Shown here: piece by piece, positions 1 through 64,000 of the stretch
How positions within the stretch are numbered: position 1 is the stretch's first letter
Layout of the letters: every line of letters starts with the position of its first letter
Origin: Pseudomonadota bacterium
GTDB lineage: Bacteria; Pseudomonadota; Gammaproteobacteria; Burkholderiales; REEB80
Reading direction: 5' to 3'
Length of the DNA: 64,000 nt
Assembly: GCA_018971485.1 (NCBI GenBank)
Contig: JAGXAQ010000002.1
Coordinates: forward strand, 235,706-299,705
Translations under genes and position numbers: made by a program
Notes under the pieces: model-generated
The model's database searches: none
What the model was told of the DNA's origin: nothing
What the model saw: only the letters and a program-made list of their open reading frames with translations

Positions 1-159
1 AGCTTAGTCAGCACCCCAATATCATTTTCAGGGTAATTTTCATATATTTTTTCCTCTAAGAACCTGTGATGCCACATTTCCTGTCGGATTCAAGCATGCG
101 TGGTTTTGTCCTAGGTCCCATGTTAAGATTTAAAGCAGTCTAACATTAGCCATATAATC

Positions 160-936
160 ATGTGCCAACTTCTTGGAATGAACTGTAACGTACCTACTGA
201 TATCTGCTTCTCTTTTGATGGTTTCAGCAAACGAGGAGGTGAAACAGGAGATCATCGAGATGGTTTCGGTATCGCCTTTTTCGAGGACAAGGGCGTAAAA
301 CTGTTTCTGGATTCCAAACCCACTATTGATTCTCCTATAGCAGAATATATTAAAACTCACCCCATTCATTCTCTCAATGTTATCGCGCATATCCGAAAAG
401 CAACCCAAGGAAAAATTACGCTAGAAAATTGTCACCCCTTTATAAGGCAAATGTGGAAAAAGAATTGGATTTTTGCACACAATGGAAACCTTGAACATTT
501 AGTTCCAACCTCAAATGGATATTATTCTGCCATTGGAGACACAGACAGTGAAACAGCCTTTTGCGACATGCTTAATCGTCTTTATGGCGAGTTTGGAAAT
601 CAGGAACCTCCAATTGAAATTCTGGCCCGAAAAATTCGGAACATAAGTCATGAAATTTCCACCTTTGGTTCATTTAACTATTTATTAAGCAATGGTGAAT
701 TCTTATTCTGTCACTGTTCAACCAAATTAACCTATATCGTCCGTCAGGCTCCCTTTTCAAATGCCCACCTGATAGATGAAGACATAACCGTAGATTTTAG
801 TCTAGTTACCACCAGCCAGGATCGGGTTGCCGTTATTGCTACAGAACCCCTAACAGATAACGAAATCTGGACAGACATACATCCGGGAGAACTTCTCATT
901 TTCAATCAAGGCCAACCTTTTCCAGCCAGATACTAG
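160..936 (+). CDS. Class II glutamine amidotransferase, YafJ type
   Basis: Predicted 258-residue cytosolic Ntn-type glutamine amidotransferase. Removing the initiator Met exposes Cys2, the expected nucleophile of class II (GATase2) domains. The family pattern is clear: a DHRDGFGIAF segment at residues 31-40, HIRKAT at 77-82, NCHPF at 90-94 and FAHNGNL at 105-111, which form the glutamine pocket. The length matches stand-alone YafJ-like proteins, so no synthetase domain is attached and the ammonia acceptor is unknown. The start is fixed because the catalytic Cys must be residue 2; no good Shine-Dalgarno is seen before it. The gene stands alone, followed by about 270 bp before a nitroreductase. 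Family assignment is firm, physiological role is not. Confidence 0.9.
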   Translation: MCQLLGMNCNVPTDICFSFDGFSKRGGETGDHRDGFGIAFFEDKGVKLFLDSKPTIDSPIAEYIKTHPIHSLNVIAHIRKATQGKITLENCHPFIRQMWKKNWIFAHNGNLEHLVPTSNGYYSAIGDTDSETAFCDMLNRLYGEFGNQEPPIEILARKIRNISHEISTFGSFNYLLSNGEFLFCHCSTKLTYIVRQAPFSNAHLIDEDITVDFSLVTTSQDRVAVIATEPLTDNEIWTDIHPGELLIFNQGQPFPARY

Positions 937-1203
937 ACAGCAAATAACTATATATAATTAATTACCTAAAAATCGAAATCACTCACAAGAATTACTTCAA
1001 ACAATCACATGCACCCAACACCCTGAAATAAAAAAAATTTTCCTTTCCGGGTTGTCAGCACAACACGATTTTTACGGGGCCGCAGAAAATAACCACCACA
1101 AAGCAAACCGAAAAACTCAAACCAAAAAGATCTCTCTCTTTTCAAGTAACTGTTAAGATAAATAGACTTTGATTTTTTACATCTGTTTTTCAAAGGCCTG
1201 ACT

Positions 1204-1794
1204 ATGAACGCTTCCATCTCAACATTACATGAAATTATCAGCAATCGGATTAGTAAAAGAGCTTTAAACCCCAGCTCAACCATCAACACTGAAACCCTGG
1301 TTCTTCTTGCTGAAGCAGCACGTTGGGCTCCATCCTGTAATAATGAACAGCCCTGGAGATTCATTTTCTGGAACAAGAGTCAAAACCTTAAAGCATGGGA
1401 GAATGCTTTCAGCTGCTTAGCAGACGGGAACAAAACCTGGGTCCAGAACGCCCCTGTCCTAGCTGTATCACTAGCCTATGAACTAAATAACAAGGGCTTG
1501 CCAAACAGATGGGCTCAATATGATACAGGTTCAGCCGCACAAAACCTGTGCCTACAGGCCACTGCCTTAGGCCTTATTGCCCATCAGATGGGCGGGTTTG
1601 ACTCCCAGCAACTCCGCAAAAACTTTCATTTACCTCACGAAATCACCCCTATGGCCATGATTGCTATTGGCTATCCAGGAGATGCACAACAGCTCCCTGA
1701 AAAATTGCGCCAACGTGAGACAGCACCTAGGGAACGACGCGCTTCCGGCGAGCTTTTCTTTAACTCAGAATGGGGCCAACCCTTAAAACGCTAA
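1204..1794 (+). CDS. Nitroreductase family protein
   Basis: A 196-residue FMN-dependent nitroreductase-fold protein, expected to reduce nitro compounds, quinones or similar acceptors with NAD(P)H as a cytosolic homodimer. The N-terminal NRISKRALN segment (14-22) matches the FMN-phosphate binding R-S-R-type motif. RWAPSCNNEQPWRF (40-53) is the conserved nitroreductase core, a Gly/Ala-rich helix follows at 106-124, and IGYPG (155-159) is the usual C-terminal motif. Substrate cannot be told from sequence. It is the last gene before the decayed insertion-element region. Confidence 0.88.
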   Translation: MNASISTLHEIISNRISKRALNPSSTINTETLVLLAEAARWAPSCNNEQPWRFIFWNKSQNLKAWENAFSCLADGNKTWVQNAPVLAVSLAYELNNKGLPNRWAQYDTGSAAQNLCLQATALGLIAHQMGGFDSQQLRKNFHLPHEITPMAMIAIGYPGDAQQLPEKLRQRETAPRERRASGELFFNSEWGQPLKR

Positions 1795-1963
1795 TCAAAC
1801 CAATCAAACAACATATTTGCCATCAAGATGTTTCGTCTCAACAACTGCTTCATAGAGCCATTTTACAGTTCGATTTCTACAGACACTAGCACGCCCCGTG
1901 TCCTTATGGGGCACAGCCTTGAAATCACTAATGAGGTCCACGCCTCATCACACGGACGGCCGG

Positions 1964-2105
1964 ATAGAACTGCTGAAAATGCTCAATTACATGACCCCAA
2001 GCGATGTGGTGATGGCAACATGAACTGACCTTCGGCCTGTTCGCGAACGCCAAGCAGAACACCGGCACTGACTTGCTGCTCCGCTCACTGGCCAAGCCAT
2101 GCTGA
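1964..2105 (+). pseudogene. IS4-family transposase fragment, frameshifted
   Basis: Two adjacent reading-frame pieces resemble the DDE core of IS4-family transposases. The first (1964-2023) reads IELLKMLNYMTPSDVVMAT and then hits a TGA. The second (2025-2105), one base out of register, reads LTFGLFANAKQNTGTDLLLR and ends in TGA. The pattern of helix, P-x-D-V-V-[LM]-A, aromatic segment, then G-x-D-L-L-x-R is the layout around the second catalytic Asp of this family; the Asp itself is missing at the junction. Neither the N-terminal domain nor the YREK region can be followed, so this is a remnant. The assignment is by recalled pattern, without a database search. Confidence 0.5.
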
Positions 2106-2374
2106 TACCGGCACCAGAACTGGCTGACGGATGTTGACTGTTCCAGGCAGTCTAGCCAGTAAGGAGCGTAACAACTTCCAAGCTCAAAGTTTGAGTTGCT
2201 CTATGCCAACCTGGAACAGGGCTATTTTTCAATAGCATATTACGTGGGGTTTTCACCAGCGCTCAAGACACACAGCCATAAAAAGAAATGATTAGCCTTG
2301 ATATCATGTCTAAAACTAGAACGGCCATTGAAACTATTGAAATATTCTTGGGCCGCGGTAACAGAATGCCTCAC

Positions 2375-2393
2375 AGATGTGTATAAGAAACAA
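2375..2393. repeat. Tn5/IS50-like inverted-repeat end
   Basis: The bases AGATGTGTATAAGA followed by AACAA match the 19-bp Tn5 mosaic end at 17 of 19 positions, with mismatches only at positions 15 and 19. Read this way the inner side of the repeat faces left, so the element would lie upstream, where the IS4-type transposase fragment is; the IS50 group belongs to the IS4 family. No partner repeat is visible near 1800-1960, so only one end would remain. A transposase-based library adapter artefact is an alternative, though two mismatches argue against it. Confidence 0.35.
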
Positions 2394-2773
2394 GATGGGG
2401 GCACTGGACATCTGGCGTCAAGATTTTCTGTAAGCTTGAGAAGAGATCGGTGAAAAGCCCAGATTCACGGCTTTACGGAAAATACTGTCAAAATGGCATA
2501 AAATATAAGAAAATCACCTAAAAAGGGGATTCCCACACATGCTGATCAACATCATGCGTATATCAACCGGCAATAAGCGGCAGGCAATCCATCTGCAGCA
2601 TAACGCCCTGCTCAGTGGCTGTGTCGATAAGCAGCCTCTGTTCAAGGATCATCGAGCCAGCAATAACCAAAACAATCGATATCGGAAAGCTGGCAGCGGT
2701 GATCGTCACACTCGACATAGGTGCTACGAAAAGGACGGTCTGTCGCAATTTCAGGATTCAGTAGAACGCCATC

Positions 2774-3952
2774 ATGATCCATAATGTCACAATCGCGCTT
2801 CTTAACGCCCTACTGCTTGCCATGTCAATGGGATGGGATATCCTTTGGGCACTGATACTCGGCTTCATACTATCGAGCCTGATTCAAGCAGTTGTCACCA
2901 AGGGCGAGATGAGCCATCTGTTACCAGATGCCGGATTACGCTCTATAGCAACCGCAAGCAGTCTCGGTGCAGCTTCCTCATCATGCTCTTACGCAGCAGT
3001 GGCACTTGCGCGGTCGATCTTTCGCAAAGGCGGCGACTTTACGGCGGCGATGGCCTTCCAGTTCGCCTCAACTAATCTTGTTCTTGAACTCGGTATCATC
3101 CTTGCCGTTCTGATCGGCTGGCAGTTCACTTTGGCTGAATTCATCGGCGGTCCGATTATGATCGCGCTGATGGTGCTTATGCTCCGTCGGGCGATGACGC
3201 AAAACCGGCTCAAGATAGCACACGACGAGGCAGCGCGAGGGCGACAGGGACGAATGGAAGGCCATGCGGCAATGGACATGTCGGTGAAAAACAATGGCTC
3301 CATTCTCACACGCGCACTATCGCCGAAGGGATTTACGGCGATCAGTCACTTCTTCATCATGAACTGGGCAAGCGTGTGGATCGACATTGTGCTGGGCCTG
3401 CTGATCTCCGGCGCACTCGGTGCCTGGGTGCCGCATTCCTTCTGGCAATCACTGTTCCTCGCACATCACCGTCTTGGATCCGCCCTGGTCGGGCCACTCA
3501 TCGGACCACTGGTGGCGATCGTCTCATTCGTCTGTTCAGTCGGCAATGTGCCACTCGCCGCCGTGCTCTGGAACGGCGGCATCAGCTTTGGCGGCGTGGT
3601 TGCCTTTATCTTCGCGGATCTAATCATTCTGCCGATCCTCGACATCTACCGCAAATACTATGGCTGGCGGATCGCTGCATTGTTATTTGTCGTGTTTTAC
3701 GCAGCGATGGCTGCGGCCGGATACATAATCGAACTATTGTTCGGAATGACCGGGCTGATTCCCACCCAACGTCATGCCACGGTCGCAATAGAGACAATCA
3801 GCTGGAACTACACCACAATGTTAAATATTGTTTTCATAGCTGCCGCTTTAGTCCTGATCTGGAAATTTATGCGCTCAGGAGGACCAGACATGCTGCGCAT
3901 GATGACTACACCACCCAGCAAAAATCACGGTCAAGATCACCATCATCACTAA
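2774..3952 (+). CDS. ArsP/YraQ-type permease with histidine tail
   Basis: A 392-residue polytopic inner-membrane protein of the predicted permease family that includes ArsP (organoarsenical efflux) and YraQ (PF03773-like). Both repeats of the family are visible: SSSCSYAA at 68-75 with the conserved Cys71, and CSVGNVP at 254-260 with Cys254, each followed by a G-rich helix; about eight to ten hydrophobic segments are present. A hydrophilic loop at about 145-175 carries His and Met, and the protein ends in four His after Gln-Asp, suggesting metal contact. Codons are visibly GC-richer than neighbours (37 G/C of 60 at 3481-3540 against 21 of 60 at 4381-4440), and decayed IS sequence lies upstream, so recent acquisition is likely. 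Substrate is not determined. Confidence 0.85.
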   Translation: MIHNVTIALLNALLLAMSMGWDILWALILGFILSSLIQAVVTKGEMSHLLPDAGLRSIATASSLGAASSSCSYAAVALARSIFRKGGDFTAAMAFQFASTNLVLELGIILAVLIGWQFTLAEFIGGPIMIALMVLMLRRAMTQNRLKIAHDEAARGRQGRMEGHAAMDMSVKNNGSILTRALSPKGFTAISHFFIMNWASVWIDIVLGLLISGALGAWVPHSFWQSLFLAHHRLGSALVGPLIGPLVAIVSFVCSVGNVPLAAVLWNGGISFGGVVAFIFADLIILPILDIYRKYYGWRIAALLFVVFYAAMAAAGYIIELLFGMTGLIPTQRHATVAIETISWNYTTMLNIVFIAAALVLIWKFMRSGGPDMLRMMTTPPSKNHGQDHHHH

Positions 3953-4295
3953 CAAATGCGGGATCAGGAAATATCATTTTTCTACCGGCGGGACTTGACA
4001 AGATGTTTACTGATTTCAACGAAACCTGTCTTTCACCCCCATGCCCTGTCAGGACTGCACCCAAAGCTTCCAGGGCTCAGTCTGCGTCTCGCGAACGACC
4101 TACCGGGTTTTGGTTCCCCCGATGACACTCACGCGTGACTTGTCGAAAAAAAGATCAGCCTTCACCGCAAGTTCACCCAAAAACAACTGTTCGATTCCTC
4201 GCAGGATACACCATGCTTGCCATGCCTCGAACGGCTATCTGGCAGACTAGGCAGTAAACAAAAACAGCCAAGGCCAGGAGTCATCTGGATGATAG
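3953..4295. other. Intergenic stretch with no convincing gene
   Basis: About 340 bp between the convergent permease and hda genes. Several short overlapping plus-strand frames exist (longest about 69 codons), but they lack a ribosome site, recognisable motifs or sensible composition. The GC content stays raised to about 4130 and then falls, so the right edge of the acquired segment probably lies here. No terminator hairpin stands out. Confidence 0.4.
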
Positions 4296-4961
4296 TCAGG
4301 ATACCGCTAAAATTTCACGCAGCAAAGCAAGGGTTATAGGTCGTTTTGTTTCCAATGAGGACATGAGGAGCGTATCCAGTAATTGAATCAATGAAGGCAT
4401 ATCACGCTGCGTATGATTAAGAAGATACTCAATGATCTCTGAGCTCACCTTTAAATCCCGAGAACGTGCATAAGCTGACAAAGCCTCCTTCTTATCCCAA
4501 TCTGTCAGACTATGCACATGAAAAACAAGCCCATACCCAAGACGGGTCGAAACATCAGGTCGTATCTTTAGCAATGAAGGGGCATTATCACCTGACAAAA
4601 GCAAATGACACTTGCCTTCTTTTACCTGATTAAGCAAGACAAACAAAGCGACCTGGCCTTCTGCATCTAATAAATGAGTATCATCAAGCGCCAGAAGATC
4701 ATGGCTTTCCAACCAACTCAGGTCAGGAATGTGGCCTGATTCAAAATAACCCGCTTTCTCACCTGACTCAATGAAGGCATTCACCGCCGCTTTAAGGAGG
4801 TGGCTCTTCCCACACCCTTTTTCACCCCAGATATAGACCCACTTTTCTCCCGTTTTGTGCCAATTGGCCAAATAAGCTAAAAGTTCTTGATTTACACCAG
4901 GAATGAAATCCGAAAAACTCGGCCCAGACAGGAAAGGAATATCAAGTAAAAGTTGACGCAT
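4296..4961 (-). CDS. hda: DnaA regulatory inactivator Hda
   Basis: A 221-residue AAA+ protein homologous to the DnaA ATPase domain. With the sliding clamp it stimulates ATP hydrolysis on DnaA and so prevents re-initiation. The N-terminal QLLLDIPF (3-10) is the clamp-binding peptide that separates Hda from DnaA. Walker A is GEKGCGKS (46-53), Walker B LLALDD (89-94), and the arginine-containing DVSTRLGYG segment (136-144) is the box VII region. There is no DNA-binding domain IV, and the length is normal for Hda. It is divergent from purM, an arrangement common in betaproteobacteria. Confidence 0.93.
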   Translation of the reverse strand: MRQLLLDIPFLSGPSFSDFIPGVNQELLAYLANWHKTGEKWVYIWGEKGCGKSHLLKAAVNAFIESGEKAGYFESGHIPDLSWLESHDLLALDDTHLLDAEGQVALFVLLNQVKEGKCHLLLSGDNAPSLLKIRPDVSTRLGYGLVFHVHSLTDWDKKEALSAYARSRDLKVSSEIIEYLLNHTQRDMPSLIQLLDTLLMSSLETKRPITLALLREILAVS

Positions 4962-5316
4962 ACCATTCTTCTTTTCAGCAAGATTATCTAAAATTTAAGA
5001 AAAATAACTGAAACAATATTTCATTACCAGCCCACTATAGCTCTTTCTGGCCCCGTCTTTTAAACCTCATTCGGTAGAAGTCTAGAAAAAGTAAATAAAG
5101 TGATAAAAACCGTGTCTATAAAAAAATCCTTACCTGCTTAAATTTATGCCATATACCCAGACCAGAACAAAGAACATAGATTACATTTTGGCGCTGAACA
5201 AACAGGTTATTCTTTCGGATATGATAAAATTAAAGACAATAAAACCTCTCAACAAAGAAACAGTATAATAAGCAAATTATCCGGGAAAATTAACCTGAAA
5301 GAAGAAAGAACCAATC
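4962..5316. other. Divergent hda-purM intergenic region
   Basis: About 355 A+T-rich bases between divergent hda and purM. It must hold promoters for both, and there are several TATA-rich stretches (for example around 5218-5232), but none has a clear -35 partner at standard spacing. No open frame, tRNA or riboswitch is recognised. A purine (PurR/guanine-type) element was looked for by eye and not seen. Confidence 0.4.
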
Positions 5317-6357
5317 TTGAACCCAACTAAAACCCCAATGAACTATCGTGAAGCAGGCGTAGATATTGATGCCGGTGATGCACTAGTTGAAGCCATAAAA
5401 CCGCATGCAAGGCGTACAATCAGACCTGAAATTTTAGCTGGGCTTGGAGGATTTGGCGGCCTTTGCACCTTACCATCAGGTTTACACGAGCCAGTACTTG
5501 TATCTGGTACAGACGGGGTAGGTACAAAACTTAAACTGGCATTTGAACTGGATCGCCATGATACTATCGGGATTGATTTAGTCGCCATGAGTGTCAATGA
5601 TATCCTTGTTCAAGGAGCTGAGCCTCTTTTCTTTCTTGATTATTATGCCTGCGGAAAGCTGGATGTTACTACTGCAACCCGGGTTATAGCAGGAATTGCG
5701 GAAGGTTGTACACAGGCAGGCTGCACCCTCATTGGAGGTGAAACTGCAGAAATGCCAGGCATGTATCCTTCAGGCGAATATGATTTAGCTGGCTTTGCAG
5801 TAGGTGTTGTAGAAAAAAGTAAAATTATCACCGGAAATACAATTACAAGTGGCGATATCCTTCTAGGTTTGGCATCCAACGGGCCTCACTCTAATGGATA
5901 TTCACTTATTAGAAAGATTATTGAACGCAACAAAATCAGGCTAACCGATACTTTTGGTCCAACAAGCTATGCCGACGCCCTGCTCGCTCCAACTCGAATT
6001 TATGTCAAACCCATTCTGAAGCTCATTCAACAGGCAACAGTTAAGGGGATTGCTCATATTACAGGAGGAGGCTTACTTGAAAATATCCCGCGAATTCTGC
6101 AATCACAATGGTGCGCACATATTAACGCATCCACCTGGAATCGGCCTGAAATTTTTGACTGGCTTCGTGAAGAAGGACAAATATCCCCACAGGAAATGTA
6201 TCGTACATTTAACTGTGGCATTGGCCTTGTTCTGGTTATTTCTCCAGACCAGCTGCAACGGGTCACCGAATTATTGGAACAATCCGGGGAAAGCGTCTTT
6301 AATATTGGCCAGATACAGTTACGTGCACCAAATGAACCCCAGGTCATCATAGCATGA
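5317..6357 (+). CDS. purM: Phosphoribosylformylglycinamidine cyclo-ligase PurM
   Basis: AIR synthetase, the fifth step of purine synthesis: ATP-dependent cyclisation of FGAM to AIR in the cytosol. The 346 residues carry TDGVGTK (65-71), the long signature [19 protein letters not shown] (91-109) and GGETAEMPG (140-148), all typical of PurM. The start shown is TTG at 5317, seven codons before an ATG at 5338 (MNYREAG). The TTG has a purine-rich GAAAGAAG stretch upstream, the ATG has none, and betaproteobacterial homologues often carry a short N-terminal extension. purN overlaps the stop by 4 bp, so the two are translationally coupled. Confidence 0.95.
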
Positions 6358-6986
6358 AAAGCGGTGTCGTTTTAATATCGGGCCGTGGAAGTAATCTGAA
6401 GGCTATCCTCACTGCAAGACTCGATCTGGACATTCGATGTGTTATTTCAAACCGGCCCGAAGCGAAAGGGCTGGATATCGCTTTCTCACATCAGATTCCA
6501 ACCCGGGTCGTTAATCATCAAGCCTACCCCGACCGGCAACATTTTGATCGGGCTCTGGCAGAAACAATTGACCAATTCACGCCAGACTACATTATCCTTG
6601 CTGGTTTCCTGAGAATATTTACAGATACTTTCGTGTTACATTACAACAATCGCATGATTAATATTCATCCATCCTTGCTCCCTGCTTTCACTGGGTTGAA
6701 CACACATGCTCGAGCGTTAGCTGCAGGTGTTAAAGTACACGGCTGTACAGTTCATTTTGTAACACCAACACTTGACGTAGGCCCCATTATCATTCAAGCG
6801 GCAGTACCAGTCTTTCAAAATGATACAGAACAATCCCTTGCTCAACGTGTGCTAGAGCAAGAACATCTGATTTATCCAAAAGCACTCTCATGGCTCATTC
6901 ATGACCAGATTGAAATAAAACATGAATCAGTGCACCTCAAAACGCCTTTCTCTAGCGCACCTGCGCTTATCTCACCTTGGAACTGA
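6354..6986 (+). CDS. purN: Phosphoribosylglycinamide formyltransferase PurN
   Basis: Folate-dependent GAR transformylase (10-formyl-THF to FGAR), 210 residues, cytosolic. GRGSNL (10-15) binds the GAR phosphate. The catalytic triad is in place: Asn103 and His105 in [10 protein letters not shown] (103-112), and Asp141 in DVGPII. The usual GLHTH segment reads GLNTH at 114-118, a His-to-Asn change outside the triad. Its ATG overlaps the purM stop (ATGA). The following DUF3108 gene begins 1 bp after its stop, so the operon is purM-purN-DUF3108-RsmB-type methyltransferase. Confidence 0.95.
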
Positions 6987-6987
6987 C

Positions 6988-7677
6988 GTGAAAAAACTTG
7001 TCTACCTGCTTTTTCTGACATCACTCCCGGCCATAGCTCAGACCCTTACCGTCCACGCAGTCTATAACGTAATGCGGGATGGCCTTCGCCTAGGTACGGT
7101 AACCGATGATTTTACCGTCCATAATGGCCACTATGAAATTAACAGTGTAACCAAGGCTGATGGACTGGTTGCTCTTCTAATGCCAAAACCTATCACAGCA
7201 AGAAGCCAAGGAACCCTAAAAAAATCCGGGCTGCATCCACTCCAATTCGATCAATGGCGCGGAGAAGCACCCGACAAGGATATTCACACCCGATTTCATT
7301 GGGCAAAACAGCAACTGGACATGACTTTTAATGGCAAAAGCATTATCGCCAAACTTGCCCCAAACGCCCAGGATCGCCTTAGCCTGATGTACAATTATTC
7401 GGTAACCCCATTACCCTCAGGAACATTCTCCATTCCGATGACCACCGGAAAAAAGATAGAAACCTATACCCTACGTAACAATGGGGCTGAAACCGTTCAG
7501 ACCTCTGCTGGTACATGGAAAGCAATTCATATATCACGCGTAACCCATCCAGGTAATAAAGGTCTGGACTTATGGCTAGCCCCGTCAGAGCATGACTTGC
7601 CTGTCAAGATAATCATCTACGATTCACACGGGGGTGCATTTAAACAAACCCTGGCCCAACTGAAAGTCACTCAATAA
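6988..7677 (+). CDS. DUF3108 family periplasmic protein
   Basis: A 229-residue exported protein of the DUF3108 family, function unknown. I place the start at GTG 6988, directly after the purN stop: it gives KKLVYLLFLTSLPAIAQ, a clean signal peptide with an AXA-type cleavage site near residue 18. Starting at upstream ATG codons inside purN would bury that signal. The mature part is beta-rich, as expected for this family (AVYNVMRDGLRLGT near the N-terminus, LWLAPSEHDLPVKI near the C-terminus). In many beta- and gammaproteobacteria this gene follows purN, which suggests coexpression but not a purine role. Confidence 0.85.
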   Translation: MKKLVYLLFLTSLPAIAQTLTVHAVYNVMRDGLRLGTVTDDFTVHNGHYEINSVTKADGLVALLMPKPITARSQGTLKKSGLHPLQFDQWRGEAPDKDIHTRFHWAKQQLDMTFNGKSIIAKLAPNAQDRLSLMYNYSVTPLPSGTFSIPMTTGKKIETYTLRNNGAETVQTSAGTWKAIHISRVTHPGNKGLDLWLAPSEHDLPVKIIIYDSHGGAFKQTLAQLKVTQ

Positions 7678-7679
7678 AT

Positions 7680-8951
7680 ATGTCTGTCCAATTATCCCCA
7701 TTTCGACTCGAAGCAACAGAGCTTGCGCTGTCCAACATACTCTCACTTCATGAACCAGTAGATTTATCTTTACATAAGTTATTTCGCTCCTTGCCCAAAC
7801 TTGGGGTACAAGACCGGTTTTTCGTCGCTGAAAACTGCTATACAATCCTAAGGTTTCTACGGCGACTCGAATGGATCTGCCAGGACAACATAACACCAAG
7901 ACGCATTTTTCTAGCAAATCTTTTATATTATCAAGGGTTTAGCATAAGAGAGATTTCCTCTCACATTCACTCCAAAGAAACAAAATGGCTAGAATACTCG
8001 CGCAACTTAACGCTTCCTGCCACCAATCCTGCCTTAACACTCAATCTGCCAGACTGGCTTTACATCAAACTATCTCAGATATTCGAACCGGAAGAACTTA
8101 CCCAACTCGCTTATAGTCTCAATTCACCAGCATCTCTTGACCTCAGAGTAAACAGTTTACTAGGACGCCGTCCTGAAATCTTATCAAGACTACAAAATAA
8201 AAATATCGCCTCTGCCCTCACTCCATATGCCCCTCTCGGTCTTCGTCTAGATAACAAGATGGATTTGGTGCATCTGGATCTTTTCAAGGAAGGGATTATT
8301 GAGGTACAGGATGAGGGGTCCCAGCTAATCTGTCAGCTCATGGAAGCTAAACGGCATGAACGTATTGCAGACTTTTGTGCGGGGGCGGGAGGAAAAAGCC
8401 TCGCTTTATCAGCCGACATGAAATCCAGCGGGCAAATTTATGCATTTGATATTTCAGAAAAAAGACTGGCGAAAATGAGGCCTCGCCTAAGACGATCTAC
8501 TTCAACCAATATTCAACCCATCCGGATTGAATCCGAGCATGATCCAAAGCTTGAGCGCTATCAAGCTCGCATGGATCGTGTTCTTGTGGATGCTCCTTGC
8601 TCTGGTCTAGGCACATTACGCAGAAATCCGGAACTTAAATGGCGCCAATCTCCCGATACAATTGCAAGACTCGTTCAGCAACAGTCATCTATACTCCATG
8701 CCGCAGCGCAAATGGTAAAGCCAGGAGGTAGGCTTGTCTATGCAACCTGCAGCTTATTAAAAGAGGAAAACCATCATCAGGTTGAAGCTTTCCTTGCCAA
8801 AAATTCAGAATTCAAATTAATCTCGGCCCAGAAAATCCTTCAGCGACAGCATATTGATCTTAATACGGGACCTATGCTCGAACTTTGGCCCCATCAACAT
8901 CATACGGATGGTTTTTTTGGGGCAGTAATGGAAAGAATCCGTCACGCCTGA
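7680..8951 (+). CDS. RsmB/NOP-type RNA m5C methyltransferase
   Basis: A 423-residue SAM-dependent RNA cytosine-C5 methyltransferase, probably acting on rRNA. The SAM-binding motif DFCAGAGGK is at 231-239. The two family cysteines are present: DAPCSGLG (Cys307) and YATCSLL (Cys357), the release and nucleophile cysteines of NSUN/RsmB enzymes. The N-terminal 150 residues resemble the helical NusB-like extension of RsmB-type proteins. Whether the target is 16S C967 (RsmB) or another site cannot be decided here. It starts 2 bp after the DUF3108 stop and closes the purM operon. Confidence 0.85.
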   Translation: MSVQLSPFRLEATELALSNILSLHEPVDLSLHKLFRSLPKLGVQDRFFVAENCYTILRFLRRLEWICQDNITPRRIFLANLLYYQGFSIREISSHIHSKETKWLEYSRNLTLPATNPALTLNLPDWLYIKLSQIFEPEELTQLAYSLNSPASLDLRVNSLLGRRPEILSRLQNKNIASALTPYAPLGLRLDNKMDLVHLDLFKEGIIEVQDEGSQLICQLMEAKRHERIADFCAGAGGKSLALSADMKSSGQIYAFDISEKRLAKMRPRLRRSTSTNIQPIRIESEHDPKLERYQARMDRVLVDAPCSGLGTLRRNPELKWRQSPDTIARLVQQQSSILHAAAQMVKPGGRLVYATCSLLKEENHHQVEAFLAKNSEFKLISAQKILQRQHIDLNTGPMLELWPHQHHTDGFFGAVMERIRHA

Positions 8952-9113
8952 ATGAAAACAAACCAGTCCCATGAAATTCAGATGAAAACCTACAGGTGAT
9001 TTCCAGCACTTGTTTGTCTAAAATTATGGCTACACAGATGCCCTGTTTCTCATTCTTCTAACTAATTAGTCGTTTTTAAAGGTAATTCCAGAAGAAAGCT
9101 TCTGTATAACGAC

Positions 9114-9141
9114 TTGCACTTAGCCGGAAATACCGTAAAAT
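9114..9141 (+). promoter_or_regulatory. Candidate sigma-70 promoter for desaturase
   Basis: TTGCAC at 9114-9119 and TAAAAT at 9136-9141 with 16-bp spacing, in the 270-bp gap before the desaturase. This gives a leader of about 75 nt to the chosen TTG start. The match is by eye only. Confidence 0.4.
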
Positions 9142-9224
9142 ACACCTCTGAACTAAAGAACCTAATATAAAAAGAATGGTGCAGTTGCACTGTTTATTTG
9201 TCGTCCTTAATAAAAGGAAACATC

Positions 9225-10403
9225 TTGATACTGTCTGGTTTAATTTCTTTACCCTGGTGGGGTTACATAGTGGTTGCCTTGGTTTTTACTCACATCACCA
9301 TTGCCGCAGTCACAATTTATCTTCACCGGCATCAGGCCCATCGAGCACTGGATTTACATCCTATACCCAGCCATTTTTTTCGATTCTGGCTTTGGCTGAC
9401 CACGGGGATGGTAACCCGGGAATGGGCAGCGGTACATCGCTACCACCACGCCAGGTGTGAAACTGAAGAAGATCCTCACAGCCCGCAGATATTTGGCATA
9501 CAGCGGGTTCTTTGGGGAGGTGTGGGGCTATATAAAAAAGCTACACGAGACCAAGAAACCCTGCAAAAATATGGCCATGGCACGCCTGATGACTGGATAG
9601 AAAACAAACTTTACACCCCTCATAACGTCTTTGGCATCATGTTGATGCTAGCCACAAATTTAGCCTTGTTCGGGCTCGTTCCAGGTGGACTTATCTTTGC
9701 AACACAAATGGTTTGGATTCCTCTTTTCGCTGCTGGCGTCATTAATGGGGTAGGCCACTATTTCGGATACCGGAATTTTGCAAGTGAAGATGCGAGCACC
9801 AATATTGTGCCATTTGGAATTCTGATAGGTGGTGAAGAACTACATAACAACCATCATGCTTATGCAAGCTCAGCCAAACTATCCAACCGTTGGTACGAAT
9901 TCGATATTGGATGGTTCTATATTCGTATTCTAGAATGCCTCCATCTGGCAAAGGTAAAAAAAATAGCACCCAAGGTTCGCTACAATTACAGTAAAACACT
10001 ATGCGATGCTGAAACACTTCAAGCTATTATTACGCATCGATATGATGTCATGGCTAAATTTTCCAGAACTTTTACTGCCATCTGCCGTGAAGAGTTGTCA
10101 AAACTAAAAATTTCCCCTTCACAATCAAAAGAATCTCTGTCATTTTTTCATCAACTATTACAAGCAGATGCTAAAAATTTAAGGGAAAAAGAACAGGCTT
10201 CTCTAAAGGAAATCCTTAATCTGAGTAGCGTTCTATCCAACCTGTATAATCTAAGACAGGACCTTTCAGCTGTCTGGGCCCGTTCAACTGCTTCACAAGA
10301 ACAACTCATCAAACAATTGAATGACTGGTGTCACAAAGCCGAAGCCAGTGGCATTGATGCAATCAGGCAGTTTTCTAAAAAACTGCGCTGCTATGCTATT
10401 TAA
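9225..10403 (+). CDS. Acyl-CoA/acyl-lipid delta-9-type fatty acid desaturase
   Basis: A 392-residue integral-membrane di-iron desaturase that would introduce a double bond into long acyl chains and so tune membrane fluidity. All three histidine boxes are present: HRHQAH (34-39), HRYHH (71-75) and HNNHH (207-211), with hydrophobic segments between them. The C-terminal third is a charged helical extension. Start: TTG 9225, preceded by AAAGGA at good distance, giving LILSGLISLPWWGY as in homologues; an upstream in-frame TTG at 9198 would add nine residues. It is preceded by a candidate promoter and followed by mltB about 105 bp on. Confidence 0.88.
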   Translation: MILSGLISLPWWGYIVVALVFTHITIAAVTIYLHRHQAHRALDLHPIPSHFFRFWLWLTTGMVTREWAAVHRYHHARCETEEDPHSPQIFGIQRVLWGGVGLYKKATRDQETLQKYGHGTPDDWIENKLYTPHNVFGIMLMLATNLALFGLVPGGLIFATQMVWIPLFAAGVINGVGHYFGYRNFASEDASTNIVPFGILIGGEELHNNHHAYASSAKLSNRWYEFDIGWFYIRILECLHLAKVKKIAPKVRYNYSKTLCDAETLQAIITHRYDVMAKFSRTFTAICREELSKLKISPSQSKESLSFFHQLLQADAKNLREKEQASLKEILNLSSVLSNLYNLRQDLSAVWARSTASQEQLIKQLNDWCHKAEASGIDAIRQFSKKLRCYAI

Positions 10404-10509
10404 GTTCCGGGGGTTTACCTTACTTTCTAAATTTTTAGTGTCTGAAACTCTTTAATAAAAACAAGCCAAGACAAAGAGAATCTTAGAAAAGTTGCCATAA
10501 ACAAGCCAG

Positions 10510-11559
10510 ATGGAGAGAATTGTGGCACCTCAATCTTCTATTTGGAGGGTATCCTTTTTTCGCTTGTTATCCCGGATCGTGCTTCTTCTTCTCCTCGTCA
10601 CGATAAAAGGTGATCAGACTATAAACGAAGCAGGTACCTTCATACATCGGCCTGAAGTCAAATCATTTATTGAATTCATGCATCAAAGATACAATATGAA
10701 GCTGTCCAGACTGCGTGAACTTTTCTCCCAGGTTTCTCCCCGTCCTAAGGTAACCCGTTCAACTCCCAACCCGGTCAGCAGCCTGGGGTGGAATTACTAC
10801 TATCAGCATTTCCTCACTCCTGAAAGGATTCACGATGGAGTCCGTTTTTGGCATCAGTACCATAACACCTTAGCTCAGGCAAGTAATGCCTATGGCGTTC
10901 CAGAAGACCTAATCGTTTCCATATTAGGTATAGAAAGCCGTTATGGAAAAAATACAGGACGTTATCGTGCTATAGACAGTCTTAGCACGCTGGCTTTCAA
11001 TTATCCGGACAGAAAAGCTTATTTCAAGGGCGAACTTGCCCAGTTCCTGCTCTTTTCACAGGAAACCAACCTGAACCCGCTACATATCAGAGGTTCATGG
11101 GCAGGGGCAATCGGATGGCCTCAATTCATGCCAGGCAATGCAAGGCACTACGCCATCGACATGGATCATGATGGCAAATCAGACATTTTAAATGACCCTG
11201 AAGATGCCATAGGCTCAGTTGCTAATTATTTCCACCAACAAGGATGGCAAAAAGATGGGCCTATCGCCATTCCAGTCAAGTTTGCCTCACCGCCTTTGAA
11301 AGGGATGCCGCTAGAAGGCACGCTTAGATCTTTCCTGTCTAATGGCGTGCAACTTGATACAACGACACGCATGCCACTAAACATTAAAGCCAGGCTTATT
11401 ATTCTTCATTCACCCAAACATACAGAATACTGGCTTGGGTTCCATAACCTAGAAGTGCTACATGAATACAACCATAGCATGTATTACACTATGGCTGCAT
11501 ATGAATTAGCTCATGCAATCAAGCTAGCTTATAAGAAGAAAGGTTATACTCTTAATTAA
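10510..11559 (+). CDS. mltB: Lytic murein transglycosylase B
   Basis: A 349-residue peptidoglycan lytic transglycosylase that cleaves MurNAc-GlcNAc with 1,6-anhydro formation in the periplasm. A hydrophobic segment at 15-32 serves as signal or anchor; there is no lipobox Cys, unlike E. coli MltB. The catalytic Glu142 lies in IESRYG (141-146), and SWAGAIGWPQFMP (196-208) is the MltB family signature; an EF-hand-like DMDHDGKSD segment follows, as in MltB. The stop is followed by a hairpin terminator shared with rpmG on the other strand. Confidence 0.9.
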   Translation: MERIVAPQSSIWRVSFFRLLSRIVLLLLLVTIKGDQTINEAGTFIHRPEVKSFIEFMHQRYNMKLSRLRELFSQVSPRPKVTRSTPNPVSSLGWNYYYQHFLTPERIHDGVRFWHQYHNTLAQASNAYGVPEDLIVSILGIESRYGKNTGRYRAIDSLSTLAFNYPDRKAYFKGELAQFLLFSQETNLNPLHIRGSWAGAIGWPQFMPGNARHYAIDMDHDGKSDILNDPEDAIGSVANYFHQQGWQKDGPIAIPVKFASPPLKGMPLEGTLRSFLSNGVQLDTTTRMPLNIKARLIILHSPKHTEYWLGFHNLEVLHEYNHSMYYTMAAYELAHAIKLAYKKKGYTLN

Positions 11560-11563
11560 AAAT

Positions 11564-11591
11564 GAAAAGCCCCGCAGATGCGGGACTTTTA
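11564..11591. terminator. Bidirectional rho-independent terminator
   Basis: Hairpin with stem CCCGC/GCGGG and loop AGAT, flanked by AAAAG on the left and CTTTT on the right, so it has a U-tract in both directions. It lies between the convergent mltB and rpmG genes. Confidence 0.8.
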
Positions 11592-11622
11592 AAAACAATC
11601 CAGGTAATACCGCGACAACAAC

Positions 11623-11778
11623 TTATTTCAGTTTGGTTTCTTTATATAAAACATGCTTGCGAGCTACAGGATCAAATTTCTTTATTTCCATCTTGTCAGG
11701 CATCGTGCGTTTGTTCTTGGTAGTTGTATAAAAGTGTCCGGTTCCCGCCGAAGACTCAAGCTTAATTTTTTCGCGCAT
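11623..11778 (-). CDS. rpmG: 50S ribosomal protein L33
   Basis: A 51-residue ribosomal protein of the large subunit. It reads [20 protein letters not shown] at the N-terminus and ends [11 protein letters not shown], the standard proteobacterial L33 without zinc cysteines. The start ATG is at 11778, with an AAGGAG-type site just upstream. It lies 11 bp downstream of rpmB, the usual rpmB-rpmG operon. Confidence 0.95.
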
Positions 11779-11789
11779 GTATAAACTCC

Positions 11790-12026
11790 TTAAACCTTCT
11801 CGCCACGAGAACGCAACTCGGCCAGTATCACATCAATTCCAAGCTTGTCTATTGTCCGCAAACCTGCAGTAGACAACCGTAAACTTATCCAACGGTTCTC
11901 GCTCTCAACCCAAAATCGACGATTCTGCAAGTTTGGCAGAAAACGCCGCTTAGTCTTGTTATTTGCATGGGATACGTTATTTCCTGTCATCGGCCGCTTC
12001 CCGGTAACCATGCATACGCGTGCCAT
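11790..12026 (-). CDS. rpmB: 50S ribosomal protein L28
   Basis: A 78-residue large-subunit protein. [20 protein letters not shown] at the N-terminus and the [13 protein letters not shown] segment are diagnostic of L28. The second of two adjacent ATG codons (12026) is taken as start, because family members begin MARVC. It is first in the rpmB-rpmG pair. Confidence 0.95.
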
Positions 12027-12134
12027 CATACTCTCCAGAATTTCGAAAAACGGTACTTATACCATACCCGCCGCTCAATCTCAAGTCAGACCGGCACAAA
12101 AAGGGCCGCCTGAAATCATTGGAAGATAATGCAC

Positions 12135-12725
12135 TCAAACCTTGGAATGATTAGATATCAAGATATTTTCGCCACAGGTTAAGGCTGCATTAATATAATC
12201 ATTGCGAACTGATTGATGAGTAGCGGCATTCAATCCCCAACAGGCCAGAGGAGGGTGGGAATGCATACCACAATAAGAAAACACACCAAGCAAATCTGAA
12301 AAATAAGATTCAAACAACCTCTCACCCGGACGATCCTTACTGCCAATCGTCGCAATAATTTGGGCAGGAATATCAAGTAAGCCTGCCCGTTGTTTTCCAC
12401 TTTCAAAAGCAAACCCTTGAATAAGGACTCTTTGCAGCCAGCCCACCAAAATCGCCGGGGGCATCCCCCACCATACCGGATAAATCAACGCAAGAGCATT
12501 AGCTTGCTTTAACATGGTTTGCTGAGACCGCACATCTTCAGGAACATAACCACTTTTCCAAGAAGCCATTTCTGCCCCAGTTACCAAAGCCGAAAACTTT
12601 TGTTCGTACAAATCAACCTGGGTAATAGAATGCCCGGCCTTCTTCACCCCTGTTTCAAAAGCACGGGCCAAGGCATATGTAAAGCTTCCAGGCTGAGGAT
12701 GGGCGACAAGGGTTAATACATTCAT
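12135..12725 (-). CDS. NAD(P)H-quinone oxidoreductase, flavodoxin-fold
   Basis: A 196-residue member of the NQO1/MdaB/KefF flavodoxin-like fold family, expected to reduce quinones by two electrons with FMN or FAD. The N-terminal strand-loop NVLTLVAHPQPGSFTYALA (2-20) is the flavin phosphate-binding start, and the YPVWWGMPPAIL segment near residue 82-93 is the conserved flavin-ring contact of the family. A KefF role (potassium efflux partner) is unlikely because no kefC is nearby. It is the only gene between rpmB and coaBC and reads away from coaBC. Confidence 0.82.
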   Translation of the reverse strand: MNVLTLVAHPQPGSFTYALARAFETGVKKAGHSITQVDLYEQKFSALVTGAEMASWKSGYVPEDVRSQQTMLKQANALALIYPVWWGMPPAILVGWLQRVLIQGFAFESGKQRAGLLDIPAQIIATIGSKDRPGERLFESYFSDLLGVFSYCGMHSHPPLACWGLNAATHQSVRNDYINAALTCGENILISNHSKV

Positions 12726-13144
12726 TACTCAAGCCCTACTATAAAAAATTACATGGCATAGAATCATATGCTCTAGATTTTAAGAACCAGATCAAATAAA
12801 CCAGCAATGAGCACAGAAAATAATGAAATCTACCCACTGCACCGTAAAAATTTTACGCAATAAACGGTTGGTAAAATAAGTTACAAAATTATAGGCAAAT
12901 AAAGTGTACCACAGGTTAGGCTGGCTTAGGGCAATCAAGCTGCTGCTTTCCCATCTTAAAAATTTACCCAAAAAATAAGCCGATAAATAAAAACATTATG
13001 CTTTTGAGTTAAACTTCCATTAATGAAAAAATGACAAAACTTAAAGTGCGCCAAAAAATCAGTTAGAATGGTCTCATTAATCTAGCATCCAACACAGCCG
13101 TCCCAAGCGACAACTGAACAATCGGGCTCTTAACTGTCCACAAC
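12726..13144. other. Divergent intergenic region before coaBC
   Basis: About 420 A+T-rich bases between the oxidoreductase and coaBC, which diverge. No open frame over 60 codons, tRNA or strong hairpin is visible. TAGAAT at about 13065-13070 is a plausible -10 hexamer for coaBC, but without a good -35. Confidence 0.35.
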
Positions 13145-14347
13145 ATGACACAATTGAACCAGAAACACTTCATACTGGGTATAACCGGAGGGATAGCTGC
13201 TTACAAGGCTGCTGAATTGACCCGTCTACTCATCAAGGATGGCGCTAATATCAAGGTCGTCATGACCCAGGCAGCAACACATTTTATAACCCCTGCTACA
13301 TTTCAAGCCCTGAGCAATGAGCCAGTATGGCTCGATCTCTGGGATAACCGTATAAAAAACGGAATGGCTCATATTGATTTATCGCGAGATAGCGATGCCA
13401 TTATTGTTGCTCCAGCCAGCGCTGACTTTATCGCCAAAATTGCTCATGGGCAGGCAGACGATCTGTTAACCACTTTATGTCTTGCACGGGACTGCCCCCT
13501 TATTTTAGCACCAGCGATGAACCGGCAAATGTGGGAGCATCCTGCAACACAACGAAATGTTACTCAGGCTCAAATGGATGGTGTATTTATACTGGGGCCA
13601 GAAGAAGGAGAGCAGGCCTGTGGTGAAACTGGGCTTGGCCGAATGCTTGAACCCCAAGCCATATATGAGGATCTTCTATCAGTTCTAACGCCTAAATTAT
13701 TTCCCAAAACCCGGATACTTATTACGGCAGGACCAACCTATGAGCCAATTGATGCCGTCCGGGGCATTACCAACTCAAGCTCAGGGAAAATGGGATATGA
13801 ACTCGCCAGAGCATGTGTTGCTTCAGGTGCAACAGTTACCCTGGTAAGCGGCCCTACCAATTTTGAACCGCCAAGACATACCCGTATGGTTCATGTAACC
13901 AGCGCATTACAGATGTATGACCAGGTCATTAAGGAAGCTGCTTCATCCGATATTTTTATAAGCGTGGCAGCTGTTGCGGATTATCGGCCAGCCCACCCTC
14001 GATCGAATAAAATCCAAAAGCACACGGATAATATAACGCTAGAATTAACCCCCAACCCAGATATCCTTGCTACTGTTGCAACAGGCCCTAATGCCCCATG
14101 GTGTGTCGGATTTGCAGCAGAAAGCGGGAGTCTCCTAACAAACGCTCAAGCAAAGCGTAAACGTAAAAAATTACCCCTTATTATTGCCAATTCAGTCGAT
14201 GCCATCAACTCAGCCTACAATGAGCCAACCCTGATTGACGATAACGGGGAACACCCTCTTCCCAAAATGGACAAATCCTCACTTGCCCTACAACTGGTAG
14301 AAGAAATTTCCAGACGATACCATCAAGATATAAAACGAAAGATCTGA
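13145..14347 (+). CDS. coaBC: Bifunctional PPC decarboxylase / PPC synthetase CoaBC
   Basis: A 400-residue fused enzyme of coenzyme A synthesis. The N-terminal CoaC part (about 1-185) decarboxylates phosphopantothenoylcysteine with FMN: active-site His76 in MAHIDLS, PAMN at 123-126 and the lid Cys159 in EQACGETG. The C-terminal CoaB part (about 188-400) ligates Cys to phosphopantothenate: AGPTYEPID (195-203), Asn210, SSSGKMG (211-217) and AAVADYR near 275-281. All catalytic residues are present. dut follows convergently about 100 bp on. Confidence 0.95.
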   Translation: MTQLNQKHFILGITGGIAAYKAAELTRLLIKDGANIKVVMTQAATHFITPATFQALSNEPVWLDLWDNRIKNGMAHIDLSRDSDAIIVAPASADFIAKIAHGQADDLLTTLCLARDCPLILAPAMNRQMWEHPATQRNVTQAQMDGVFILGPEEGEQACGETGLGRMLEPQAIYEDLLSVLTPKLFPKTRILITAGPTYEPIDAVRGITNSSSGKMGYELARACVASGATVTLVSGPTNFEPPRHTRMVHVTSALQMYDQVIKEAASSDIFISVAAVADYRPAHPRSNKIQKHTDNITLELTPNPDILATVATGPNAPWCVGFAAESGSLLTNAQAKRKRKKLPLIIANSVDAINSAYNEPTLIDDNGEHPLPKMDKSSLALQLVEEISRRYHQDIKRKI

Positions 14348-14447
14348 ACTTCAATAGGCCAAAACCATCCGGCTTCCGCTCAAAAATAATATCCCGCCCA
14401 ATTTAACCCAACACATAAACTATTCTTAAAACACCATCCATGCCTCA

Positions 14448-14909
14448 TTAATTTCTGCCCGTATGTCCAAACCCACCGGCACCACGCACCGTTTCTGAAG
14501 AAAAATGTTCTACCACTTGCAAATCAGCCTGGACAACCGGCACAAACATCATCTGGCATACGCGATCGCCAGGTTCAATCGTAAACGACTCCGCACTTCG
14601 GTTCCAGACACCTATTTTAATTTCGCCTGAATAATCAGAATCTATGATTCCTACCAGATTGCCCAAAACAATGCCATGCCGGTTTCCTAAACCTGATCGA
14701 GGAGCAATTACAGCCATCAGGCCAGGATCATGGATATTGATTGCAATACCCGTACCGATTAGCGTTGTTTGTCCTGCCTCGACTACAACTGGCCCTTCAA
14801 GGCACGCCCTCAGATCCATTCCGGCAGATCCTTCTGTTGCATAGGAAGGCAATGCTATGCACGACCCCACCAAAGGGTTCAGTATCCTCAGCTCGATTTT
14901 TCTTTTCAT
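14448..14909 (-). CDS. dut: dUTP diphosphatase
   Basis: A 153-residue trimeric dUTPase, hydrolysing dUTP to dUMP. All five motifs are visible: GSAGMDLRA (28-34 region), PRSGLG (70-75), GIIDSDYSG (87-95), GDRVCQM (114-120) and the C-terminal [10 protein letters not shown] (142-151). The start at 14909 ([10 protein letters not shown]) has a GGGAG site about 7 nt upstream; an ATG seven codons earlier has none. Convergent with coaBC, divergent from cbiX. Confidence 0.95.
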
Positions 14910-14983
14910 TCTTTTCTCCCTATGAAACAATGAGTAATCAAGACATAGTCAGACCAAACAATACCGTCTACCCAGGAACCTTA

Positions 14984-15394
14984 ATGGTAAAAAACGAAAA
15001 TGCCCTGATTATTTTCGCACATGGTGCCAGCGATCCTGAATGGGCAGCGCCTTTTGAAAGCATAAAAAAAAGAATTCTTTTAACCCGGCCTGATTTATAT
15101 GTCCAACTGGCTTATCTTGAACGTATGCCCCCTAACATTGAATCCGCTGTTGAGGAGGCAGTTCGGGCAGGGGCAAAAACCATCGCGATTATCCCTTTTT
15201 TTCTCGCACGAGGGGGCCACCTGAAACGTGATCTACCTCCAAAGCTTAATTCATTATGCCAAACCTATAAAAATATAACCTTCCATCTATGTGCACCTTT
15301 AGGGGAATCCAAGACCATGCTGGATACTATGGCCGACTGGGCTATTGACTGTTCCGGGTTAAACAAAGCGGGCATAATTCGCAAAGAATCCTAA
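14984..15394 (+). CDS. CbiX/SirB-type chelatase
   Basis: A 136-residue single-domain chelatase of the CbiX family, inserting Co2+ or Fe2+ into sirohydrochlorin on the way to cobalamin or siroheme. The expected catalytic His is in IFAHGASDPEWAAPF near the N-terminus. The second motif AIIPFFLARGGHLKRDLP, with its His, is near the middle. Start: ATG 14984 with AGGA upstream; the frame extends to an ATG at 14930, but homologues begin a few residues before the first strand. Metal specificity cannot be told, and no other tetrapyrrole gene is nearby. Confidence 0.82.
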   Translation: MVKNENALIIFAHGASDPEWAAPFESIKKRILLTRPDLYVQLAYLERMPPNIESAVEEAVRAGAKTIAIIPFFLARGGHLKRDLPPKLNSLCQTYKNITFHLCAPLGESKTMLDTMADWAIDCSGLNKAGIIRKES

Positions 15395-15458
15395 ATCCGG
15401 TTATAATTCACTATTTTACAACATCATGGGCTCTTGTTGTTTTGCCTGAGGACTAAAT

Positions 15459-16901
15459 ATGCCATTTGCTGCCCTGGGCTTAGCTCAGACGCTTTTGACC
15501 GCAATCAGTGATCAAGGTTATACCGAACCTACAGATATCCAAAAACAGGTCATCCCGGTTATTTTGTCGGGACATGATGTCACGGCCTGCGCACAAACAG
15601 GAACAGGGAAAACAGCGGGGTTTGCTTTACCCATTCTACAAAAAATGCTCCCTCATGCTAACACCAGCGCCTCCCCTGCAAGACATCCTGTAAGAGCACT
15701 GGTACTAACCCCCACCCGCGAACTGGCCGCTCAAGTTTATCAAAGCTTTCTCCTTTACGGAAAGAACATTCCGCTTCGATGTGCCGTAGTGTACGGCGGG
15801 GTCAATATCGCCCCTCAACAGCAAATTTTAAAAGCGGGTGTCGAAATATTGGTAGCTACCCCAGGGCGCCTGATTGATCTAGTAGAACAAAAAAATGTTC
15901 GTCTTTCCCAAGTGCAAGTCCTGGTTCTAGACGAAGCCGATCGCATGCTAGACATGGGATTTATTCCTGACATCAAAAGAATTCTCGGGCTATTGCCGCC
16001 TAATCGGCAAAGCTTGCTCTTTTCGGCTACATTCAATGATGAAGTTACCAAACTCTCTAACAGTTTCTTGCAACAGCCAAAACGAATTGAAGCTTCGAAT
16101 CGTAACGCAACTGCCGAACTAATCGAACAAACTGCATGGCTTATTGATACCGAACACAAACAGAGCTTCCTTGTTTCTCTCATCAACAAACTCAACCTAC
16201 AGCAAGTCCTGATTTTCACCAGAACTCGTCAGGGGACCAATCAATTGGCAACCCGGCTTAACCGGGCCCGCCTGAATACACAAGCCATCCATGGAGACAA
16301 AACCCAGCAGGCTCGTATGGAAGCCTTGGACCAGTTCAAAAATGGGCAGTCCCGGATTCTGGTTGCCACAGATATTGCGGCCAGGGGCCTTGACATACAA
16401 GAACTACCTTGCGTAATCAATTTCGAATTACCAAATTCAGCTGAAGATTACGTTCACCGTATTGGCCGAACAGGTCGGGCTGGTGCTTCAGGTTTAGCCA
16501 TTTCTCTAGTCTGCCCTGAAGAATTAAAATTACTTGAAGATATTGAAAAACTAATCAAACGCAAAATTGAGAGGCAGGATCCAGAAAAATTCCTTGTCCC
16601 AGAAACAATACCCGCTTCAAAAAAAGACGTGCAGCCACCGGTAGAACAAAAAAAAGCGCACTCACCATCCAACCGTTTCATCCCGTCAACGGTTTTTCAG
16701 GGTGAAACTGAAATTGCCTGGCTACTTCAGTCATCTCGCCTGAATTTGAAAACAAAAACCTTGCAATCTGCTCCTTCCACTTTGCCCCCCCGTACAACAA
16801 CAAAACAGCCTGAGACTGCTGCCTTGTTCCGTAAACCTGCACATTCAAAACACGTTTCAACACAAAAACCAGAAAAAAATACTGACAAGATAGATTCTTG
16901 A
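15459..16901 (+). CDS. rhlE: DEAD-box RNA helicase, RhlE type
   Basis: A 480-residue ATP-dependent RNA helicase. In order: Q motif around residues 20-28 (YTEPTDIQ), AQTGTGKT (45-52), PTRELA (85-90), DEAD (158-161), SAT (189-191), then the second RecA domain with ATDIAARGLD and HRIGRTGR (333-340). The remainder after about 370 is a lysine-, proline- and threonine-rich tail, typical of RhlE proteins and probably RNA-binding. RhlE is favoured over SrmB/DeaD by the N-terminal FAALGL start and overall layout. It stands alone, with an ATG right after a GCCTGAGGA stretch. Confidence 0.88.
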   Translation: MPFAALGLAQTLLTAISDQGYTEPTDIQKQVIPVILSGHDVTACAQTGTGKTAGFALPILQKMLPHANTSASPARHPVRALVLTPTRELAAQVYQSFLLYGKNIPLRCAVVYGGVNIAPQQQILKAGVEILVATPGRLIDLVEQKNVRLSQVQVLVLDEADRMLDMGFIPDIKRILGLLPPNRQSLLFSATFNDEVTKLSNSFLQQPKRIEASNRNATAELIEQTAWLIDTEHKQSFLVSLINKLNLQQVLIFTRTRQGTNQLATRLNRARLNTQAIHGDKTQQARMEALDQFKNGQSRILVATDIAARGLDIQELPCVINFELPNSAEDYVHRIGRTGRAGASGLAISLVCPEELKLLEDIEKLIKRKIERQDPEKFLVPETIPASKKDVQPPVEQKKAHSPSNRFIPSTVFQGETEIAWLLQSSRLNLKTKTLQSAPSTLPPRTTTKQPETAALFRKPAHSKHVSTQKPEKNTDKIDS

Positions 16902-16989
16902 GCACATTATCGACCTCCTGGCCCCTATTTAATTTCCTTTACAATTCAAACAAATTAAACAGGCTGTTTTATTACCTTGCTCTGATCTA

Positions 16990-16998
16990 TGCTACACT
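16990..16998 (+). promoter_or_regulatory. Candidate extended -10 promoter upstream of trxA
   Basis: TGC followed by TACACT (16993-16998) fits an extended -10 element in the 250-bp gap before trxA. A second, perfect TATAAT occurs at 17085-17090 but lacks a convincing -35. Either could drive trxA and possibly rho. Confidence 0.35.
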
Positions 16999-17152
16999 CT
17001 AGCTGAATTTAGGATAAAAGGCCTCTTGTTTGTCCAGCAAGCTTTTGGCAAAATGATGATTCGTGAAATTATTTCTATCATATCTATAATCAAGCAGGAT
17101 AGAGAATAAACCACCCTCCCTTAACGCAGAAAATTATTATCACGAGGATCGC

Positions 17153-17479
17153 ATGAGCGAGCACATACACAGTATTACTGACGATACATTTGATAAGGAA
17201 GTACTTCAGGATGGCCTGCCAGTTCTTGTTGACTACTGGGCAGCCTGGTGTGGCCCTTGTAAAATGGTAGCGCCTATTCTTGAAGAAATTGCCAATGAAT
17301 ACCAAGGCAAACTCAAGGTCACTAAACTCAATATTGATGAAAATCCGGGCACCCCCCCTAAATTCAACATACGTGGTATACCGACCTTAATGATATTCAA
17401 GGGTGGACAGGTAGCAGCAACAAAAGTAGGGGCGCTCTCCAAGTCTCAGCTAACAGCCTTTATTGACAGCACGATATAA
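17153..17479 (+). CDS. trxA: Thioredoxin 1
   Basis: A 108-residue cytosolic thioredoxin, disulfide reductant for ribonucleotide reductase and others. The active site is WCGPCK (32-37), and the cis-proline loop is RGIPTL (74-79). There is no signal peptide. The start ATG has a GAGG site 6-8 nt upstream. It is followed 140 bp later by rho, the standard trxA-rho arrangement. Confidence 0.95.
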
Positions 17480-17619
17480 AGCTGTTAGCCTTTCCACCTA
17501 ACTGTTCCTCATAACCACACAGACCTAATAACAGGAATCTGCGAACAGGCGGGCAAAAGCCCATTCCCCATCATTACTCCAACCTGCCAAATGGCTTTTC
17601 AAACAAGAGTTATCGCGTT

Positions 17620-18879
17620 ATGCATTTATCAGATTTAAAACAATTACACGTGGCCGAACTAGTCGATATGGCCGTAACCAATGAAATCGAAGGAGCAAGC
17701 CGCCTTCGAAAACAAGATCTCATTTTTGCCCTGCTCAAGAACCAGGCAAGAAAAGGGGAAAGTATTTATGGGGAGGGCACACTGGAAGTATTGCAGGACG
17801 GGTTCGGTTTTCTGAGATCTCCAGATAGTTCCTATTTGGCTGGACCTGACGATATTTATGTCAGCCCAAGTCAAATCAGACGTTTCAATCTGCATACGGG
17901 CGATACCATACAAGGAGAGATCAGGACCCCGAAAGAAGGGGAGCGATATTTTGCGCTAGTGAAAGTAGATAGTGTCAATGGCGAACCACCAGAAAATTCA
18001 AAACACAAGATTCTTTTTGAAAATCTGACCCCGCTATTTCCAACAGAGGCCCTGTTCCTTGAACGCGATATCAAAGGTGAAGAGAACATAACAGGCCGGA
18101 TTATAGATATCATCGCTCCAATTGGAAAAGGGCAACGAGGTCTACTTGTTGCAAGTCCGAAATCCGGTAAAACTGTCATGCTGCAACACATTGCCCATTC
18201 AATCGCAACCAACCATCCTGAATGCTATCTTATAGTACTGCTAATCGATGAACGGCCAGAAGAAGTAACTGAAATGACTCGAACTGTAAAAGGGGAGGTC
18301 GTCTCCAGTACTTTTGATGAACCCGCCACACGTCATGTTCAAGTTGCAGAGATGGTCATAGAAAAAGCCAAGCGGCTTGTTGAACACAAAAAGGATGTGG
18401 TCATCCTGCTAGACTCAATCACGCGCCTGGCACGAGCCTACAATACAGTTGTACCGGCTTCCGGCAAAGTCCTGACAGGGGGGGTAGATGCAAATGCCTT
18501 GCAGCGGCCAAAACGATTTTTTGGGGCTGCACGCAATGTGGAAGAAGGCGGATCCCTCACTATTATTGCCACTGCCTTAGTGGACACAGGTTCCAGGATG
18601 GATGATGTGATCTATGAAGAATTTAAAGGGACTGGCAACATGGAAATCCACCTTGACCGAAGGATGGCAGAAAAACGGATTTACCCTGCGATTAATGTAA
18701 ATCGTTCCGGAACACGCAGGGAAGAACTCCTAATCAAACAAGATGTGCTACAGAAAATATGGGTACTGAGAAAACTTTTGTATCCCATGGATGATTTGGA
18801 AGCCATGGAATTTCTTCATACAAAAATCCGTGCAACCAAGAATAATGCTGACTTCTTTGATTCCATGAGACGAGGCTGA
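17620..18879 (+). CDS. rho: Transcription termination factor Rho
   Basis: A 419-residue hexameric RNA-dependent ATPase that ends transcription. The N-terminal helical domain ([18 protein letters not shown]) leads into the cold-shock-like primary RNA site with GFGFLR (61-66) and DIYVS (78-82). Walker A is ASPKSGKT (178-185), with Walker B VVILLDS and the Q-loop [10 protein letters not shown] downstream. The length is that of a minimal Rho without insertion. The 140-nt leader has a small GGGC-AAAA-GCCC hairpin near 17552-17565, which may take part in autoregulation (inference). Confidence 0.97.
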
Positions 18880-19082
18880 TACAGTTAGACTTGCCATTTA
18901 TTTAAAATTGCAACATAATAACCTGTTTAAGTAGCTATTTACCTCGCAATTAAAAGGCAGATCAGGGATAATCGCGAAAGTCTTTCCAAAATGGGAAAAA
19001 CTGCCAACAAGGACGACGTATTTTACAAATCAATACAAGTAGTTAAGTAAGTATGTCGATTGACAAAAATTTGCACGACAAA

Positions 19083-19120
19083 GGAGCGGCCGGCTCTCCA
19101 GCAGGAGAATGATCCAGCCG
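19083..19120 (+). promoter_or_regulatory. Structured leader directly upstream of rpmE
   Basis: Two mutually exclusive hairpins can be drawn just before the rpmE start. One pairs GAGC (19084-19087) with GCTC (19093-19096). The other pairs CGGC/CTCC (19091-19099) with GGAG and GCCG (19104-19120), burying the only GGAG sequence near the start codon. This may be a translational switch or autoregulatory site; drawn by hand, with no homologue known to me. Confidence 0.35.
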
Positions 19121-19127
19121 AAAAATG

Positions 19128-19331
19128 ATGAAACCAGATATTCATCCAGAATATAACGAAATTACCGTGACATGCAGCTGTGGAGCAACCTTCAAGACTG
19201 GCTCTACTATGAACAAGCCTTTGCATATTGAGGTCTGCTCGCAATGCCACCCTTTTTATACGGGTAAGCAAAAAATTGTTGATACTGCTGGTCGTGTAGA
19301 AAAATTCCGCCAAAAATATGGCTTAAAGTAA
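19128..19331 (+). CDS. rpmE: 50S ribosomal protein L31, zinc-binding type
   Basis: A 67-residue large-subunit protein. The zinc ligands are Cys16, Cys18, Cys37 and Cys40 (TCSCGA and [10 protein letters not shown]), so this is the zinc-containing C+ form. The second of two adjacent ATG codons is taken as start because the family begins MKxDIHP. It follows rho by about 250 bp and is closed by a strong terminator. Confidence 0.95.
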
Positions 19332-19349
19332 TTCGGACACATTAGTTTC

Positions 19350-19374
19350 AAGGCAGCTTCGGCTGCCTTTTTCT
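19350..19374 (+). terminator. Rho-independent terminator after rpmE
   Basis: Perfect 8-bp stem AAGGCAGC/GCTGCCTT around a TTCG tetraloop, followed by a T-rich run. It lies about 20 bp after the rpmE stop. Confidence 0.9.
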
Positions 19375-19425
19375 TTTGGGTCTTTTGACCAGTCACACAA
19401 CTGGCCAAAATCTGGCAAAACATTT

Positions 19426-21120
19426 ATGCTTGCAGATGCCAATCATGCAAAAACTCTGCAAATGCAGTGGAGAAAAGGTTACATGAGACGAAGCAGGAGG
19501 CCAGAGGACCAGTTTCTCAAAAATGATACTCCCCCACTTATTCTGGTTATTCTTGCCTGTCTGTTCTGGATAATTCTAGGCCTCATTGGCCGGGATATCT
19601 GGAAACCTATTGAACCCATCAGCTTCGATCTAACAAAACGATTTATATCAGGCGATCCTTGGTACTTACCTACCCTGCTTGGAAAGCCCTTTCTGGCTCA
19701 CCCCACTCTTTATTATCTAACAGCAGCATGGATGGGGAAAATGCTAGGCTCTATCGTTGGATATGAAAATGCTATCCGGCTTGTCAATATCCCTTACCTA
19801 GGCATATGTATTCTCAGCACCTCCTTGGCTGCGAGGGAATCATGGGGGAAAGGACATGGCCGACTATGTGCCCTTATTCTAATCAGTACATTAGGTATTC
19901 TGGTTCGCTCCCATCAATTAACGTCGAACGTGGCTTGGCTATCAGGGATAAGCCTGGCTTTATATGGCCTTACGCTGACCACCAAAAGACCTCTCCTGGC
20001 AATATGGATTTTCGCAGGTTCTCTCGTTCTCACATTTTATAGCAAAGGACTCATTGACTGTATTACGCTGGTTTTACTTGCCTTGCTACTCCCTCTAAGC
20101 AACCGACTTTGGCATACACGTTCTCACTTCGTCTTTATACTGAATACTATTGCAATTGCTTTGCCATGGATTGTTATCTGGCCTGTCCTTCTCTATGAAA
20201 AAAATCCGAACTTACTTATTGCCTGGCTACACCAAACAGTTTTAAGTTTTCAGGCAGCTTCCGGGCAACGAAGTTACTTTCTCAGCATCTTGCCATGGTT
20301 CTGCTGGCCTGCCCTGCCCCTTGCATTATGGGCAACATGGTATCATCGTCATAACAGACCCCAACCTCAAGCTATCAGCCTTGGACTAATAACCTTTACT
20401 CTACTTTTTATTTCACTCACTTTGGCAAGCGACCCAAGCGATCAAAATGCCATGGTTCTTGTCCTACCCCTGGCATTAATTGCCAGCGGTGGAATTTACA
20501 CGCTCAGACGAGGTGCCAAATCAGCTTTTGACTGGTTTGGCACCATGACCTTTGGCTTTTTTGGCCTAGTCATATGGATTGCCTATATTTCGCTTGTAAC
20601 AGGTACTCCTCAAATCATCAGCCACCGGTTTCATCAACTTCAAGCTCATTTTGTGGCTCACCCAACCATTGGCGCAATGACAACTGCCCTTTTTGTCACA
20701 CTGCTTTGGATTATTTCCCGGATTTTTCTAAGAAATGCCCCTTATCGGTCCATTACCAACTGGGCTCTAGGATTGCTCATGATTTGGGGACTATTATGTA
20801 GTATCTGGTTACCTTATTTCAATGCCAGCAAAAACTACCGGGTTATCATGAACGAATTGGGAACCGCCTTACCCAAAAATTACGGCTGCATCAACAGTAT
20901 TGGAATGGGCCTTAACCTGAAAGCTTATGCACAATACTATGACAACATTATTCTGCACTCTTCATACCATCCTGGCTGCTCCTTGTTACTGGTTCGCGGA
21001 CCAGCCTTCAAGCCGCCGCACCCAGATAAAGGGTGGATAATACGCTGGCAGGCAAGCCGGGTAGATGAAAAAATTGAGCGCTTCTGGCTTCTACAAAAAA
21101 AACATGGCCCTTCAAGCTAA
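19426..21120 (+). CDS. GT39/ArnT-like membrane glycosyltransferase
   Basis: A 564-residue polytopic membrane protein with about eleven to thirteen hydrophobic segments and a soluble C-terminal part (after about 475). The layout matches GT-C enzymes of the dolichyl-mannosyltransferase/ArnT type, which transfer a sugar from a polyprenyl phosphate carrier in the periplasm. The first loop has an acidic position in the right place (PIEPISFD near 62-69), and the AHPTLYYLTAAWMGKML segment resembles the substrate-binding K-P-P-L-x-Y-W loop. Several starts are possible, with an ATG at 19483 as an alternative. The acceptor is unknown. Its stop overlaps that of the convergent glycerate kinase by four bases. 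Confidence 0.75.
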   Translation: MLADANHAKTLQMQWRKGYMRRSRRPEDQFLKNDTPPLILVILACLFWIILGLIGRDIWKPIEPISFDLTKRFISGDPWYLPTLLGKPFLAHPTLYYLTAAWMGKMLGSIVGYENAIRLVNIPYLGICILSTSLAARESWGKGHGRLCALILISTLGILVRSHQLTSNVAWLSGISLALYGLTLTTKRPLLAIWIFAGSLVLTFYSKGLIDCITLVLLALLLPLSNRLWHTRSHFVFILNTIAIALPWIVIWPVLLYEKNPNLLIAWLHQTVLSFQAASGQRSYFLSILPWFCWPALPLALWATWYHRHNRPQPQAISLGLITFTLLFISLTLASDPSDQNAMVLVLPLALIASGGIYTLRRGAKSAFDWFGTMTFGFFGLVIWIAYISLVTGTPQIISHRFHQLQAHFVAHPTIGAMTTALFVTLLWIISRIFLRNAPYRSITNWALGLLMIWGLLCSIWLPYFNASKNYRVIMNELGTALPKNYGCINSIGMGLNLKAYAQYYDNIILHSSYHPGCSLLLVRGPAFKPPHPDKGWIIRWQASRVDEKIERFWLLQKKHGPSS

Positions 21121-22244
21121 TTTTTGGCAAGCCATAGTCGCATCAACTGCTCGGCACAATTTGCGACCATCGAAGATGACCCAACCAATGCTTCTTCCAG
21201 AGTCATTGGTTTTGAAATTACAGAAAAACACCCGGCAAAATGGGGCCCCAGATTAAGAAGGCTTGCCTCATCAAGCCCTCCAGATAAAAGTGTCACTGGC
21301 ACATTGTAGCGCCGGGCAACCTGACTGACTGCATGAGCCACTTTACCTAAAAGAGTCTGGGAATCTGACCTGCCTTCCCCTGTAAAAACCCATTCTGCCT
21401 GCCGAACTGCCTCATCAAAACCTATCAGCTCAAACAGCACTTCAGCTCCTGAGCGGGATACCCCGCCTAGCAATTGCAAGGCATAGCCTAGGCCGCCAGC
21501 AGCACCTGCCCCAGCCTGGAGCGATATCTGTTTTCCAGTATGAGCATCACAACAAGAGCCAAACCGTGCCAACGACTCATCCAATTCGGCAAGTTCATCC
21601 TCCTGTACTCCTTTTTGGGGCCCAAAAACAACTGTTGCACCCAAAATTCCACAAAGTGGATTATTTACATCAGACATAATCGTAATCAACGATTCGCCTA
21701 TCCTGGGATCTAAATACGAAAAATCAACGTAATCAAGATGCTTGAGATCTTCAGGATTTCCCCTCAAAAGGCGCCCTTGAGAGTCAAACAATTTCAGGCC
21801 AAGTGCAACAAGTAAGCCGCTGCCTCCATCGTTGGTTGATGATCCTCCCAACCCAATCATGAAACGCCGCACACCCAAATCCAAGCAATGCTTGATTATT
21901 TCGCCAAGACCCTGAGTAGTGCGCAAACGAACTGGCATGCTTAATGGCAAAGTTATTCCCACGACCTGCGCCGCTTCCAATATGGCAACCAAACCTTCAG
22001 GTGTCTCAAGAAGGCCGTAGCCAGCCATTAATTTTTCATAGCTGGCTCCGGTTACAGCCAGTTCATGACGATTCCCATTCGTTGCTTCCAAAACTGCATC
22101 CAGTGTGCCTTCACCTCCATCAGCCAAGGGCATCAAACGAACTTCAGCATCAGGTTGCACCCGGCGAATACCGGTTTCCATAGCCTTAGCAACCTCTATG
22201 GCTGCAAGACTTCCCTTGTATGAGTCTGGTGCCAGCAAAATCAT
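21117..22244 (-). CDS. Glycerate kinase (GarK/GlxK family)
   Basis: A 375-residue glycerate 2-kinase of the GarK/GlxK fold, phosphorylating D-glycerate with ATP to feed glycolysis. Diagnostic segments are MILLAPDSYKGSLAA at the N-terminus, MPLADGGEGTLDA near 50, GLGGSSTNDGGSG near 125-137 and the GPQKG motif. The start is set at 22244 because homologues begin here; the frame is open 31 codons further upstream. It is last in a pbpG - reductase - kinase run, separated by 160 bp from the reductase whose product is glycerate. Confidence 0.9.
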   Translation of the reverse strand: MILLAPDSYKGSLAAIEVAKAMETGIRRVQPDAEVRLMPLADGGEGTLDAVLEATNGNRHELAVTGASYEKLMAGYGLLETPEGLVAILEAAQVVGITLPLSMPVRLRTTQGLGEIIKHCLDLGVRRFMIGLGGSSTNDGGSGLLVALGLKLFDSQGRLLRGNPEDLKHLDYVDFSYLDPRIGESLITIMSDVNNPLCGILGATVVFGPQKGVQEDELAELDESLARFGSCCDAHTGKQISLQAGAGAAGGLGYALQLLGGVSRSGAEVLFELIGFDEAVRQAEWVFTGEGRSDSQTLLGKVAHAVSQVARRYNVPVTLLSGGLDEASLLNLGPHFAGCFSVISKPMTLEEALVGSSSMVANCAEQLMRLWLAKN

Positions 22245-22404
22245 TTTAATTCGGCAGTGTTCTCTTATCTGGCAGACATGCAGCCAGTTTATAAACTGCC
22301 ACTCCTTTCTGATATCAATAATAAAGGCATATAACAACCCACGCAGGGTAATTCAACTAAAAGTGAAAATTCTAGCAGAACAGCAGACAATGGAGAAAGT
22401 TCAA

Positions 22405-23307
22405 TCAGTTCTTTTTACTACCAGAAATGGAATGAGAATTAAGAGTTTCAAGAATATGGATCATTGCGGAGATATCCTGCCCTCCCTCTCCCCTGCCAAT
22501 CATGGCATTAAGATAACCACTGCACATCAAAGTTGCTGGAAGAGCCAGTCCCATTTCTCGCGCAACTTCCAAAGCATTTTTCATATCCTTGGCATGAAGC
22601 TCAATCTTGAAACCTGGTTCAAAATCGCCATTGAGAATTCGTTTACCATGTAGCTCAAGAACCCTGCTTGCCGCAAAACCTCCAAGCAGTGCCTCACGTA
22701 CTCTTTCCAAATCCACTCCTGCTCGACCAGCCAGAATAAATGCTTCACCAACACCAGCCATTGTAATAGCCACCAAAAGATTGTTACACAATTTGGTCAC
22801 CTGGCCAGCCCCATGATCACCCATATAAACAATATGCTCGCCCAAATACTGAAAAATGGGTAAAACCTGGTTAAATATCTGTCTGTCACCACCGACCATT
22901 ATGGAAAGCGTGCCAGTCTTGGCGCCTACATCTCCACCTGACACTGGAGCATCAAGCATATCAATATCCAGCCTCTTCAGTCGCTTTGCCATCAGACGGG
23001 TCGAAACGGGAGAAATAGAGCTCATATCCACAACTATACTTCCTGCAACAAGCCCCTCATGCAGGCCTTCCTTTCCGAAAAGCACACTCTCAACATCATC
23101 TGTATCTGGTAACATAGTAAAAACAATATCGCTTTGGGCCGCTAACCGAGCAGCTGATGTTTCAATTATTGCCCCTTTTAGATGCATATCCTCCAGTAAC
23201 TCAGGATGTCGGCCGTACACTGTAATCGGATAGCCTGCCCGTAAAAGATTATTTACCATCGGTCGACCCATAATGCCCAGACCAATAAATCCGATTCTCT
23301 CAGACAT
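22405..23307 (-). CDS. Tartronate semialdehyde reductase (beta-hydroxyacid dehydrogenase)
   Basis: A 300-residue NAD(P)-dependent beta-hydroxyacid dehydrogenase. The Rossmann start GFIGLGIMGRPM (6-17), substrate motif DAPVSGG (119-125) and catalytic Lys172 in GAGQVTKLCNN are all present. Among the family (GarR/GlxR, 3-hydroxyisobutyrate, glyoxylate reductases), GarR/GlxR is favoured because a glycerate kinase lies next downstream. The glyoxylate carboligase and hydroxypyruvate isomerase usually found with these are not in the window. Its ATG begins at the base after the pbpG stop codon. Confidence 0.85.
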   Translation of the reverse strand: MSERIGFIGLGIMGRPMVNNLLRAGYPITVYGRHPELLEDMHLKGAIIETSAARLAAQSDIVFTMLPDTDDVESVLFGKEGLHEGLVAGSIVVDMSSISPVSTRLMAKRLKRLDIDMLDAPVSGGDVGAKTGTLSIMVGGDRQIFNQVLPIFQYLGEHIVYMGDHGAGQVTKLCNNLLVAITMAGVGEAFILAGRAGVDLERVREALLGGFAASRVLELHGKRILNGDFEPGFKIELHAKDMKNALEVAREMGLALPATLMCSGYLNAMIGRGEGGQDISAMIHILETLNSHSISGSKKN

Positions 23308-24219
23308 TCAGCCCTCTTTTGTCACGACACGGCGCCAATCTAGCGATTCAAGCCACCTTCTTGCACGAAGTGCATCAGCAGCACGGGTGTACTCACCCCA
23401 TGAATTAAGGAAGACCATAATTACAGGATGGCTATATACCCGTGTTTGTAAAACCAGACAATGGCCTGCTTCATTGATAAAACCAGTTTTTGAGAGGCCA
23501 ATGGGCATAGCACGGCTTCTGACCAAGATGTCAGAATTCAAATAATTCAAAAAGCGATGCGGGGCATAGCTGACACGGTACTTACTCGTTGTTGTAATTT
23601 GCCGAATCAAAGGATAGTGGTACGCAGCATTCACCATTTTGGCCAAATCTTCAGGAGTAGATACATCCTGATCATTTAGCCCTGTACCCTCAACAAAATG
23701 AGTATGCCACATTCCAAGTTCTCGTGCTTTTTGGTTCATGGCATCAACAAATGCCGGCAATCCACCTGGATAATTCCGTGCGAGCGAAGATGCTGCTCGA
23801 TTCTCAGATGACATCAAGGCAAGCTGCAGCATCTGGCGCCTGCTCAGCGTTGTCCCGACTGGCAAACGGGATGCACTATGTCTTAATGTATCCACATCAG
23901 CCTCAGTAACAGTCAGCATTTGATCCAAGGGCAATCCAGCATCTAAAGTCACCATGGCTGTCATCAGTTTGGTAATGGAAGCAATGGGGGCTTCTTCCTG
24001 CATATTTTTACCATACAGGACACGCCCGGTTTTCTGATCAACAATCACTGCTGCCTCAGAACGAAGGTGAAGCCTCCTGGTAAGTGAAACAGGGATAATT
24101 ACACCTATCCGAGAAGAAGGCGCTTCGTTAAAAACAAGCTTTCCAGCTATCGCATCATCTACGGGAACAAAACATACAACCCAAATCAATACTGCACCGG
24201 CCACCCATTTTAGAAACAT
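23308..24219 (-). CDS. pbpG: D-alanyl-D-alanine endopeptidase, PbpG type
   Basis: A 303-residue periplasmic serine peptidase of the low-molecular-mass penicillin-binding proteins (S11), cutting peptide cross-links in peptidoglycan. A signal peptide covers about residues 1-25. The active-site motifs are SITK (81-84), SEN (138-140) and KTG (244-246). The length and the absence of a C-terminal amphipathic domain fit PBP7/8 rather than DacA. The start at 24219 places the signal sequence at the N-terminus; the frame extends nine codons further. It is the first gene of a run with two glycerate-pathway genes, an unexpected pairing. Confidence 0.88.
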   Translation of the reverse strand: MFLKWVAGAVLIWVVCFVPVDDAIAGKLVFNEAPSSRIGVIIPVSLTRRLHLRSEAAVIVDQKTGRVLYGKNMQEEAPIASITKLMTAMVTLDAGLPLDQMLTVTEADVDTLRHSASRLPVGTTLSRRQMLQLALMSSENRAASSLARNYPGGLPAFVDAMNQKARELGMWHTHFVEGTGLNDQDVSTPEDLAKMVNAAYHYPLIRQITTTSKYRVSYAPHRFLNYLNSDILVRSRAMPIGLSKTGFINEAGHCLVLQTRVYSHPVIMVFLNSWGEYTRAADALRARRWLESLDWRRVVTKEG

Positions 24220-24246
24220 CTTGTTCTCCGAAAGCCTGACAAACAC

Positions 24247-24598
24247 CCAGGTTAATAATGATCAGGATAAATCCTTTTTCTCATAATCTCATAACCACGT
24301 GCATCCGAATTTTTATTATGGAATTACTGTGGCATTTGTATCACATGAAAAAGAAAATTTAAATCCCTATTTTAAAAAAAGTTTTTTATCAACCAAAACG
24401 TTAGAACAAGACCAGAGCCCAAAATTTTTCACATTCCCACAACCAGGAACTTTCCCAAAATTTTCCACGTTACCTAAAATCCAAAAATAAGATGAATCAA
24501 GCCACTACTACCATAAAAAAACTGAAAATAGTGTACCTGCCTAAAACAAGAGGCCTGTTATATCCTTAACCCGAACAGTTATCAAATTCTGATATCGA
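24247..24598. other. Intergenic region with imperfect direct repeat
   Basis: About 350 A+T-rich bases between pbpG and marC, both read leftward. A 63-codon GTG-started plus-strand frame is present, but its composition is poor and it has no ribosome site. Two imperfect copies of CCCAAAATTTT-CAC-TT lie at about 24418-24440 and 24456-24477. No promoter pair or terminator is obvious. Confidence 0.35.
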
Positions 24599-25228
24599 TC
24601 AGGCAAGCCCTGGCAACAAAATCGCCACGCCCTGCGTTATAAATTCAACAGCAATTGCTGCTAACAGCAATCCCATCAGACGTGTCGCAATATTAATACC
24701 GGTATGACCAAGCCAGTGGCTAACCGGGTCTGCCAGCAAAAGCATCAACCAGACAAACAGGCCTACAACAATAGCACTGGCAATCAAAATAGACATACCC
24801 AAAATTGTATGAATATGATTGGCATAAAGAATAGCTGTCGTAATGGCGCCTGGACCAGACAACAAGGGTATGGCCAAAGGAACAACCGCTACACTCTCGC
24901 GATCTTCAGCTTCTCGGGCCTCCTCTGGAGTTTGGCGGCTTGGACTTATTTTAGCCTGCATCATATGAATTGCCATCAACATGATTAACAATCCCCCTCC
25001 CACCCGAAATGAAGCAAGGCTGATTCCGAAAAACCTTAGAATGGACTCTCCTGTCAAACAGGCCACCACCAAAACACAGGCAACACTAAACCCTGTTAGC
25101 CGGGCGGTTCTTTTCCTTTGCTCCCTATCCTGCCCATCTGTCACTGTCAGGAATACAGGTACAGCTCCGACTGGATTAACAATAACAGAAAGAGCCACCA
25201 GAGCTTTAAGATAATAGGTCCAGTCCAT
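24599..25228 (-). CDS. MarC family integral membrane protein
   Basis: A 209-residue inner-membrane protein with six hydrophobic segments, of the MarC/YchE/YhgN family (UPF0056). The N-terminal ALVALSVIVNPVGAVPVFLT and the mid-protein IPLLSGPGAITTAI segment are the family signatures. Function is unknown; early claims of a multidrug-resistance role were not upheld in E. coli. A GTG one codon upstream is an alternative start. It stands alone. Confidence 0.88.
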   Translation of the reverse strand: MDWTYYLKALVALSVIVNPVGAVPVFLTVTDGQDREQRKRTARLTGFSVACVLVVACLTGESILRFFGISLASFRVGGGLLIMLMAIHMMQAKISPSRQTPEEAREAEDRESVAVVPLAIPLLSGPGAITTAILYANHIHTILGMSILIASAIVVGLFVWLMLLLADPVSHWLGHTGINIATRLMGLLLAAIAVEFITQGVAILLPGLA

Positions 25229-25498
25229 CACACCAAGTTTTATTCCTATACTGACAAAATTTCAAAACAAACCTTGTTTAGCCAATTTAAGATTAATACC
25301 AAACAATCCCGATTAATTTTCAACACGGTTAAATCTTTATAACTGTCATCTTACTTCAACAAAAGTAATTTCCTGATATCAGCGTATTAATTGACTTTAA
25401 TCCAATAAATCCGTTTCGTTTCCAGGCAGACCACCTGATTTATTCATATTTCATTATCAAAACAATAGAAAGTATTGCCCTATTTTTCTTGCAATCAC

Positions 25499-26314
25499 CT
25501 ATGGCTCCAGCAGATTTCTTATAAAGCTCGCTCCATGGTAGAGTGGGGCATCGTAAATATCGCAGCCATAAGCTCCAATCAGTTGTTGTCCACGCATCGA
25601 AACCAGAAAAGAGCGGAATTTCCGTGCTAGCTTCTCTTCTTCAGTTATTGATGCACTGCGGATAAAAACATGGTAGGGGTTTAATAACGCGGAATCACCA
25701 CGATAAAGCAAAGACAGGTTCATAACATGGGGTTTTTCTACTGCCCATGTAGAACTATCCAGCATAAAATAAGCCTTGCGAGAATTCGCCAACAACAGAC
25801 TTGCTGTCATAAAATCATGGCTGATGATGTACCATGATCCACCTGGATGATATTGTGTGCGATGCCAAATAGCCATTTCAGTCTGATGCGTACCGGAATC
25901 ATCTCCTCTTGAGATAAAAGGACACTTTTTAGCTGCAATCCGACTATATGCATCTTCTATAGAGTGAGCATATCTTACCTGAGCGGGGTCACCTCTCGGA
26001 CCTACCAGATAAAATTCATTTCCAGCAATTATGGACCGTTTCAGACCAGTATCAGCAAAAATAATTGGTTGTTTTTCAAAGGGCACATGAACCATGGCCA
26101 AATCAACCTGGCAGGTCTTAAGCAAGGACAAAGAACGGCCTGTGCCTGCCTTTATCCAAGCAATGCTGACTGATTTGTTATCCTGTAGGAACAATTCAGC
26201 CATCACGCGCAACAAACCCAATTCGCCAGGACTACCCGTTGCTACCGTAAGGCGGGTTTTCCCACTCCCGTAGATTTCTGTTGCACATTCCATTTTCACT
26301 ACTTCATTCGACAA
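25499..26314 (-). CDS. TupA-like substrate-binding protein without signal peptide
   Basis: A 271-residue periplasmic-binding-protein fold resembling TupA, the tungstate (or molybdate) receptor. SRGDDSGTH near residue 136-144 is the diagnostic oxyanion-binding loop, and LTVATGSPGELGLL plus GTGRSLSLL near the N-terminus match the first lobe. Unlike TupA it has no signal peptide: the frame starts at TTG 26314 or ATG 26293 and is closed upstream by a TGA. No TupB permease or TupC ATPase lies nearby. It could be a cytosolic sensor derived from TupA, or an exported protein whose signal was lost. Confidence 0.7.
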   Translation of the reverse strand: MSNEVVKMECATEIYGSGKTRLTVATGSPGELGLLRVMAELFLQDNKSVSIAWIKAGTGRSLSLLKTCQVDLAMVHVPFEKQPIIFADTGLKRSIIAGNEFYLVGPRGDPAQVRYAHSIEDAYSRIAAKKCPFISRGDDSGTHQTEMAIWHRTQYHPGGSWYIISHDFMTASLLLANSRKAYFMLDSSTWAVEKPHVMNLSLLYRGDSALLNPYHVFIRSASITEEEKLARKFRSFLVSMRGQQLIGAYGCDIYDAPLYHGASFIRNLLEP

Positions 26315-26576
26315 AATTAACCTGCCATTTTCTCAAGCCGGAACGATTACAACTTCCTACAACAATAACCTTTTATCTTTATTCTATATTATAAAGCCCA
26401 GCAATAACAGGTAAGCCTTAACCGGTTTATTACCCTTTTTTAAATATAAAAAATCAGATGGGTTATCTAAAAAATTCAAACCATTTAATAAATCAACCGG
26501 GGCTAAATTTGACCTATAAATGCTTGTTGCAGATCAATTAAAAAGGGGATATGCAGCTTATTTTCGACTAGCTATA

Positions 26577-26810
26577 TCACTTACCCCAATGCCAATGCAA
26601 CGGCTCTCCCTTAACCCAACAGATTGTAACAAGCAGGATAGTAAGCAAACCAAAAGCAGACCAAAACCAGAAAAAATGAATTGTTGGCGGAAATACCAGC
26701 ACTATAAGAATTACTAACAAAACATAGGAGATAAGCACAAGCCATCCTTGCCACACAACGGGAAAAGCCCACCCCAAGCCATATCGCTTGGCTGGAAACC
26801 AATATCTCAT
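26577..26810 (-). CDS. Small conserved membrane protein
   Basis: A 77-residue protein with two hydrophobic segments (about 20-38 and 44-62) and conserved-looking ends: MRYWFPAKRYGLGWAFP at the N-terminus and CWVKGEPLHWHWG at the C-terminus. I recall the pattern RYWFPAKRYGWGWG from small uncharacterised proteobacterial membrane proteins, so this is a real gene rather than a chance frame. No function can be given. It is isolated, with about 260 bp of empty sequence on each side. Confidence 0.7.
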   Translation of the reverse strand: MRYWFPAKRYGLGWAFPVVWQGWLVLISYVLLVILIVLVFPPTIHFFWFWSAFGLLTILLVTICWVKGEPLHWHWGK

Positions 26811-26984
26811 CTCGTTTCATCAGCCATAATAATTATCCAAATAAAAACTATCGCTCTTACCATGATTCATAACGGATTTACATTAAACTCCGAAATTTAA
26901 TTGATATCTACTTAACAAATTTAGAATGATATTACTGTTCACTTACTTGACCAGTGTTATTTAATTTAAGGCCAGGATTTTAAT

Positions 26985-27010
26985 ATCAAAAAAACCATGG
27001 TTTTTTTGAT
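26985..27010. repeat. 26-bp perfect palindrome with nested outer arms
   Basis: A perfect inverted repeat centred on CCATGG: ATC, seven A, CCATGG, seven T, GAT. A further pair of arms, TTACTTGA at 26943-26950 and TCAAGTAA at 27010-27017, surrounds it. It may act as a bidirectional terminator between tRNA-Ile and the small membrane protein, or as a protein site. Confidence 0.5.
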
Positions 27011-27056
27011 CAAGTAAAAACTGGATTGTGGACCACAAGACAATTCTAGAAAGTCG

Positions 27057-27075
27057 ACGAAAAGCTTATGCTTTT
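27057..27075 (-). terminator. Weak terminator after tRNA-Ile2
   Basis: Directly after the CCA end, on the minus strand, AAAAGC and GCTTTT pair around a short loop and end in a T-run. The stem is short and A-T-rich. Confidence 0.4.
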
Positions 27076-27152
27076 TGGTGGGCCCGGTCGGATTCGAACC
27101 GACGACCAAAGGATTATGAGTCCTCTGCTACTAACCACTGAGCTACAGGCCC
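27076..27152 (-). tRNA. tRNA-Ile2, anticodon CAU (lysidine type)
   Basis: A 77-nt cloverleaf with encoded CCA. The acceptor pairs GGGCCUG with CGGGCCC (one U-G pair), the T-arm holds the GGTTCGAATCC consensus, and the anticodon CAU lies at 27116-27118 with A37 after it. C4-G69 and C5-G68 in the acceptor are the features TilS uses to turn C34 into lysidine, so it reads AUA as Ile rather than AUG as Met; the anticodon arm also differs from Met tRNAs. The D-stem has a U facing C13 where G is usual. It lies directly downstream of rpoD on the same strand. Confidence 0.93.
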
Positions 27153-27160
27153 AAATATAA

Positions 27161-27184
27161 TAAACTCCGAAGAATCGGAGTTTA
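27161..27184 (-). terminator. Terminator between rpoD and tRNA-Ile2
   Basis: Perfect 10-bp inverted repeat TAAACTCCGA/TCGGAGTTTA around an AGAA loop, followed on the minus strand by a T-rich TTATATTT. A second inverted repeat, ACCATCAAGC/GCTTGATGGT with a 15-nt loop, sits at 27223-27257, closer to the rpoD stop. Confidence 0.65.
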
Positions 27185-27264
27185 TCTTGAAAGAAACCGG
27201 ATCAAGCACTGGATGCTACCGAACCATCAAGCCTACGTCAACAGCAAGCTTGATGGTTTTTACG

Positions 27265-29160
27265 TTATTGCTCATTATCCATAAAACTACGCAACCGATC
27301 TGATCTAGATGGATGGCGTAATTTACGCAAGGCTTTAGCCTCAATCTGACGAATACGTTCACGGGTCACATCAAACTGCTTGCCAACTTCCTCAAGTGTA
27401 TGATCAGTGTTCATCTCTATCCCAAAACGCATTCGAAGCACTTTGGCCTCACGTGGAGTCAAGGATTCCAGTACTTCCTTAGTTGCTTCACGCAAAGATG
27501 AATACATCGCCGCATCAGACGGAGCCATTGTTGCCAAATCCTCAATAAAATCGCCCAAATGAGAATCCTCATCATCTCCTATCGGGGTCTCCATGGAAAT
27601 CGGCTCTTTGGAAATCTTCAGAATCTTGCGAATCTTGTCTTCGGGCATTTCCATTTTTTCAGCCAGCTCTGCAGGATCTGGCTCTAGACCTGTCTCCTGA
27701 AAAATCTGCCGGGAAATTCGGTTCATCTTGTTAATAGTTTCTATCATATGAACCGGTATACGAATGGTTCTAGCTTGATCGGCAATTGATCGAGTAATGG
27801 CCTGACGTATCCACCATGTCGCATAGGTTGAAAATTTGTAGCCACGACGATATTCAAATTTATCAACCGCTTTCATGAGGCCTATATTACCCTCTTGAAT
27901 CAAGTCCAGAAACTGGAGGCCCCGGTTGGTATATTTTTTTGCGATAGAAATTACCAACCGCAAATTTGCTTCAATCATTTCACGTTTAGCACGTCGGGCC
28001 TTTGCTTCACCAGTTGACATCTGCCGATTGATTTCCTTGAGATCCTTGACTGGAATCCCAACCCGATTTTGCAGATCTACCAATTTTTGCTGTAATTCAA
28101 CAACCAGAATTTCCATACGCAATAAATCTGTGCCATAGGCCTTACCTGATACCGATTCCTGGCTTACCCAAGAAAGATTCCCTTCATTACCTGGAAAATT
28201 CTTAATGAAATACTGCCGAGGCATCCCTCCTTTTTGTACACACAAATTCATGATTTCACGTTCGTAACTTCTTATTTCGTCAACCAACTGGCGCAAATTA
28301 TCACATAAGGCTTCTACCTGTTTGACAGAGAAACGGATCGCCATCAATTCACTCGAAATCAATTCCTGGGCTTCCTTATAGGGCTCGGATCCATATCCTT
28401 TCTGCTGCAAAATGGTGCACATCCTTGCATAGGCATCGCGAATGATGGCAAAACGTTCCATGGCATCACTTTTAAGCTGGGCAAGATTGGCCGCGGCGAT
28501 CGCTGAGCTTTCTCCCTCTTCATCTGTTTCAGTATCATCGGAATCAATCTCGTCGCTCTCCAATGTTTCTTCATCGAGTTCTTCATCCGCAGTTGCATTT
28601 TCATCACTCAAAGATGCGACACCATCAACCAGCTCATCAATTCGAAGTGTGTCGTTTTCAACCTGTTCTACAAGCTTCAGGATTTCTGCAATAGTTGTAG
28701 GGCATGCTGAAATAGCCTGCACCATATGCTTCAGACCATCCTCAATCCGCTTGGCAATCTCGATCTCACCTTCTCGAGTCAGCAAATCAACTGTTCCCAT
28801 TTCACGCATGTACATCCGGACCGGATCAGTCGTTCTGCCAAATTCAGAATCTGCAGTGGCCAAAGCAGCTTCTGCCTCTTCAACAGCATCATCATCTGTT
28901 ACCGATGGAGGGGCATCCGACATCAGCAAAGACTCTGCGTCAGGTGCCTCGTCATAAACAGCAATACCCATATCTCCGATCATGCTGATGACTGATTCAA
29001 TCTGTTCAGCATCCAGCATTTCATCTGGCAAATGATCATTAATCTCCGCATAGGTGAGATAGCCACGATCCTTTCCCAGAACAATCAGCGACTTCAAGCG
29101 CATCCGTCGTTCATCAGCATCATTGAGGCGTACTTCGGATTTTTCGTTATCACTCACCAT
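27265..29160 (-). CDS. rpoD: RNA polymerase sigma factor RpoD
   Basis: The primary sigma-70 factor, 631 residues from ATG 29160. Region 1.1 is at the N-terminus ([20 protein letters not shown]), region 1.2 contains [20 protein letters not shown], and an acidic non-conserved region follows. Regions 2.1-2.4 include [19 protein letters not shown] and [15 protein letters not shown]. Region 4.2 near the end has [20 protein letters not shown], which reads the -35 box. The frame is open 18 codons further upstream, overlapping the dnaG stop. No strong Shine-Dalgarno marks either start. Operon order is rpsU-yqeY-dnaG-rpoD, the macromolecular synthesis operon. Confidence 0.96.
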
Positions 29161-29210
29161 AAATTCAATCCCGATTAATGATTTTAAAAATGACTCTGTA
29201 AATGAGTCTG

Positions 29211-30911
29211 TCAATGGGCAAGCAATCCCCTCAATTCTTCTTTTCCTGCAGGGGTCAATTCATTTTTCAGCAATTCATCAACTCGCCGTTTCCGTTGGCG
29301 CTCACGCCATTTACCTACTGCATCCATGAACTCTTGTTGGACATCAATTTTTCCATTTAATTCACTGATTTCCGATAAAAAAATAGAAGTTATCTCACTA
29401 AACTCACTATGTAGCAATTCCTGCTGAAGCTCAATACTACTAATGTCCTGACTTGATACCACCATTTCAATCATGTGCTGCAAAAGATCGGCCCCTTTAC
29501 CAGTGAAGGCCTCATTACGCAAATTAAGAGCTAACGAAGGCTGCATGAACACAAGCTTGATCAAATGCCGCAATAAGGAAGGCGCAACGCGGGCCAACCT
29601 CGAACCACCTCGTTTTACCACCCCAGAAAAAACAGGCTTTTGATCCACCTTTCCTGAAAACTCATCCAGTTCTTCCAGGCTCAGCCCTACCCGCTGCGCA
29701 AGGCTTTTTCGCAAAACCAGACGATAAGCCGGAGCTGGCATCTGATGAATCAGTGGGTAAGCCTCCTTAATCAATCTTGCCTGCCCCTCCTCAGTCTGAA
29801 GATCAGATCCCGATGCCAGGTGCTCTAACAGGAATTTCGCCAAAGACTGCGCATCCTCGACCAGCCGCTCAAAAGCCTGCTTGCCATGACCACGAACATA
29901 ACTATCCGGATCATCCCCTTCTGGAAGGAACAAAAACTTAACTTTTTTCCCATCCTGAATCACCTTCAAACAGCTATTGAGTGCTTTCCAGGCTGCACGT
30001 CGCCCAGCGCTATCTCCGTCAAAACTGAAAACAATTTCATCAGCCAAACGCATCAATGATTTAGCATGAGCTTCCGTTGTTGCCGTGCCCAGCGTGGCCA
30101 CAGCATAATCAACCCCATACTGATGCAGCATAACCACATCCATATAGCCTTCAACAACCAGTACACGGCCTTTTATTCGAATTGCTTTTTGTGCTTGAGC
30201 CAAACCATAGAGCTCCTTGCCCTTTTCAAACAAGCGTGTCTCGGGTGAATTCATGTACTTCGGCTCCCCTGTATCAAGAACCCGACCGCCAAATCCGACA
30301 ATCCGCCCACGAAAACCTACAATCGGGAACATGATGCGATCCCGAAAACGGTCATACCGTCGACCTGTTTCGCTCACAATTACCAAACCACTATCTACCA
30401 CTTCATCAGCTTCATAGTTCTTTAAGGCTGTCTCTAGCGACCGCCATCCAGCTGGTGCATACCCTAAACCGAACCGTGCGGCAGTCAATCCCGTCAAACC
30501 ACGGGTTTTTAAATAATCAATAGCTCGCTTCGATCCTTTCAAGGAAAGACGATAGAATCGTGACGCTTCCTCCAAAACAGGTGTCAACTGATCCGGCTGA
30601 CGTTGAACAGGTTGACTCTCATCTTTTGGAACCACCATTCCAGCCATATGAGCCAGCTCATTTATAGCCTGCACAAATGATAGGCCTCGCCATGCCATCA
30701 CAAAATCAATACCATTTCCATGTGCACCACAACCAAAACAATGGTAAAACTGCTTAACCGGACTTACGGTAAAGGATGGAGTTTTTTCCTGGTGGAAGGG
30801 ACAGCAGGCCTGATAATTAGCCCCTGCCTTTTTCAAGGTGACTGCGCGACCTACAACATCGACCACATCCAGCCGATTCAGCAAATCATCGATAAATGAT
30901 TGCGGGATCAT
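29211..30911 (-). CDS. dnaG: DNA primase
   Basis: A 566-residue primase making RNA primers at the fork. The CHC2 zinc finger is near the N-terminus ([11 protein letters not shown] and HCFGCG). The Toprim core has VVEGYMDVV and, further on, the [12 protein letters not shown] acidic motif. A C-terminal helicase-binding domain, weakly conserved as usual, closes the protein. The start at [11 protein letters not shown] (30911) matches the family; the frame extends 19 codons upstream. It lies between yqeY and rpoD. Confidence 0.96.
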
Positions 30912-30972
30912 GGGTGAACCCTCAAACACGTGTAAGGTCATTTTACCGGCGATCCTGCTGCCGCACAATGCA

Positions 30973-31434
30973 TCAACCGGTAAGCGCGCTTTTTATCAAT
31001 CCAGAAATAACAGCCATGTCCACGCTCCCACCCAGTTCAGATTTCAACACAGACATCACACGCCCCATATCTTTCATCCCACTAGCGCCAGTAGCGATAA
31101 TAGCTGCTCTTACACGGGCCTTTAGCTCCTCTTCACCTGGAGCAGCAGGCAGATACCCTTCTAGAATGTTAACTTCAGCTGCTTCCGCATCAACCAGATC
31201 CTGCCGCCCAGCAGCTCCGTACTGGGCAATCGAATCTCGCCTTTGCTTAATCATCTTGCGGATCACATCGATCACGCCCTGATCATTCAAGGACTCTTCC
31301 TTATCAGATGACCTTTTATCAATCTCCTGCTGACGTACTGCAGAAAGCAAAAGACGGACCGTACCCAATCGCACAGTATCGCGATCGCGCATCGCTTGCT
31401 TCATATCATCTGAAATTTGCTGTCTCAGGGTCAT
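30973..31434 (-). CDS. yqeY: GatB/YqeY domain-containing protein
   Basis: A 153-residue protein of the YqeY family, related to the tail domain of the GatB amidotransferase subunit. It is mostly helical, with LGTVRLLLSAVRQQEID near the N-terminus, IRKMIKQRRDSIAQY mid-protein and the GMKDMGRVMSVLK segment near the C-terminus. A tRNA-linked role is suspected but unproven. The start is at MTLRQQI (31434), three codons after an alternative. It sits between rpsU and dnaG, as in many betaproteobacteria. Confidence 0.9.
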   Translation of the reverse strand: MTLRQQISDDMKQAMRDRDTVRLGTVRLLLSAVRQQEIDKRSSDKEESLNDQGVIDVIRKMIKQRRDSIAQYGAAGRQDLVDAEAAEVNILEGYLPAAPGEEELKARVRAAIIATGASGMKDMGRVMSVLKSELGGSVDMAVISGLIKSALTG

Positions 31435-31449
31435 GTCACCCAAACCCTG

Positions 31450-31662
31450 TTAGTAGAGCTTCGGAGGTAACGTCTGGCTACGTAATCTTTTATAATGACG
31501 CTTGACTGCTGCAGCCTGCTTACGCTTACGTTCAGCGGTTGGCTTTTCATAAAATTCACGGGCACGAAGCTCGTTAAGCAAACCTGAACGCTCAATAGTG
31601 CGACGGAAGCGGCGCAAGGCAACGTCAAACGGTTCCCCTTCTTTTACACGAACACTGGGCAT
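31450..31662 (-). CDS. rpsU: 30S ribosomal protein S21
   Basis: A 70-residue small-subunit protein needed for initiation on natural mRNAs. [19 protein letters not shown] at the N-terminus and the basic [15 protein letters not shown] tail are diagnostic. The family start is at 31662, although the frame extends seven codons further. It is first in the rpsU-yqeY-dnaG-rpoD operon, so its promoter lies in the gap divergent to tsaD. Confidence 0.95.
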
Positions 31663-31768
31663 GAAATCTCCGCAAAAATGCAAGTAAATATGAAATTATA
31701 TCTGGGCTTGCTTCGCTTTTCAATCGGAACTACATTTTTCTTAAGTAGCACCCCCCTGCCCCTTGAAG

Positions 31769-31774
31769 TATAAT
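31769..31774 (+). promoter_or_regulatory. Candidate -10 element for tsaD
   Basis: A perfect TATAAT 24 bp before the tsaD ATG chosen here. No good -35 is present at 16-18 bp. If used, transcription would begin near 31781 and give a leader of under 20 nt. Confidence 0.35.
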
Positions 31775-31798
31775 TTCCATTTTATGAGTGGTGTTAGC

Positions 31799-32803
31799 AT
31801 GCTGGTCTTAGGAATTGAAACCTCGTGTGATGAAACAGGAATTGCTCTCTTCGATACTTCATCGGGTTTATTGGCACATGAACTTCATTCGCAGATAGCC
31901 ATGCATGCAGAATATGGCGGTGTGGTTCCTGAACTGGCCTCTCGCGATCATATTCGCCGTATCATTCCTTTAATAAGAACAGCACTTCATCAAGCAGACA
32001 AAACCTTCAATGATCTGAATGCGATTGCCTATACAGAAGGCCCAGGCCTAGCTGGCGCATTACTGGTTGGCGCTTCAGTTGCAGAAGGTCTGGCCGCTTC
32101 CCTCAATATCCCACGAATTGGCATTCATCACCTGGAAGGGCATCTGCTTGCCCCGCTTCTTGAACCTACACCGCCTAAATTCCCGTTCATTGCTCTTCTC
32201 GTTTCAGGTGGGCACACCCAATTAATGCGGGTCAATGAAATTGGTAACTACCGGAAACTTGGAGAAACCCTGGACGATGCAGCAGGCGAGGCCTTTGACA
32301 AAACCGCTAAAATTCTAAATCTAGGCTACCCGGGAGGACCGGCCCTCTCAAAACTAGCCGAGACGGGCGACCCAAACCGATTTAAGCTGCCGCGCCCACT
32401 TATCAGAAGTAAAGATTTAAACTTTAGCTTTAGTGGATTAAAAACTGCTGTTTTAACCCTTTCCAACACAGTTCGACTTGATGAAACCCTTATTCGCGAT
32501 ATTGCTGCCTCATTTCAAGCAGCAATTGTAGATGTGCTCACCTTTAAAGCACTATTAGCCCTAAAGCAGGAAAACCTGACTCGCCTGGTTGTCGCCGGAG
32601 GCGTAGGGGCCAACAAACAGTTAAGACAACAAATGAACACCCTGGTCAACCAATATGGCGGAACAGTGCACTACCCAAAAATTGAGTTCTGTACCGACAA
32701 TGGTGCCATGATTGCTTTTGCCGGGGCCATGCGCTTGGCCGAAGCCAGCCAGAAACCTGGCTTCTGTATTCGAGCACGCTGGCCGCTTGAGGAACTTCAC
32801 TAA
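31799..32803 (+). CDS. tsaD: tRNA threonylcarbamoyladenosine biosynthesis protein TsaD
   Basis: A 334-residue ASKHA-fold protein (Gcp/YgjD) that, with TsaB and TsaE, transfers the threonylcarbamoyl group onto A37 of ANN-decoding tRNAs. It begins [17 protein letters not shown]. The metal-binding pair His111 and His115 lies in [11 protein letters not shown]. The LVSGGHTQL and [10 protein letters not shown] motifs are typical. Start: ATG 31799 is chosen because homologues begin here; an ATG at 31784 is in frame. Partners are not in the window. Divergent from rpsU, a conserved arrangement. Confidence 0.95.
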
Positions 32804-32815
32804 TCTTCTGAAAAA

Positions 32816-33175
32816 CTAGATTTCATGCCCACGCTCAATCGTCACACCTACTTCTGCAACATAAGGCAGGATATTCGGCTTGCTTACCCTGACCCTTACC
32901 CAAGGTGTTTCGTATTCCTTCAGCAACAGCTCGGCAATAAATTCTGCCAACCTTTCAACCAAGGCAAAACGTTGACGGGGCAGTTCCTGAAAAAGACGGG
33001 CCACCACATCGGCATAATCGACTGTATCTTCCACATTGTCGCGACGAAGTTGACCCTGATTGCTTTTAAGTGCAATCTCAAGATCAATGCCAATTTCCCT
33101 GGGAGCCTGACGCTCCCAGTCAAACACACCAATAACCACTGCAATACGCAGATCCTTAATAAATACAATATCCAT
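32816..33175 (-). CDS. folB: Dihydroneopterin aldolase
   Basis: A 119-residue enzyme of folate synthesis, cleaving dihydroneopterin to 6-hydroxymethyl-dihydropterin. MDIVFIKDLRIAVVIGVFDWERQ at the N-terminus matches the FolB start, with the substrate-binding Glu in the VIGVFDWE strand. The DTVDYADVVARL segment and a late K in RVSKPN are the expected later motifs. The start at 33175 is chosen over an upstream ATG five codons earlier. Divergent from plsY, the common folB/plsY pairing. Confidence 0.93.
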   Translation of the reverse strand: MDIVFIKDLRIAVVIGVFDWERQAPREIGIDLEIALKSNQGQLRRDNVEDTVDYADVVARLFQELPRQRFALVERLAEFIAELLLKEYETPWVRVRVSKPNILPYVAEVGVTIERGHEI

Positions 33176-33210
33176 TTTTCCGGCCTTCATTAAATGGTAA
33201 GCTCAGCACG

Positions 33211-33813
33211 ATGAACATAACGACTTTTCTTCTAATCTGTACAGGATATCTCATCGGCTCCCTGTCTTTTGCGATCATCATTAGCAAAGCATGTCATCTT
33301 CCTGATCCTCGCACCTTTGGCTCAGGCAATCCTGGAACTACCAATGTACTACGAACCGGAAACAGAAAAGCTGCCTTATTCACCCTGCTTGGCGATGCTA
33401 TCAAAGGGTGGGTTCCGGTTTTTATTGCGTTCCAGTTTTTCTGGCACTCAGCTCTAACAGCCTCCGATATTGCATATGTAGCCATAGCCACTTTTTTAGG
33501 CCACCTTTATCCAATTTATTTTCGGTTCAAGGGCGGAAAAGGTGTTGCTACGGCTTTAGGAATCCTTTTGGCATTTTCGTTAAAACTTGGGTTATGTGTT
33601 GCGATTATTTGGATCGTTTTTCTTAAAGCCTTCCGTATCTCTTCCCTATCGGCGCTGATTGCAGCCTTGTCTTCACCAATACTGGCTTTCTTTTTTCTGT
33701 CCGAACCATCATGGAAATGGGCTGTCGCCCTCATTGCTACCATGCTCATTATCCGACATAAATTGAATATTCAAAAACTTATTTCGGGAAAAGAAAACAG
33801 GATTGGCAGCTAA
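33211..33813 (+). CDS. plsY: Glycerol-3-phosphate acyltransferase PlsY
   Basis: A 200-residue inner-membrane enzyme that acylates glycerol-3-phosphate from acyl-phosphate, starting phospholipid synthesis. Five hydrophobic segments are visible. The three PlsY motifs are present: GSGNPGTTNVLR near residues 37-48, FRFKGGKGVATALG near 106-119, and a late R-H-x-x-N segment (IRHKLNIQKL). Its TAA stop overlaps the TAG of the convergent ogt gene on the tetranucleotide CTAA. Confidence 0.94.
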   Translation: MNITTFLLICTGYLIGSLSFAIIISKACHLPDPRTFGSGNPGTTNVLRTGNRKAALFTLLGDAIKGWVPVFIAFQFFWHSALTASDIAYVAIATFLGHLYPIYFRFKGGKGVATALGILLAFSLKLGLCVAIIWIVFLKAFRISSLSALIAALSSPILAFFFLSEPSWKWAVALIATMLIIRHKLNIQKLISGKENRIGS

Positions 33814-34295
33814 ATCTTGACTCCTTCATGATCCAGCAGCCATTTTTTGACCGTCATGTACACTCCGGCACGAGTATGATTAAATCCACCCAGACCTGTT
33901 TTGGAAACAATCCGATGGCATGGTATGAGAATGGAAATAGGATTGGAGCCACAGGCTCCACCAACAGCTCGCGGACCACTTGTCAGCTCTGTCGCGACAT
34001 CACCATAAGTTCGAACACACCCAGCAGGGATTTGTCTCATTAATTCCCATACACGTCTTTGAAAGAAAGTACCAGATGCAGACATGGGAACACTAAACAC
34101 ATGGGAAGAATTAGAAAAATAAGCATCCAATTCAAAAAAAACTGCAGAGGCTATGCGACTTGCAGGGGGACTATAATCCCCCTCTTGCAAGAACTCAACC
34201 CGGTAAAGCACATCATGTCTAGCAACAATACCGAGCGCACCGAATGGTGCGCTGTAAATTCCATCAAACCCTTCAGGACAGGATAAAAGAGCCAT
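33810..34295 (-). CDS. ogt: Methylated-DNA--protein-cysteine methyltransferase
   Basis: A 161-residue suicide repair protein that removes alkyl groups from O6-guanine. The acceptor Cys126 is in IPCHRIV (124-130). The helix-turn-helix with its arginine finger (TYGDVA near 96-101, GPRAVGGACGSNP near 107-119) precedes it. There is no Ada-type N-terminal domain, so it is an Ogt-type enzyme. Its stop overlaps plsY, and it lies just downstream of rplS. Confidence 0.92.
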   Translation of the reverse strand: MALLSCPEGFDGIYSAPFGALGIVARHDVLYRVEFLQEGDYSPPASRIASAVFFELDAYFSNSSHVFSVPMSASGTFFQRRVWELMRQIPAGCVRTYGDVATELTSGPRAVGGACGSNPISILIPCHRIVSKTGLGGFNHTRAGVYMTVKKWLLDHEGVKI

Positions 34296-34308
34296 CCGCT
34301 AATTCCAC

Positions 34309-34677
34309 TTAAGCTGTAACCTTACGCTCCAGTTTTTCACGGATTCGTGCAGATTTACCTGAGCGATCCCTCAAATAATAGAGTTTGGCGCGGCGCACAT
34401 CCCCACGCCTTTTAACCTCAATACTTGCAATCAAGGGCGAATAAGACTGAAATGTCCTCTCCACTCCTTCACCAGCTGAAATCTTGCGCACAATAAAAGA
34501 AGAATTTAAGCCACGATTACGCTTAGCTATCACGACACCTTCATAAGCCTGCAAACGCTCGCGGGTTCCTTCCTTAACCTTAACACTCACAACGACAGTG
34601 TCACCGGGAGAAAAATTAGGCAACGTCTTGTTTAGACGTGCAATTTCTTCTTGCTCCAATGTGGCAATCAAGTCCAT
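34309..34677 (-). CDS. rplS: 50S ribosomal protein L19
   Basis: A 122-residue large-subunit protein at the 30S interface. It begins [12 protein letters not shown] and contains [31 protein letters not shown] and [13 protein letters not shown], all typical. The second of two adjacent ATGs is used; the trmD stop ends 4 bp upstream. Last gene of the rpsP-rimM-trmD-rplS operon. Confidence 0.96.
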
Positions 34678-34681
34678 CATC

Positions 34682-35443
34682 CTACTCCTTCTTATCCATA
34701 TCCTGTTTAAATTCATTCAACAACTGCTGTTCCTTAAAACCCAACTCCCGAACCGCAATCAAATCCGGTCGCCTCAGCCAGGTTCTACCTAAAGCCTGCT
34801 TTAGTCTCCAACGCGAAATCCGATCATGGTGGCCTGATAATAATACTTCAGGAACACTCCGCTCATTATAGACATCCGGACGCGTGTAATGCGGATAATC
34901 CAGCAACCCATCCGCAAACGAATCCTGTGCCGCTGAGTCAGCATCACCCAGGACTCCAGGTAACAAGCGAATCAAACCATCCAGCAACAACATGGCAGGT
35001 AACTCGCCACCTGAAAGCACATAATCCCCTACCGAATACTCTCTATCCACTTCTTTTTCAATAAGGCGCTCATCAACTCCCTCATAGCGGCCACAGAGCA
35101 GAATCAAACCATCCAATTTCAGCAGATCAGCCAAATCTGCCTGTTTAAGCAATCGGCCTTGCGGTGTCAAATAAACAACAGGGGCATCATTTACACCCAA
35201 GCTGGACTGCCGGTTCCTGGCCGCTGCAATTGCCTTTTCAAGGGGTTGCGCCATCATAACCATCCCAGGGCCTCCACCATAAGGACGATCATCAATGGTT
35301 TTATAGGCATCCTCTGCAAACTGTCTCGGATTCCATGCTTTAAAGTCATATACCTCTTGCTCAAAAGCCCGCCGGGTGACGCCATATCTCGTCAAGGCTT
35401 CGAACATGTCCGGAAACAGCGTTACCACATCGTAATGTTTCAG
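34682..35443 (-). CDS. trmD: tRNA (guanine-N1-)-methyltransferase TrmD, probable CTG start
   Basis: A SPOUT-family enzyme making m1G37 in tRNAs, which protects the reading frame. Trefoil-knot motifs are clear: [29 protein letters not shown] and the [14 protein letters not shown] segment. The first start codon of the usual kind in frame is GTG 35428, but it would give VTLFPDMF and cut off part of the first strand. Five codons further up, CTG 35443 gives [13 protein letters not shown], matching the family start, and an AGGAGAGGGGA ribosome site ends right before it. No ATG, GTG or TTG exists there. The 253-residue length then fits the family. Third in the rpsP-rimM-trmD-rplS operon. Confidence 0.93.
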
Positions 35444-35470
35444 TCCCCTCTCCTTGAGAGCCCAACCAAA

Positions 35471-35959
35471 CTAAAAGTCTTCGTCCCAATCGACCATTAT
35501 CTGCCGCTTATCCATCTTAACTTCCAGCACTACGCTCGCGATAAAAGGAATCAATCTTTCACGCCCGTTTCGCAAAACCAAAACATCATTGGCACCAGTC
35601 GCCAGCAAATGGTCTACTTGACCTAGAACGATACCTTGACAATTCATCACTTCCAGACCAACCAGATCCTGCCAGTAATATTCATTTTCAGCCGTTTTGG
35701 GCAATCTTTCCCGGGGAATAAGAATATCTCGGCCCAGCAGGGCTAAAGCTGCATCCCGATCTTCAACTCCCTCAAGCTTGGCTACAATCCATCTTCCATG
35801 CAACCGGCTATCCTGAACCGGATATTCCTCAACACCATCAAGGCTGGATAAAGACCACACCGGATAATCCATCAGATTTTCCGGGGGATCCATATAACTT
35901 TGAACCCGAACCCAGCCACGCACACCAAATGGTGCACGCACAGAACCCATAACCAGCAT
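35471..35959 (-). CDS. rimM: Ribosome maturation factor RimM
   Basis: A 162-residue 16S rRNA processing factor that binds S19 and helps mature the 30S head. The N-terminal RimM domain starts MGSVRAPFGVRGWVRV, and the C-terminal PRC-barrel includes YYWQDLVGLEVMNCQG and LIPFIASVVLEVKMD. The start at 35959 lies 5 bp after the rpsP stop; the frame extends upstream into rpsP but without family similarity. Second in the operon. Confidence 0.94.
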   Translation of the reverse strand: MLVMGSVRAPFGVRGWVRVQSYMDPPENLMDYPVWSLSSLDGVEEYPVQDSRLHGRWIVAKLEGVEDRDAALALLGRDILIPRERLPKTAENEYYWQDLVGLEVMNCQGIVLGQVDHLLATGANDVLVLRNGRERLIPFIASVVLEVKMDKRQIMVDWDEDF

Positions 35960-35964
35960 AGGTC

Positions 35965-36210
35965 TTAAGATTTTACCGTGGATTTTACCAAACGCTCCAC
36001 TGTATCTGACAATCGCGCGCCCACTGAACGCCAATATTCAATCCGTTCATTGTCCAGACGCAGGGCTTCCTGCTTACCGGCAGCAACCGGATTATAAAAA
36101 CCTACTCTCTCGATAAAACGCCCATCGCGCCGATTGCGTGAATCAGCTACCACAACATTGTAAAACGGGCGCTTTTTTGCACCCCCACGGCTAAGTCGAA
36201 TGATTACCAT
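35965..36210 (-). CDS. rpsP: 30S ribosomal protein S16
   Basis: An 81-residue small-subunit protein. [20 protein letters not shown] at the N-terminus and [14 protein letters not shown] are diagnostic. The start is at 36210; the frame extends six codons further. First gene of the rpsP-rimM-trmD-rplS operon, about 120 bp downstream of ffh. Confidence 0.96.
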
Positions 36211-36333
36211 AATCTGCCCATATTCCAAAGACCGAAAAAAGGTGTTGAGTTTACGATAAAAATTGCTATTTTGGCAAGGAACTTATCTTTAAGATCCTAC
36301 CAGACGCAGAAACAGGGCTTGCCATACAATCAG

Positions 36334-37686
36334 TCAACGACGGCGCATGGGCATGAGTGACTGCATCTGCCGCATCATTTTACCCATTCCTCCACGTGAA
36401 AACATTTTCATCATTTTTTGCATTTGATCAAATTGAGCCAGAAGACGATTAACATCCTGTACCTGAACCCCTGCACCTGCAGCGATTCGTCGTTTTCTGG
36501 AAGCCTTGATAATTTCAGGCTTGCTTCTTTCCAGCGCGGTCATGGAATTAATAATACCCTCAATACGAATAAAGGTACGATCATTATCGCCTGCATTAAC
36601 CGAAAGCTTTGCATATTCCTGCGGCAACTTGTCCAAAAGAGAACCAACTCCACCCATTTTTCTCATTTGAACCATCTGCGCTTTGAAGTCTTCAAGATCG
36701 AAACCTTTCCCAGCTTTCATTTTACGGCTGAGTTTCTCGGCTTCTTCCATATCCACGCCACGACGGGCTTCTTCAATCAGCCCAAGTACATCCCCCATTC
36801 CCAGAATCCTGGAAGCCATTCTTTCAGGATAAAAAGGTTCCAGCCCTGTCAGCTTCTCGCCCACCCCCACAAACTTAATGGGTACGCCTGTAATGGCCTT
36901 GACGGATAAGGCTGCACCACCTCTTGCATCACCATCCAGCTTAGTCACAATCACCCCTGTGAGCGGAAGGGCCTGCGAAAAAGCTTTTGCCGTATTGACC
37001 GCATCCTGACCTTGCATTGAATCCACAACAAAAAATGTCTCAACGGGATCAGTAACCTCATGAAGCCTGTGGATCTCGTCCATCATCATTTCATCTATCG
37101 CCAAACGTCCGGCTGTATCAAGAATCAAGACATCCTGATAGTGACGCTTGGCGTAATCAATTGCAGCCCGGGCAATCTCAACCGGGGTCTCAGTTGACCC
37201 ACCCCTGAAGAAGTCAACCTGGACCTGTTCTGCCAGGGTTTGTAACTGATCGATTGCAGCCGGACGATACACATCACAACTGACCAGAAGAACTTTCTTG
37301 TTCATCTGCTCACGAATCAGCCGCGCAAGTTTGCCCGCTGTAGTCGTCTTACCGGCACCTTGCAAGCCAGCAAGCAAAATGACGGCGGGCGGGCGGGCAG
37401 CAAGATTAAGCACGGCCTGTTGCAGCCCCATTAATTTAGTCAGTTCCTCATGAACCACTCCAATCACAGCTTGACCTGGACTCAGGTTACGCAATACCTC
37501 CTGACCAAGCGCCCGCGTTTTAACCGTAGAGATAAAATCCCGTACAACCGGTAAAGCAACATCAGCCTCAAGCAGGGCCATACGAACATCCCTTAAAGCA
37601 TCCTGTATGTTATCTTCCGTAAGCCTGGCTTGCCCACGAAGGCTTTTAACTACTGCCGATAAACGCTGCGATAAATTGTCAAACAT
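36334..37686 (-). CDS. ffh: Signal recognition particle protein Ffh
   Basis: A 450-residue SRP GTPase that binds signal sequences of membrane proteins with 4.5S RNA. The N-domain precedes the G-domain with P-loop GLQGAGKTTT (107-116), DTAGR and TKLDGDARGG. The C-terminal M-domain is Met-rich, ending in FSRGGMGKMMRQMQ, which binds RNA and signal peptides. It is divergent from the ccsA-like gene. The 4.5S RNA gene is not seen in this window. Confidence 0.96.
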   Translation of the reverse strand: MFDNLSQRLSAVVKSLRGQARLTEDNIQDALRDVRMALLEADVALPVVRDFISTVKTRALGQEVLRNLSPGQAVIGVVHEELTKLMGLQQAVLNLAARPPAVILLAGLQGAGKTTTAGKLARLIREQMNKKVLLVSCDVYRPAAIDQLQTLAEQVQVDFFRGGSTETPVEIARAAIDYAKRHYQDVLILDTAGRLAIDEMMMDEIHRLHEVTDPVETFFVVDSMQGQDAVNTAKAFSQALPLTGVIVTKLDGDARGGAALSVKAITGVPIKFVGVGEKLTGLEPFYPERMASRILGMGDVLGLIEEARRGVDMEEAEKLSRKMKAGKGFDLEDFKAQMVQMRKMGGVGSLLDKLPQEYAKLSVNAGDNDRTFIRIEGIINSMTALERSKPEIIKASRKRRIAAGAGVQVQDVNRLLAQFDQMQKMMKMFSRGGMGKMMRQMQSLMPMRRR

Positions 37687-37812
37687 ATTGTCCCCAAAAT
37701 TAGAAAGCCTTTTCTATCCTTGTTATTATACGCTTTCAAGCCAAACAAGGATCCAGCCAACCTTCAATATGCTAGAATTACACAATTAAAAACATAAAAT
37801 CTGGAGATCCGG

Positions 37813-38634
37813 TTGACCACCCTGCTTCTCTACCTCCTGACTGCTACACTGTATACCATCTATGCCATTCTTTTCTGGCAAGGCAACCTCACCATTTCCC
37901 CTCCCTGCAAACGAACAAGGCTCCTCCATCTAGCTGTCATCCTGCCCCTGCTCGTTCATGGATTATTGCTCTATAAAACCATAAAAACAGCAACAGGCTA
38001 TAATCTAGGTTTTGGAGAAACACTGTCTGTGATTGTCTGGCTAACTGTATTCATCTACTGGATAGCCAATTTCACTCATGAACTTGATGGTATTCAGGCA
38101 ATTGTCTTCCCGGTAGCCACCCTGTGCATCTTGATTCCACTGGTTTGGCCTTCCTACCACATCATCCCTCTTACCGGCTATCTTTTTTTCAAGCTACACC
38201 TTCTCATCGCTTTCCTGGCCTACAGCCTTTTTAGCATTGCTGCCTGGCATGCCCTCATCATCGCCCTTGCAGAACGCGGGCTCCATGGCCGTCATCTTCC
38301 CAAGGTCTTTTCCCATTTTCCGCCCCTTCTCAGCATGGAAAAACTGCTCTTCCGGATTATTACAACCGGATTTACACTATTAACACTAGCAGTTATCAGT
38401 GGTATGCTTTTTTCAGAAAAACTGTTTGGCAAGCCACTCGAAATAAATAAAAACACTGTTTTTGCATCTCTTTCTTGGATGATTTTTGCTATTCTTCTAG
38501 CTGGCAGGCACCTTTATGGCTGGCGAGGGCGGACAGCAACACGATTTACACTGATAGGCTCATTCCTGCTAATTTTAGCCTATCTAGGATCACGCTTTGT
38601 ACTAGATATCCTGCTTCACCATGCATCATCTTGA
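37813..38634 (+). CDS. CcsA/YpjD-like cytochrome c assembly membrane protein
   Basis: A 273-residue membrane protein with about eight hydrophobic segments, of the cytochrome c assembly (CcsA/CcmC/YpjD) family. His residues lie in membrane-proximal positions typical of haem handling (LHLLIAFLAYS in the middle and AGRHLYGW near the end); the tryptophan-rich WWD loop is weak. The YpjD subgroup next to ffh is common in beta- and gammaproteobacteria and its exact role is unclear. Start: TTG 37813 with GGAG 7 nt upstream. Confidence 0.83.
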   Translation: MTTLLLYLLTATLYTIYAILFWQGNLTISPPCKRTRLLHLAVILPLLVHGLLLYKTIKTATGYNLGFGETLSVIVWLTVFIYWIANFTHELDGIQAIVFPVATLCILIPLVWPSYHIIPLTGYLFFKLHLLIAFLAYSLFSIAAWHALIIALAERGLHGRHLPKVFSHFPPLLSMEKLLFRIITTGFTLLTLAVISGMLFSEKLFGKPLEINKNTVFASLSWMIFAILLAGRHLYGWRGRTATRFTLIGSFLLILAYLGSRFVLDILLHHASS

Positions 38635-38692
38635 ACAAAAAGCAAAAAGAAGTTTAATATGCAAGCTTCACATCGCTTGAGAGCCTATTTAG

Positions 38693-39997
38693 TTGAGCCA
38701 CATACATTTAAGCCTTTTTTTTGCTGCCCTCGTTTTCCTTCTCATCCTGTCCGGTTTTTTCGCAGCATCTGAAACCAGCCTGATGGCATTAAACCGATAT
38801 CGCCTAAAACATCTAGTCAAAACTGGAAGCAAAGGAGCCAGGCGGGCAGGTTACCTCTTATCCCGAACTGACAAGCTACTAGGCGTACTTTCATTGGGAA
38901 ACAACTTGCTCAACGCCTCAGCTGCAACCCTGGCAACCATAATTAGTGTCGATCTACTCGGAAGCAACAAATGGGCCCTGACAGCGGGCACCTTAATCGT
39001 CACCTTTTCAATACTGGTCTTTTCTGAAATCACACCCAAGGTTCTGGGAGCCACCTATACTGAGCCTATTGCATTTTTTGCCAGTGCCATCCTAATCCCA
39101 CTACTGCGCCTATGTTACCCGATTGTTTGGTTCATCAACCTCTTTGTATCAGGGCTCTTACGTCTCCTGGGACTCACCTCCAAGCTTAATGTCAATCAAG
39201 TTCGCCTGGGTATGGCTGAACTGCGTACCCTTGTCATGGAATCGGGGCCTTTTATTCCAAAACAGCACCAGCGGATTCTTGTCAATCTTCTTGAACTTGA
39301 AAAAACCACGGTCGATGTCATTATGACTCCAAGAGGTCAAATCGAGTCAGTTGATCTTGACGGAGATTTTGATATGCTTACCGAGCAACTTACAACCAGC
39401 ACTCACACCCGCATCGTTGTTCATTCTGGAGGCCTAGACAATCTAATTGGTATCGTTCGAATGCGAAACGTCCTGCATTTAATGCGGGTGGGAAACTTTA
39501 ACCGGGATTCATTGAAGCAGATTATCCAGCCACCCTATTTCATCCCAGAAGGAACCGCCCTGTTATCCCAGCTTCAAATGTTTCAGGAAAACCAAGAGCA
39601 GCTAGGTCTGGTTGTCGATGAATATGGGGATTTACTCGGTCTTTTGACGCTTGAAGATATTCTTGAAGAAATCGTTGGAGAATTTTCTACTGGTGATCTC
39701 ACCGCCATCGGAGCCAAAAAACTTCAGGATGGCAGCTATCTTGTTGGCGGCTCAACCCTAATCAAAGATCTCAATCGAAAATTAGGCATGCAGCTACCCA
39801 CTAAAGGGCCTCGTACACTGAACGGGGTTATCCTTGAGTATTTTCAAGATATCCCCGAGACTGGAGTAACCTTCAAAATCAATGATCATACTATTGAAAT
39901 TGTTCACGTTCATGATCATCAAGTCCGTACCGCAAAAATCACCCCTGCACCCCACATGGAAACCGAAACACTCCCACTCCAGCCCAGTGAAACTTAA
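38693..39997 (+). CDS. CNNM/HlyC-CorC family transporter with CBS domains
   Basis: A 434-residue inner-membrane protein. A DUF21/CNNM domain (about 1-180) with four hydrophobic segments contains FFAASETSLMALNRYRL and SEITPKVLGATY. Two CBS domains follow (about 205-330, with TPRGQIESVDL and VVDEYGDLLGLLTLEDILEEIVG). A CorC/HlyC domain (about 345-420) closes it. The YfjD-type family is linked to Mg2+/Co2+ efflux. The TTG start has no strong ribosome site. It is followed 100 bp on by pilB. Confidence 0.87.
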   Translation: MSHIHLSLFFAALVFLLILSGFFAASETSLMALNRYRLKHLVKTGSKGARRAGYLLSRTDKLLGVLSLGNNLLNASAATLATIISVDLLGSNKWALTAGTLIVTFSILVFSEITPKVLGATYTEPIAFFASAILIPLLRLCYPIVWFINLFVSGLLRLLGLTSKLNVNQVRLGMAELRTLVMESGPFIPKQHQRILVNLLELEKTTVDVIMTPRGQIESVDLDGDFDMLTEQLTTSTHTRIVVHSGGLDNLIGIVRMRNVLHLMRVGNFNRDSLKQIIQPPYFIPEGTALLSQLQMFQENQEQLGLVVDEYGDLLGLLTLEDILEEIVGEFSTGDLTAIGAKKLQDGSYLVGGSTLIKDLNRKLGMQLPTKGPRTLNGVILEYFQDIPETGVTFKINDHTIEIVHVHDHQVRTAKITPAPHMETETLPLQPSET

Positions 39998-40097
39998 TAA
40001 CGCATATAGCATCAACCCGTCTTCGTCTCATTCTTTACAAATACCCTCGCATCATGCCAAGATGGTTCACCTCTAATTTGCAAATCAACATGAACCA

Positions 40098-41798
40098 ATG
40101 CCCATTTCATCCGGGTCCATAAGTGGCCTAGCACGAACGCTTGTCCATCGAGGCCGGCTACCCATGGCCGATGCGGAAACCATTCTTGCTCAGGCAGAGC
40201 ATAACGGTGTCAACTTTGTCAATCAGCTCGTAGCGAGCAAAAAAATGACGGCGGGTGAAGTGGCCGACTTTGCTTCGCAGACTTTTGGCTATCCCCTGAT
40301 TGATATTAATGCCCTGGATCCATCAACCCTGCCATATGAGCTTATCGAACTTAGGCTTATTGTTGAACAGGGCATTCTCCCCCTGTCTCGAAGGGGGGGG
40401 CATCTGTTTGTAGCTCTTTCCGACCCCACCAATCAGGAAGTGCTCGACAAAATTCGTATCATGACCAGTCTTATCATCGACCCGATAGTCGTCGAAGATG
40501 ACAAACTTCAAAAGTTCATCAACCGTATTGCAGACGAAAGGGATATTTCCCTTAAAAACCTTGGCGGCCAGGATCTGGAGTTAGCTTTTGCTGAAGAGAC
40601 CGAAACCCCTGCCATTGAAATGGGCTCTGAGGTAGATGATGCGCCTGTCGTTAAATACCTTCAAAAAATCCTCCTGGATGCTATTAATGCTGACGTGTCT
40701 GATATTCATATTGAACCTTATGAGAAAAACCTGCGTATTCGTTACCGGATGGATGGGGTACTGTACGAGGTATCACAACCTCCCTTAGCCATCAAAGACA
40801 AGATAGCAGCCCGAATCAAAGTCATTTCCAGACTGGATATTTCAGAAAAACGCGTCCCCCAGGATGGCCGCATGAAGCTGGTACTATCCAAGAGCCGTGC
40901 AATTGATTTTCGCGTATCGACACTACCAACACTTTTTGGAGAAAAAATTGTTCTGCGGATTCTCGATCCGGCCTCTGCAACCATAGGAATTGATGCCCTG
41001 GGTTATGAACCAGAACATAAACAGCTTCTACTTGATGCAATCGGAAGACCAGATGGAATGATTCTGGTAACGGGGCCCACCGGATCTGGAAAAACTGTCT
41101 CCTTATATACCTGCCTCAATATTCTGAATGGGGAAGACATCAACATTTCTACTGCAGAAGATCCTGCAGAAATCAATCTTCCAGGTATTAATCAGGTCAA
41201 TGTCAACGAAAAAGCCGGATTAACCTTTGCTACAGCCCTAAGAGCTTTTTTACGACAGGATCCAGATGTCATCATGGTTGGCGAAATCCGGGATCTTGAA
41301 ACAGCAGATATTGCTGTCAAGGCAGCTCAAACCGGGCATCTGGTTCTATCGACCTTGCACACCAATGATGCTCCCAGCACGCTAACCCGACTTATTAACA
41401 TGGGTGTTGCCCCTTTTAATATTGCCTCAAGTATTCATCTCATTACAGCACAAAGACTGGCACGAAGATTATGCCAATGCAAACGACCCGTTGATATTCC
41501 GGCCAACGTGCTAATCTCTGCGGGATTTATTGAAGAAGAACTTGGCTCTTGGCAACCCTATGGGCCTGGAGGATGTGATGTCTGCAAGCAGACTGGTTAC
41601 AAAGGGCGCATCGGCATCTACCAGGTTCTCCCCGTTTCAGAAGAAATGAGCCGGATCATTATGCGTAGCGGTAATGCACACGATATTGCCGATCAAGCTC
41701 GACGTGAAAAAATTTTAACCCTTCGGCAAAGTGGTCTAAGAAAAATTAAACTCGGTATCACCTCTCTTGAAGAAGTCCTGACCCACACGAATGCTTAA
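40098..41798 (+). CDS. pilB: Type IV pilus assembly ATPase PilB
   Basis: A 566-residue hexameric ATPase driving pilus extension from the cytoplasmic face. The N-terminal MshEN-type domain (about 1-150) is followed by the ATPase: SDIHIEPYEKNLRIRYRMDG, Walker A GPTGSGKT (326-333), the Asp box STAEDPAE, and Walker B VGEIRD with the His box TGHLVLSTLHTNDA. A zinc tetracysteine (CQCKRP and GCDVCKQTGYKGR) is near the C-terminus. All elements are intact. PilC follows after 240 bp rather than directly; no pilA is in the window. Confidence 0.95.
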   Translation: MPISSGSISGLARTLVHRGRLPMADAETILAQAEHNGVNFVNQLVASKKMTAGEVADFASQTFGYPLIDINALDPSTLPYELIELRLIVEQGILPLSRRGGHLFVALSDPTNQEVLDKIRIMTSLIIDPIVVEDDKLQKFINRIADERDISLKNLGGQDLELAFAEETETPAIEMGSEVDDAPVVKYLQKILLDAINADVSDIHIEPYEKNLRIRYRMDGVLYEVSQPPLAIKDKIAARIKVISRLDISEKRVPQDGRMKLVLSKSRAIDFRVSTLPTLFGEKIVLRILDPASATIGIDALGYEPEHKQLLLDAIGRPDGMILVTGPTGSGKTVSLYTCLNILNGEDINISTAEDPAEINLPGINQVNVNEKAGLTFATALRAFLRQDPDVIMVGEIRDLETADIAVKAAQTGHLVLSTLHTNDAPSTLTRLINMGVAPFNIASSIHLITAQRLARRLCQCKRPVDIPANVLISAGFIEEELGSWQPYGPGGCDVCKQTGYKGRIGIYQVLPVSEEMSRIIMRSGNAHDIADQARREKILTLRQSGLRKIKLGITSLEEVLTHTNA

Positions 41799-42036
41799 CA
41801 GGGCTCAAAATCCATTAAACCTTAATGTAAAGCACCTGTAAAAGGTTACACTAATGGCGATCCAGTCTGTTCTTTTTTATTTGCTCTCATCTATAATGAT
41901 CCAAACCGGATACTTTCCCCCCTGCTAGCCAATAATGCTCAACCCCTTTACACTCACCTGTTAAAACAGCCAGAATAGAAAACAGAACAAGGCTTCAATA
42001 CAAACTCAATAAAAAGCCAACCTGGACAGATAAAAT

Positions 42037-43260
42037 ATGCCGATAACAGTAAAAAAAAGCAAAGAACTCAACTTCCTGTGGGAAGGGCGGGACAAAAAAG
42101 GCAAAATCATCAAAGGCGAGATCCAGGCACTATCCGAGGCTGTCGCAGCTGCTAAACTCCGCCGGCAAGGTATTAGTGTCGGCAAGATCAGAAAACGAAG
42201 CTTTTTAGCAAAACGTCCCCAAAAAATCAAGGAAAAGGATATCACCCTTTTTACTCGACAACTCTCCACAATGATGCGTGCGGGGGTCCCTTTACTTCAG
42301 TCCTTTGATATCGTTGGTAAGGGGCATTCAAATGCTTCTGTTCAGAAACTACTTGCTGATGTGCGTAACCATATTGAGTCCGGGAGCAGCATGAGCCAAG
42401 CCTTCAACCATTATCCCCAATATTTTGACCCGCTTTTCTGCAATTTAGTCCGAGCCGGCGAGCAGGCAGGTATCCTAGATACGATTCTGGACCGCTTAGC
42501 TACTTACAAAGAGAAGATTCTTGCCATCAAGGGTAAAATTAAATCTGCACTCTTTTATCCTGCATCAATTATTGTAGTTGCTTTTGTCATCACAACCATC
42601 ATCATGATTTTCGTCATTCCTGCTTTCAAGTCACTCTTCACCAGTTTTGGTGCGGATCTACCCGCACCAACACTTCTAGTCATGAAAATTTCTGATATCT
42701 TTGTCCATGACTGGTGGCTTATTTTCGGGGGGCTCATTTTAACCATATGGGGGTTTTTCCGTTTATGGAAACGCTCTCTTAAAGTCCAGTATTTCATGGA
42801 TCGGCTTTTTCTCCATTTACCTGTTTTTGGTCCAGTCATTCAAAAAGCAACCATTGCCCGCTGGACTAGAACCCTGTCCACCATGTTTGCTGCCGGGGTC
42901 CCTTTGGTTGAAGCGTTGGATTCCGTAGCAGGAGCTTCTGGAAACCTTATTTATCAGGATGCTACAAAACAAATCCAGTCTGAGGTCTCAACTGGTACAA
43001 GCCTAACCGTTTCCATGCAAAACTCGAATATGTTCCCAAACATGGTGTTACAGATGGTGGCTATCGGAGAAGAATCAGGAGCACTGGACGACATGCTTTC
43101 AAAAATTGCCGATTTTTATGAAAACGAGGTAGACGATGCAGTGAGTGCCCTATCAAGCCTGATGGAGCCCATCATCATGGTTGTTCTAGGTGTCATTATC
43201 GGTGGATTGGTCATTGCCATGTACCTACCAATCTTCAAGATGGGATCTGTAATACATTAA
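42037..43260 (+). CDS. pilC: Type IV pilus inner-membrane platform protein PilC
   Basis: A 407-residue polytopic GspF-family protein that anchors PilB and couples it to pilin assembly. The two tandem T2SSF domains are seen (about 72-195 and 275-397), each with a cytosolic helical bundle; LSTMMRAGVPLLQSFDIVG and LSTMFAAGVPLVEALDSVAG are the repeated motifs. The last segment EPIIMVVLGVIIGGLVIAMYLPIF is typical. A separate promoter is possible: TATAAT at 41892-41897 lies in the 240-bp gap before it, without a clear -35. Confidence 0.94.
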   Translation: MPITVKKSKELNFLWEGRDKKGKIIKGEIQALSEAVAAAKLRRQGISVGKIRKRSFLAKRPQKIKEKDITLFTRQLSTMMRAGVPLLQSFDIVGKGHSNASVQKLLADVRNHIESGSSMSQAFNHYPQYFDPLFCNLVRAGEQAGILDTILDRLATYKEKILAIKGKIKSALFYPASIIVVAFVITTIIMIFVIPAFKSLFTSFGADLPAPTLLVMKISDIFVHDWWLIFGGLILTIWGFFRLWKRSLKVQYFMDRLFLHLPVFGPVIQKATIARWTRTLSTMFAAGVPLVEALDSVAGASGNLIYQDATKQIQSEVSTGTSLTVSMQNSNMFPNMVLQMVAIGEESGALDDMLSKIADFYENEVDDAVSALSSLMEPIIMVVLGVIIGGLVIAMYLPIFKMGSVIH

Positions 43261-44348
43261 GTATCATTGCAACAACCAAACAGATGCATGCCGAAGTGCA
43301 AAAGCCAATTTTTTATAGAAAGAAACCGGATAACTGCGTAGAGTTCCCCAAACTTATTGCTATCTTAACCTATCCAATATCAGTCACACTCGCAAAGACA
43401 TACTGCATGGAAGCCACACAATAAAATAAGGCGTTTGCAGCAATTAGACATATAGACATAAATAACCATTGATAATAGATCCACAGGTGGGCAATTATTT
43501 ACTCGAAACAAGATACCAAGAGGATGGAGCATTAGGCAAATAATAAACCTAACCTAGACTCAGCCCTTGTGAGAAATTACACGGTTCAGCGGGTTCTTTT
43601 ACCCATCAAGGCACGCTAAATTTCATCACGTACAAAGGAGAAAGAAGACATCACCCAATCGGGTTTCTTCCCTAATAAAAAAAGCCGCAGCAATACACCC
43701 TGTTGCTTTATATGGGAAAAATTATGGCTTCTTAAAGTTTAGCCTTATTTACTGTCCAGACAAGCAACACATCACCTTTCGTCAGATGGTGCAGAAAGTC
43801 TGTCAGCATAAAACTTAACTTCACCCTATTATGATCTACTAAACCTCAATCGTTTGTCAAAAACGTTCAACATGAAACTAAAATAATCTCAAGATACCTA
43901 AAACTGTTCTTCTCTCCAATGACAAGCCTTATCATTTAAAAAAACATGCCAGTGAAAAATTACAAAGAAGCTGCATCCGACATGGTGAAAGATCGGTTCA
44001 TCTAACTCACCCAATCCACCTGAAATCATGAGCACCGCTTAAAACTCAAGGGAATACCATCATGACAAGCATTACCTAAGCCTAGCCCTTCAGGAAGCTT
44101 GATGTAGCATTTAAAATGAATACATCCTACGTACATCAAGGCAATTCATTTGAACAAGAGCTCAAAAATTTGCCCTTGCTACTAAAACTTCAAAAAAATG
44201 CCTTTTCCGTTAATTGTCTAGGTTAATTACATTTGTTTCATTCAGGTTTAAAGCTTGTACCCACTTTCATTTTGCAACCCTATTCCTGTTGCTCCAATGA
44301 AAAGGAATCGCTAGACTAGCTTCTGTCATTTTCCTAATTGGAGCCCCC
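43261..44348. other. 1.1-kb gene-free region between pilC and pilD
   Basis: No open frame over 60 codons is found in the supplied six-frame list, and no tRNA or rRNA is recognised. The sequence is A+T-rich throughout and lacks long repeats. An isolated Shine-Dalgarno-like AAAGGAG near 43635 leads only to a short frame without a standard start, and ACCC-AATC-GGGT near 43655-43667 could form a small hairpin followed by T's. pilC and pilD are usually adjacent in related bacteria, so this may be a decayed gene, an unseen small RNA or inserted sequence. Confidence 0.5.
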
Positions 44349-45206
44349 TTGCCTTATATTCATTTCCTGCAACAGGAACCCACTCTTTTTTCTATCATAA
44401 TCACAATTTCTGGTCTATTGATCGGAAGTTTTTTAAACGTCCTGATACATAGGCTGCCCACCATGCTAGAAAGACAGTGGCAACAAGACTGTCAATCCCT
44501 GCTGGATACACCTTTACCCCAAAAACTTCCGACATATAATCTCCTGACACCAGGTTCACACTGCCCACATTGCTCACGACCCATCCGTATCCTTGAAAAT
44601 TTACCCATCATCAGTTTCCTGGTTTTAGGGGGCAAATGTGCCGGATGCAAGAAACCCATCTCAAAACGGTATCCCCTGATTGAGCTAAGCGCTGCGCTGC
44701 TCAGTTTCTTTATTGCCTGGCATTTCGGAATCGGACTTAAAACCATATCCGGCCTTTATCTGGCTTATTCACTGATTGCACTAACTGCCATTGATCTTGA
44801 CAGGCAATTACTGCCAGACTTCCTGACCTTACCCCTTCTTTGGGCAGGCCTGATTTTCAACCTGGGCGGCACATTTTCTTCTATTCAGAATGCCGTAATC
44901 GGAGCTATTGCTGGCTATCTATCCTTATGGCTCGTTTTTTGGGCCTTCAAGCTGTTAACGGGTAAAGAAGGTATGGGTTATGGCGACTTCAAGCTCTTCT
45001 CAGCCCTGGGTGCCTGGTTTGGCTGGATCAGTTTGCCTGCCATCCTTCTAATGGCGTCCCTAACAGGAGCATGTGTAGGCCTATATCTCATCCTGTTCAA
45101 AAAGCACAGCCGAAACAACCCTATTCCATTCGGCCCTTATCTTGCAGGTGGCGGGATTATCTTCCTGTTCTTTGGGCCTGAACTGACTCATCTTTACTTT
45201 CCATGA
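44349..45206 (+). CDS. pilD: Prepilin peptidase / N-methyltransferase PilD
   Basis: A 285-residue inner-membrane bifunctional aspartic protease and methylase that cleaves and N-methylates type IV prepilins and type II pseudopilins. The zinc-binding pairs CPHC (72-75) and CAGC (97-100) lie in the cytosolic loop. The catalytic aspartates are Asp149 or Asp151 in TAIDLDRQLLPD, and Asp213 in GMGYGDFKL (208-216). Seven to eight hydrophobic segments are present. The TTG start at 44349 has GGAG 6 nt upstream. coaE overlaps its stop by 4 bp. Confidence 0.95.
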   Translation: MPYIHFLQQEPTLFSIIITISGLLIGSFLNVLIHRLPTMLERQWQQDCQSLLDTPLPQKLPTYNLLTPGSHCPHCSRPIRILENLPIISFLVLGGKCAGCKKPISKRYPLIELSAALLSFFIAWHFGIGLKTISGLYLAYSLIALTAIDLDRQLLPDFLTLPLLWAGLIFNLGGTFSSIQNAVIGAIAGYLSLWLVFWAFKLLTGKEGMGYGDFKLFSALGAWFGWISLPAILLMASLTGACVGLYLILFKKHSRNNPIPFGPYLAGGGIIFLFFGPELTHLYFP

Positions 45207-45823
45207 AAAAACCCTATGTCATTGGAGTAACAGGTGGGATTGGTTGCGGAAAAAGCACTGTTTCAGATGCCTTTGCAACCCTTGGCGTACCGGTCATCGA
45301 CACAGACAAAATCAGCCGTAACCTGACTAGTAAGGGTGGGGAAGCTATTGAGACAATTAGAAAAACATTCGGTGAAAACTATCTCCTGCTTGATGGTAGT
45401 CTTGATCGTCAATTAATGCGTAAAACCGTATTCAAGAACAAGCAGGCCTTGAATCAGCTGGAAGCTATTTTACACCCTCTCATCCGCAAGACTGTACACC
45501 ATGAGCTCAGCCAAAGCACCGCGCCTTATATTCTGTTAGTTGTTCCTTTGCTGGTTGAAAAATCAGGCTATACCGAATGGCTCAACCGAATACTAGTCAT
45601 TGACTGTGATGAATCCATCCAGATCCAGCGCGTCATGGACAGAAGCGGATTAAATAAGACAGAAGTAAAGCATATCCTTCATAATCAGGTAAGTAGAGAA
45701 ACGAGGTTGCAATTTGCTGATGATGTGCTTGATAACTCGACTGACCTTTCAACCCTCCTTGAGAAGGTCCTATCCCTCCATCAATATTATTTGTCCTTGG
45801 CGGCAGCATCAACGAATCAGTAA
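45203..45823 (+). CDS. coaE: Dephospho-CoA kinase
   Basis: A 206-residue P-loop kinase performing the last step of CoA synthesis, phosphorylating the 3'-hydroxyl of dephospho-CoA. GGIGCGKS (11-18) is the P-loop, IDTDKISRNL (about 33-42) the substrate helix, and LVVPLLVEKSGY the conserved core strand. Its ATG overlaps the pilD stop by 4 bp, the standard pilD-coaE coupling, with zapD next. Confidence 0.95.
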   Translation: MKKPYVIGVTGGIGCGKSTVSDAFATLGVPVIDTDKISRNLTSKGGEAIETIRKTFGENYLLLDGSLDRQLMRKTVFKNKQALNQLEAILHPLIRKTVHHELSQSTAPYILLVVPLLVEKSGYTEWLNRILVIDCDESIQIQRVMDRSGLNKTEVKHILHNQVSRETRLQFADDVLDNSTDLSTLLEKVLSLHQYYLSLAAASTNQ

Positions 45824-46004
45824 AAACGCTCCCCGTTAATCCAAAGCGAAAATAATCAAGAATGAGATCCGCTGATTTCAATATAGTGGCGTAATATTTC
45901 AATACGGGTGATACTCAACCTTAAAACGCAAGAATTTTGGTATAAGCTAGTAAAACCAGTAAATATCAGTCAAAATAAACTATTATTCTGGAGCAAGCCA
46001 TCTT

Positions 46005-46760
46005 GTGATTAGTTATGATTATCCCCTGAATGAACGCATCAGGACCTTGCTAAGACTAGAGCATCTTTTCGACAAGGCTGACTTTTACGTGTCCCGTGAT
46101 GACAAACTGGATCATCATGCAGCGATCATGGCTCTTTTCGAGATGATGGACGTAACCACAAGAGCAGATCTCAAATCTGAATTGCTGCAGGAAGTAGAGC
46201 GACACAAATCCTTTCTGGAACCATTACAAAGCAACCCTTCTATCGATCTGGATGCACTAGATAATGTCCTGGGCCAGCTTAAAGAAATCAATCACACTCT
46301 TTATACTCTTCCAGGCAAGACAGGACAGCATTTACGGGATAATGACTGGCTAATGAGTATCCGGCAAAGAGCAGTTATCCCCGGTGGACTATGCGAATTC
46401 GATGCACCTTCCTATCATTACTGGCTCCACCAAGATGCCAGTATTAGAAGACGTGATCTGGATGCATGGCTTAATCCAATGAGGTGCATACAAAAAAGTC
46501 TTTCTCTTATTTTAAAACTATTACGCGAAGCAGGGCAGCCAGTCCATCAAATTGCGCGACAAGGTAATTACCAGCAGGTTCTATCTGGTCGCAGTGCCCA
46601 GCTATTGCGGATAAAAATGCCTGATGAAAGCACATTTGTTCCGGAAATATCAGCTAATCGATACGCTATCAACATCCGATTCACATTACTGGACGGTCAG
46701 CAAAAACCTAAAACAGCTGACGAGGACGTCGAATTCAACCTGATGCTTTGTAGTTTGTAG
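46005..46760 (+). CDS. zapD: Cell division protein ZapD
   Basis: A 251-residue FtsZ-binding protein (DUF1342, YacF) that cross-links FtsZ filaments at the septum. It begins ISYDYPLNERIRTLLRLEHLF, diagnostic for the family, with PGGLCEFDAPSYHYWL mid-protein and a beta-rich C-terminal half. The start is GTG 46005, with GGAG about 12 nt upstream, slightly far. yacG, which often follows zapD, is absent: the next gene is convergent after only 43 bp. Confidence 0.93.
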   Translation: MISYDYPLNERIRTLLRLEHLFDKADFYVSRDDKLDHHAAIMALFEMMDVTTRADLKSELLQEVERHKSFLEPLQSNPSIDLDALDNVLGQLKEINHTLYTLPGKTGQHLRDNDWLMSIRQRAVIPGGLCEFDAPSYHYWLHQDASIRRRDLDAWLNPMRCIQKSLSLILKLLREAGQPVHQIARQGNYQQVLSGRSAQLLRIKMPDESTFVPEISANRYAINIRFTLLDGQQKPKTADEDVEFNLMLCSL

Positions 46761-46803
46761 CCCCGCATGGCAATCGCGCCCAAAAACTGAACTAACACTT
46801 AAG

Positions 46804-47784
46804 CTATTCTAGCTCACCTGAATCATTTTTATTCCGGCAAACATGACTCAATGGCCAAACTGCACGCTGCATGGCAATGCCATGCGCACCTGATTTCATC
46901 GCTTCATTTAACTGTACCTGCTGAAGGCCCCCCATAGCAAATACCGGTATGGGACAATCTCGAATCAGCCGGGAAAAAGCAGGCCAGCCAAGCGGGGCCT
47001 TGTCAGGGTGGCTTTTTGTTTTCATGACAGGTGAAAGAACAATGAAATCAAGATTCATCCTGACAGCTTGTTCAATTTGTTTAGCATCATGAACAGATGC
47101 TGCACATATTCGAAAATCAGGGCGCGAAGCAAGTCGCATCAGTTCAATCGAGTTCAGGTGAATACCATCAGCTTCTACCAACCGGGCAACCCTAGGCATT
47201 CCATGAAAAAGCAGTTCCCCACCTTTATTCTTCACAAACGGTTGTATACGCCTAAAAAGCTGGGCACGCTGGCCCTCATTCATCTCTGGTTCACGCATCA
47301 GGATCAAACGAATACCCTTATCCAGAGCCAGAGAAAAACGGTCCATGGAAAGCGGCTCTAACGGATCACTAAAATGGGTCAGGGCATAATACTGGGGCAA
47401 GGCCAAAGCAGTGAGAACGGGATCATTGGCTGGCAACATAGGTGCCGGATAAGGGCCACCCAGTTGGACCCAGCGTAAATCCTGCCCTTCAAGCGGTCTA
47501 GGAATACCTTCCCATGAACGAACACGATAAAAATGAATGATCACCCGAGCATGTGGATAATCAAATCGTCGATGTATCCATGGATAAGGAACAAGGCCAT
47601 GAACACCCAATTCTTCAGTTAATTCACGCTCCAGGGCAATCTGTGCTGTCTCCCCTGGTTCTATCTTTCCTCCCGGGAATTCCCAATAGCCTGCATAAGG
47701 CTTGCCTTGAGGACGACTGGCCAGCAGAAACCTCCCGTCCAGATCCTCCATAACTGCAGCTACAACTTCAATGGCCTGCTTCAT
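46804..47784 (-). CDS. Nudix hydrolase fused to ThiE/TenI-like domain
   Basis: A 326-residue two-domain protein. The N-terminal Nudix domain (about 1-135) is MutT-like, with the complete Nudix box from Gly39 to Val61 (GGKIEPGE, then RELTEELGV), expected to hydrolyse 8-oxo-dGTP or a similar nucleotide. The C-terminal half (about 140-315) resembles thiamine-phosphate synthase (ThiE/TenI): LILMREPEMNE, DGIHLNSIEL, CAASVHDAKQIEQA and PVFAMGGL. The fusion is known in other proteobacteria, and the role of the second half is unclear. The start at 47784 overlaps the end of the upstream ATPase gene by 17 bp. Confidence 0.9.
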   Translation of the reverse strand: MKQAIEVVAAVMEDLDGRFLLASRPQGKPYAGYWEFPGGKIEPGETAQIALERELTEELGVHGLVPYPWIHRRFDYPHARVIIHFYRVRSWEGIPRPLEGQDLRWVQLGGPYPAPMLPANDPVLTALALPQYYALTHFSDPLEPLSMDRFSLALDKGIRLILMREPEMNEGQRAQLFRRIQPFVKNKGGELLFHGMPRVARLVEADGIHLNSIELMRLASRPDFRICAASVHDAKQIEQAVRMNLDFIVLSPVMKTKSHPDKAPLGWPAFSRLIRDCPIPVFAMGGLQQVQLNEAMKSGAHGIAMQRAVWPLSHVCRNKNDSGELE

Positions 47785-48643
47785 GCAGCCTGGTTCTTCC
47801 AGCAAAATCACAAGCGAATTGCCAAGCTACCCTGCCACTCCGGGAACCACGTTCCAACGCAAAGCGCAATGCTTCCCCTTGGATCTCTGGCCCAAACAGG
47901 TTTAAACCAAAATGGTTGAGCCAGTATGCGGTAATAGCCAGATACTCCGATTGAGTAAACGGATAGAAAGGAACCCAAAGTCCAAAACGTTCTGATAAAG
48001 AAATCTTCTCTTCCGTCGTTTCACCTGGATGGATTTCTCCATTAACATGCTGGGTTTCCAGGTTTTCAGACATATGTTCCGGTAATAAGTGGCGTCGATT
48101 ACTCGTCGCATAAATCAGCACATTCCTGGCATATCCGCCCAGTGAGCCATCTAAAGCCACTTTCAAAGATTTATATGAGGCATCATTATCTTCAAAAGAA
48201 AGATCATCACAAAAAACAATGAAGCGGTAATCTTGTTTCACAAAAATTGAAACCAGATCAGGCAAATCAACAAGATCAGCCTTATCCACTTCCACCAGGC
48301 GCAACCCTTTATGCCCATAACGCGTCAACATAGCCTTGACCAGCGATGATTTTCCAGTGCCACGAGCACCTGTCAACAGGACATTATTAGCTGGTAGTCC
48401 CTCCACGAACTGGCAAGTATTTCGATCGACCCGATTTCTCTGATCATCAATTCCTTGAAGATCATCTAAATCCAGCATATGGGGCAAAGGGACTGGCTCA
48501 AGCCTTCCGCCAAAAGAGACCTTACGCCATCGTGCAGCCAAAATAGCCGACCAGTCCATAGGCAAAACCTTCGGGGGCAAGAGATCCTCTAGCCTGTCTA
48601 GGAGCCGTTCTGCCCGATGCAAAAATTGATCGAGATAATCCAT
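47768..48643 (-). CDS. AAA-type ATPase, DUF815 family
   Basis: A 291-residue cytosolic P-loop protein. Walker A is GARGTGKSS (92-100). A Walker B-like strand FIVFCDDLSFE is at about 140-150, and the sensor-like IYATSNRRHLLPEHM follows. This is the DUF815 predicted ATPase that sits between argJ and the Nudix gene in many betaproteobacteria. Function is unknown; a role with its conserved neighbours is only inferred from position. It overlaps the Nudix start by 17 bp and begins 8 bp after the argJ stop. Confidence 0.87.
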   Translation of the reverse strand: MDYLDQFLHRAERLLDRLEDLLPPKVLPMDWSAILAARWRKVSFGGRLEPVPLPHMLDLDDLQGIDDQRNRVDRNTCQFVEGLPANNVLLTGARGTGKSSLVKAMLTRYGHKGLRLVEVDKADLVDLPDLVSIFVKQDYRFIVFCDDLSFEDNDASYKSLKVALDGSLGGYARNVLIYATSNRRHLLPEHMSENLETQHVNGEIHPGETTEEKISLSERFGLWVPFYPFTQSEYLAITAYWLNHFGLNLFGPEIQGEALRFALERGSRSGRVAWQFACDFAGRTRLHEAGH

Positions 48644-48651
48644 GAGTGCCT

Positions 48652-49875
48652 CTAACTCCGGTATTCTGCATTAATTCGCACATAATCGTGAGAAAAATCG
48701 CAGGTCCAGATTCGAGCCTGATCCTTGCCCCGCCCCAACAGCACGCGTATGGTGATTTCTGGCTGGCTCATGATCTGCACCCCATCCTCTTCACGATAAG
48801 CGGGGTCTCTTCCACCCTCAAAAGCCACGCGGACATCATTCAGATAAACTACAACGTTACTCACATCCAGATCATCAATACCCGCATAACCTATTGCTGC
48901 GAGAATCCGGCCAAGATTGGGATCAGAGGCAAAAAAAGCAGTTTTAACCAAAGGTGAATGAGCAATGGCAAAAGCAACCTTGCGACACTCAGAGACACTT
49001 CGGCCTGCTTCAACTTTTATCGTTATAAACTTAGTTGCCCCTTCTCCATCTCGAACAATGGCCTGGGCCAATTCAAGACAAACGGCCCGAATCGCCTCCT
49101 TGATTTCATGGGCATAAGGGTTACTCTCTTCCTCAACCCGTATTTCTGCACACCCTGTTGCCATCAAGAGGAAAGAATCATTAGTGGATGTATCCCCATC
49201 GACTGTAATGCTGTTAAAAGTCTCATCAGCAATTTCATGCACCCATGTATCCAGTAAGCCCTGGTCAATATTCGCATCTGTTGCAACAAATGCAAGCATC
49301 GTTGCCATATTCGGATGAATCATGCCAGATCCTTTGGCTATCCCGGTTACAGTAACCAGTTGATCATCAAGGAGGACCTTCCTCGAAGCCGCCTTGGGAA
49401 CCAAATCAGTCGTCATGATTGACTCAGCAGCACTAAGCCAATGATTAGCATCAAGATCAGCCACACAATCCGGAAGGTGCCGGATTAAACGTTCTTCAGG
49501 CAAGGGCTCTAGAATCACCCCGGTTGAAAATGGCAAAACAGATTCAGCAGGACACTTAATCAAATCAGCGAGCGACTGACAAACATTCTTTGCGGATTTC
49601 AATCCTGCGGACCCCGTACCAGCATTCGCATTCCCTGTATTAATCACCAGCGCACGAGGTTGAGTCAGGCCAAGGTGTTCGCGGGCTATCTCAACTGGTG
49701 CCGCACAGAACCGGTTTTGAGTAAAAACAGCCGAAACCCGTGTCCCTTCATTCAGGCGAATCACCAGCAAATCCTTACGATTAGGTTTTTTGATATGGGC
49801 CTGAGCAATACCAAGTTCCACTCCTTTAACCGGATGGAGCCAATCCGCTTTGGGTGATTCCAGATTTACAGTCAT
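48652..49875 (-). CDS. argJ: Bifunctional glutamate N-acetyltransferase ArgJ
   Basis: A 407-residue arginine-synthesis enzyme that recycles acetyl from N-acetylornithine to glutamate; many also use acetyl-CoA. It is made as a proenzyme that cleaves itself before Thr192, in [14 protein letters not shown] (181-194). [10 protein letters not shown] near 117-126 provides the oxyanion hole, and [11 protein letters not shown] and the C-terminal RINAEYRS are conserved. The start at 49875 (MTVNLESP) is chosen over one three codons upstream. Follows secA in the same direction. Confidence 0.94.
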
Positions 49876-49951
49876 GACACACAATCCATTTAAAAAAGCA
49901 GGCTGTTATCCTGTTCGCCATAACTTGGCACAATAGGGCCATAAACACAGA

Positions 49952-52645
49952 TCAAGACAGCTTACCATGACAGTGCTTGTATTTTCGCCCTGATCCACAA
50001 GGGCAGGGATCATTACGACCAACCTTGGCTATTTTTTCAACCGGATCAGAAGACCCCAGCGCTAAATCATAATCTGCATGCTGAAACTGAATATTGGAGG
50101 TAACTTGAGATGGATCAGCTTCATTATTAACATCATCCTCAGCTTGCACTTGAACAGTCAGGGTGATTTGCGTAACTTCCCGTTTTATGGTCTCTAACAA
50201 CATGCTGAAAAGCTCAAAAGATTCACGTTTATAAGCCTGTTTCGGATCAACCTGGGCGTAGCCTCTCAAATGAATACCTTGACGCAGGTGATCCAATGCG
50301 GCCAAATGTTCACGCCAATGCTGATCCAGACTCTGCAGCATCACCGAGCGTTCAAAATGACGCATCACTTCTCCACCGACGCTCGCTTCTTTGGTTTCAT
50401 ATTGCGCATTCGCTGCTTCAATGATTCTCTCACACAAGGTTTCTGCGTGAAGGTCAGGCTCATCTACCAGCCATTGCGAAATGGATAGTTTTAACTTGTA
50501 TAAATTTTCAAGAGACGTTTCAAGGCCTTGGATATCCCATTCCTCCTCCATACTTTCCGCCGGAACATAACTTTCCACATGGGCCCGAAGCACATCTTCC
50601 CTCATCGCCAAAATAGTATCGGAAATATCATCGGCCTCCAAAAGCTCATTGCGCTGCTGGTAAATCACCTTACGCTGGTCATTGGCTACATCATCATATT
50701 CAAGTAGCTGTTTACGGATTTCAAAGTTCCGCTCTTCAACTTTTCTTTGCGCATTCTCAATAGCCCGGGTTACCCAAGGATGTTCAATAGCTTCGCCATC
50801 AGGCAATTTCAGCTTGGTCATGATTGCTGCAACCCTATCCGAAGCAAAAATCCTCAGCAATGGATCTTCCAAAGACAGATAAAACCGACTAGATCCTACA
50901 TCCCCTTGTCGCCCTGCACGTCCCCTGAGTTGATTATCTACCCGACGGGATTCATGGCGTTCCGTTCCGATGATATGAAGCCCACCATAATTTAGCACTT
51001 CTTCATGAAGTCCCTGCCATTTGGCCTTCAGCTCCTGCTCCCGTTTAAGCTTGGCTGCTTCATCCAGACTCTCATCATTACGGATAACTTCAAGATCACT
51101 TTCTATACTGCCGCCAAGAACAATATCTGTTCCTCGACCTGCCATATTAGTGGCAATGGTAATCATCTTGGGACGACCAGCCTGTGCAATAATATGTGCT
51201 TCGCTCTCATGCTGTTTTGCATTAAGCACTTGATGCTTAAGATTAACCTTGTTGAGCATTTCAGACAGAAGCTCAGAATTCTCAATCGAGGTTGTTCCAA
51301 CCAGCACTGGTTGACCTCGCTCATAGCACTCCTGAATGTCCTTGATAATAGCGTCATATTTTTCCCGGGCACTGCAATAAACCTGATCCATCTGATCTTT
51401 TCGTACCATAGGCCGATGGGTTGGAATCACTACAGTCTCCAGACTGTAAATCTGTTGGAATTCAAATGCTTCAGTATCAGCTGTTCCAGTCATGCCACCT
51501 AACTTGCCGTAAAGCCTGAAATAATTCTGGAAAGTGATGGAGGCAAGTGTCTGATTTTCCTTTTGAATCGGCACACCCTCCTTGGCTTCAACTGCCTGAT
51601 GCAAGCTGTCTGACCAGCGCCTTCCTGCCATCATACGGCCGGTAAATTCATCAACAATCACAATTTCCTTATTAAGTACAACATAATGCTGATCCCGGTG
51701 GTACAGGGCATGGGCCCGCAAAGCGGCGTAAAGATGATGCATGAGCTGAATACTCGAAGCATCATACAAGTTCCCGCCTGGCTGAAGCAGGCCGGCCTCT
51801 TCCAAGAGGCGCTCAGCATGCTCATGGCCTTCCTCAGTCAAGAGTACCTGATGTGCTTTTTCATCAACCCAGAAATCACCCGGCCCATCTTCAACCTCCT
51901 GTCTCTTGAGCGACTTTGACAAATGATCAATCTTGACATAAATCTCCGTAGTATCATCAGCTTGCCCTGAAATAATCAATGGAGTACGGGCCTCATCAAT
52001 CAGGATTGAATCTACTTCATCAATAATCGCATAATTAAGAGGTAACTGGACCCGCTGATTAATCTGGTAGACCATATTGTCACGCAAATAATCGAAACCA
52101 AACTCATTATTGGTACCATAGGTGATATCACATTTATAGGCCATCTGTTTTTGTTCATGGCTCATGCTAGATAGATTCACACCCACTGTCAGCCCCAAAA
52201 ACCGATGGAGCCTACCCATCCAGTTTGCGTCACGCTCTGCCAAATATTCGTTTACCGTAACAACATGAACCCCAGCCCCACCCAGAGCATTCAAATAGGC
52301 AGGCAATGTAGACACCAGCGTTTTACCTTCTCCTGTTCGCATTTCAGCAATCTTGCCATAATGCAGCGCCATGCCACCAATCATCTGAACGTCATAGTGA
52401 CGCATCTTGAAAACTCGTTTGCTTGCCTCACGCACCAAGGCAAAGGCTTCCGGAAGCAAATCATCCAGACTCTCGCCATTTTGACAACGTTTTCGAAACT
52501 CGTTCGTCTTGGCCCGGATCTCCTCATCCGATATTTTTTCAAATGCGGGTTCTAACGCATTAATCTGCTCAACAACCCCGCGATATCGCTTAAGTAAGCG
52601 CTCATTACGACTCCCGAAAACCTTTTTGACCAAACCAGATATCAT
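49952..52645 (-). CDS. secA: Preprotein translocase ATPase SecA
   Basis: An 897-residue motor of the Sec pathway. NBD1 has the Walker [10 protein letters not shown] (near 103-111) and Walker [25 protein letters not shown]2 has [26 protein letters not shown] and the RGRAGRQGD arginine finger. The helical scaffold and wing domains follow. The C-terminal zinc finger [14 protein letters not shown] binds SecB and lipids. Full length for the family, with neither the linker nor tail lost. Confidence 0.97.
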
Positions 52646-52770
52646 AAAATGTAAACTTTATCGAAATAATCAAATATGCTAGAACACGCCACATGGCAAA
52701 GGTTCTACCCTTTATTTTCGCAATTATCGCACGCGCAACCCACTTTTTACAGTAAGAACCCTTTTAAGAA

Positions 52771-54468
52771 TCAAGGGTGCTGACGATCCTTCATGCTCTG
52801 AAAACGCTTGCAACTGACAGGATTGCCTAACCTGCATCCTTGTCCATAAGCCTGTCTCGACTGTACAAGGGCACCTTTTTTTTCTAAACAAAGCCCCATA
52901 CCCACCCATGACTGAGACAGCGTGGGATCAAAATGCAATGCCTGATGAAAATCATGTTCAGCCTGACCAAAATGGCCCATAGCATAATATGTATTGGCAA
53001 GATTATTCCAGGCAGCAGCATAATCTGGCCTAAAATGAATAGCTAACTCATAATCCTTACGCGCAAGCATGTATTGTTTTAACATCAGTTCAGCATTTCC
53101 ACGATTATAATAAATACGTTCCATTCCGGGTAATGCCGGCCCTCTCTCTGCCAACTTCGCAGCATCATCCCATGCCAAATAGGCTGATGACAGACTGACC
53201 AACCTATCAATTGCAAGCGGCATGGAAACCAAAACAAGCAGGAATGATAACCCTAAAACCCGGCGAGCGGAAAATTGGCTGGCCAACCAAGGCAGTGCAG
53301 CTGGGAGAGCAAACATCCACAAGTAGCTTCGGTACAGAACAAATATATCCTGCACCCGAACAACCGAAAATTCTGTAAAGAAAAGGATCCAGGGCACAAG
53401 CATTGCCAAACCCAGCAGGCCCTTTTCTCCCTTTTTTATAATCAGGCAAAATCCGATAATACCATAAACCAGATAGCCTACCGCCCCAAGAAGGTAAACC
53501 GGATTCAACACATTCATGTCAATCGGCAGGTACATATCGATTGACATCCAGGCTGTTATCGGAAGAAGCCACAATCCAAGATACTTGAAAAACAAGGTAG
53601 CTTGAGTCAGTCGGCTGAGTAAAAGGATATGCTTCAACTCAAACCCGACATGCATCTCTTTGATTCTAGCTAACAGGCTATGGGCATCAAATTCATAACT
53701 ATGATCAATGATTCCTGAGTGTAAAACGGCCCAATAGGCATAAATACTGGCCAACCCAGCCAGAAACAAAGGAAAAACGGAACGCCGCCATGATGCGGTA
53801 TCAAATCTGCATAAAACCAAAAGCTGCAACATCAGCACAGCTGGAAGCATTACTGCCAACTCTTTACACAAGATCGAAAGCCAACAAAACAGAGCAGCAG
53901 CATATAACAGGAGCGGACGCTTGGCCGTAATTCCTTTAACCCAGGCCAAAAGGCTCATCAAGGCAAACATGGTCGCCATCAAAATGGTACGTTCAACCAG
54001 ATACCCGGCACCATAAACTGCGACCGGGCTTGCCACAAACCATAATGCTCCTGCCAAGGAAAACCAAACCGGGACAGCTTGCTGCCCAACCCGCTCAGGG
54101 AGTTGCCCAAACAGGTGCTTCAACCAAAAGTACAGCAGGACACCATTCAACGTATGAATGGCAAGACTTTCAATCCTAAGTGGTACCAGATAAGGACCCA
54201 CCCAGCCCAACGTATCACTTAATGTCGCATAAGGAATTGCCCTTAAGGAAAAAACCCGCCATGTAGAAAAGTACTGATGCCAGCTCTGGGCATTAAAAAA
54301 ATTGAAATCATCAAACTGGAGGGGATTATGCAGAAACGGTACATAAATCAGGCAAGCAACTAAAACAATTAACGATACCAGCCAGCGATCCGGTGGCGCC
54401 ACCGAAAAATCAATCTGCCTTTTACCCCACCCATTCTGTTTACCTGTATTCTGGCCGCCCTGACGCAT
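52771..54468 (-). CDS. Membrane protein with C-terminal TPR repeats
   Basis: A 565-residue polytopic membrane protein with about ten hydrophobic segments (roughly 25-430) and a soluble C-terminal tetratricopeptide region (about 455-550), where IYYNRGNAELMLKQYMLARK, AAWNNLANTYYAMGHFGQAE and SQSWVGMGLCLEKKGALVQS form three TPR units. The layout resembles TMTC-type or O-antigen-ligase-like membrane proteins with TPR tails. A DD motif in the first loop (FDDFNFF) fits a GT-C enzyme that uses a lipid-linked sugar. It occupies the place between secA and dciA. The substrate is unknown. Confidence 0.7.
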   Translation of the reverse strand: MRQGGQNTGKQNGWGKRQIDFSVAPPDRWLVSLIVLVACLIYVPFLHNPLQFDDFNFFNAQSWHQYFSTWRVFSLRAIPYATLSDTLGWVGPYLVPLRIESLAIHTLNGVLLYFWLKHLFGQLPERVGQQAVPVWFSLAGALWFVASPVAVYGAGYLVERTILMATMFALMSLLAWVKGITAKRPLLLYAAALFCWLSILCKELAVMLPAVLMLQLLVLCRFDTASWRRSVFPLFLAGLASIYAYWAVLHSGIIDHSYEFDAHSLLARIKEMHVGFELKHILLLSRLTQATLFFKYLGLWLLPITAWMSIDMYLPIDMNVLNPVYLLGAVGYLVYGIIGFCLIIKKGEKGLLGLAMLVPWILFFTEFSVVRVQDIFVLYRSYLWMFALPAALPWLASQFSARRVLGLSFLLVLVSMPLAIDRLVSLSSAYLAWDDAAKLAERGPALPGMERIYYNRGNAELMLKQYMLARKDYELAIHFRPDYAAAWNNLANTYYAMGHFGQAEHDFHQALHFDPTLSQSWVGMGLCLEKKGALVQSRQAYGQGCRLGNPVSCKRFQSMKDRQHP

Positions 54469-54612
54469 CAGTTTAAATCCAGAACAATTGCACTATAATA
54501 TCCATCCGCCACCAAATCAGTCTTCACCTTATTATTCTTAACAATCTGCTTTCAACTCCTGCTGCCCTGTTATATGCTTTCATGACTGAAGCGTCAAGTC
54601 AGCGCGGAATTC

Positions 54613-55071
54613 ATGTCTTGGGACAGGAACCTGAATCTTACTAACATGCGCCCTTTCAAATTTTATATTGATTCTGATTCTGAACCTGAATCAGTCCTGA
54701 AGAAGGCCCAGTTCCTTAGCAATCTGGATCAGGTATGGAAAGAAATTGCGCCAGGACGGCTACAACCAATCCGAGTCAGCCATATCAAGGACAATGAACT
54801 TTTTCTTATCTCGCCCAACGGATATCTTGCAACCTACGCCAGACATCAAGCCCCTTCTATTCTGGAAGCCTTTATGATAAAGGGCTACCGCTTTAAGAAT
54901 ATGGTTGTTATCGTCAGGCCTAATCAGGATATCAGCCAGAGAAGAAGTAAAACCCGAGGAAATATTCCGGAAAAAGCACTTGTAGCGATAGATGCGCTTA
55001 ACAATACCCTCAAAGAGGGTGAATTAAAATCTGCCCTCACGCGTCTACTCAAGCAGCATAAAAAGCATTAG
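54613..55071 (+). CDS. dciA: DciA-like protein (DUF721)
   Basis: A 152-residue DUF721 protein, the ancestral helicase-loading partner of DnaB in bacteria that lack DnaC. The core [20 protein letters not shown] and [15 protein letters not shown] fold as the KH-like DciA domain, and a basic C-terminal tail follows. The alternative ATG at 54646 (MRPFKFY) would give 141 residues; neither start has a good ribosome site. The position next to lpxC and near secA is conserved for this family. Its stop overlaps that of convergent lpxC on TTAG. Confidence 0.83.
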
Positions 55072-55988
55072 GACCAGGCAGGTTGCCCGACTAGACGCAG
55101 CATATAAGCTGGAACTTCTTCTGCCTTAGCAAAAGAAACATATTCCCAGGCACGACTATCTTCCAATAAGACGCGCAGAAGCTGGTTATTCAGCGCATGG
55201 CCTGAGCGATAGGCTGTGAATGCCCCAATAAGAGGGTGACCTAGAAGATACAGATCACCAATTGCATCCAAAGCCTTATGACGGACAAATTCATCGGGAT
55301 AACGCAGACCATCCGTATTCAACATCCGGAAATCGTCCATGACAATAGCATTGTCCAGGCTTCCTCCGAGAGCCAGTCCCTGCGAGCGCAGCTTTTCAAC
55401 ATCCTGCATAAAACCGAATGTTCGCGCCCGGGCAACCTCGCGTGGAAATGAGGTCATAGCAAAATCTATCATGACCTGCTGAACAGTCTGCTCTATCACA
55501 GGATGGCTAAATGCGATCCTGAAATCAAGACGAAAACCATCAAAGGGGGCAAGCTCAACCCATTTCCCTTCTTCTTCAATACGAAGATGCTTCTTAATAC
55601 GGATAAAACGCTTAGGGGCAGACTGCTCCTGAATGCCAGCAGACTGGATCAGAAAAACAAAAGGGGTAGCACTTCCGTCCATAATCGGTACTTCAGGCCC
55701 AGAAAGATCAACATAAACGTTATCAACCCCCAGACCAGCAAATGCAGCCATCAAATGTTCAACCGTTGCAATGCGGGTACCGGCATGTTCAATAGTGGAA
55801 CAAAGACGCGTATCTCCAACTGCAGTCGCGGCAGCCTTGATACGGGGCAAATGAGGAAGATCCGTCCGACAGAACACAATACCAGTATTTGGCGCAGCGG
55901 GGCGCAGTGTCAACAGAACCTTGTCCCCTGTGTGCAATCCAATCCCAGTAGCACTGACCGTATTCTTCAGTGTACGTTGTTTAATCAT
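55068..55988 (-). CDS. lpxC: UDP-3-O-acyl-N-acetylglucosamine deacetylase LpxC
   Basis: A 306-residue zinc deacetylase, the committed step of lipid A synthesis. Zinc ligands are His78 (in VEHLMAAF), His237 and Asp241 ([12 protein letters not shown]), with general base Glu77 and His264 in SGHALNN. The start at 55988 has a strong GGAGG 7 nt upstream; the frame extends 13 codons further. It follows ftsZ by 180 bp with its own candidate promoter. Confidence 0.96.
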
Positions 55989-56129
55989 ACTACACCTCCT
56001 CATTGCTACCTCGAATATCGACTCCAATCAGCGTAAAAACCGTTACTCAAGCTTCATATTACGCTCTTCCCCGACAACAAGAGCTGGCATAATCATTTTT
56101 ACGCCAAATCAATACACTAGCGGCGGGTT

Positions 56130-56158
56130 ATTCTAGCACATTCTAAACACATAAGTCA
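56130..56158 (-). promoter_or_regulatory. Candidate extended -10 promoter of lpxC
   Basis: On the minus strand, TGC-TAGAAT (56138-56130) forms an extended -10, with a TGAC-containing -35-like hexamer 17-18 bp upstream (about 56153-56159). It lies between the ftsZ stop and lpxC and would give a leader of about 135 nt. Confidence 0.4.
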
Positions 56159-56171
56159 TCTCGCTTCATTC

Positions 56172-57329
56172 CTAGTCAGCCTGTTTGCGCAAGAAGGCCG
56201 GAATATCAAACATATCCACCCCGGACTGACGCAATGCTTCAACCTGCTGGCCGCGCTTACGTCGAATCACGGCCGGCTGATCTCCCATACCCACGGTCAT
56301 GGATTGCTCTGATATCACCATATGATCCGTACCAGTCTTGATAACCGTTAAGGGCTTGCTTTGGCTTCGTGCCAAAGGGGAACCCAGCCCTGTCGCAACC
56401 ATGGTGACACGAAGAGCATCACCCATGCTGTCATCAATTACATTTCCAACAAAGACCTGCACTTCATCGGCAGTAAACCCTTTAATGATGCCCATAACAT
56501 CATACACTTCCTTGATTTTTATAGAAGAACTTGCCGTTACATTGACCAGAACACCTCTGGCTCCTGACAGATTGATGTCTTCCAGTAACGGGCTGGCGGC
56601 CGCCTGTTCTGCCGCTATCTTGGCGCGCTGGGGTCCAGATGCCATCGCTGAGCCCATCATGGCCATCCCCATTTCAGACATGACAGCTTTAACGTCAGCA
56701 AAATCCACGTTAACCAGGCCTGGGCAATTAATTACCTCAGCTATTCCGCCAACTGCACCATGCAACACATTGTTAGCAGCCTTATAAGCGTCAAGCAGGG
56801 TAACATCATCACCCAGAACCTGCATCAATTTCTCATTCGGAACAATAATGAGGGAATCAACATGGCTAGCCAAAGCTTCAATACCAGCCTGGGCTATCTT
56901 GGCTCTCTTTCCTTCAAACATGAAAGGCTTTGTCACAACCGCGACAGTTAGGATACCGAGATCCTTAGCCACTTCAGCAATAACGGGGGCGGCGCCTGTT
57001 CCTGTTCCTCCTCCCATGCCAGCCGTGACAAAAAGCATGTCGGCCCCTTCTATCAATTCAACAATCCGATCCTTATCCTCCAAAGCTGCATTGCGGCCTA
57101 CTTCCGGATTTGCGCCAGCACCGAGTCCACGCGTCAAATCAGCACCAAGCTGTATTTTAACATCTGCACTTGACTGTTTTAAGGCCTGGGAGTCTGTATT
57201 GGCAACAATGAATTCTACCCCGGCAACCCCTTGATTAATCATATGCTCAACAGCATTACCTCCACATCCACCTACACCAATAACCTTAATAACCGCTTCT
57301 TGCGTCTGTGCACTTAAAATTTCAAACAT
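56172..57329 (-). CDS. ftsZ: Cell division protein FtsZ
   Basis: A 385-residue tubulin-like GTPase forming the Z-ring. The tubulin signature GGGTGTG is at 106-112 and the synergy loop NVDFAD at 206-211. A variable linker of about 50 residues leads to the conserved C-terminal peptide DMFDIPAFLRKQAD, which binds FtsA, ZipA and ZapD. Last gene of the dcw cluster here, with ftsA 57 bp upstream. Confidence 0.97.
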   Translation of the reverse strand: MFEILSAQTQEAVIKVIGVGGCGGNAVEHMINQGVAGVEFIVANTDSQALKQSSADVKIQLGADLTRGLGAGANPEVGRNAALEDKDRIVELIEGADMLFVTAGMGGGTGTGAAPVIAEVAKDLGILTVAVVTKPFMFEGKRAKIAQAGIEALASHVDSLIIVPNEKLMQVLGDDVTLLDAYKAANNVLHGAVGGIAEVINCPGLVNVDFADVKAVMSEMGMAMMGSAMASGPQRAKIAAEQAAASPLLEDINLSGARGVLVNVTASSSIKIKEVYDVMGIIKGFTADEVQVFVGNVIDDSMGDALRVTMVATGLGSPLARSQSKPLTVIKTGTDHMVISEQSMTVGMGDQPAVIRRKRGQQVEALRQSGVDMFDIPAFLRKQAD

Positions 57330-57386
57330 ATGAACCTCCTTGTTTTTTCAATAACCATAACCCAGGAAAAACCTTCCCTTACTGAT

Positions 57387-58625
57387 TCAGAAATTTCCCT
57401 GAAACCAGCTTTTCATTCTTTCAACTACCTGTTTTACTGAAGAAATATTAATCTTCTCAACATGAAACCTTTCCTGCTGCTCAGAACCTGCCAATAACAG
57501 CCCTACCGCTGTGGCATATCTTGGATTACGAACCACCTCCGATAAGCCACCAACATATTGAGGCAGTCCCAACCTGACTGGCATATGAAACACCTCCTCA
57601 CCCAGTTCCACCATCCCCTGCATACAACTGCTTCCTCCCGTCAAAACAACCCCTGATGACAACAATTCCTCATAACCACTTCTACGTAATTCAGCCTGGA
57701 CCAGCGAATAAAGCTCCTCTACCCTTGGCTCAATCACTTCGGCCAGGGTTTGCCGTGATAATTGGCGGGCTTCACGTTCGCCTACCCCAGGAACCTCTAC
57801 AATCTCGCTTTCACTCGCCATCTGTCGTAACGCACAACCAAAATCACGCTTGATGTCTTCAGCATCCTTGGTTGGGGTTCTCAATGCCATGGCGATATCA
57901 TTCGTAATCTGATCTCCTGCTATCGGAATCACAGCCGTATGCCTAATCGCACCATGCGTGTATACGGCAATATCCGTGGTTCCCCCTCCGATATCGACCA
58001 GACAGACGCCCAATTCCCGCTCATCATCAGTTAATACAGCCTGACTTGAAGCCAACGGTTGCAAAATCAGGTCAGCCACTTCAAGCCCACACCTCATCAC
58101 ACACTTTATAATGTTTTGCACTGAAGACACCGCTCCAGTCACAATGTGAGTCTTCACCTCTAGCCTAACGCCACTCATACCAAGAGGTTCACGCACATCC
58201 TCCTGCCCATCTATAATGAATTCTTGAGTCAGGATATGCAGGATCTGCTGGTCCATCGGAATAGAAATGGCCCTCGCGGTTTCAATAACCCGATCAACAT
58301 CAGTCTGACTCACTTCCTTATCCTTGATTGCGACCATTCCGTGTGAGTTAATACTTCGAATATGACTACCTGCAATTCCGGTATACACTTTTCGTATCTT
58401 GCAATCCGCCATGAGCTCAGCTTCTTCCAGCGCTCTTTGTATGGCTGCGACAGTCGATTCAATATTAACCACTACCCCCTTCTTAAGTCCGCGCGAGGCA
58501 TGACTACCCATACCAACAATCTCAAGCCTGCCGTTTTCACCCACTTCAGCTACAATTGCCACAATTTTGGATGTTCCAATATCCAGGCCGACCACCAGAT
58601 TTTTCTGATCCCTCACCTTACCCAT
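57387..58625 (-). CDS. ftsA: Cell division protein FtsA
   Basis: A 412-residue actin-like ATPase that ties FtsZ filaments to the membrane. GLDIGTSKIVAIVAE (near 14-28) is the first phosphate loop, VDIGGGTTDIAVY the second, and VLTGGSSCMQGM the adenosine motif. The C-terminal amphipathic helix is ERMKSWFQGNF. The start ATG 58625 lies inside the end of ftsQ (8-bp overlap). Confidence 0.96.
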   Translation of the reverse strand: MGKVRDQKNLVVGLDIGTSKIVAIVAEVGENGRLEIVGMGSHASRGLKKGVVVNIESTVAAIQRALEEAELMADCKIRKVYTGIAGSHIRSINSHGMVAIKDKEVSQTDVDRVIETARAISIPMDQQILHILTQEFIIDGQEDVREPLGMSGVRLEVKTHIVTGAVSSVQNIIKCVMRCGLEVADLILQPLASSQAVLTDDERELGVCLVDIGGGTTDIAVYTHGAIRHTAVIPIAGDQITNDIAMALRTPTKDAEDIKRDFGCALRQMASESEIVEVPGVGEREARQLSRQTLAEVIEPRVEELYSLVQAELRRSGYEELLSSGVVLTGGSSCMQGMVELGEEVFHMPVRLGLPQYVGGLSEVVRNPRYATAVGLLLAGSEQQERFHVEKINISSVKQVVERMKSWFQGNF

Positions 58626-59370
58626 TTTTTTTCTCCAATAGCGCCTGATCTGTGCTGGCTTGTTTTTTCGCTTTAGAAGGAAGATGCATTGCAAACCCAT
58701 TTGAATATCTTAAATCCACGTAAGTGGGCATAACTGCCAAACGGGCCAGTGTTTCAGGGTAAACATCTACAAATCGTTTTAACCTTTGCTCATCAGCCTG
58801 CTGCCCTAGCTTGAGTAACAGCCCGTTATTCAACCTGATTGTCCAAGACATCCTTTGGCTCAGGCTCAATTCCTTTACCTTGAGCCCCAGTGGAGCTAAA
58901 AGTCTTGTATAGACTTGATCATGCTCCAGCATGATCACTGAACTATCGGCAGGCCCATCAAATTTTGGTAGCAATGCATCATTTGACTGTCCAGAAAATA
59001 TCTCTCCTTTGTCATCTAGCAGTGCATTTTTACCCCACCGGGCAAAAGCTATATGTTCTCCAAGTTTTATATTGACAGCTTCTGGCCATGCTCGAGTCAC
59101 ACTTACTGTGGCAACCCACGGCAAACGGGAAAAGGCATCTCGCAGACGATCAATATCAAGCGTAATCAGGTTTCCTCGCAGCCCTTGAGCAATCACCTGC
59201 TGCAACTCGTTTTGTTTCAGATGTTGAAGATCACCTGAAATACGGACATCGCGAATGGCGAAAATCGACCACCCCGGAATTCTTAACGCCATGGAAAAAG
59301 CAATAATACCGACTGATACCGTCAGCAGAATGTTGGCAACAATAATCTGGATACGGGGTTCAGCCCACAT
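58618..59370 (-). CDS. ftsQ: Cell division protein FtsQ
   Basis: A 250-residue bitopic membrane protein of the divisome (with FtsB and FtsL). A short cytosolic N-terminus and one transmembrane segment (about 10-28) are followed by a POTRA domain (IRDVRISGDLQHLKQNEL) and a beta domain. Start: ATG 59370 is preceded by GGAG at 8 nt; upstream ATGs at 59403 and 59406 have none. It overlaps the ddl stop by 11 bp and the ftsA start by 8 bp. Confidence 0.93.
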   Translation of the reverse strand: MWAEPRIQIIVANILLTVSVGIIAFSMALRIPGWSIFAIRDVRISGDLQHLKQNELQQVIAQGLRGNLITLDIDRLRDAFSRLPWVATVSVTRAWPEAVNIKLGEHIAFARWGKNALLDDKGEIFSGQSNDALLPKFDGPADSSVIMLEHDQVYTRLLAPLGLKVKELSLSQRMSWTIRLNNGLLLKLGQQADEQRLKRFVDVYPETLARLAVMPTYVDLRYSNGFAMHLPSKAKKQASTDQALLEKKNG

Positions 59371-60289
59371 GTGCACTCTCCAGAATCTCCAGAACCAATT
59401 CATCAAAGCTCATGCCAACTGCCCGAGCAGCCATTGGCACCAAGCTATGATCAGTCATACCCGGAACAGTATTCATTTCAAGAAAATAGATATTCTTCTG
59501 ACCATCAAGCATAAGATCAAGCCGTCCCCAGCCTTCACAGCCCAGAACATCAAAAGCTTTTATAGCTAGTGACTGGATACTCTTTTCCAAATTCTCATCT
59601 AAACCGCACGGGCAAATATAACGCGTAGTATCGGCCAGATACTTGGCTTCATAGTCATAAAAACTACGGGGTGTTTCAAGACGAATCAGAGGAAAAGCCC
59701 GGCGATTGACCACTGCCACAGTCAATTCCATGCCAGATATAAACCGTTCGGCCATCACCTGGGTATCACGCTCATAAGCTTTTCTCCAGGCCATCTCCAA
59801 ATCCTGCATCCGTTCAACCTTGCTCATACCAATACTGGATCCTTCACGGACTGGTTTGATCATTAGAGGCAATCCAAGGTGGCGAGGTACTTCATCCCAG
59901 CTTGTAGAAGAGTTCAACATGACATAGTCGGCCACCGGAATATCTTCTTCCTGCCAGACAATCTTTGTCCTCCATTTATCCATGCATAATGCGGAAGCCA
60001 AAACTCCACTACCGGTATAAGGCAAACCAAGTAATTCAAGTGCACCCTGTATGCATCCGTCCTCTCCCCACCTGCCATGCAATGCAATAAAAACCCGCTC
60101 AAACCCTCGTTCATTCAAAGCTGATAAAGGTTGCTCTGCCGGATCAAACAATTCAGCATCAATCCCTTGCCGCAGCAAAGCTTCATAAACCATACGGCCG
60201 CTCTTCAAGGATACATCCCGCTCATTGGACCTCCCTCCCAGGAGAACACCTACCTTGCCGAAAGCTAATCCACCCTTAATTTTCTTCAT
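59360..60289 (-). CDS. ddl: D-alanine--D-alanine ligase
   Basis: A 309-residue ATP-grasp ligase making the D-Ala-D-Ala dipeptide for peptidoglycan. KVGVLLGGRSNERDVSLKSG near the N-terminus, HGRWGEDGCIQGALELLGLPYTGSGV around residue 70-95, KPVREGSSIGMSKV and the C-terminal NTVPGMTDHSLVP are all typical. It matches DdlB, the form in the dcw cluster. Overlaps murB by 4 bp and ftsQ by 11 bp. Confidence 0.96.
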   Translation of the reverse strand: MKKIKGGLAFGKVGVLLGGRSNERDVSLKSGRMVYEALLRQGIDAELFDPAEQPLSALNERGFERVFIALHGRWGEDGCIQGALELLGLPYTGSGVLASALCMDKWRTKIVWQEEDIPVADYVMLNSSTSWDEVPRHLGLPLMIKPVREGSSIGMSKVERMQDLEMAWRKAYERDTQVMAERFISGMELTVAVVNRRAFPLIRLETPRSFYDYEAKYLADTTRYICPCGLDENLEKSIQSLAIKAFDVLGCEGWGRLDLMLDGQKNIYFLEMNTVPGMTDHSLVPMAARAVGMSFDELVLEILESAHVG

Positions 60290-61197
60290 GTTGCCCCAAC
60301 TCCAATAATCCTGACTTCACGCACCAGCCTTATCCCAAACTGCTTCAAAACCTTTTCTTCCATCAGCCCTATAAGGGCCTCAATATCTGCCGCTGTTGCG
60401 TCTCCTTTGTTAATGATGAAATTAGCGTGTTTACAAGAAACCTGTGCCCCTCCTATCTCGTACCCCTTTAACCCGCAAGCTTCAATAAGACGTGCAGCAT
60501 AATCTCCTGGCGGATTGCGAAACACACTGCCCGCATTAGGAAAATCCAAGGGTTGGGTCTTGATCCGCTTCGCCAACAATTCTCGTATTTCCTGGCGACT
60601 TTTCTCAGAATCTCCCTCAACCAGCATTACCACTACGCCAGTAAACCATTCCTCATCCGAAAACAGTGACTGGACTGAACGGTAACCAACCTCAAAAGCA
60701 GATTTATCACGACGCTGCAATTGTCCCTGTCTATTAATGGTTTCCACCTCGGAAACAATTTCCCACATCTGACTTCCAAAACAACCCGCATTCATTGCCA
60801 GTGCGCCACCTACCGTGCCAGGTATTCCAGCCAGAAACGCTGCTCCGGACAAACCCTGTTTTGCACAAAACCGTGCCATTTTTGGGCTAGCCACACCAGC
60901 CTGGGCATAAACCCTTCCATATCCCCCCGGTGCATCCGGTAATCTCTTAACTTCTCCAACTGATGGATGCATAGAAATAATCGTTGCATCTATCCCCCCA
61001 TCCCTAACCAGCAGATTGCTGCCTAAACCCAGCATCCAGATCGCTTCATTACTGGGAAGATGCCTTAAAAATATAGACAAATCGGCCAAATCAGCCGGTT
61101 CATATACTCTTCTGGCTACTCCCCCAGCACGCCAGCTGACATAACGCGACATGGACACATCATGTTCTAGGCGGCCCCGCAAAGACACTTCAGCCAT
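60286..61197 (-). CDS. murB: UDP-N-acetylenolpyruvoylglucosamine reductase MurB
   Basis: A 303-residue FAD enzyme reducing UDP-GlcNAc-enolpyruvate to UDP-MurNAc with NADPH. The FAD motifs [15 protein letters not shown] and [15 protein letters not shown] are clear. [23 protein letters not shown], with the catalytic Ser, and [17 protein letters not shown] near the end identify the MurB type I family. It overlaps murC by 8 bp and ddl by 4 bp. Confidence 0.96.
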
Positions 61198-62587
61198 TAG
61201 ACATCTCCATTATCTTTGCAGCTGTATGGCCAATTGATCCGGCTCCCATGGTTAACACGACATCCCCTGGCCGGGCTATCTGTAAAATTGCATCTGGCAT
61301 ACTTTCAATCTGCTCAACAAAGATTGGCTCAAGCTTTCCAGCCACACGGATCGCCCGGGATAATGCACGACCGTCTGCCGCCTGAATGGGGATCTCTCCA
61401 GCTGCATAGACTTCAGCCAAAAGCAAAGCATCTACCGAAGATAGAATCCGAACAAAATCTTCAAACAGATCGCGGGTTCTTGTGTAGCGATGGGGCTGAA
61501 AAGCAAGCACTAACCGTCTATCAGGAAAAGCTGACCTTACGGCGGCCAAAGTAGCAGTCATCTCAACAGGGTGATGCCCATAATCATCTACAAGTAAAAA
61601 AGCCCCGTTTGCTATATTTACTTCCCCGTAATTCTGGAAACGCCTGCCAACCCCCCCAAACCCGGCCAGTGCCCGCTTAATATCATCATCACAAACCCCC
61701 ACTTCCTGGGCCACACAGATTGCTGCCAGAGCGTTAGACACATTATGTAAGCCAGGTAAATTCAAGGTTATTTCCATTGGATTCTGTTTCTCTTTCAAGG
61801 AGCGAAGCACCTTAAACTGCATTTTTCCACCTTCATGTCGCACATCAACTGCTTGAACCTGCACCCCCTCGCTTAACCCATAAGTAATAATCGGTCGTGA
61901 CACATACGGGATAATGTCCCGTACCTGGGCATCATCTCCACACAGTATGGCTAAGCCATAAAAGGGCAGGTGCGTCAAAAAATCAATAAAGGCCTGTTTA
62001 AGCCTGCCCATGTCATGGCCATAGGTATCCATATGATCGGCATCGATATTTGTTACTACTGCCAACTCCGGGTTAAGGTGCAAAAAAGAAGCATCTGACT
62101 CATCTGCCTCAGCAACCAATAACTCACCTGCTCCAAGCCTCGCATTGGCTCCGGCCTGATTGAGGCGCCCACCAATCACAAAAGTCGGATCCAGTCCTCC
62201 TTCCGCAAGGATACTAGCCACAAGACTGGTAGTAGTTGTCTTACCATGTGTTCCAGCAACAGCAATCCCTCTGCGAAACCGCATAATCTCAGCCAACATC
62301 TGGGCACGTGGCACAACAGGGATATGGGCAGCTCTAGCAGCTACGATTTCCGGATTGCTTTCATCAACAGCTGTAGAAACCACAACCACATCAGCATCTG
62401 TTATATGTTCCTGTGAGTGGCCCAGATAAACACATGCACCCAGAGTTGATAAATGCCGGGTAGCCGGACTGTCCACAAGGTCAGAACCTGACACTTCAAA
62501 GCCAAGGTTCACAATCACTTCGGCGATGCCGCTCATTCCAGCACCCCCAACGCCTACAAAATGGACCCGTCTGACTTTGTGTCTCAC
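61190..62587 (-). CDS. murC: UDP-N-acetylmuramate--L-alanine ligase MurC
   Basis: A 465-residue Mur ligase adding L-Ala to UDP-MurNAc. It begins [20 protein letters not shown] with the UDP-binding glycine loop. ATP P-loop [10 protein letters not shown] is near 112-121, and the third domain has [16 protein letters not shown]. Start is GTG 62587, overlapping the murG TGA as GTGA, which fits tight coupling; an upstream in-frame start would add ten unrelated residues. Confidence 0.96.
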
Positions 62588-63672
62588 GAATACACCCCAT
62601 CTACCAAATGAATGCATGCTTTGGCTATATGCTTAACCGCATCTGGTCGAGCTAGTTTTCTCGCCAGAATAGCCATATGCTTTAAGTTTTCACGCGTCAT
62701 GGATTCAATAAGTTCTGCCAGCCCTGCAGGAGTTAACCCCTTCTGGTCTAGAATCAGCGCTGCTCCTTTATCTGACAGGTAGCGAGCGTTAGCGGTTTGA
62801 TGATCATCAACAGCATAAGGATAAGGCACCAATAAACCAGCTACTCCTGCAGCCGCCAATTCAGCAACAGTAAGTGCCCCAGAGCGGCAAATCACCAGAT
62901 CCGCGAAGGCATAGGCTTCAGCCATATTCTCAATAAAAGGAACAACTTCAGCCTCAATTGCTGCCTGCCGATACTGTAATCTGACCTGTTCATAATCTAA
63001 TTTTCCAGTCTGATGGCATATCCTTGGCCTTCCTGTTTCTGCAAGCAATGCCATAGCCTGAGGCATAAGTTCATTCAGTGCCCTAGCTCCAAGACTGCCC
63101 CCTACAACAAGGATATTGAGTGCTCCTGTTCGTAAAGCGTATCGCTCGACAGGCTCTCCCAGCTTCAAAATTTCATTCCGTACAGGATTACCCGTTACTT
63201 CGATTTTATTCCGGGGCCCATGCAGGGCATTGGGATAACCAAGCAGAACCCTGTCAGCCCATTTCGAACAGACCCGGTTAACCATCCCCGCTATGGCATT
63301 TTGTTCATGTATTATCAAAGGGCAACGTAAAAACAAAGCTGCCAATCCGCCCGGGAATGAAACATACCCACCCATACCTAGAACAACATGGGGTCTTTCG
63401 CGAAAAATCAGCATCACACAAACCAGTAATGATGTAATTAAGCGCCAAGGCAGCATAATCAGGTGTGAAACTCCTTTACCGCGTAACCCGGCAAATTTAA
63501 TCCAAAAAATGGGGTAGCCGGCCTGGGGTATCAGTCTGGCCTCAATCCCTTTAAGACTTCCCAACCAAATAATTCTCCAACCCTCCTGTTTCAGGGCATC
63601 TGCAATGGCGAGCGCCGGAAAAACATGCCCCCCTGTTCCACCGGCCATAATCAGAATTGTTCGGCTTGTCAT
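62584..63672 (-). CDS. murG: UDP-GlcNAc transferase MurG
   Basis: A 362-residue peripheral membrane glycosyltransferase (GT28) making lipid II from lipid I on the cytosolic face. [17 protein letters not shown] near the N-terminus and the [11 protein letters not shown] loop are the acceptor-side motifs; [14 protein letters not shown] and [15 protein letters not shown] are the UDP-GlcNAc-binding motifs. Overlaps ftsW and murC by 4 bp each. Confidence 0.96.
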
Positions 63673-64000
63673 AATTTGTAGCCTTTAAGGGTCATCCTGT
63701 TTTCCCAGTCCACCCGCATAACCAGCCCCAATGCAATGCAATTGGTCACAATACCGCTTCCCCCATAACTCAAAAGCGGCAATGTCAAGCCCTTTGTAGG
63801 GAACAACCCCATATTCACACCCATATTGATAATGGCTTGCACCCCTATCCAAACACCCACTCCATAACTAACCAGGGCACCATAATATCTTTCCAGCTGA
63901 ACGGCGTTTCGCCCAATACGGAAAATCCTCATCACAAGCCAAACAAACAAACCAATAATGACCATTACTCCTACAAATCCAAGCTCTTCTGCAATTACTG
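63669..64000 (-). CDS. ftsW: FtsW, C-terminal part (cut by window end)
   Basis: The last 110 residues or so of the SEDS-family septal peptidoglycan polymerase FtsW. The frame runs off the window end and reads [14 protein letters not shown], the diagnostic FtsW/RodA segment, then a TM segment, [23 protein letters not shown] and [10 protein letters not shown], all conserved. The remaining N-terminal part lies beyond 64000. It overlaps murG by 4 bp, the usual ftsW-murG order. Confidence 0.95.

Follow-up and report, generated by a model that had tools for sequence, protein, structure and literature searches.

The interval from about 1800 to 4290 of the window (the whole stretch of 64,000 nucleotides that was analysed) is probably the remnant of a decayed plasmid fragment in which one cargo gene, a permease of family PF03773, has been kept under selection as a likely elevator-type exporter of soft metals, copper being the first candidate. 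On this reading the chromosome would have taken up part of a plasmid like those of Acidiphilium and other Acetobacteraceae. The genes on it for replication, recombinase, transposon resolvase and toxin would have decayed, and the permease gene would have stayed intact under purifying selection. We infer that the pieces arrived together, and we infer likewise the direction of transport, the metal and the energy source.

The locus and its counterpart in the sister species

The window lies in a contig of 316,852 bases from a genome of 1.93 Mb. A gap of about 2.5 kb separates a nitroreductase gene (1204-1794) from hda (4296-4961, minus strand), and the only intact recognisable gene in it is the permease gene at 2774-3952 on the plus strand. 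None was found in 1795-2773 or in 3953-4295, and no regulator or arsenate reductase accompanies the permease in 1795-4295. The initial annotation had described a permease standing alone between housekeeping genes, with no arsR, arsenate reductase or other regulator, and was right on its position, its isolation and the absence of such partners. An Rfam scan of 1750-4350 gave no match, and a promoter scan returned five sites where 2.6 were expected, none of them convincing ahead of the permease start.

The sister species, the one other genome of the genus that was compared, has the same gene order of class-II amidotransferase, nitroreductase, hda, purM and purN, with the gene names partly read from sequence. 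Between nitroreductase and hda it carries a transglutaminase-like gene (8509-9093 of the sister locus) and no permease. Since no trace of this transglutaminase-like gene was found in the window gap, replacement and insertion fit the arrangement equally well.

Identity and foreign origin of the permease

The permease has 392 amino acids, including a histidine-rich tail. Its residues 10-320 match Pfam PF03773 (ArsP_1) with an E value of 9.2e-67 and 225.7 bits, well above the gathering cut-off of 32.3; the frame of 392 codons is thus the intact ArsP/YraQ-type permease that had been proposed. Also as proposed, it is richer in GC (53.5%) than the sequence upstream (47%) or downstream (51%). Of the 51 ORFs in the window that reach 150 amino acids, it scores lowest in codon use and is highest in GC3, at 0.612 where the mean is 0.421 (standard deviation 0.032), which makes 2774-3952 the most deviant in codon use, with the window ORFs rather than ribosomal genes as the reference. 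The GC3 values of two Acidiphilium orthologs are 0.81 and 0.87, and the base composition of the window permease may have drifted toward that of its host.

The closest kinship is with Acidiphilium. The permease shares 80% amino acid identity with its ortholog from Acidiphilium sp. PA, and a phylogenetic tree of 75 rows placed it in a cluster with Acidiphilium sp. PA and A. iwatense with support of 100/100, next to sp. PA at 96/77. The relatives were the best 80 of 271 matches; five with a stop and one identical sequence were left out of the tree, which therefore contained 74 loci and the window. In a search of the order at an E value of 1e-20 the permease was found in one of 399 genomes, the window's own. 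At an E value of 0.001, nine of 100 relatives gave a match, including the window's own genome, and the remaining eight were at 22-34% identity.

The permease is thus absent from the sister species and from the 398 other sampled genomes of the order. This distribution, the Acidiphilium kinship and the deviant codon use support the earlier view that the permease was acquired. We regard this as ordinary horizontal transfer, unusually legible here. The distribution could also have been caused by inheritance from the ancestor of the order with loss everywhere else, or the block could be an artefact of assembly, and the comparison of the genus through one other genome only leaves some room for this. 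We give such explanations almost no credence, given a single occurrence in 399 genomes, a position well inside a long contig with host genes on both sides, and a deviant composition combined with alphaproteobacterial kinship.

A second, distant relative of the permease occurs elsewhere in the genome (C15:19968-20315), with 23% identity over 116 residues in an open frame of 358 amino acids.

Relics of plasmid genes beside the permease

The first relic, at 1828-1944 on the minus strand, is a piece of 39 residues from a plasmid replication initiator protein A (RepA), identified by tblastn and by DNA match. It has 51% identity over 39 amino acids, and its DNA is 70% identical over 1827-1936. In a tblastn search of 72,556 plasmids it reached an E value of 1e-5, with Acidiphilium multivorum JZ-6 unnamed2 and Acidithiobacillus ferrooxidans YQ-N3 unnamed3, and 12 of 15 among the matches listed were RepA. 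This piece is the plasmid replication gene expected of an integrated plasmid relic.

It is followed on the plus strand by the relic of a plasmid serine recombinase gene (1961-2190), interrupted by frameshifts and a stop. Within it, 2028-2133 has 76% DNA identity (E 1.3e-13) to an intact serine recombinase gene of A. iwatense, which has a ParA-like reading frame downstream. The frame-tolerant scores of 1961-2190 against two plasmid recombinases were 60 and 61, compared with a maximum of 47 in 200 simulated sequences, and the score against a third was 56, compared with a simulated maximum of 53; scores against a fourth plasmid recombinase and against a ParA control were not above chance. A 92-residue upstream piece had no match in a tblastn search of plasmids, and the same DNA later matched the A. 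iwatense serine recombinase.

Directly ahead of the permease is the relic of a Tn3-family transposon resolvase (2474-2758, plus strand). It matches the DNA of pACRY03 in two collinear stretches, at 72% over 2474-2650 and 75% over 2675-2758, and between them 24 bases take the place of 326 in the gene; the homology stops 15 bases before the permease start. All seven plasmid records matched are from Acidiphilium, and the pACRY03 resolvase adjoins a Tn3 transposase. The patch thus holds the resolvase expected of a Tn3-family transposon remnant; comparison with the ORFs of related plasmids found no piece of a Tn3 transposase in it.

Downstream of the permease, 4109-4222 on the minus strand is probably a fragment of a BrnT-family toxin gene, judging by a short DNA and peptide match. 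The segment 4153-4222 has 76-77% DNA identity to brnT of four Acetobacteraceae plasmids (E 2e-4 at best), and the peptide has 48% identity over 29 amino acids; searched alone, the peptide gave no match. The downstream sequence had been described as gene-free, which holds for intact genes in 3953-4295 but overlooks this probable fragment.

Because these relics all resemble plasmid genes of Acidiphilium or Acetobacteraceae, we read the patch as what is left of a dead plasmid, with a surviving cargo gene. Relatives of both the RepA and the Tn3 resolvase relics occur on one plasmid, JZ-6 unnamed2; no single plasmid with all the relic pieces and the permease was found. The acid-mine plasmids of Acidiphilium and Acidithiobacillus (pACRY03, pACRY05, JZ-6 unnamed2 and YQ-N3 unnamed3) have intact relatives of the RepA relic, the Tn3 resolvase relic or both, but differ from the patch in having no window permease among the matches listed.

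Plasmids NZ_CP041718.1 of Acidiphilium multivorum and CP084175.1 of Acidithiobacillus ferrooxidans share the same order around repA, traA, vapC and pemK, and the second of them also carries merA, an RND permease and further genes linked to metals. The common order of the repA region suggests that plasmids pass between classes in acid-mine water.

The initial annotation had instead seen a mobile-element edge upstream, made of a frameshifted IS4-type transposase and a Tn5-like end. The edge is real, but it consists of the RepA, serine recombinase and Tn3 resolvase relics, and the IS4-type transposase had no match. No Pfam or NCBIfam model matched the read-through frames of 1795-2775, or the downstream frames tried, above its cut-off (Pfam: six upstream frames, some of them trimmed, and four of six downstream, with X at stops; NCBIfam: six upstream frames), and the sole Pfam row was an isochorismatase, below cut-off at E 0.09. 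Ten short pieces searched against Pfam gave no transposase. A search with PF02281 also gave no match, although it was silent in its controls as well. We therefore rejected an IS4-family insertion sequence, for lack of an IS4-type transposase in the Pfam and NCBIfam frames tried.

The Tn5-like end was found, as an orphan. The 19-mer at 2375-2393 (plus strand) agrees with the Tn5 mosaic end at 17 of 19 positions, a match seen in none of 100 window shuffles, and it is the sole match within three mismatches in the genome. A Tn5/IS50-type element, with two inverted ends around a transposase, was rejected on finding one end genome-wide and no transposase attached to it. The mosaic end is what a composite element of the IS4/Tn5 type would explain. 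We consider such an element very improbable, however, since no transposase appeared in the frames tried, the genome has no second end, and the upstream pieces belong to plasmid and Tn3-type genes.

Selection on the permease and decay beside it

Differences were counted by codon position in place of dN/dS because third positions were saturated. Between the permease and its Acidiphilium sp. PA ortholog there are 72, 32 and 202 differences at positions 1, 2 and 3, whereas the resolvase relic, set against its relative in two parts, shows 11, 8 and 11 in one and 6, 6 and 9 in the other. Constraint has thus acted on the permease and not on the resolvase relic, a pattern that argues for selection on the pump and drift beside it. 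The RepA relic, with 11, 14 and 23 differences, is too short to judge. When the same number of changes as in the permease was placed randomly on the relative's gene, 6.8 stops arose on average, and none of 500 runs was free of stops. Some of the constraint seen in the permease is older than the transfer. The proposal that the pump has been kept by selection is therefore supported by a codon-position pattern in which the permease alone shows constraint. The patch illustrates clearly how a plasmid cargo gene outlived its plasmid, the relics decaying without codon bias and the pump being kept.

Function of the permease

Conserved residues of the permease clade were read from an alignment of 44 rows, the window and 43 of the 80 relatives; L068 was left out for a stop in frame, L069 as a caution, and others for redundancy. 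M19, C71, M161, H164, M167, M169, M196, C254 and M377 are invariant, and histidine-rich tails recur among the rows. A conserved ligand set of methionine and histidine is of the copper type.

In Acidiphilium sp. PA the ortholog is flanked on one side by an HMA-domain P-type ATPase, encoded on the other strand, together with a small GMTCxxC-motif protein; the opposite flank carries a multicopper oxidase. Within 2 kb of the permease, nine of the 80 loci have a multicopper oxidase and 17 have a gene for a multicopper oxidase, a P-type ATPase or an RND protein, leaving 63 without such a seed match; three have an ArsR-type gene as close. These counts cover the 80 loci alone, with seeds that were taken from them and that each match their own locus. 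Most seed matches are at most 2 kb from the permease rather than further away.

For a Pfam survey of the neighbours, 145 ORFs were called at 79 loci by a GC3 rule that may give wrong frames, and 139 were scanned, six being left out (five with coordinates off the locus and one downstream, L083). The 67 upstream ORFs include four RND transporters, three multicopper oxidases, two P-type ATPases and one CopB. Six of the 72 downstream ORFs are cation efflux proteins (cation diffusion facilitators), which speak for metals besides copper. The 25 families listed for each side include none linked to arsenic.

The structure model of the permease has a mean pLDDT of 82.9. Foldseek found no match for it in the PDB at E 0.001, and sequence searches of the PDB with the single protein and with the 44-row profile gave none. 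Among the chains compared, the closest predicted fold is ArsB of Leptospirillum ferriphilum (Z 14.2, 4.3 Å over 296 residues), followed by divalent-anion symporters of the Na/dicarboxylate type (Z 12-13), middling Z scores of this kind being common in helical proteins. ArsB and the divalent-anion symporters are elevator-type transporters.

From the invariant Met, His and Cys residues, the metal-gene neighbours at 17 of the 80 loci and the ArsB-like predicted fold, the permease is most likely an exporter of soft metals, with copper as the first candidate. It would be a secondary transporter of the elevator type, exporting a soft metal ion from the cytoplasm, and its methionines, histidines and cysteines may serve as metal ligands. 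The odds that copper itself is the substrate are about even; we favour copper or a comparable soft metal over arsenic, and the arsenic-style name is probably misleading.

The permease could instead be a true ArsP that exports trivalent organoarsenicals such as methylarsenite. It shares PF03773 with the ArsP of Campylobacter jejuni, which exports methylarsenite and trivalent roxarsone (PMC6205960); its nearest fold among the chains compared is ArsB, and a few relatives do have an ArsR-type gene nearby. We think this unlikely. Unlike ArsP, the window permease has no ars genes alongside, an ars operon being usual for ArsP and not obligatory, and its clade has an invariant Met/His/Cys set of its own, read from the clade alignment alone. 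Arsenic families are missing from those listed beside its relatives, both genomes of the genus lack ArsB, and the conserved Met/His set is of the copper type.

Among known proteins, Rv2963 of M. tuberculosis is probably kin of the permease clade, whose tree contains mycobacterial relatives. Rv2963 is a putative permease that belongs to the copper regulon of RicR (PMC10961391). The SO_0444 Cu/Zn efflux transporter model (NF033936) matches residues 27-350 weakly, at 51 bits against a cut-off of 300, so the permease is not a member. SO_0444, which is distantly related, is needed when zinc or copper causes stress (PMC3219624), and cadmium and copper induce its family in Nitratiruptor (PMC10092412).

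The clade is spread over Actinomycetota, Acidobacteriota, Cyanobacteriota, Chloroflexota, Pseudomonadota and plasmids. Somewhat short of an even chance, and so tentatively, we suggest that it may be a distinct and barely recognised class of copper exporters that goes by an arsenic name, with an elevator fold like that of ArsB and the invariant ligand stretch M-E-x-H-A-x-M-D-M. The warning is that a clade which has been transferred widely, and whose residues and neighbours are of the copper type, may be hidden behind ArsP-like labels.

The genome of the window has a multicopper oxidase (C34:43407-43727, PF07732, E 1.9e-13) that is absent from the sister genome; at 1e-4 this oxidase did not match that of Acidiphilium sp. 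PA. A Nocardiopsis metagenome contig carries the permease twice, in opposite orientations and with the same match length and identity for both copies, which may be a palindrome produced by assembly.
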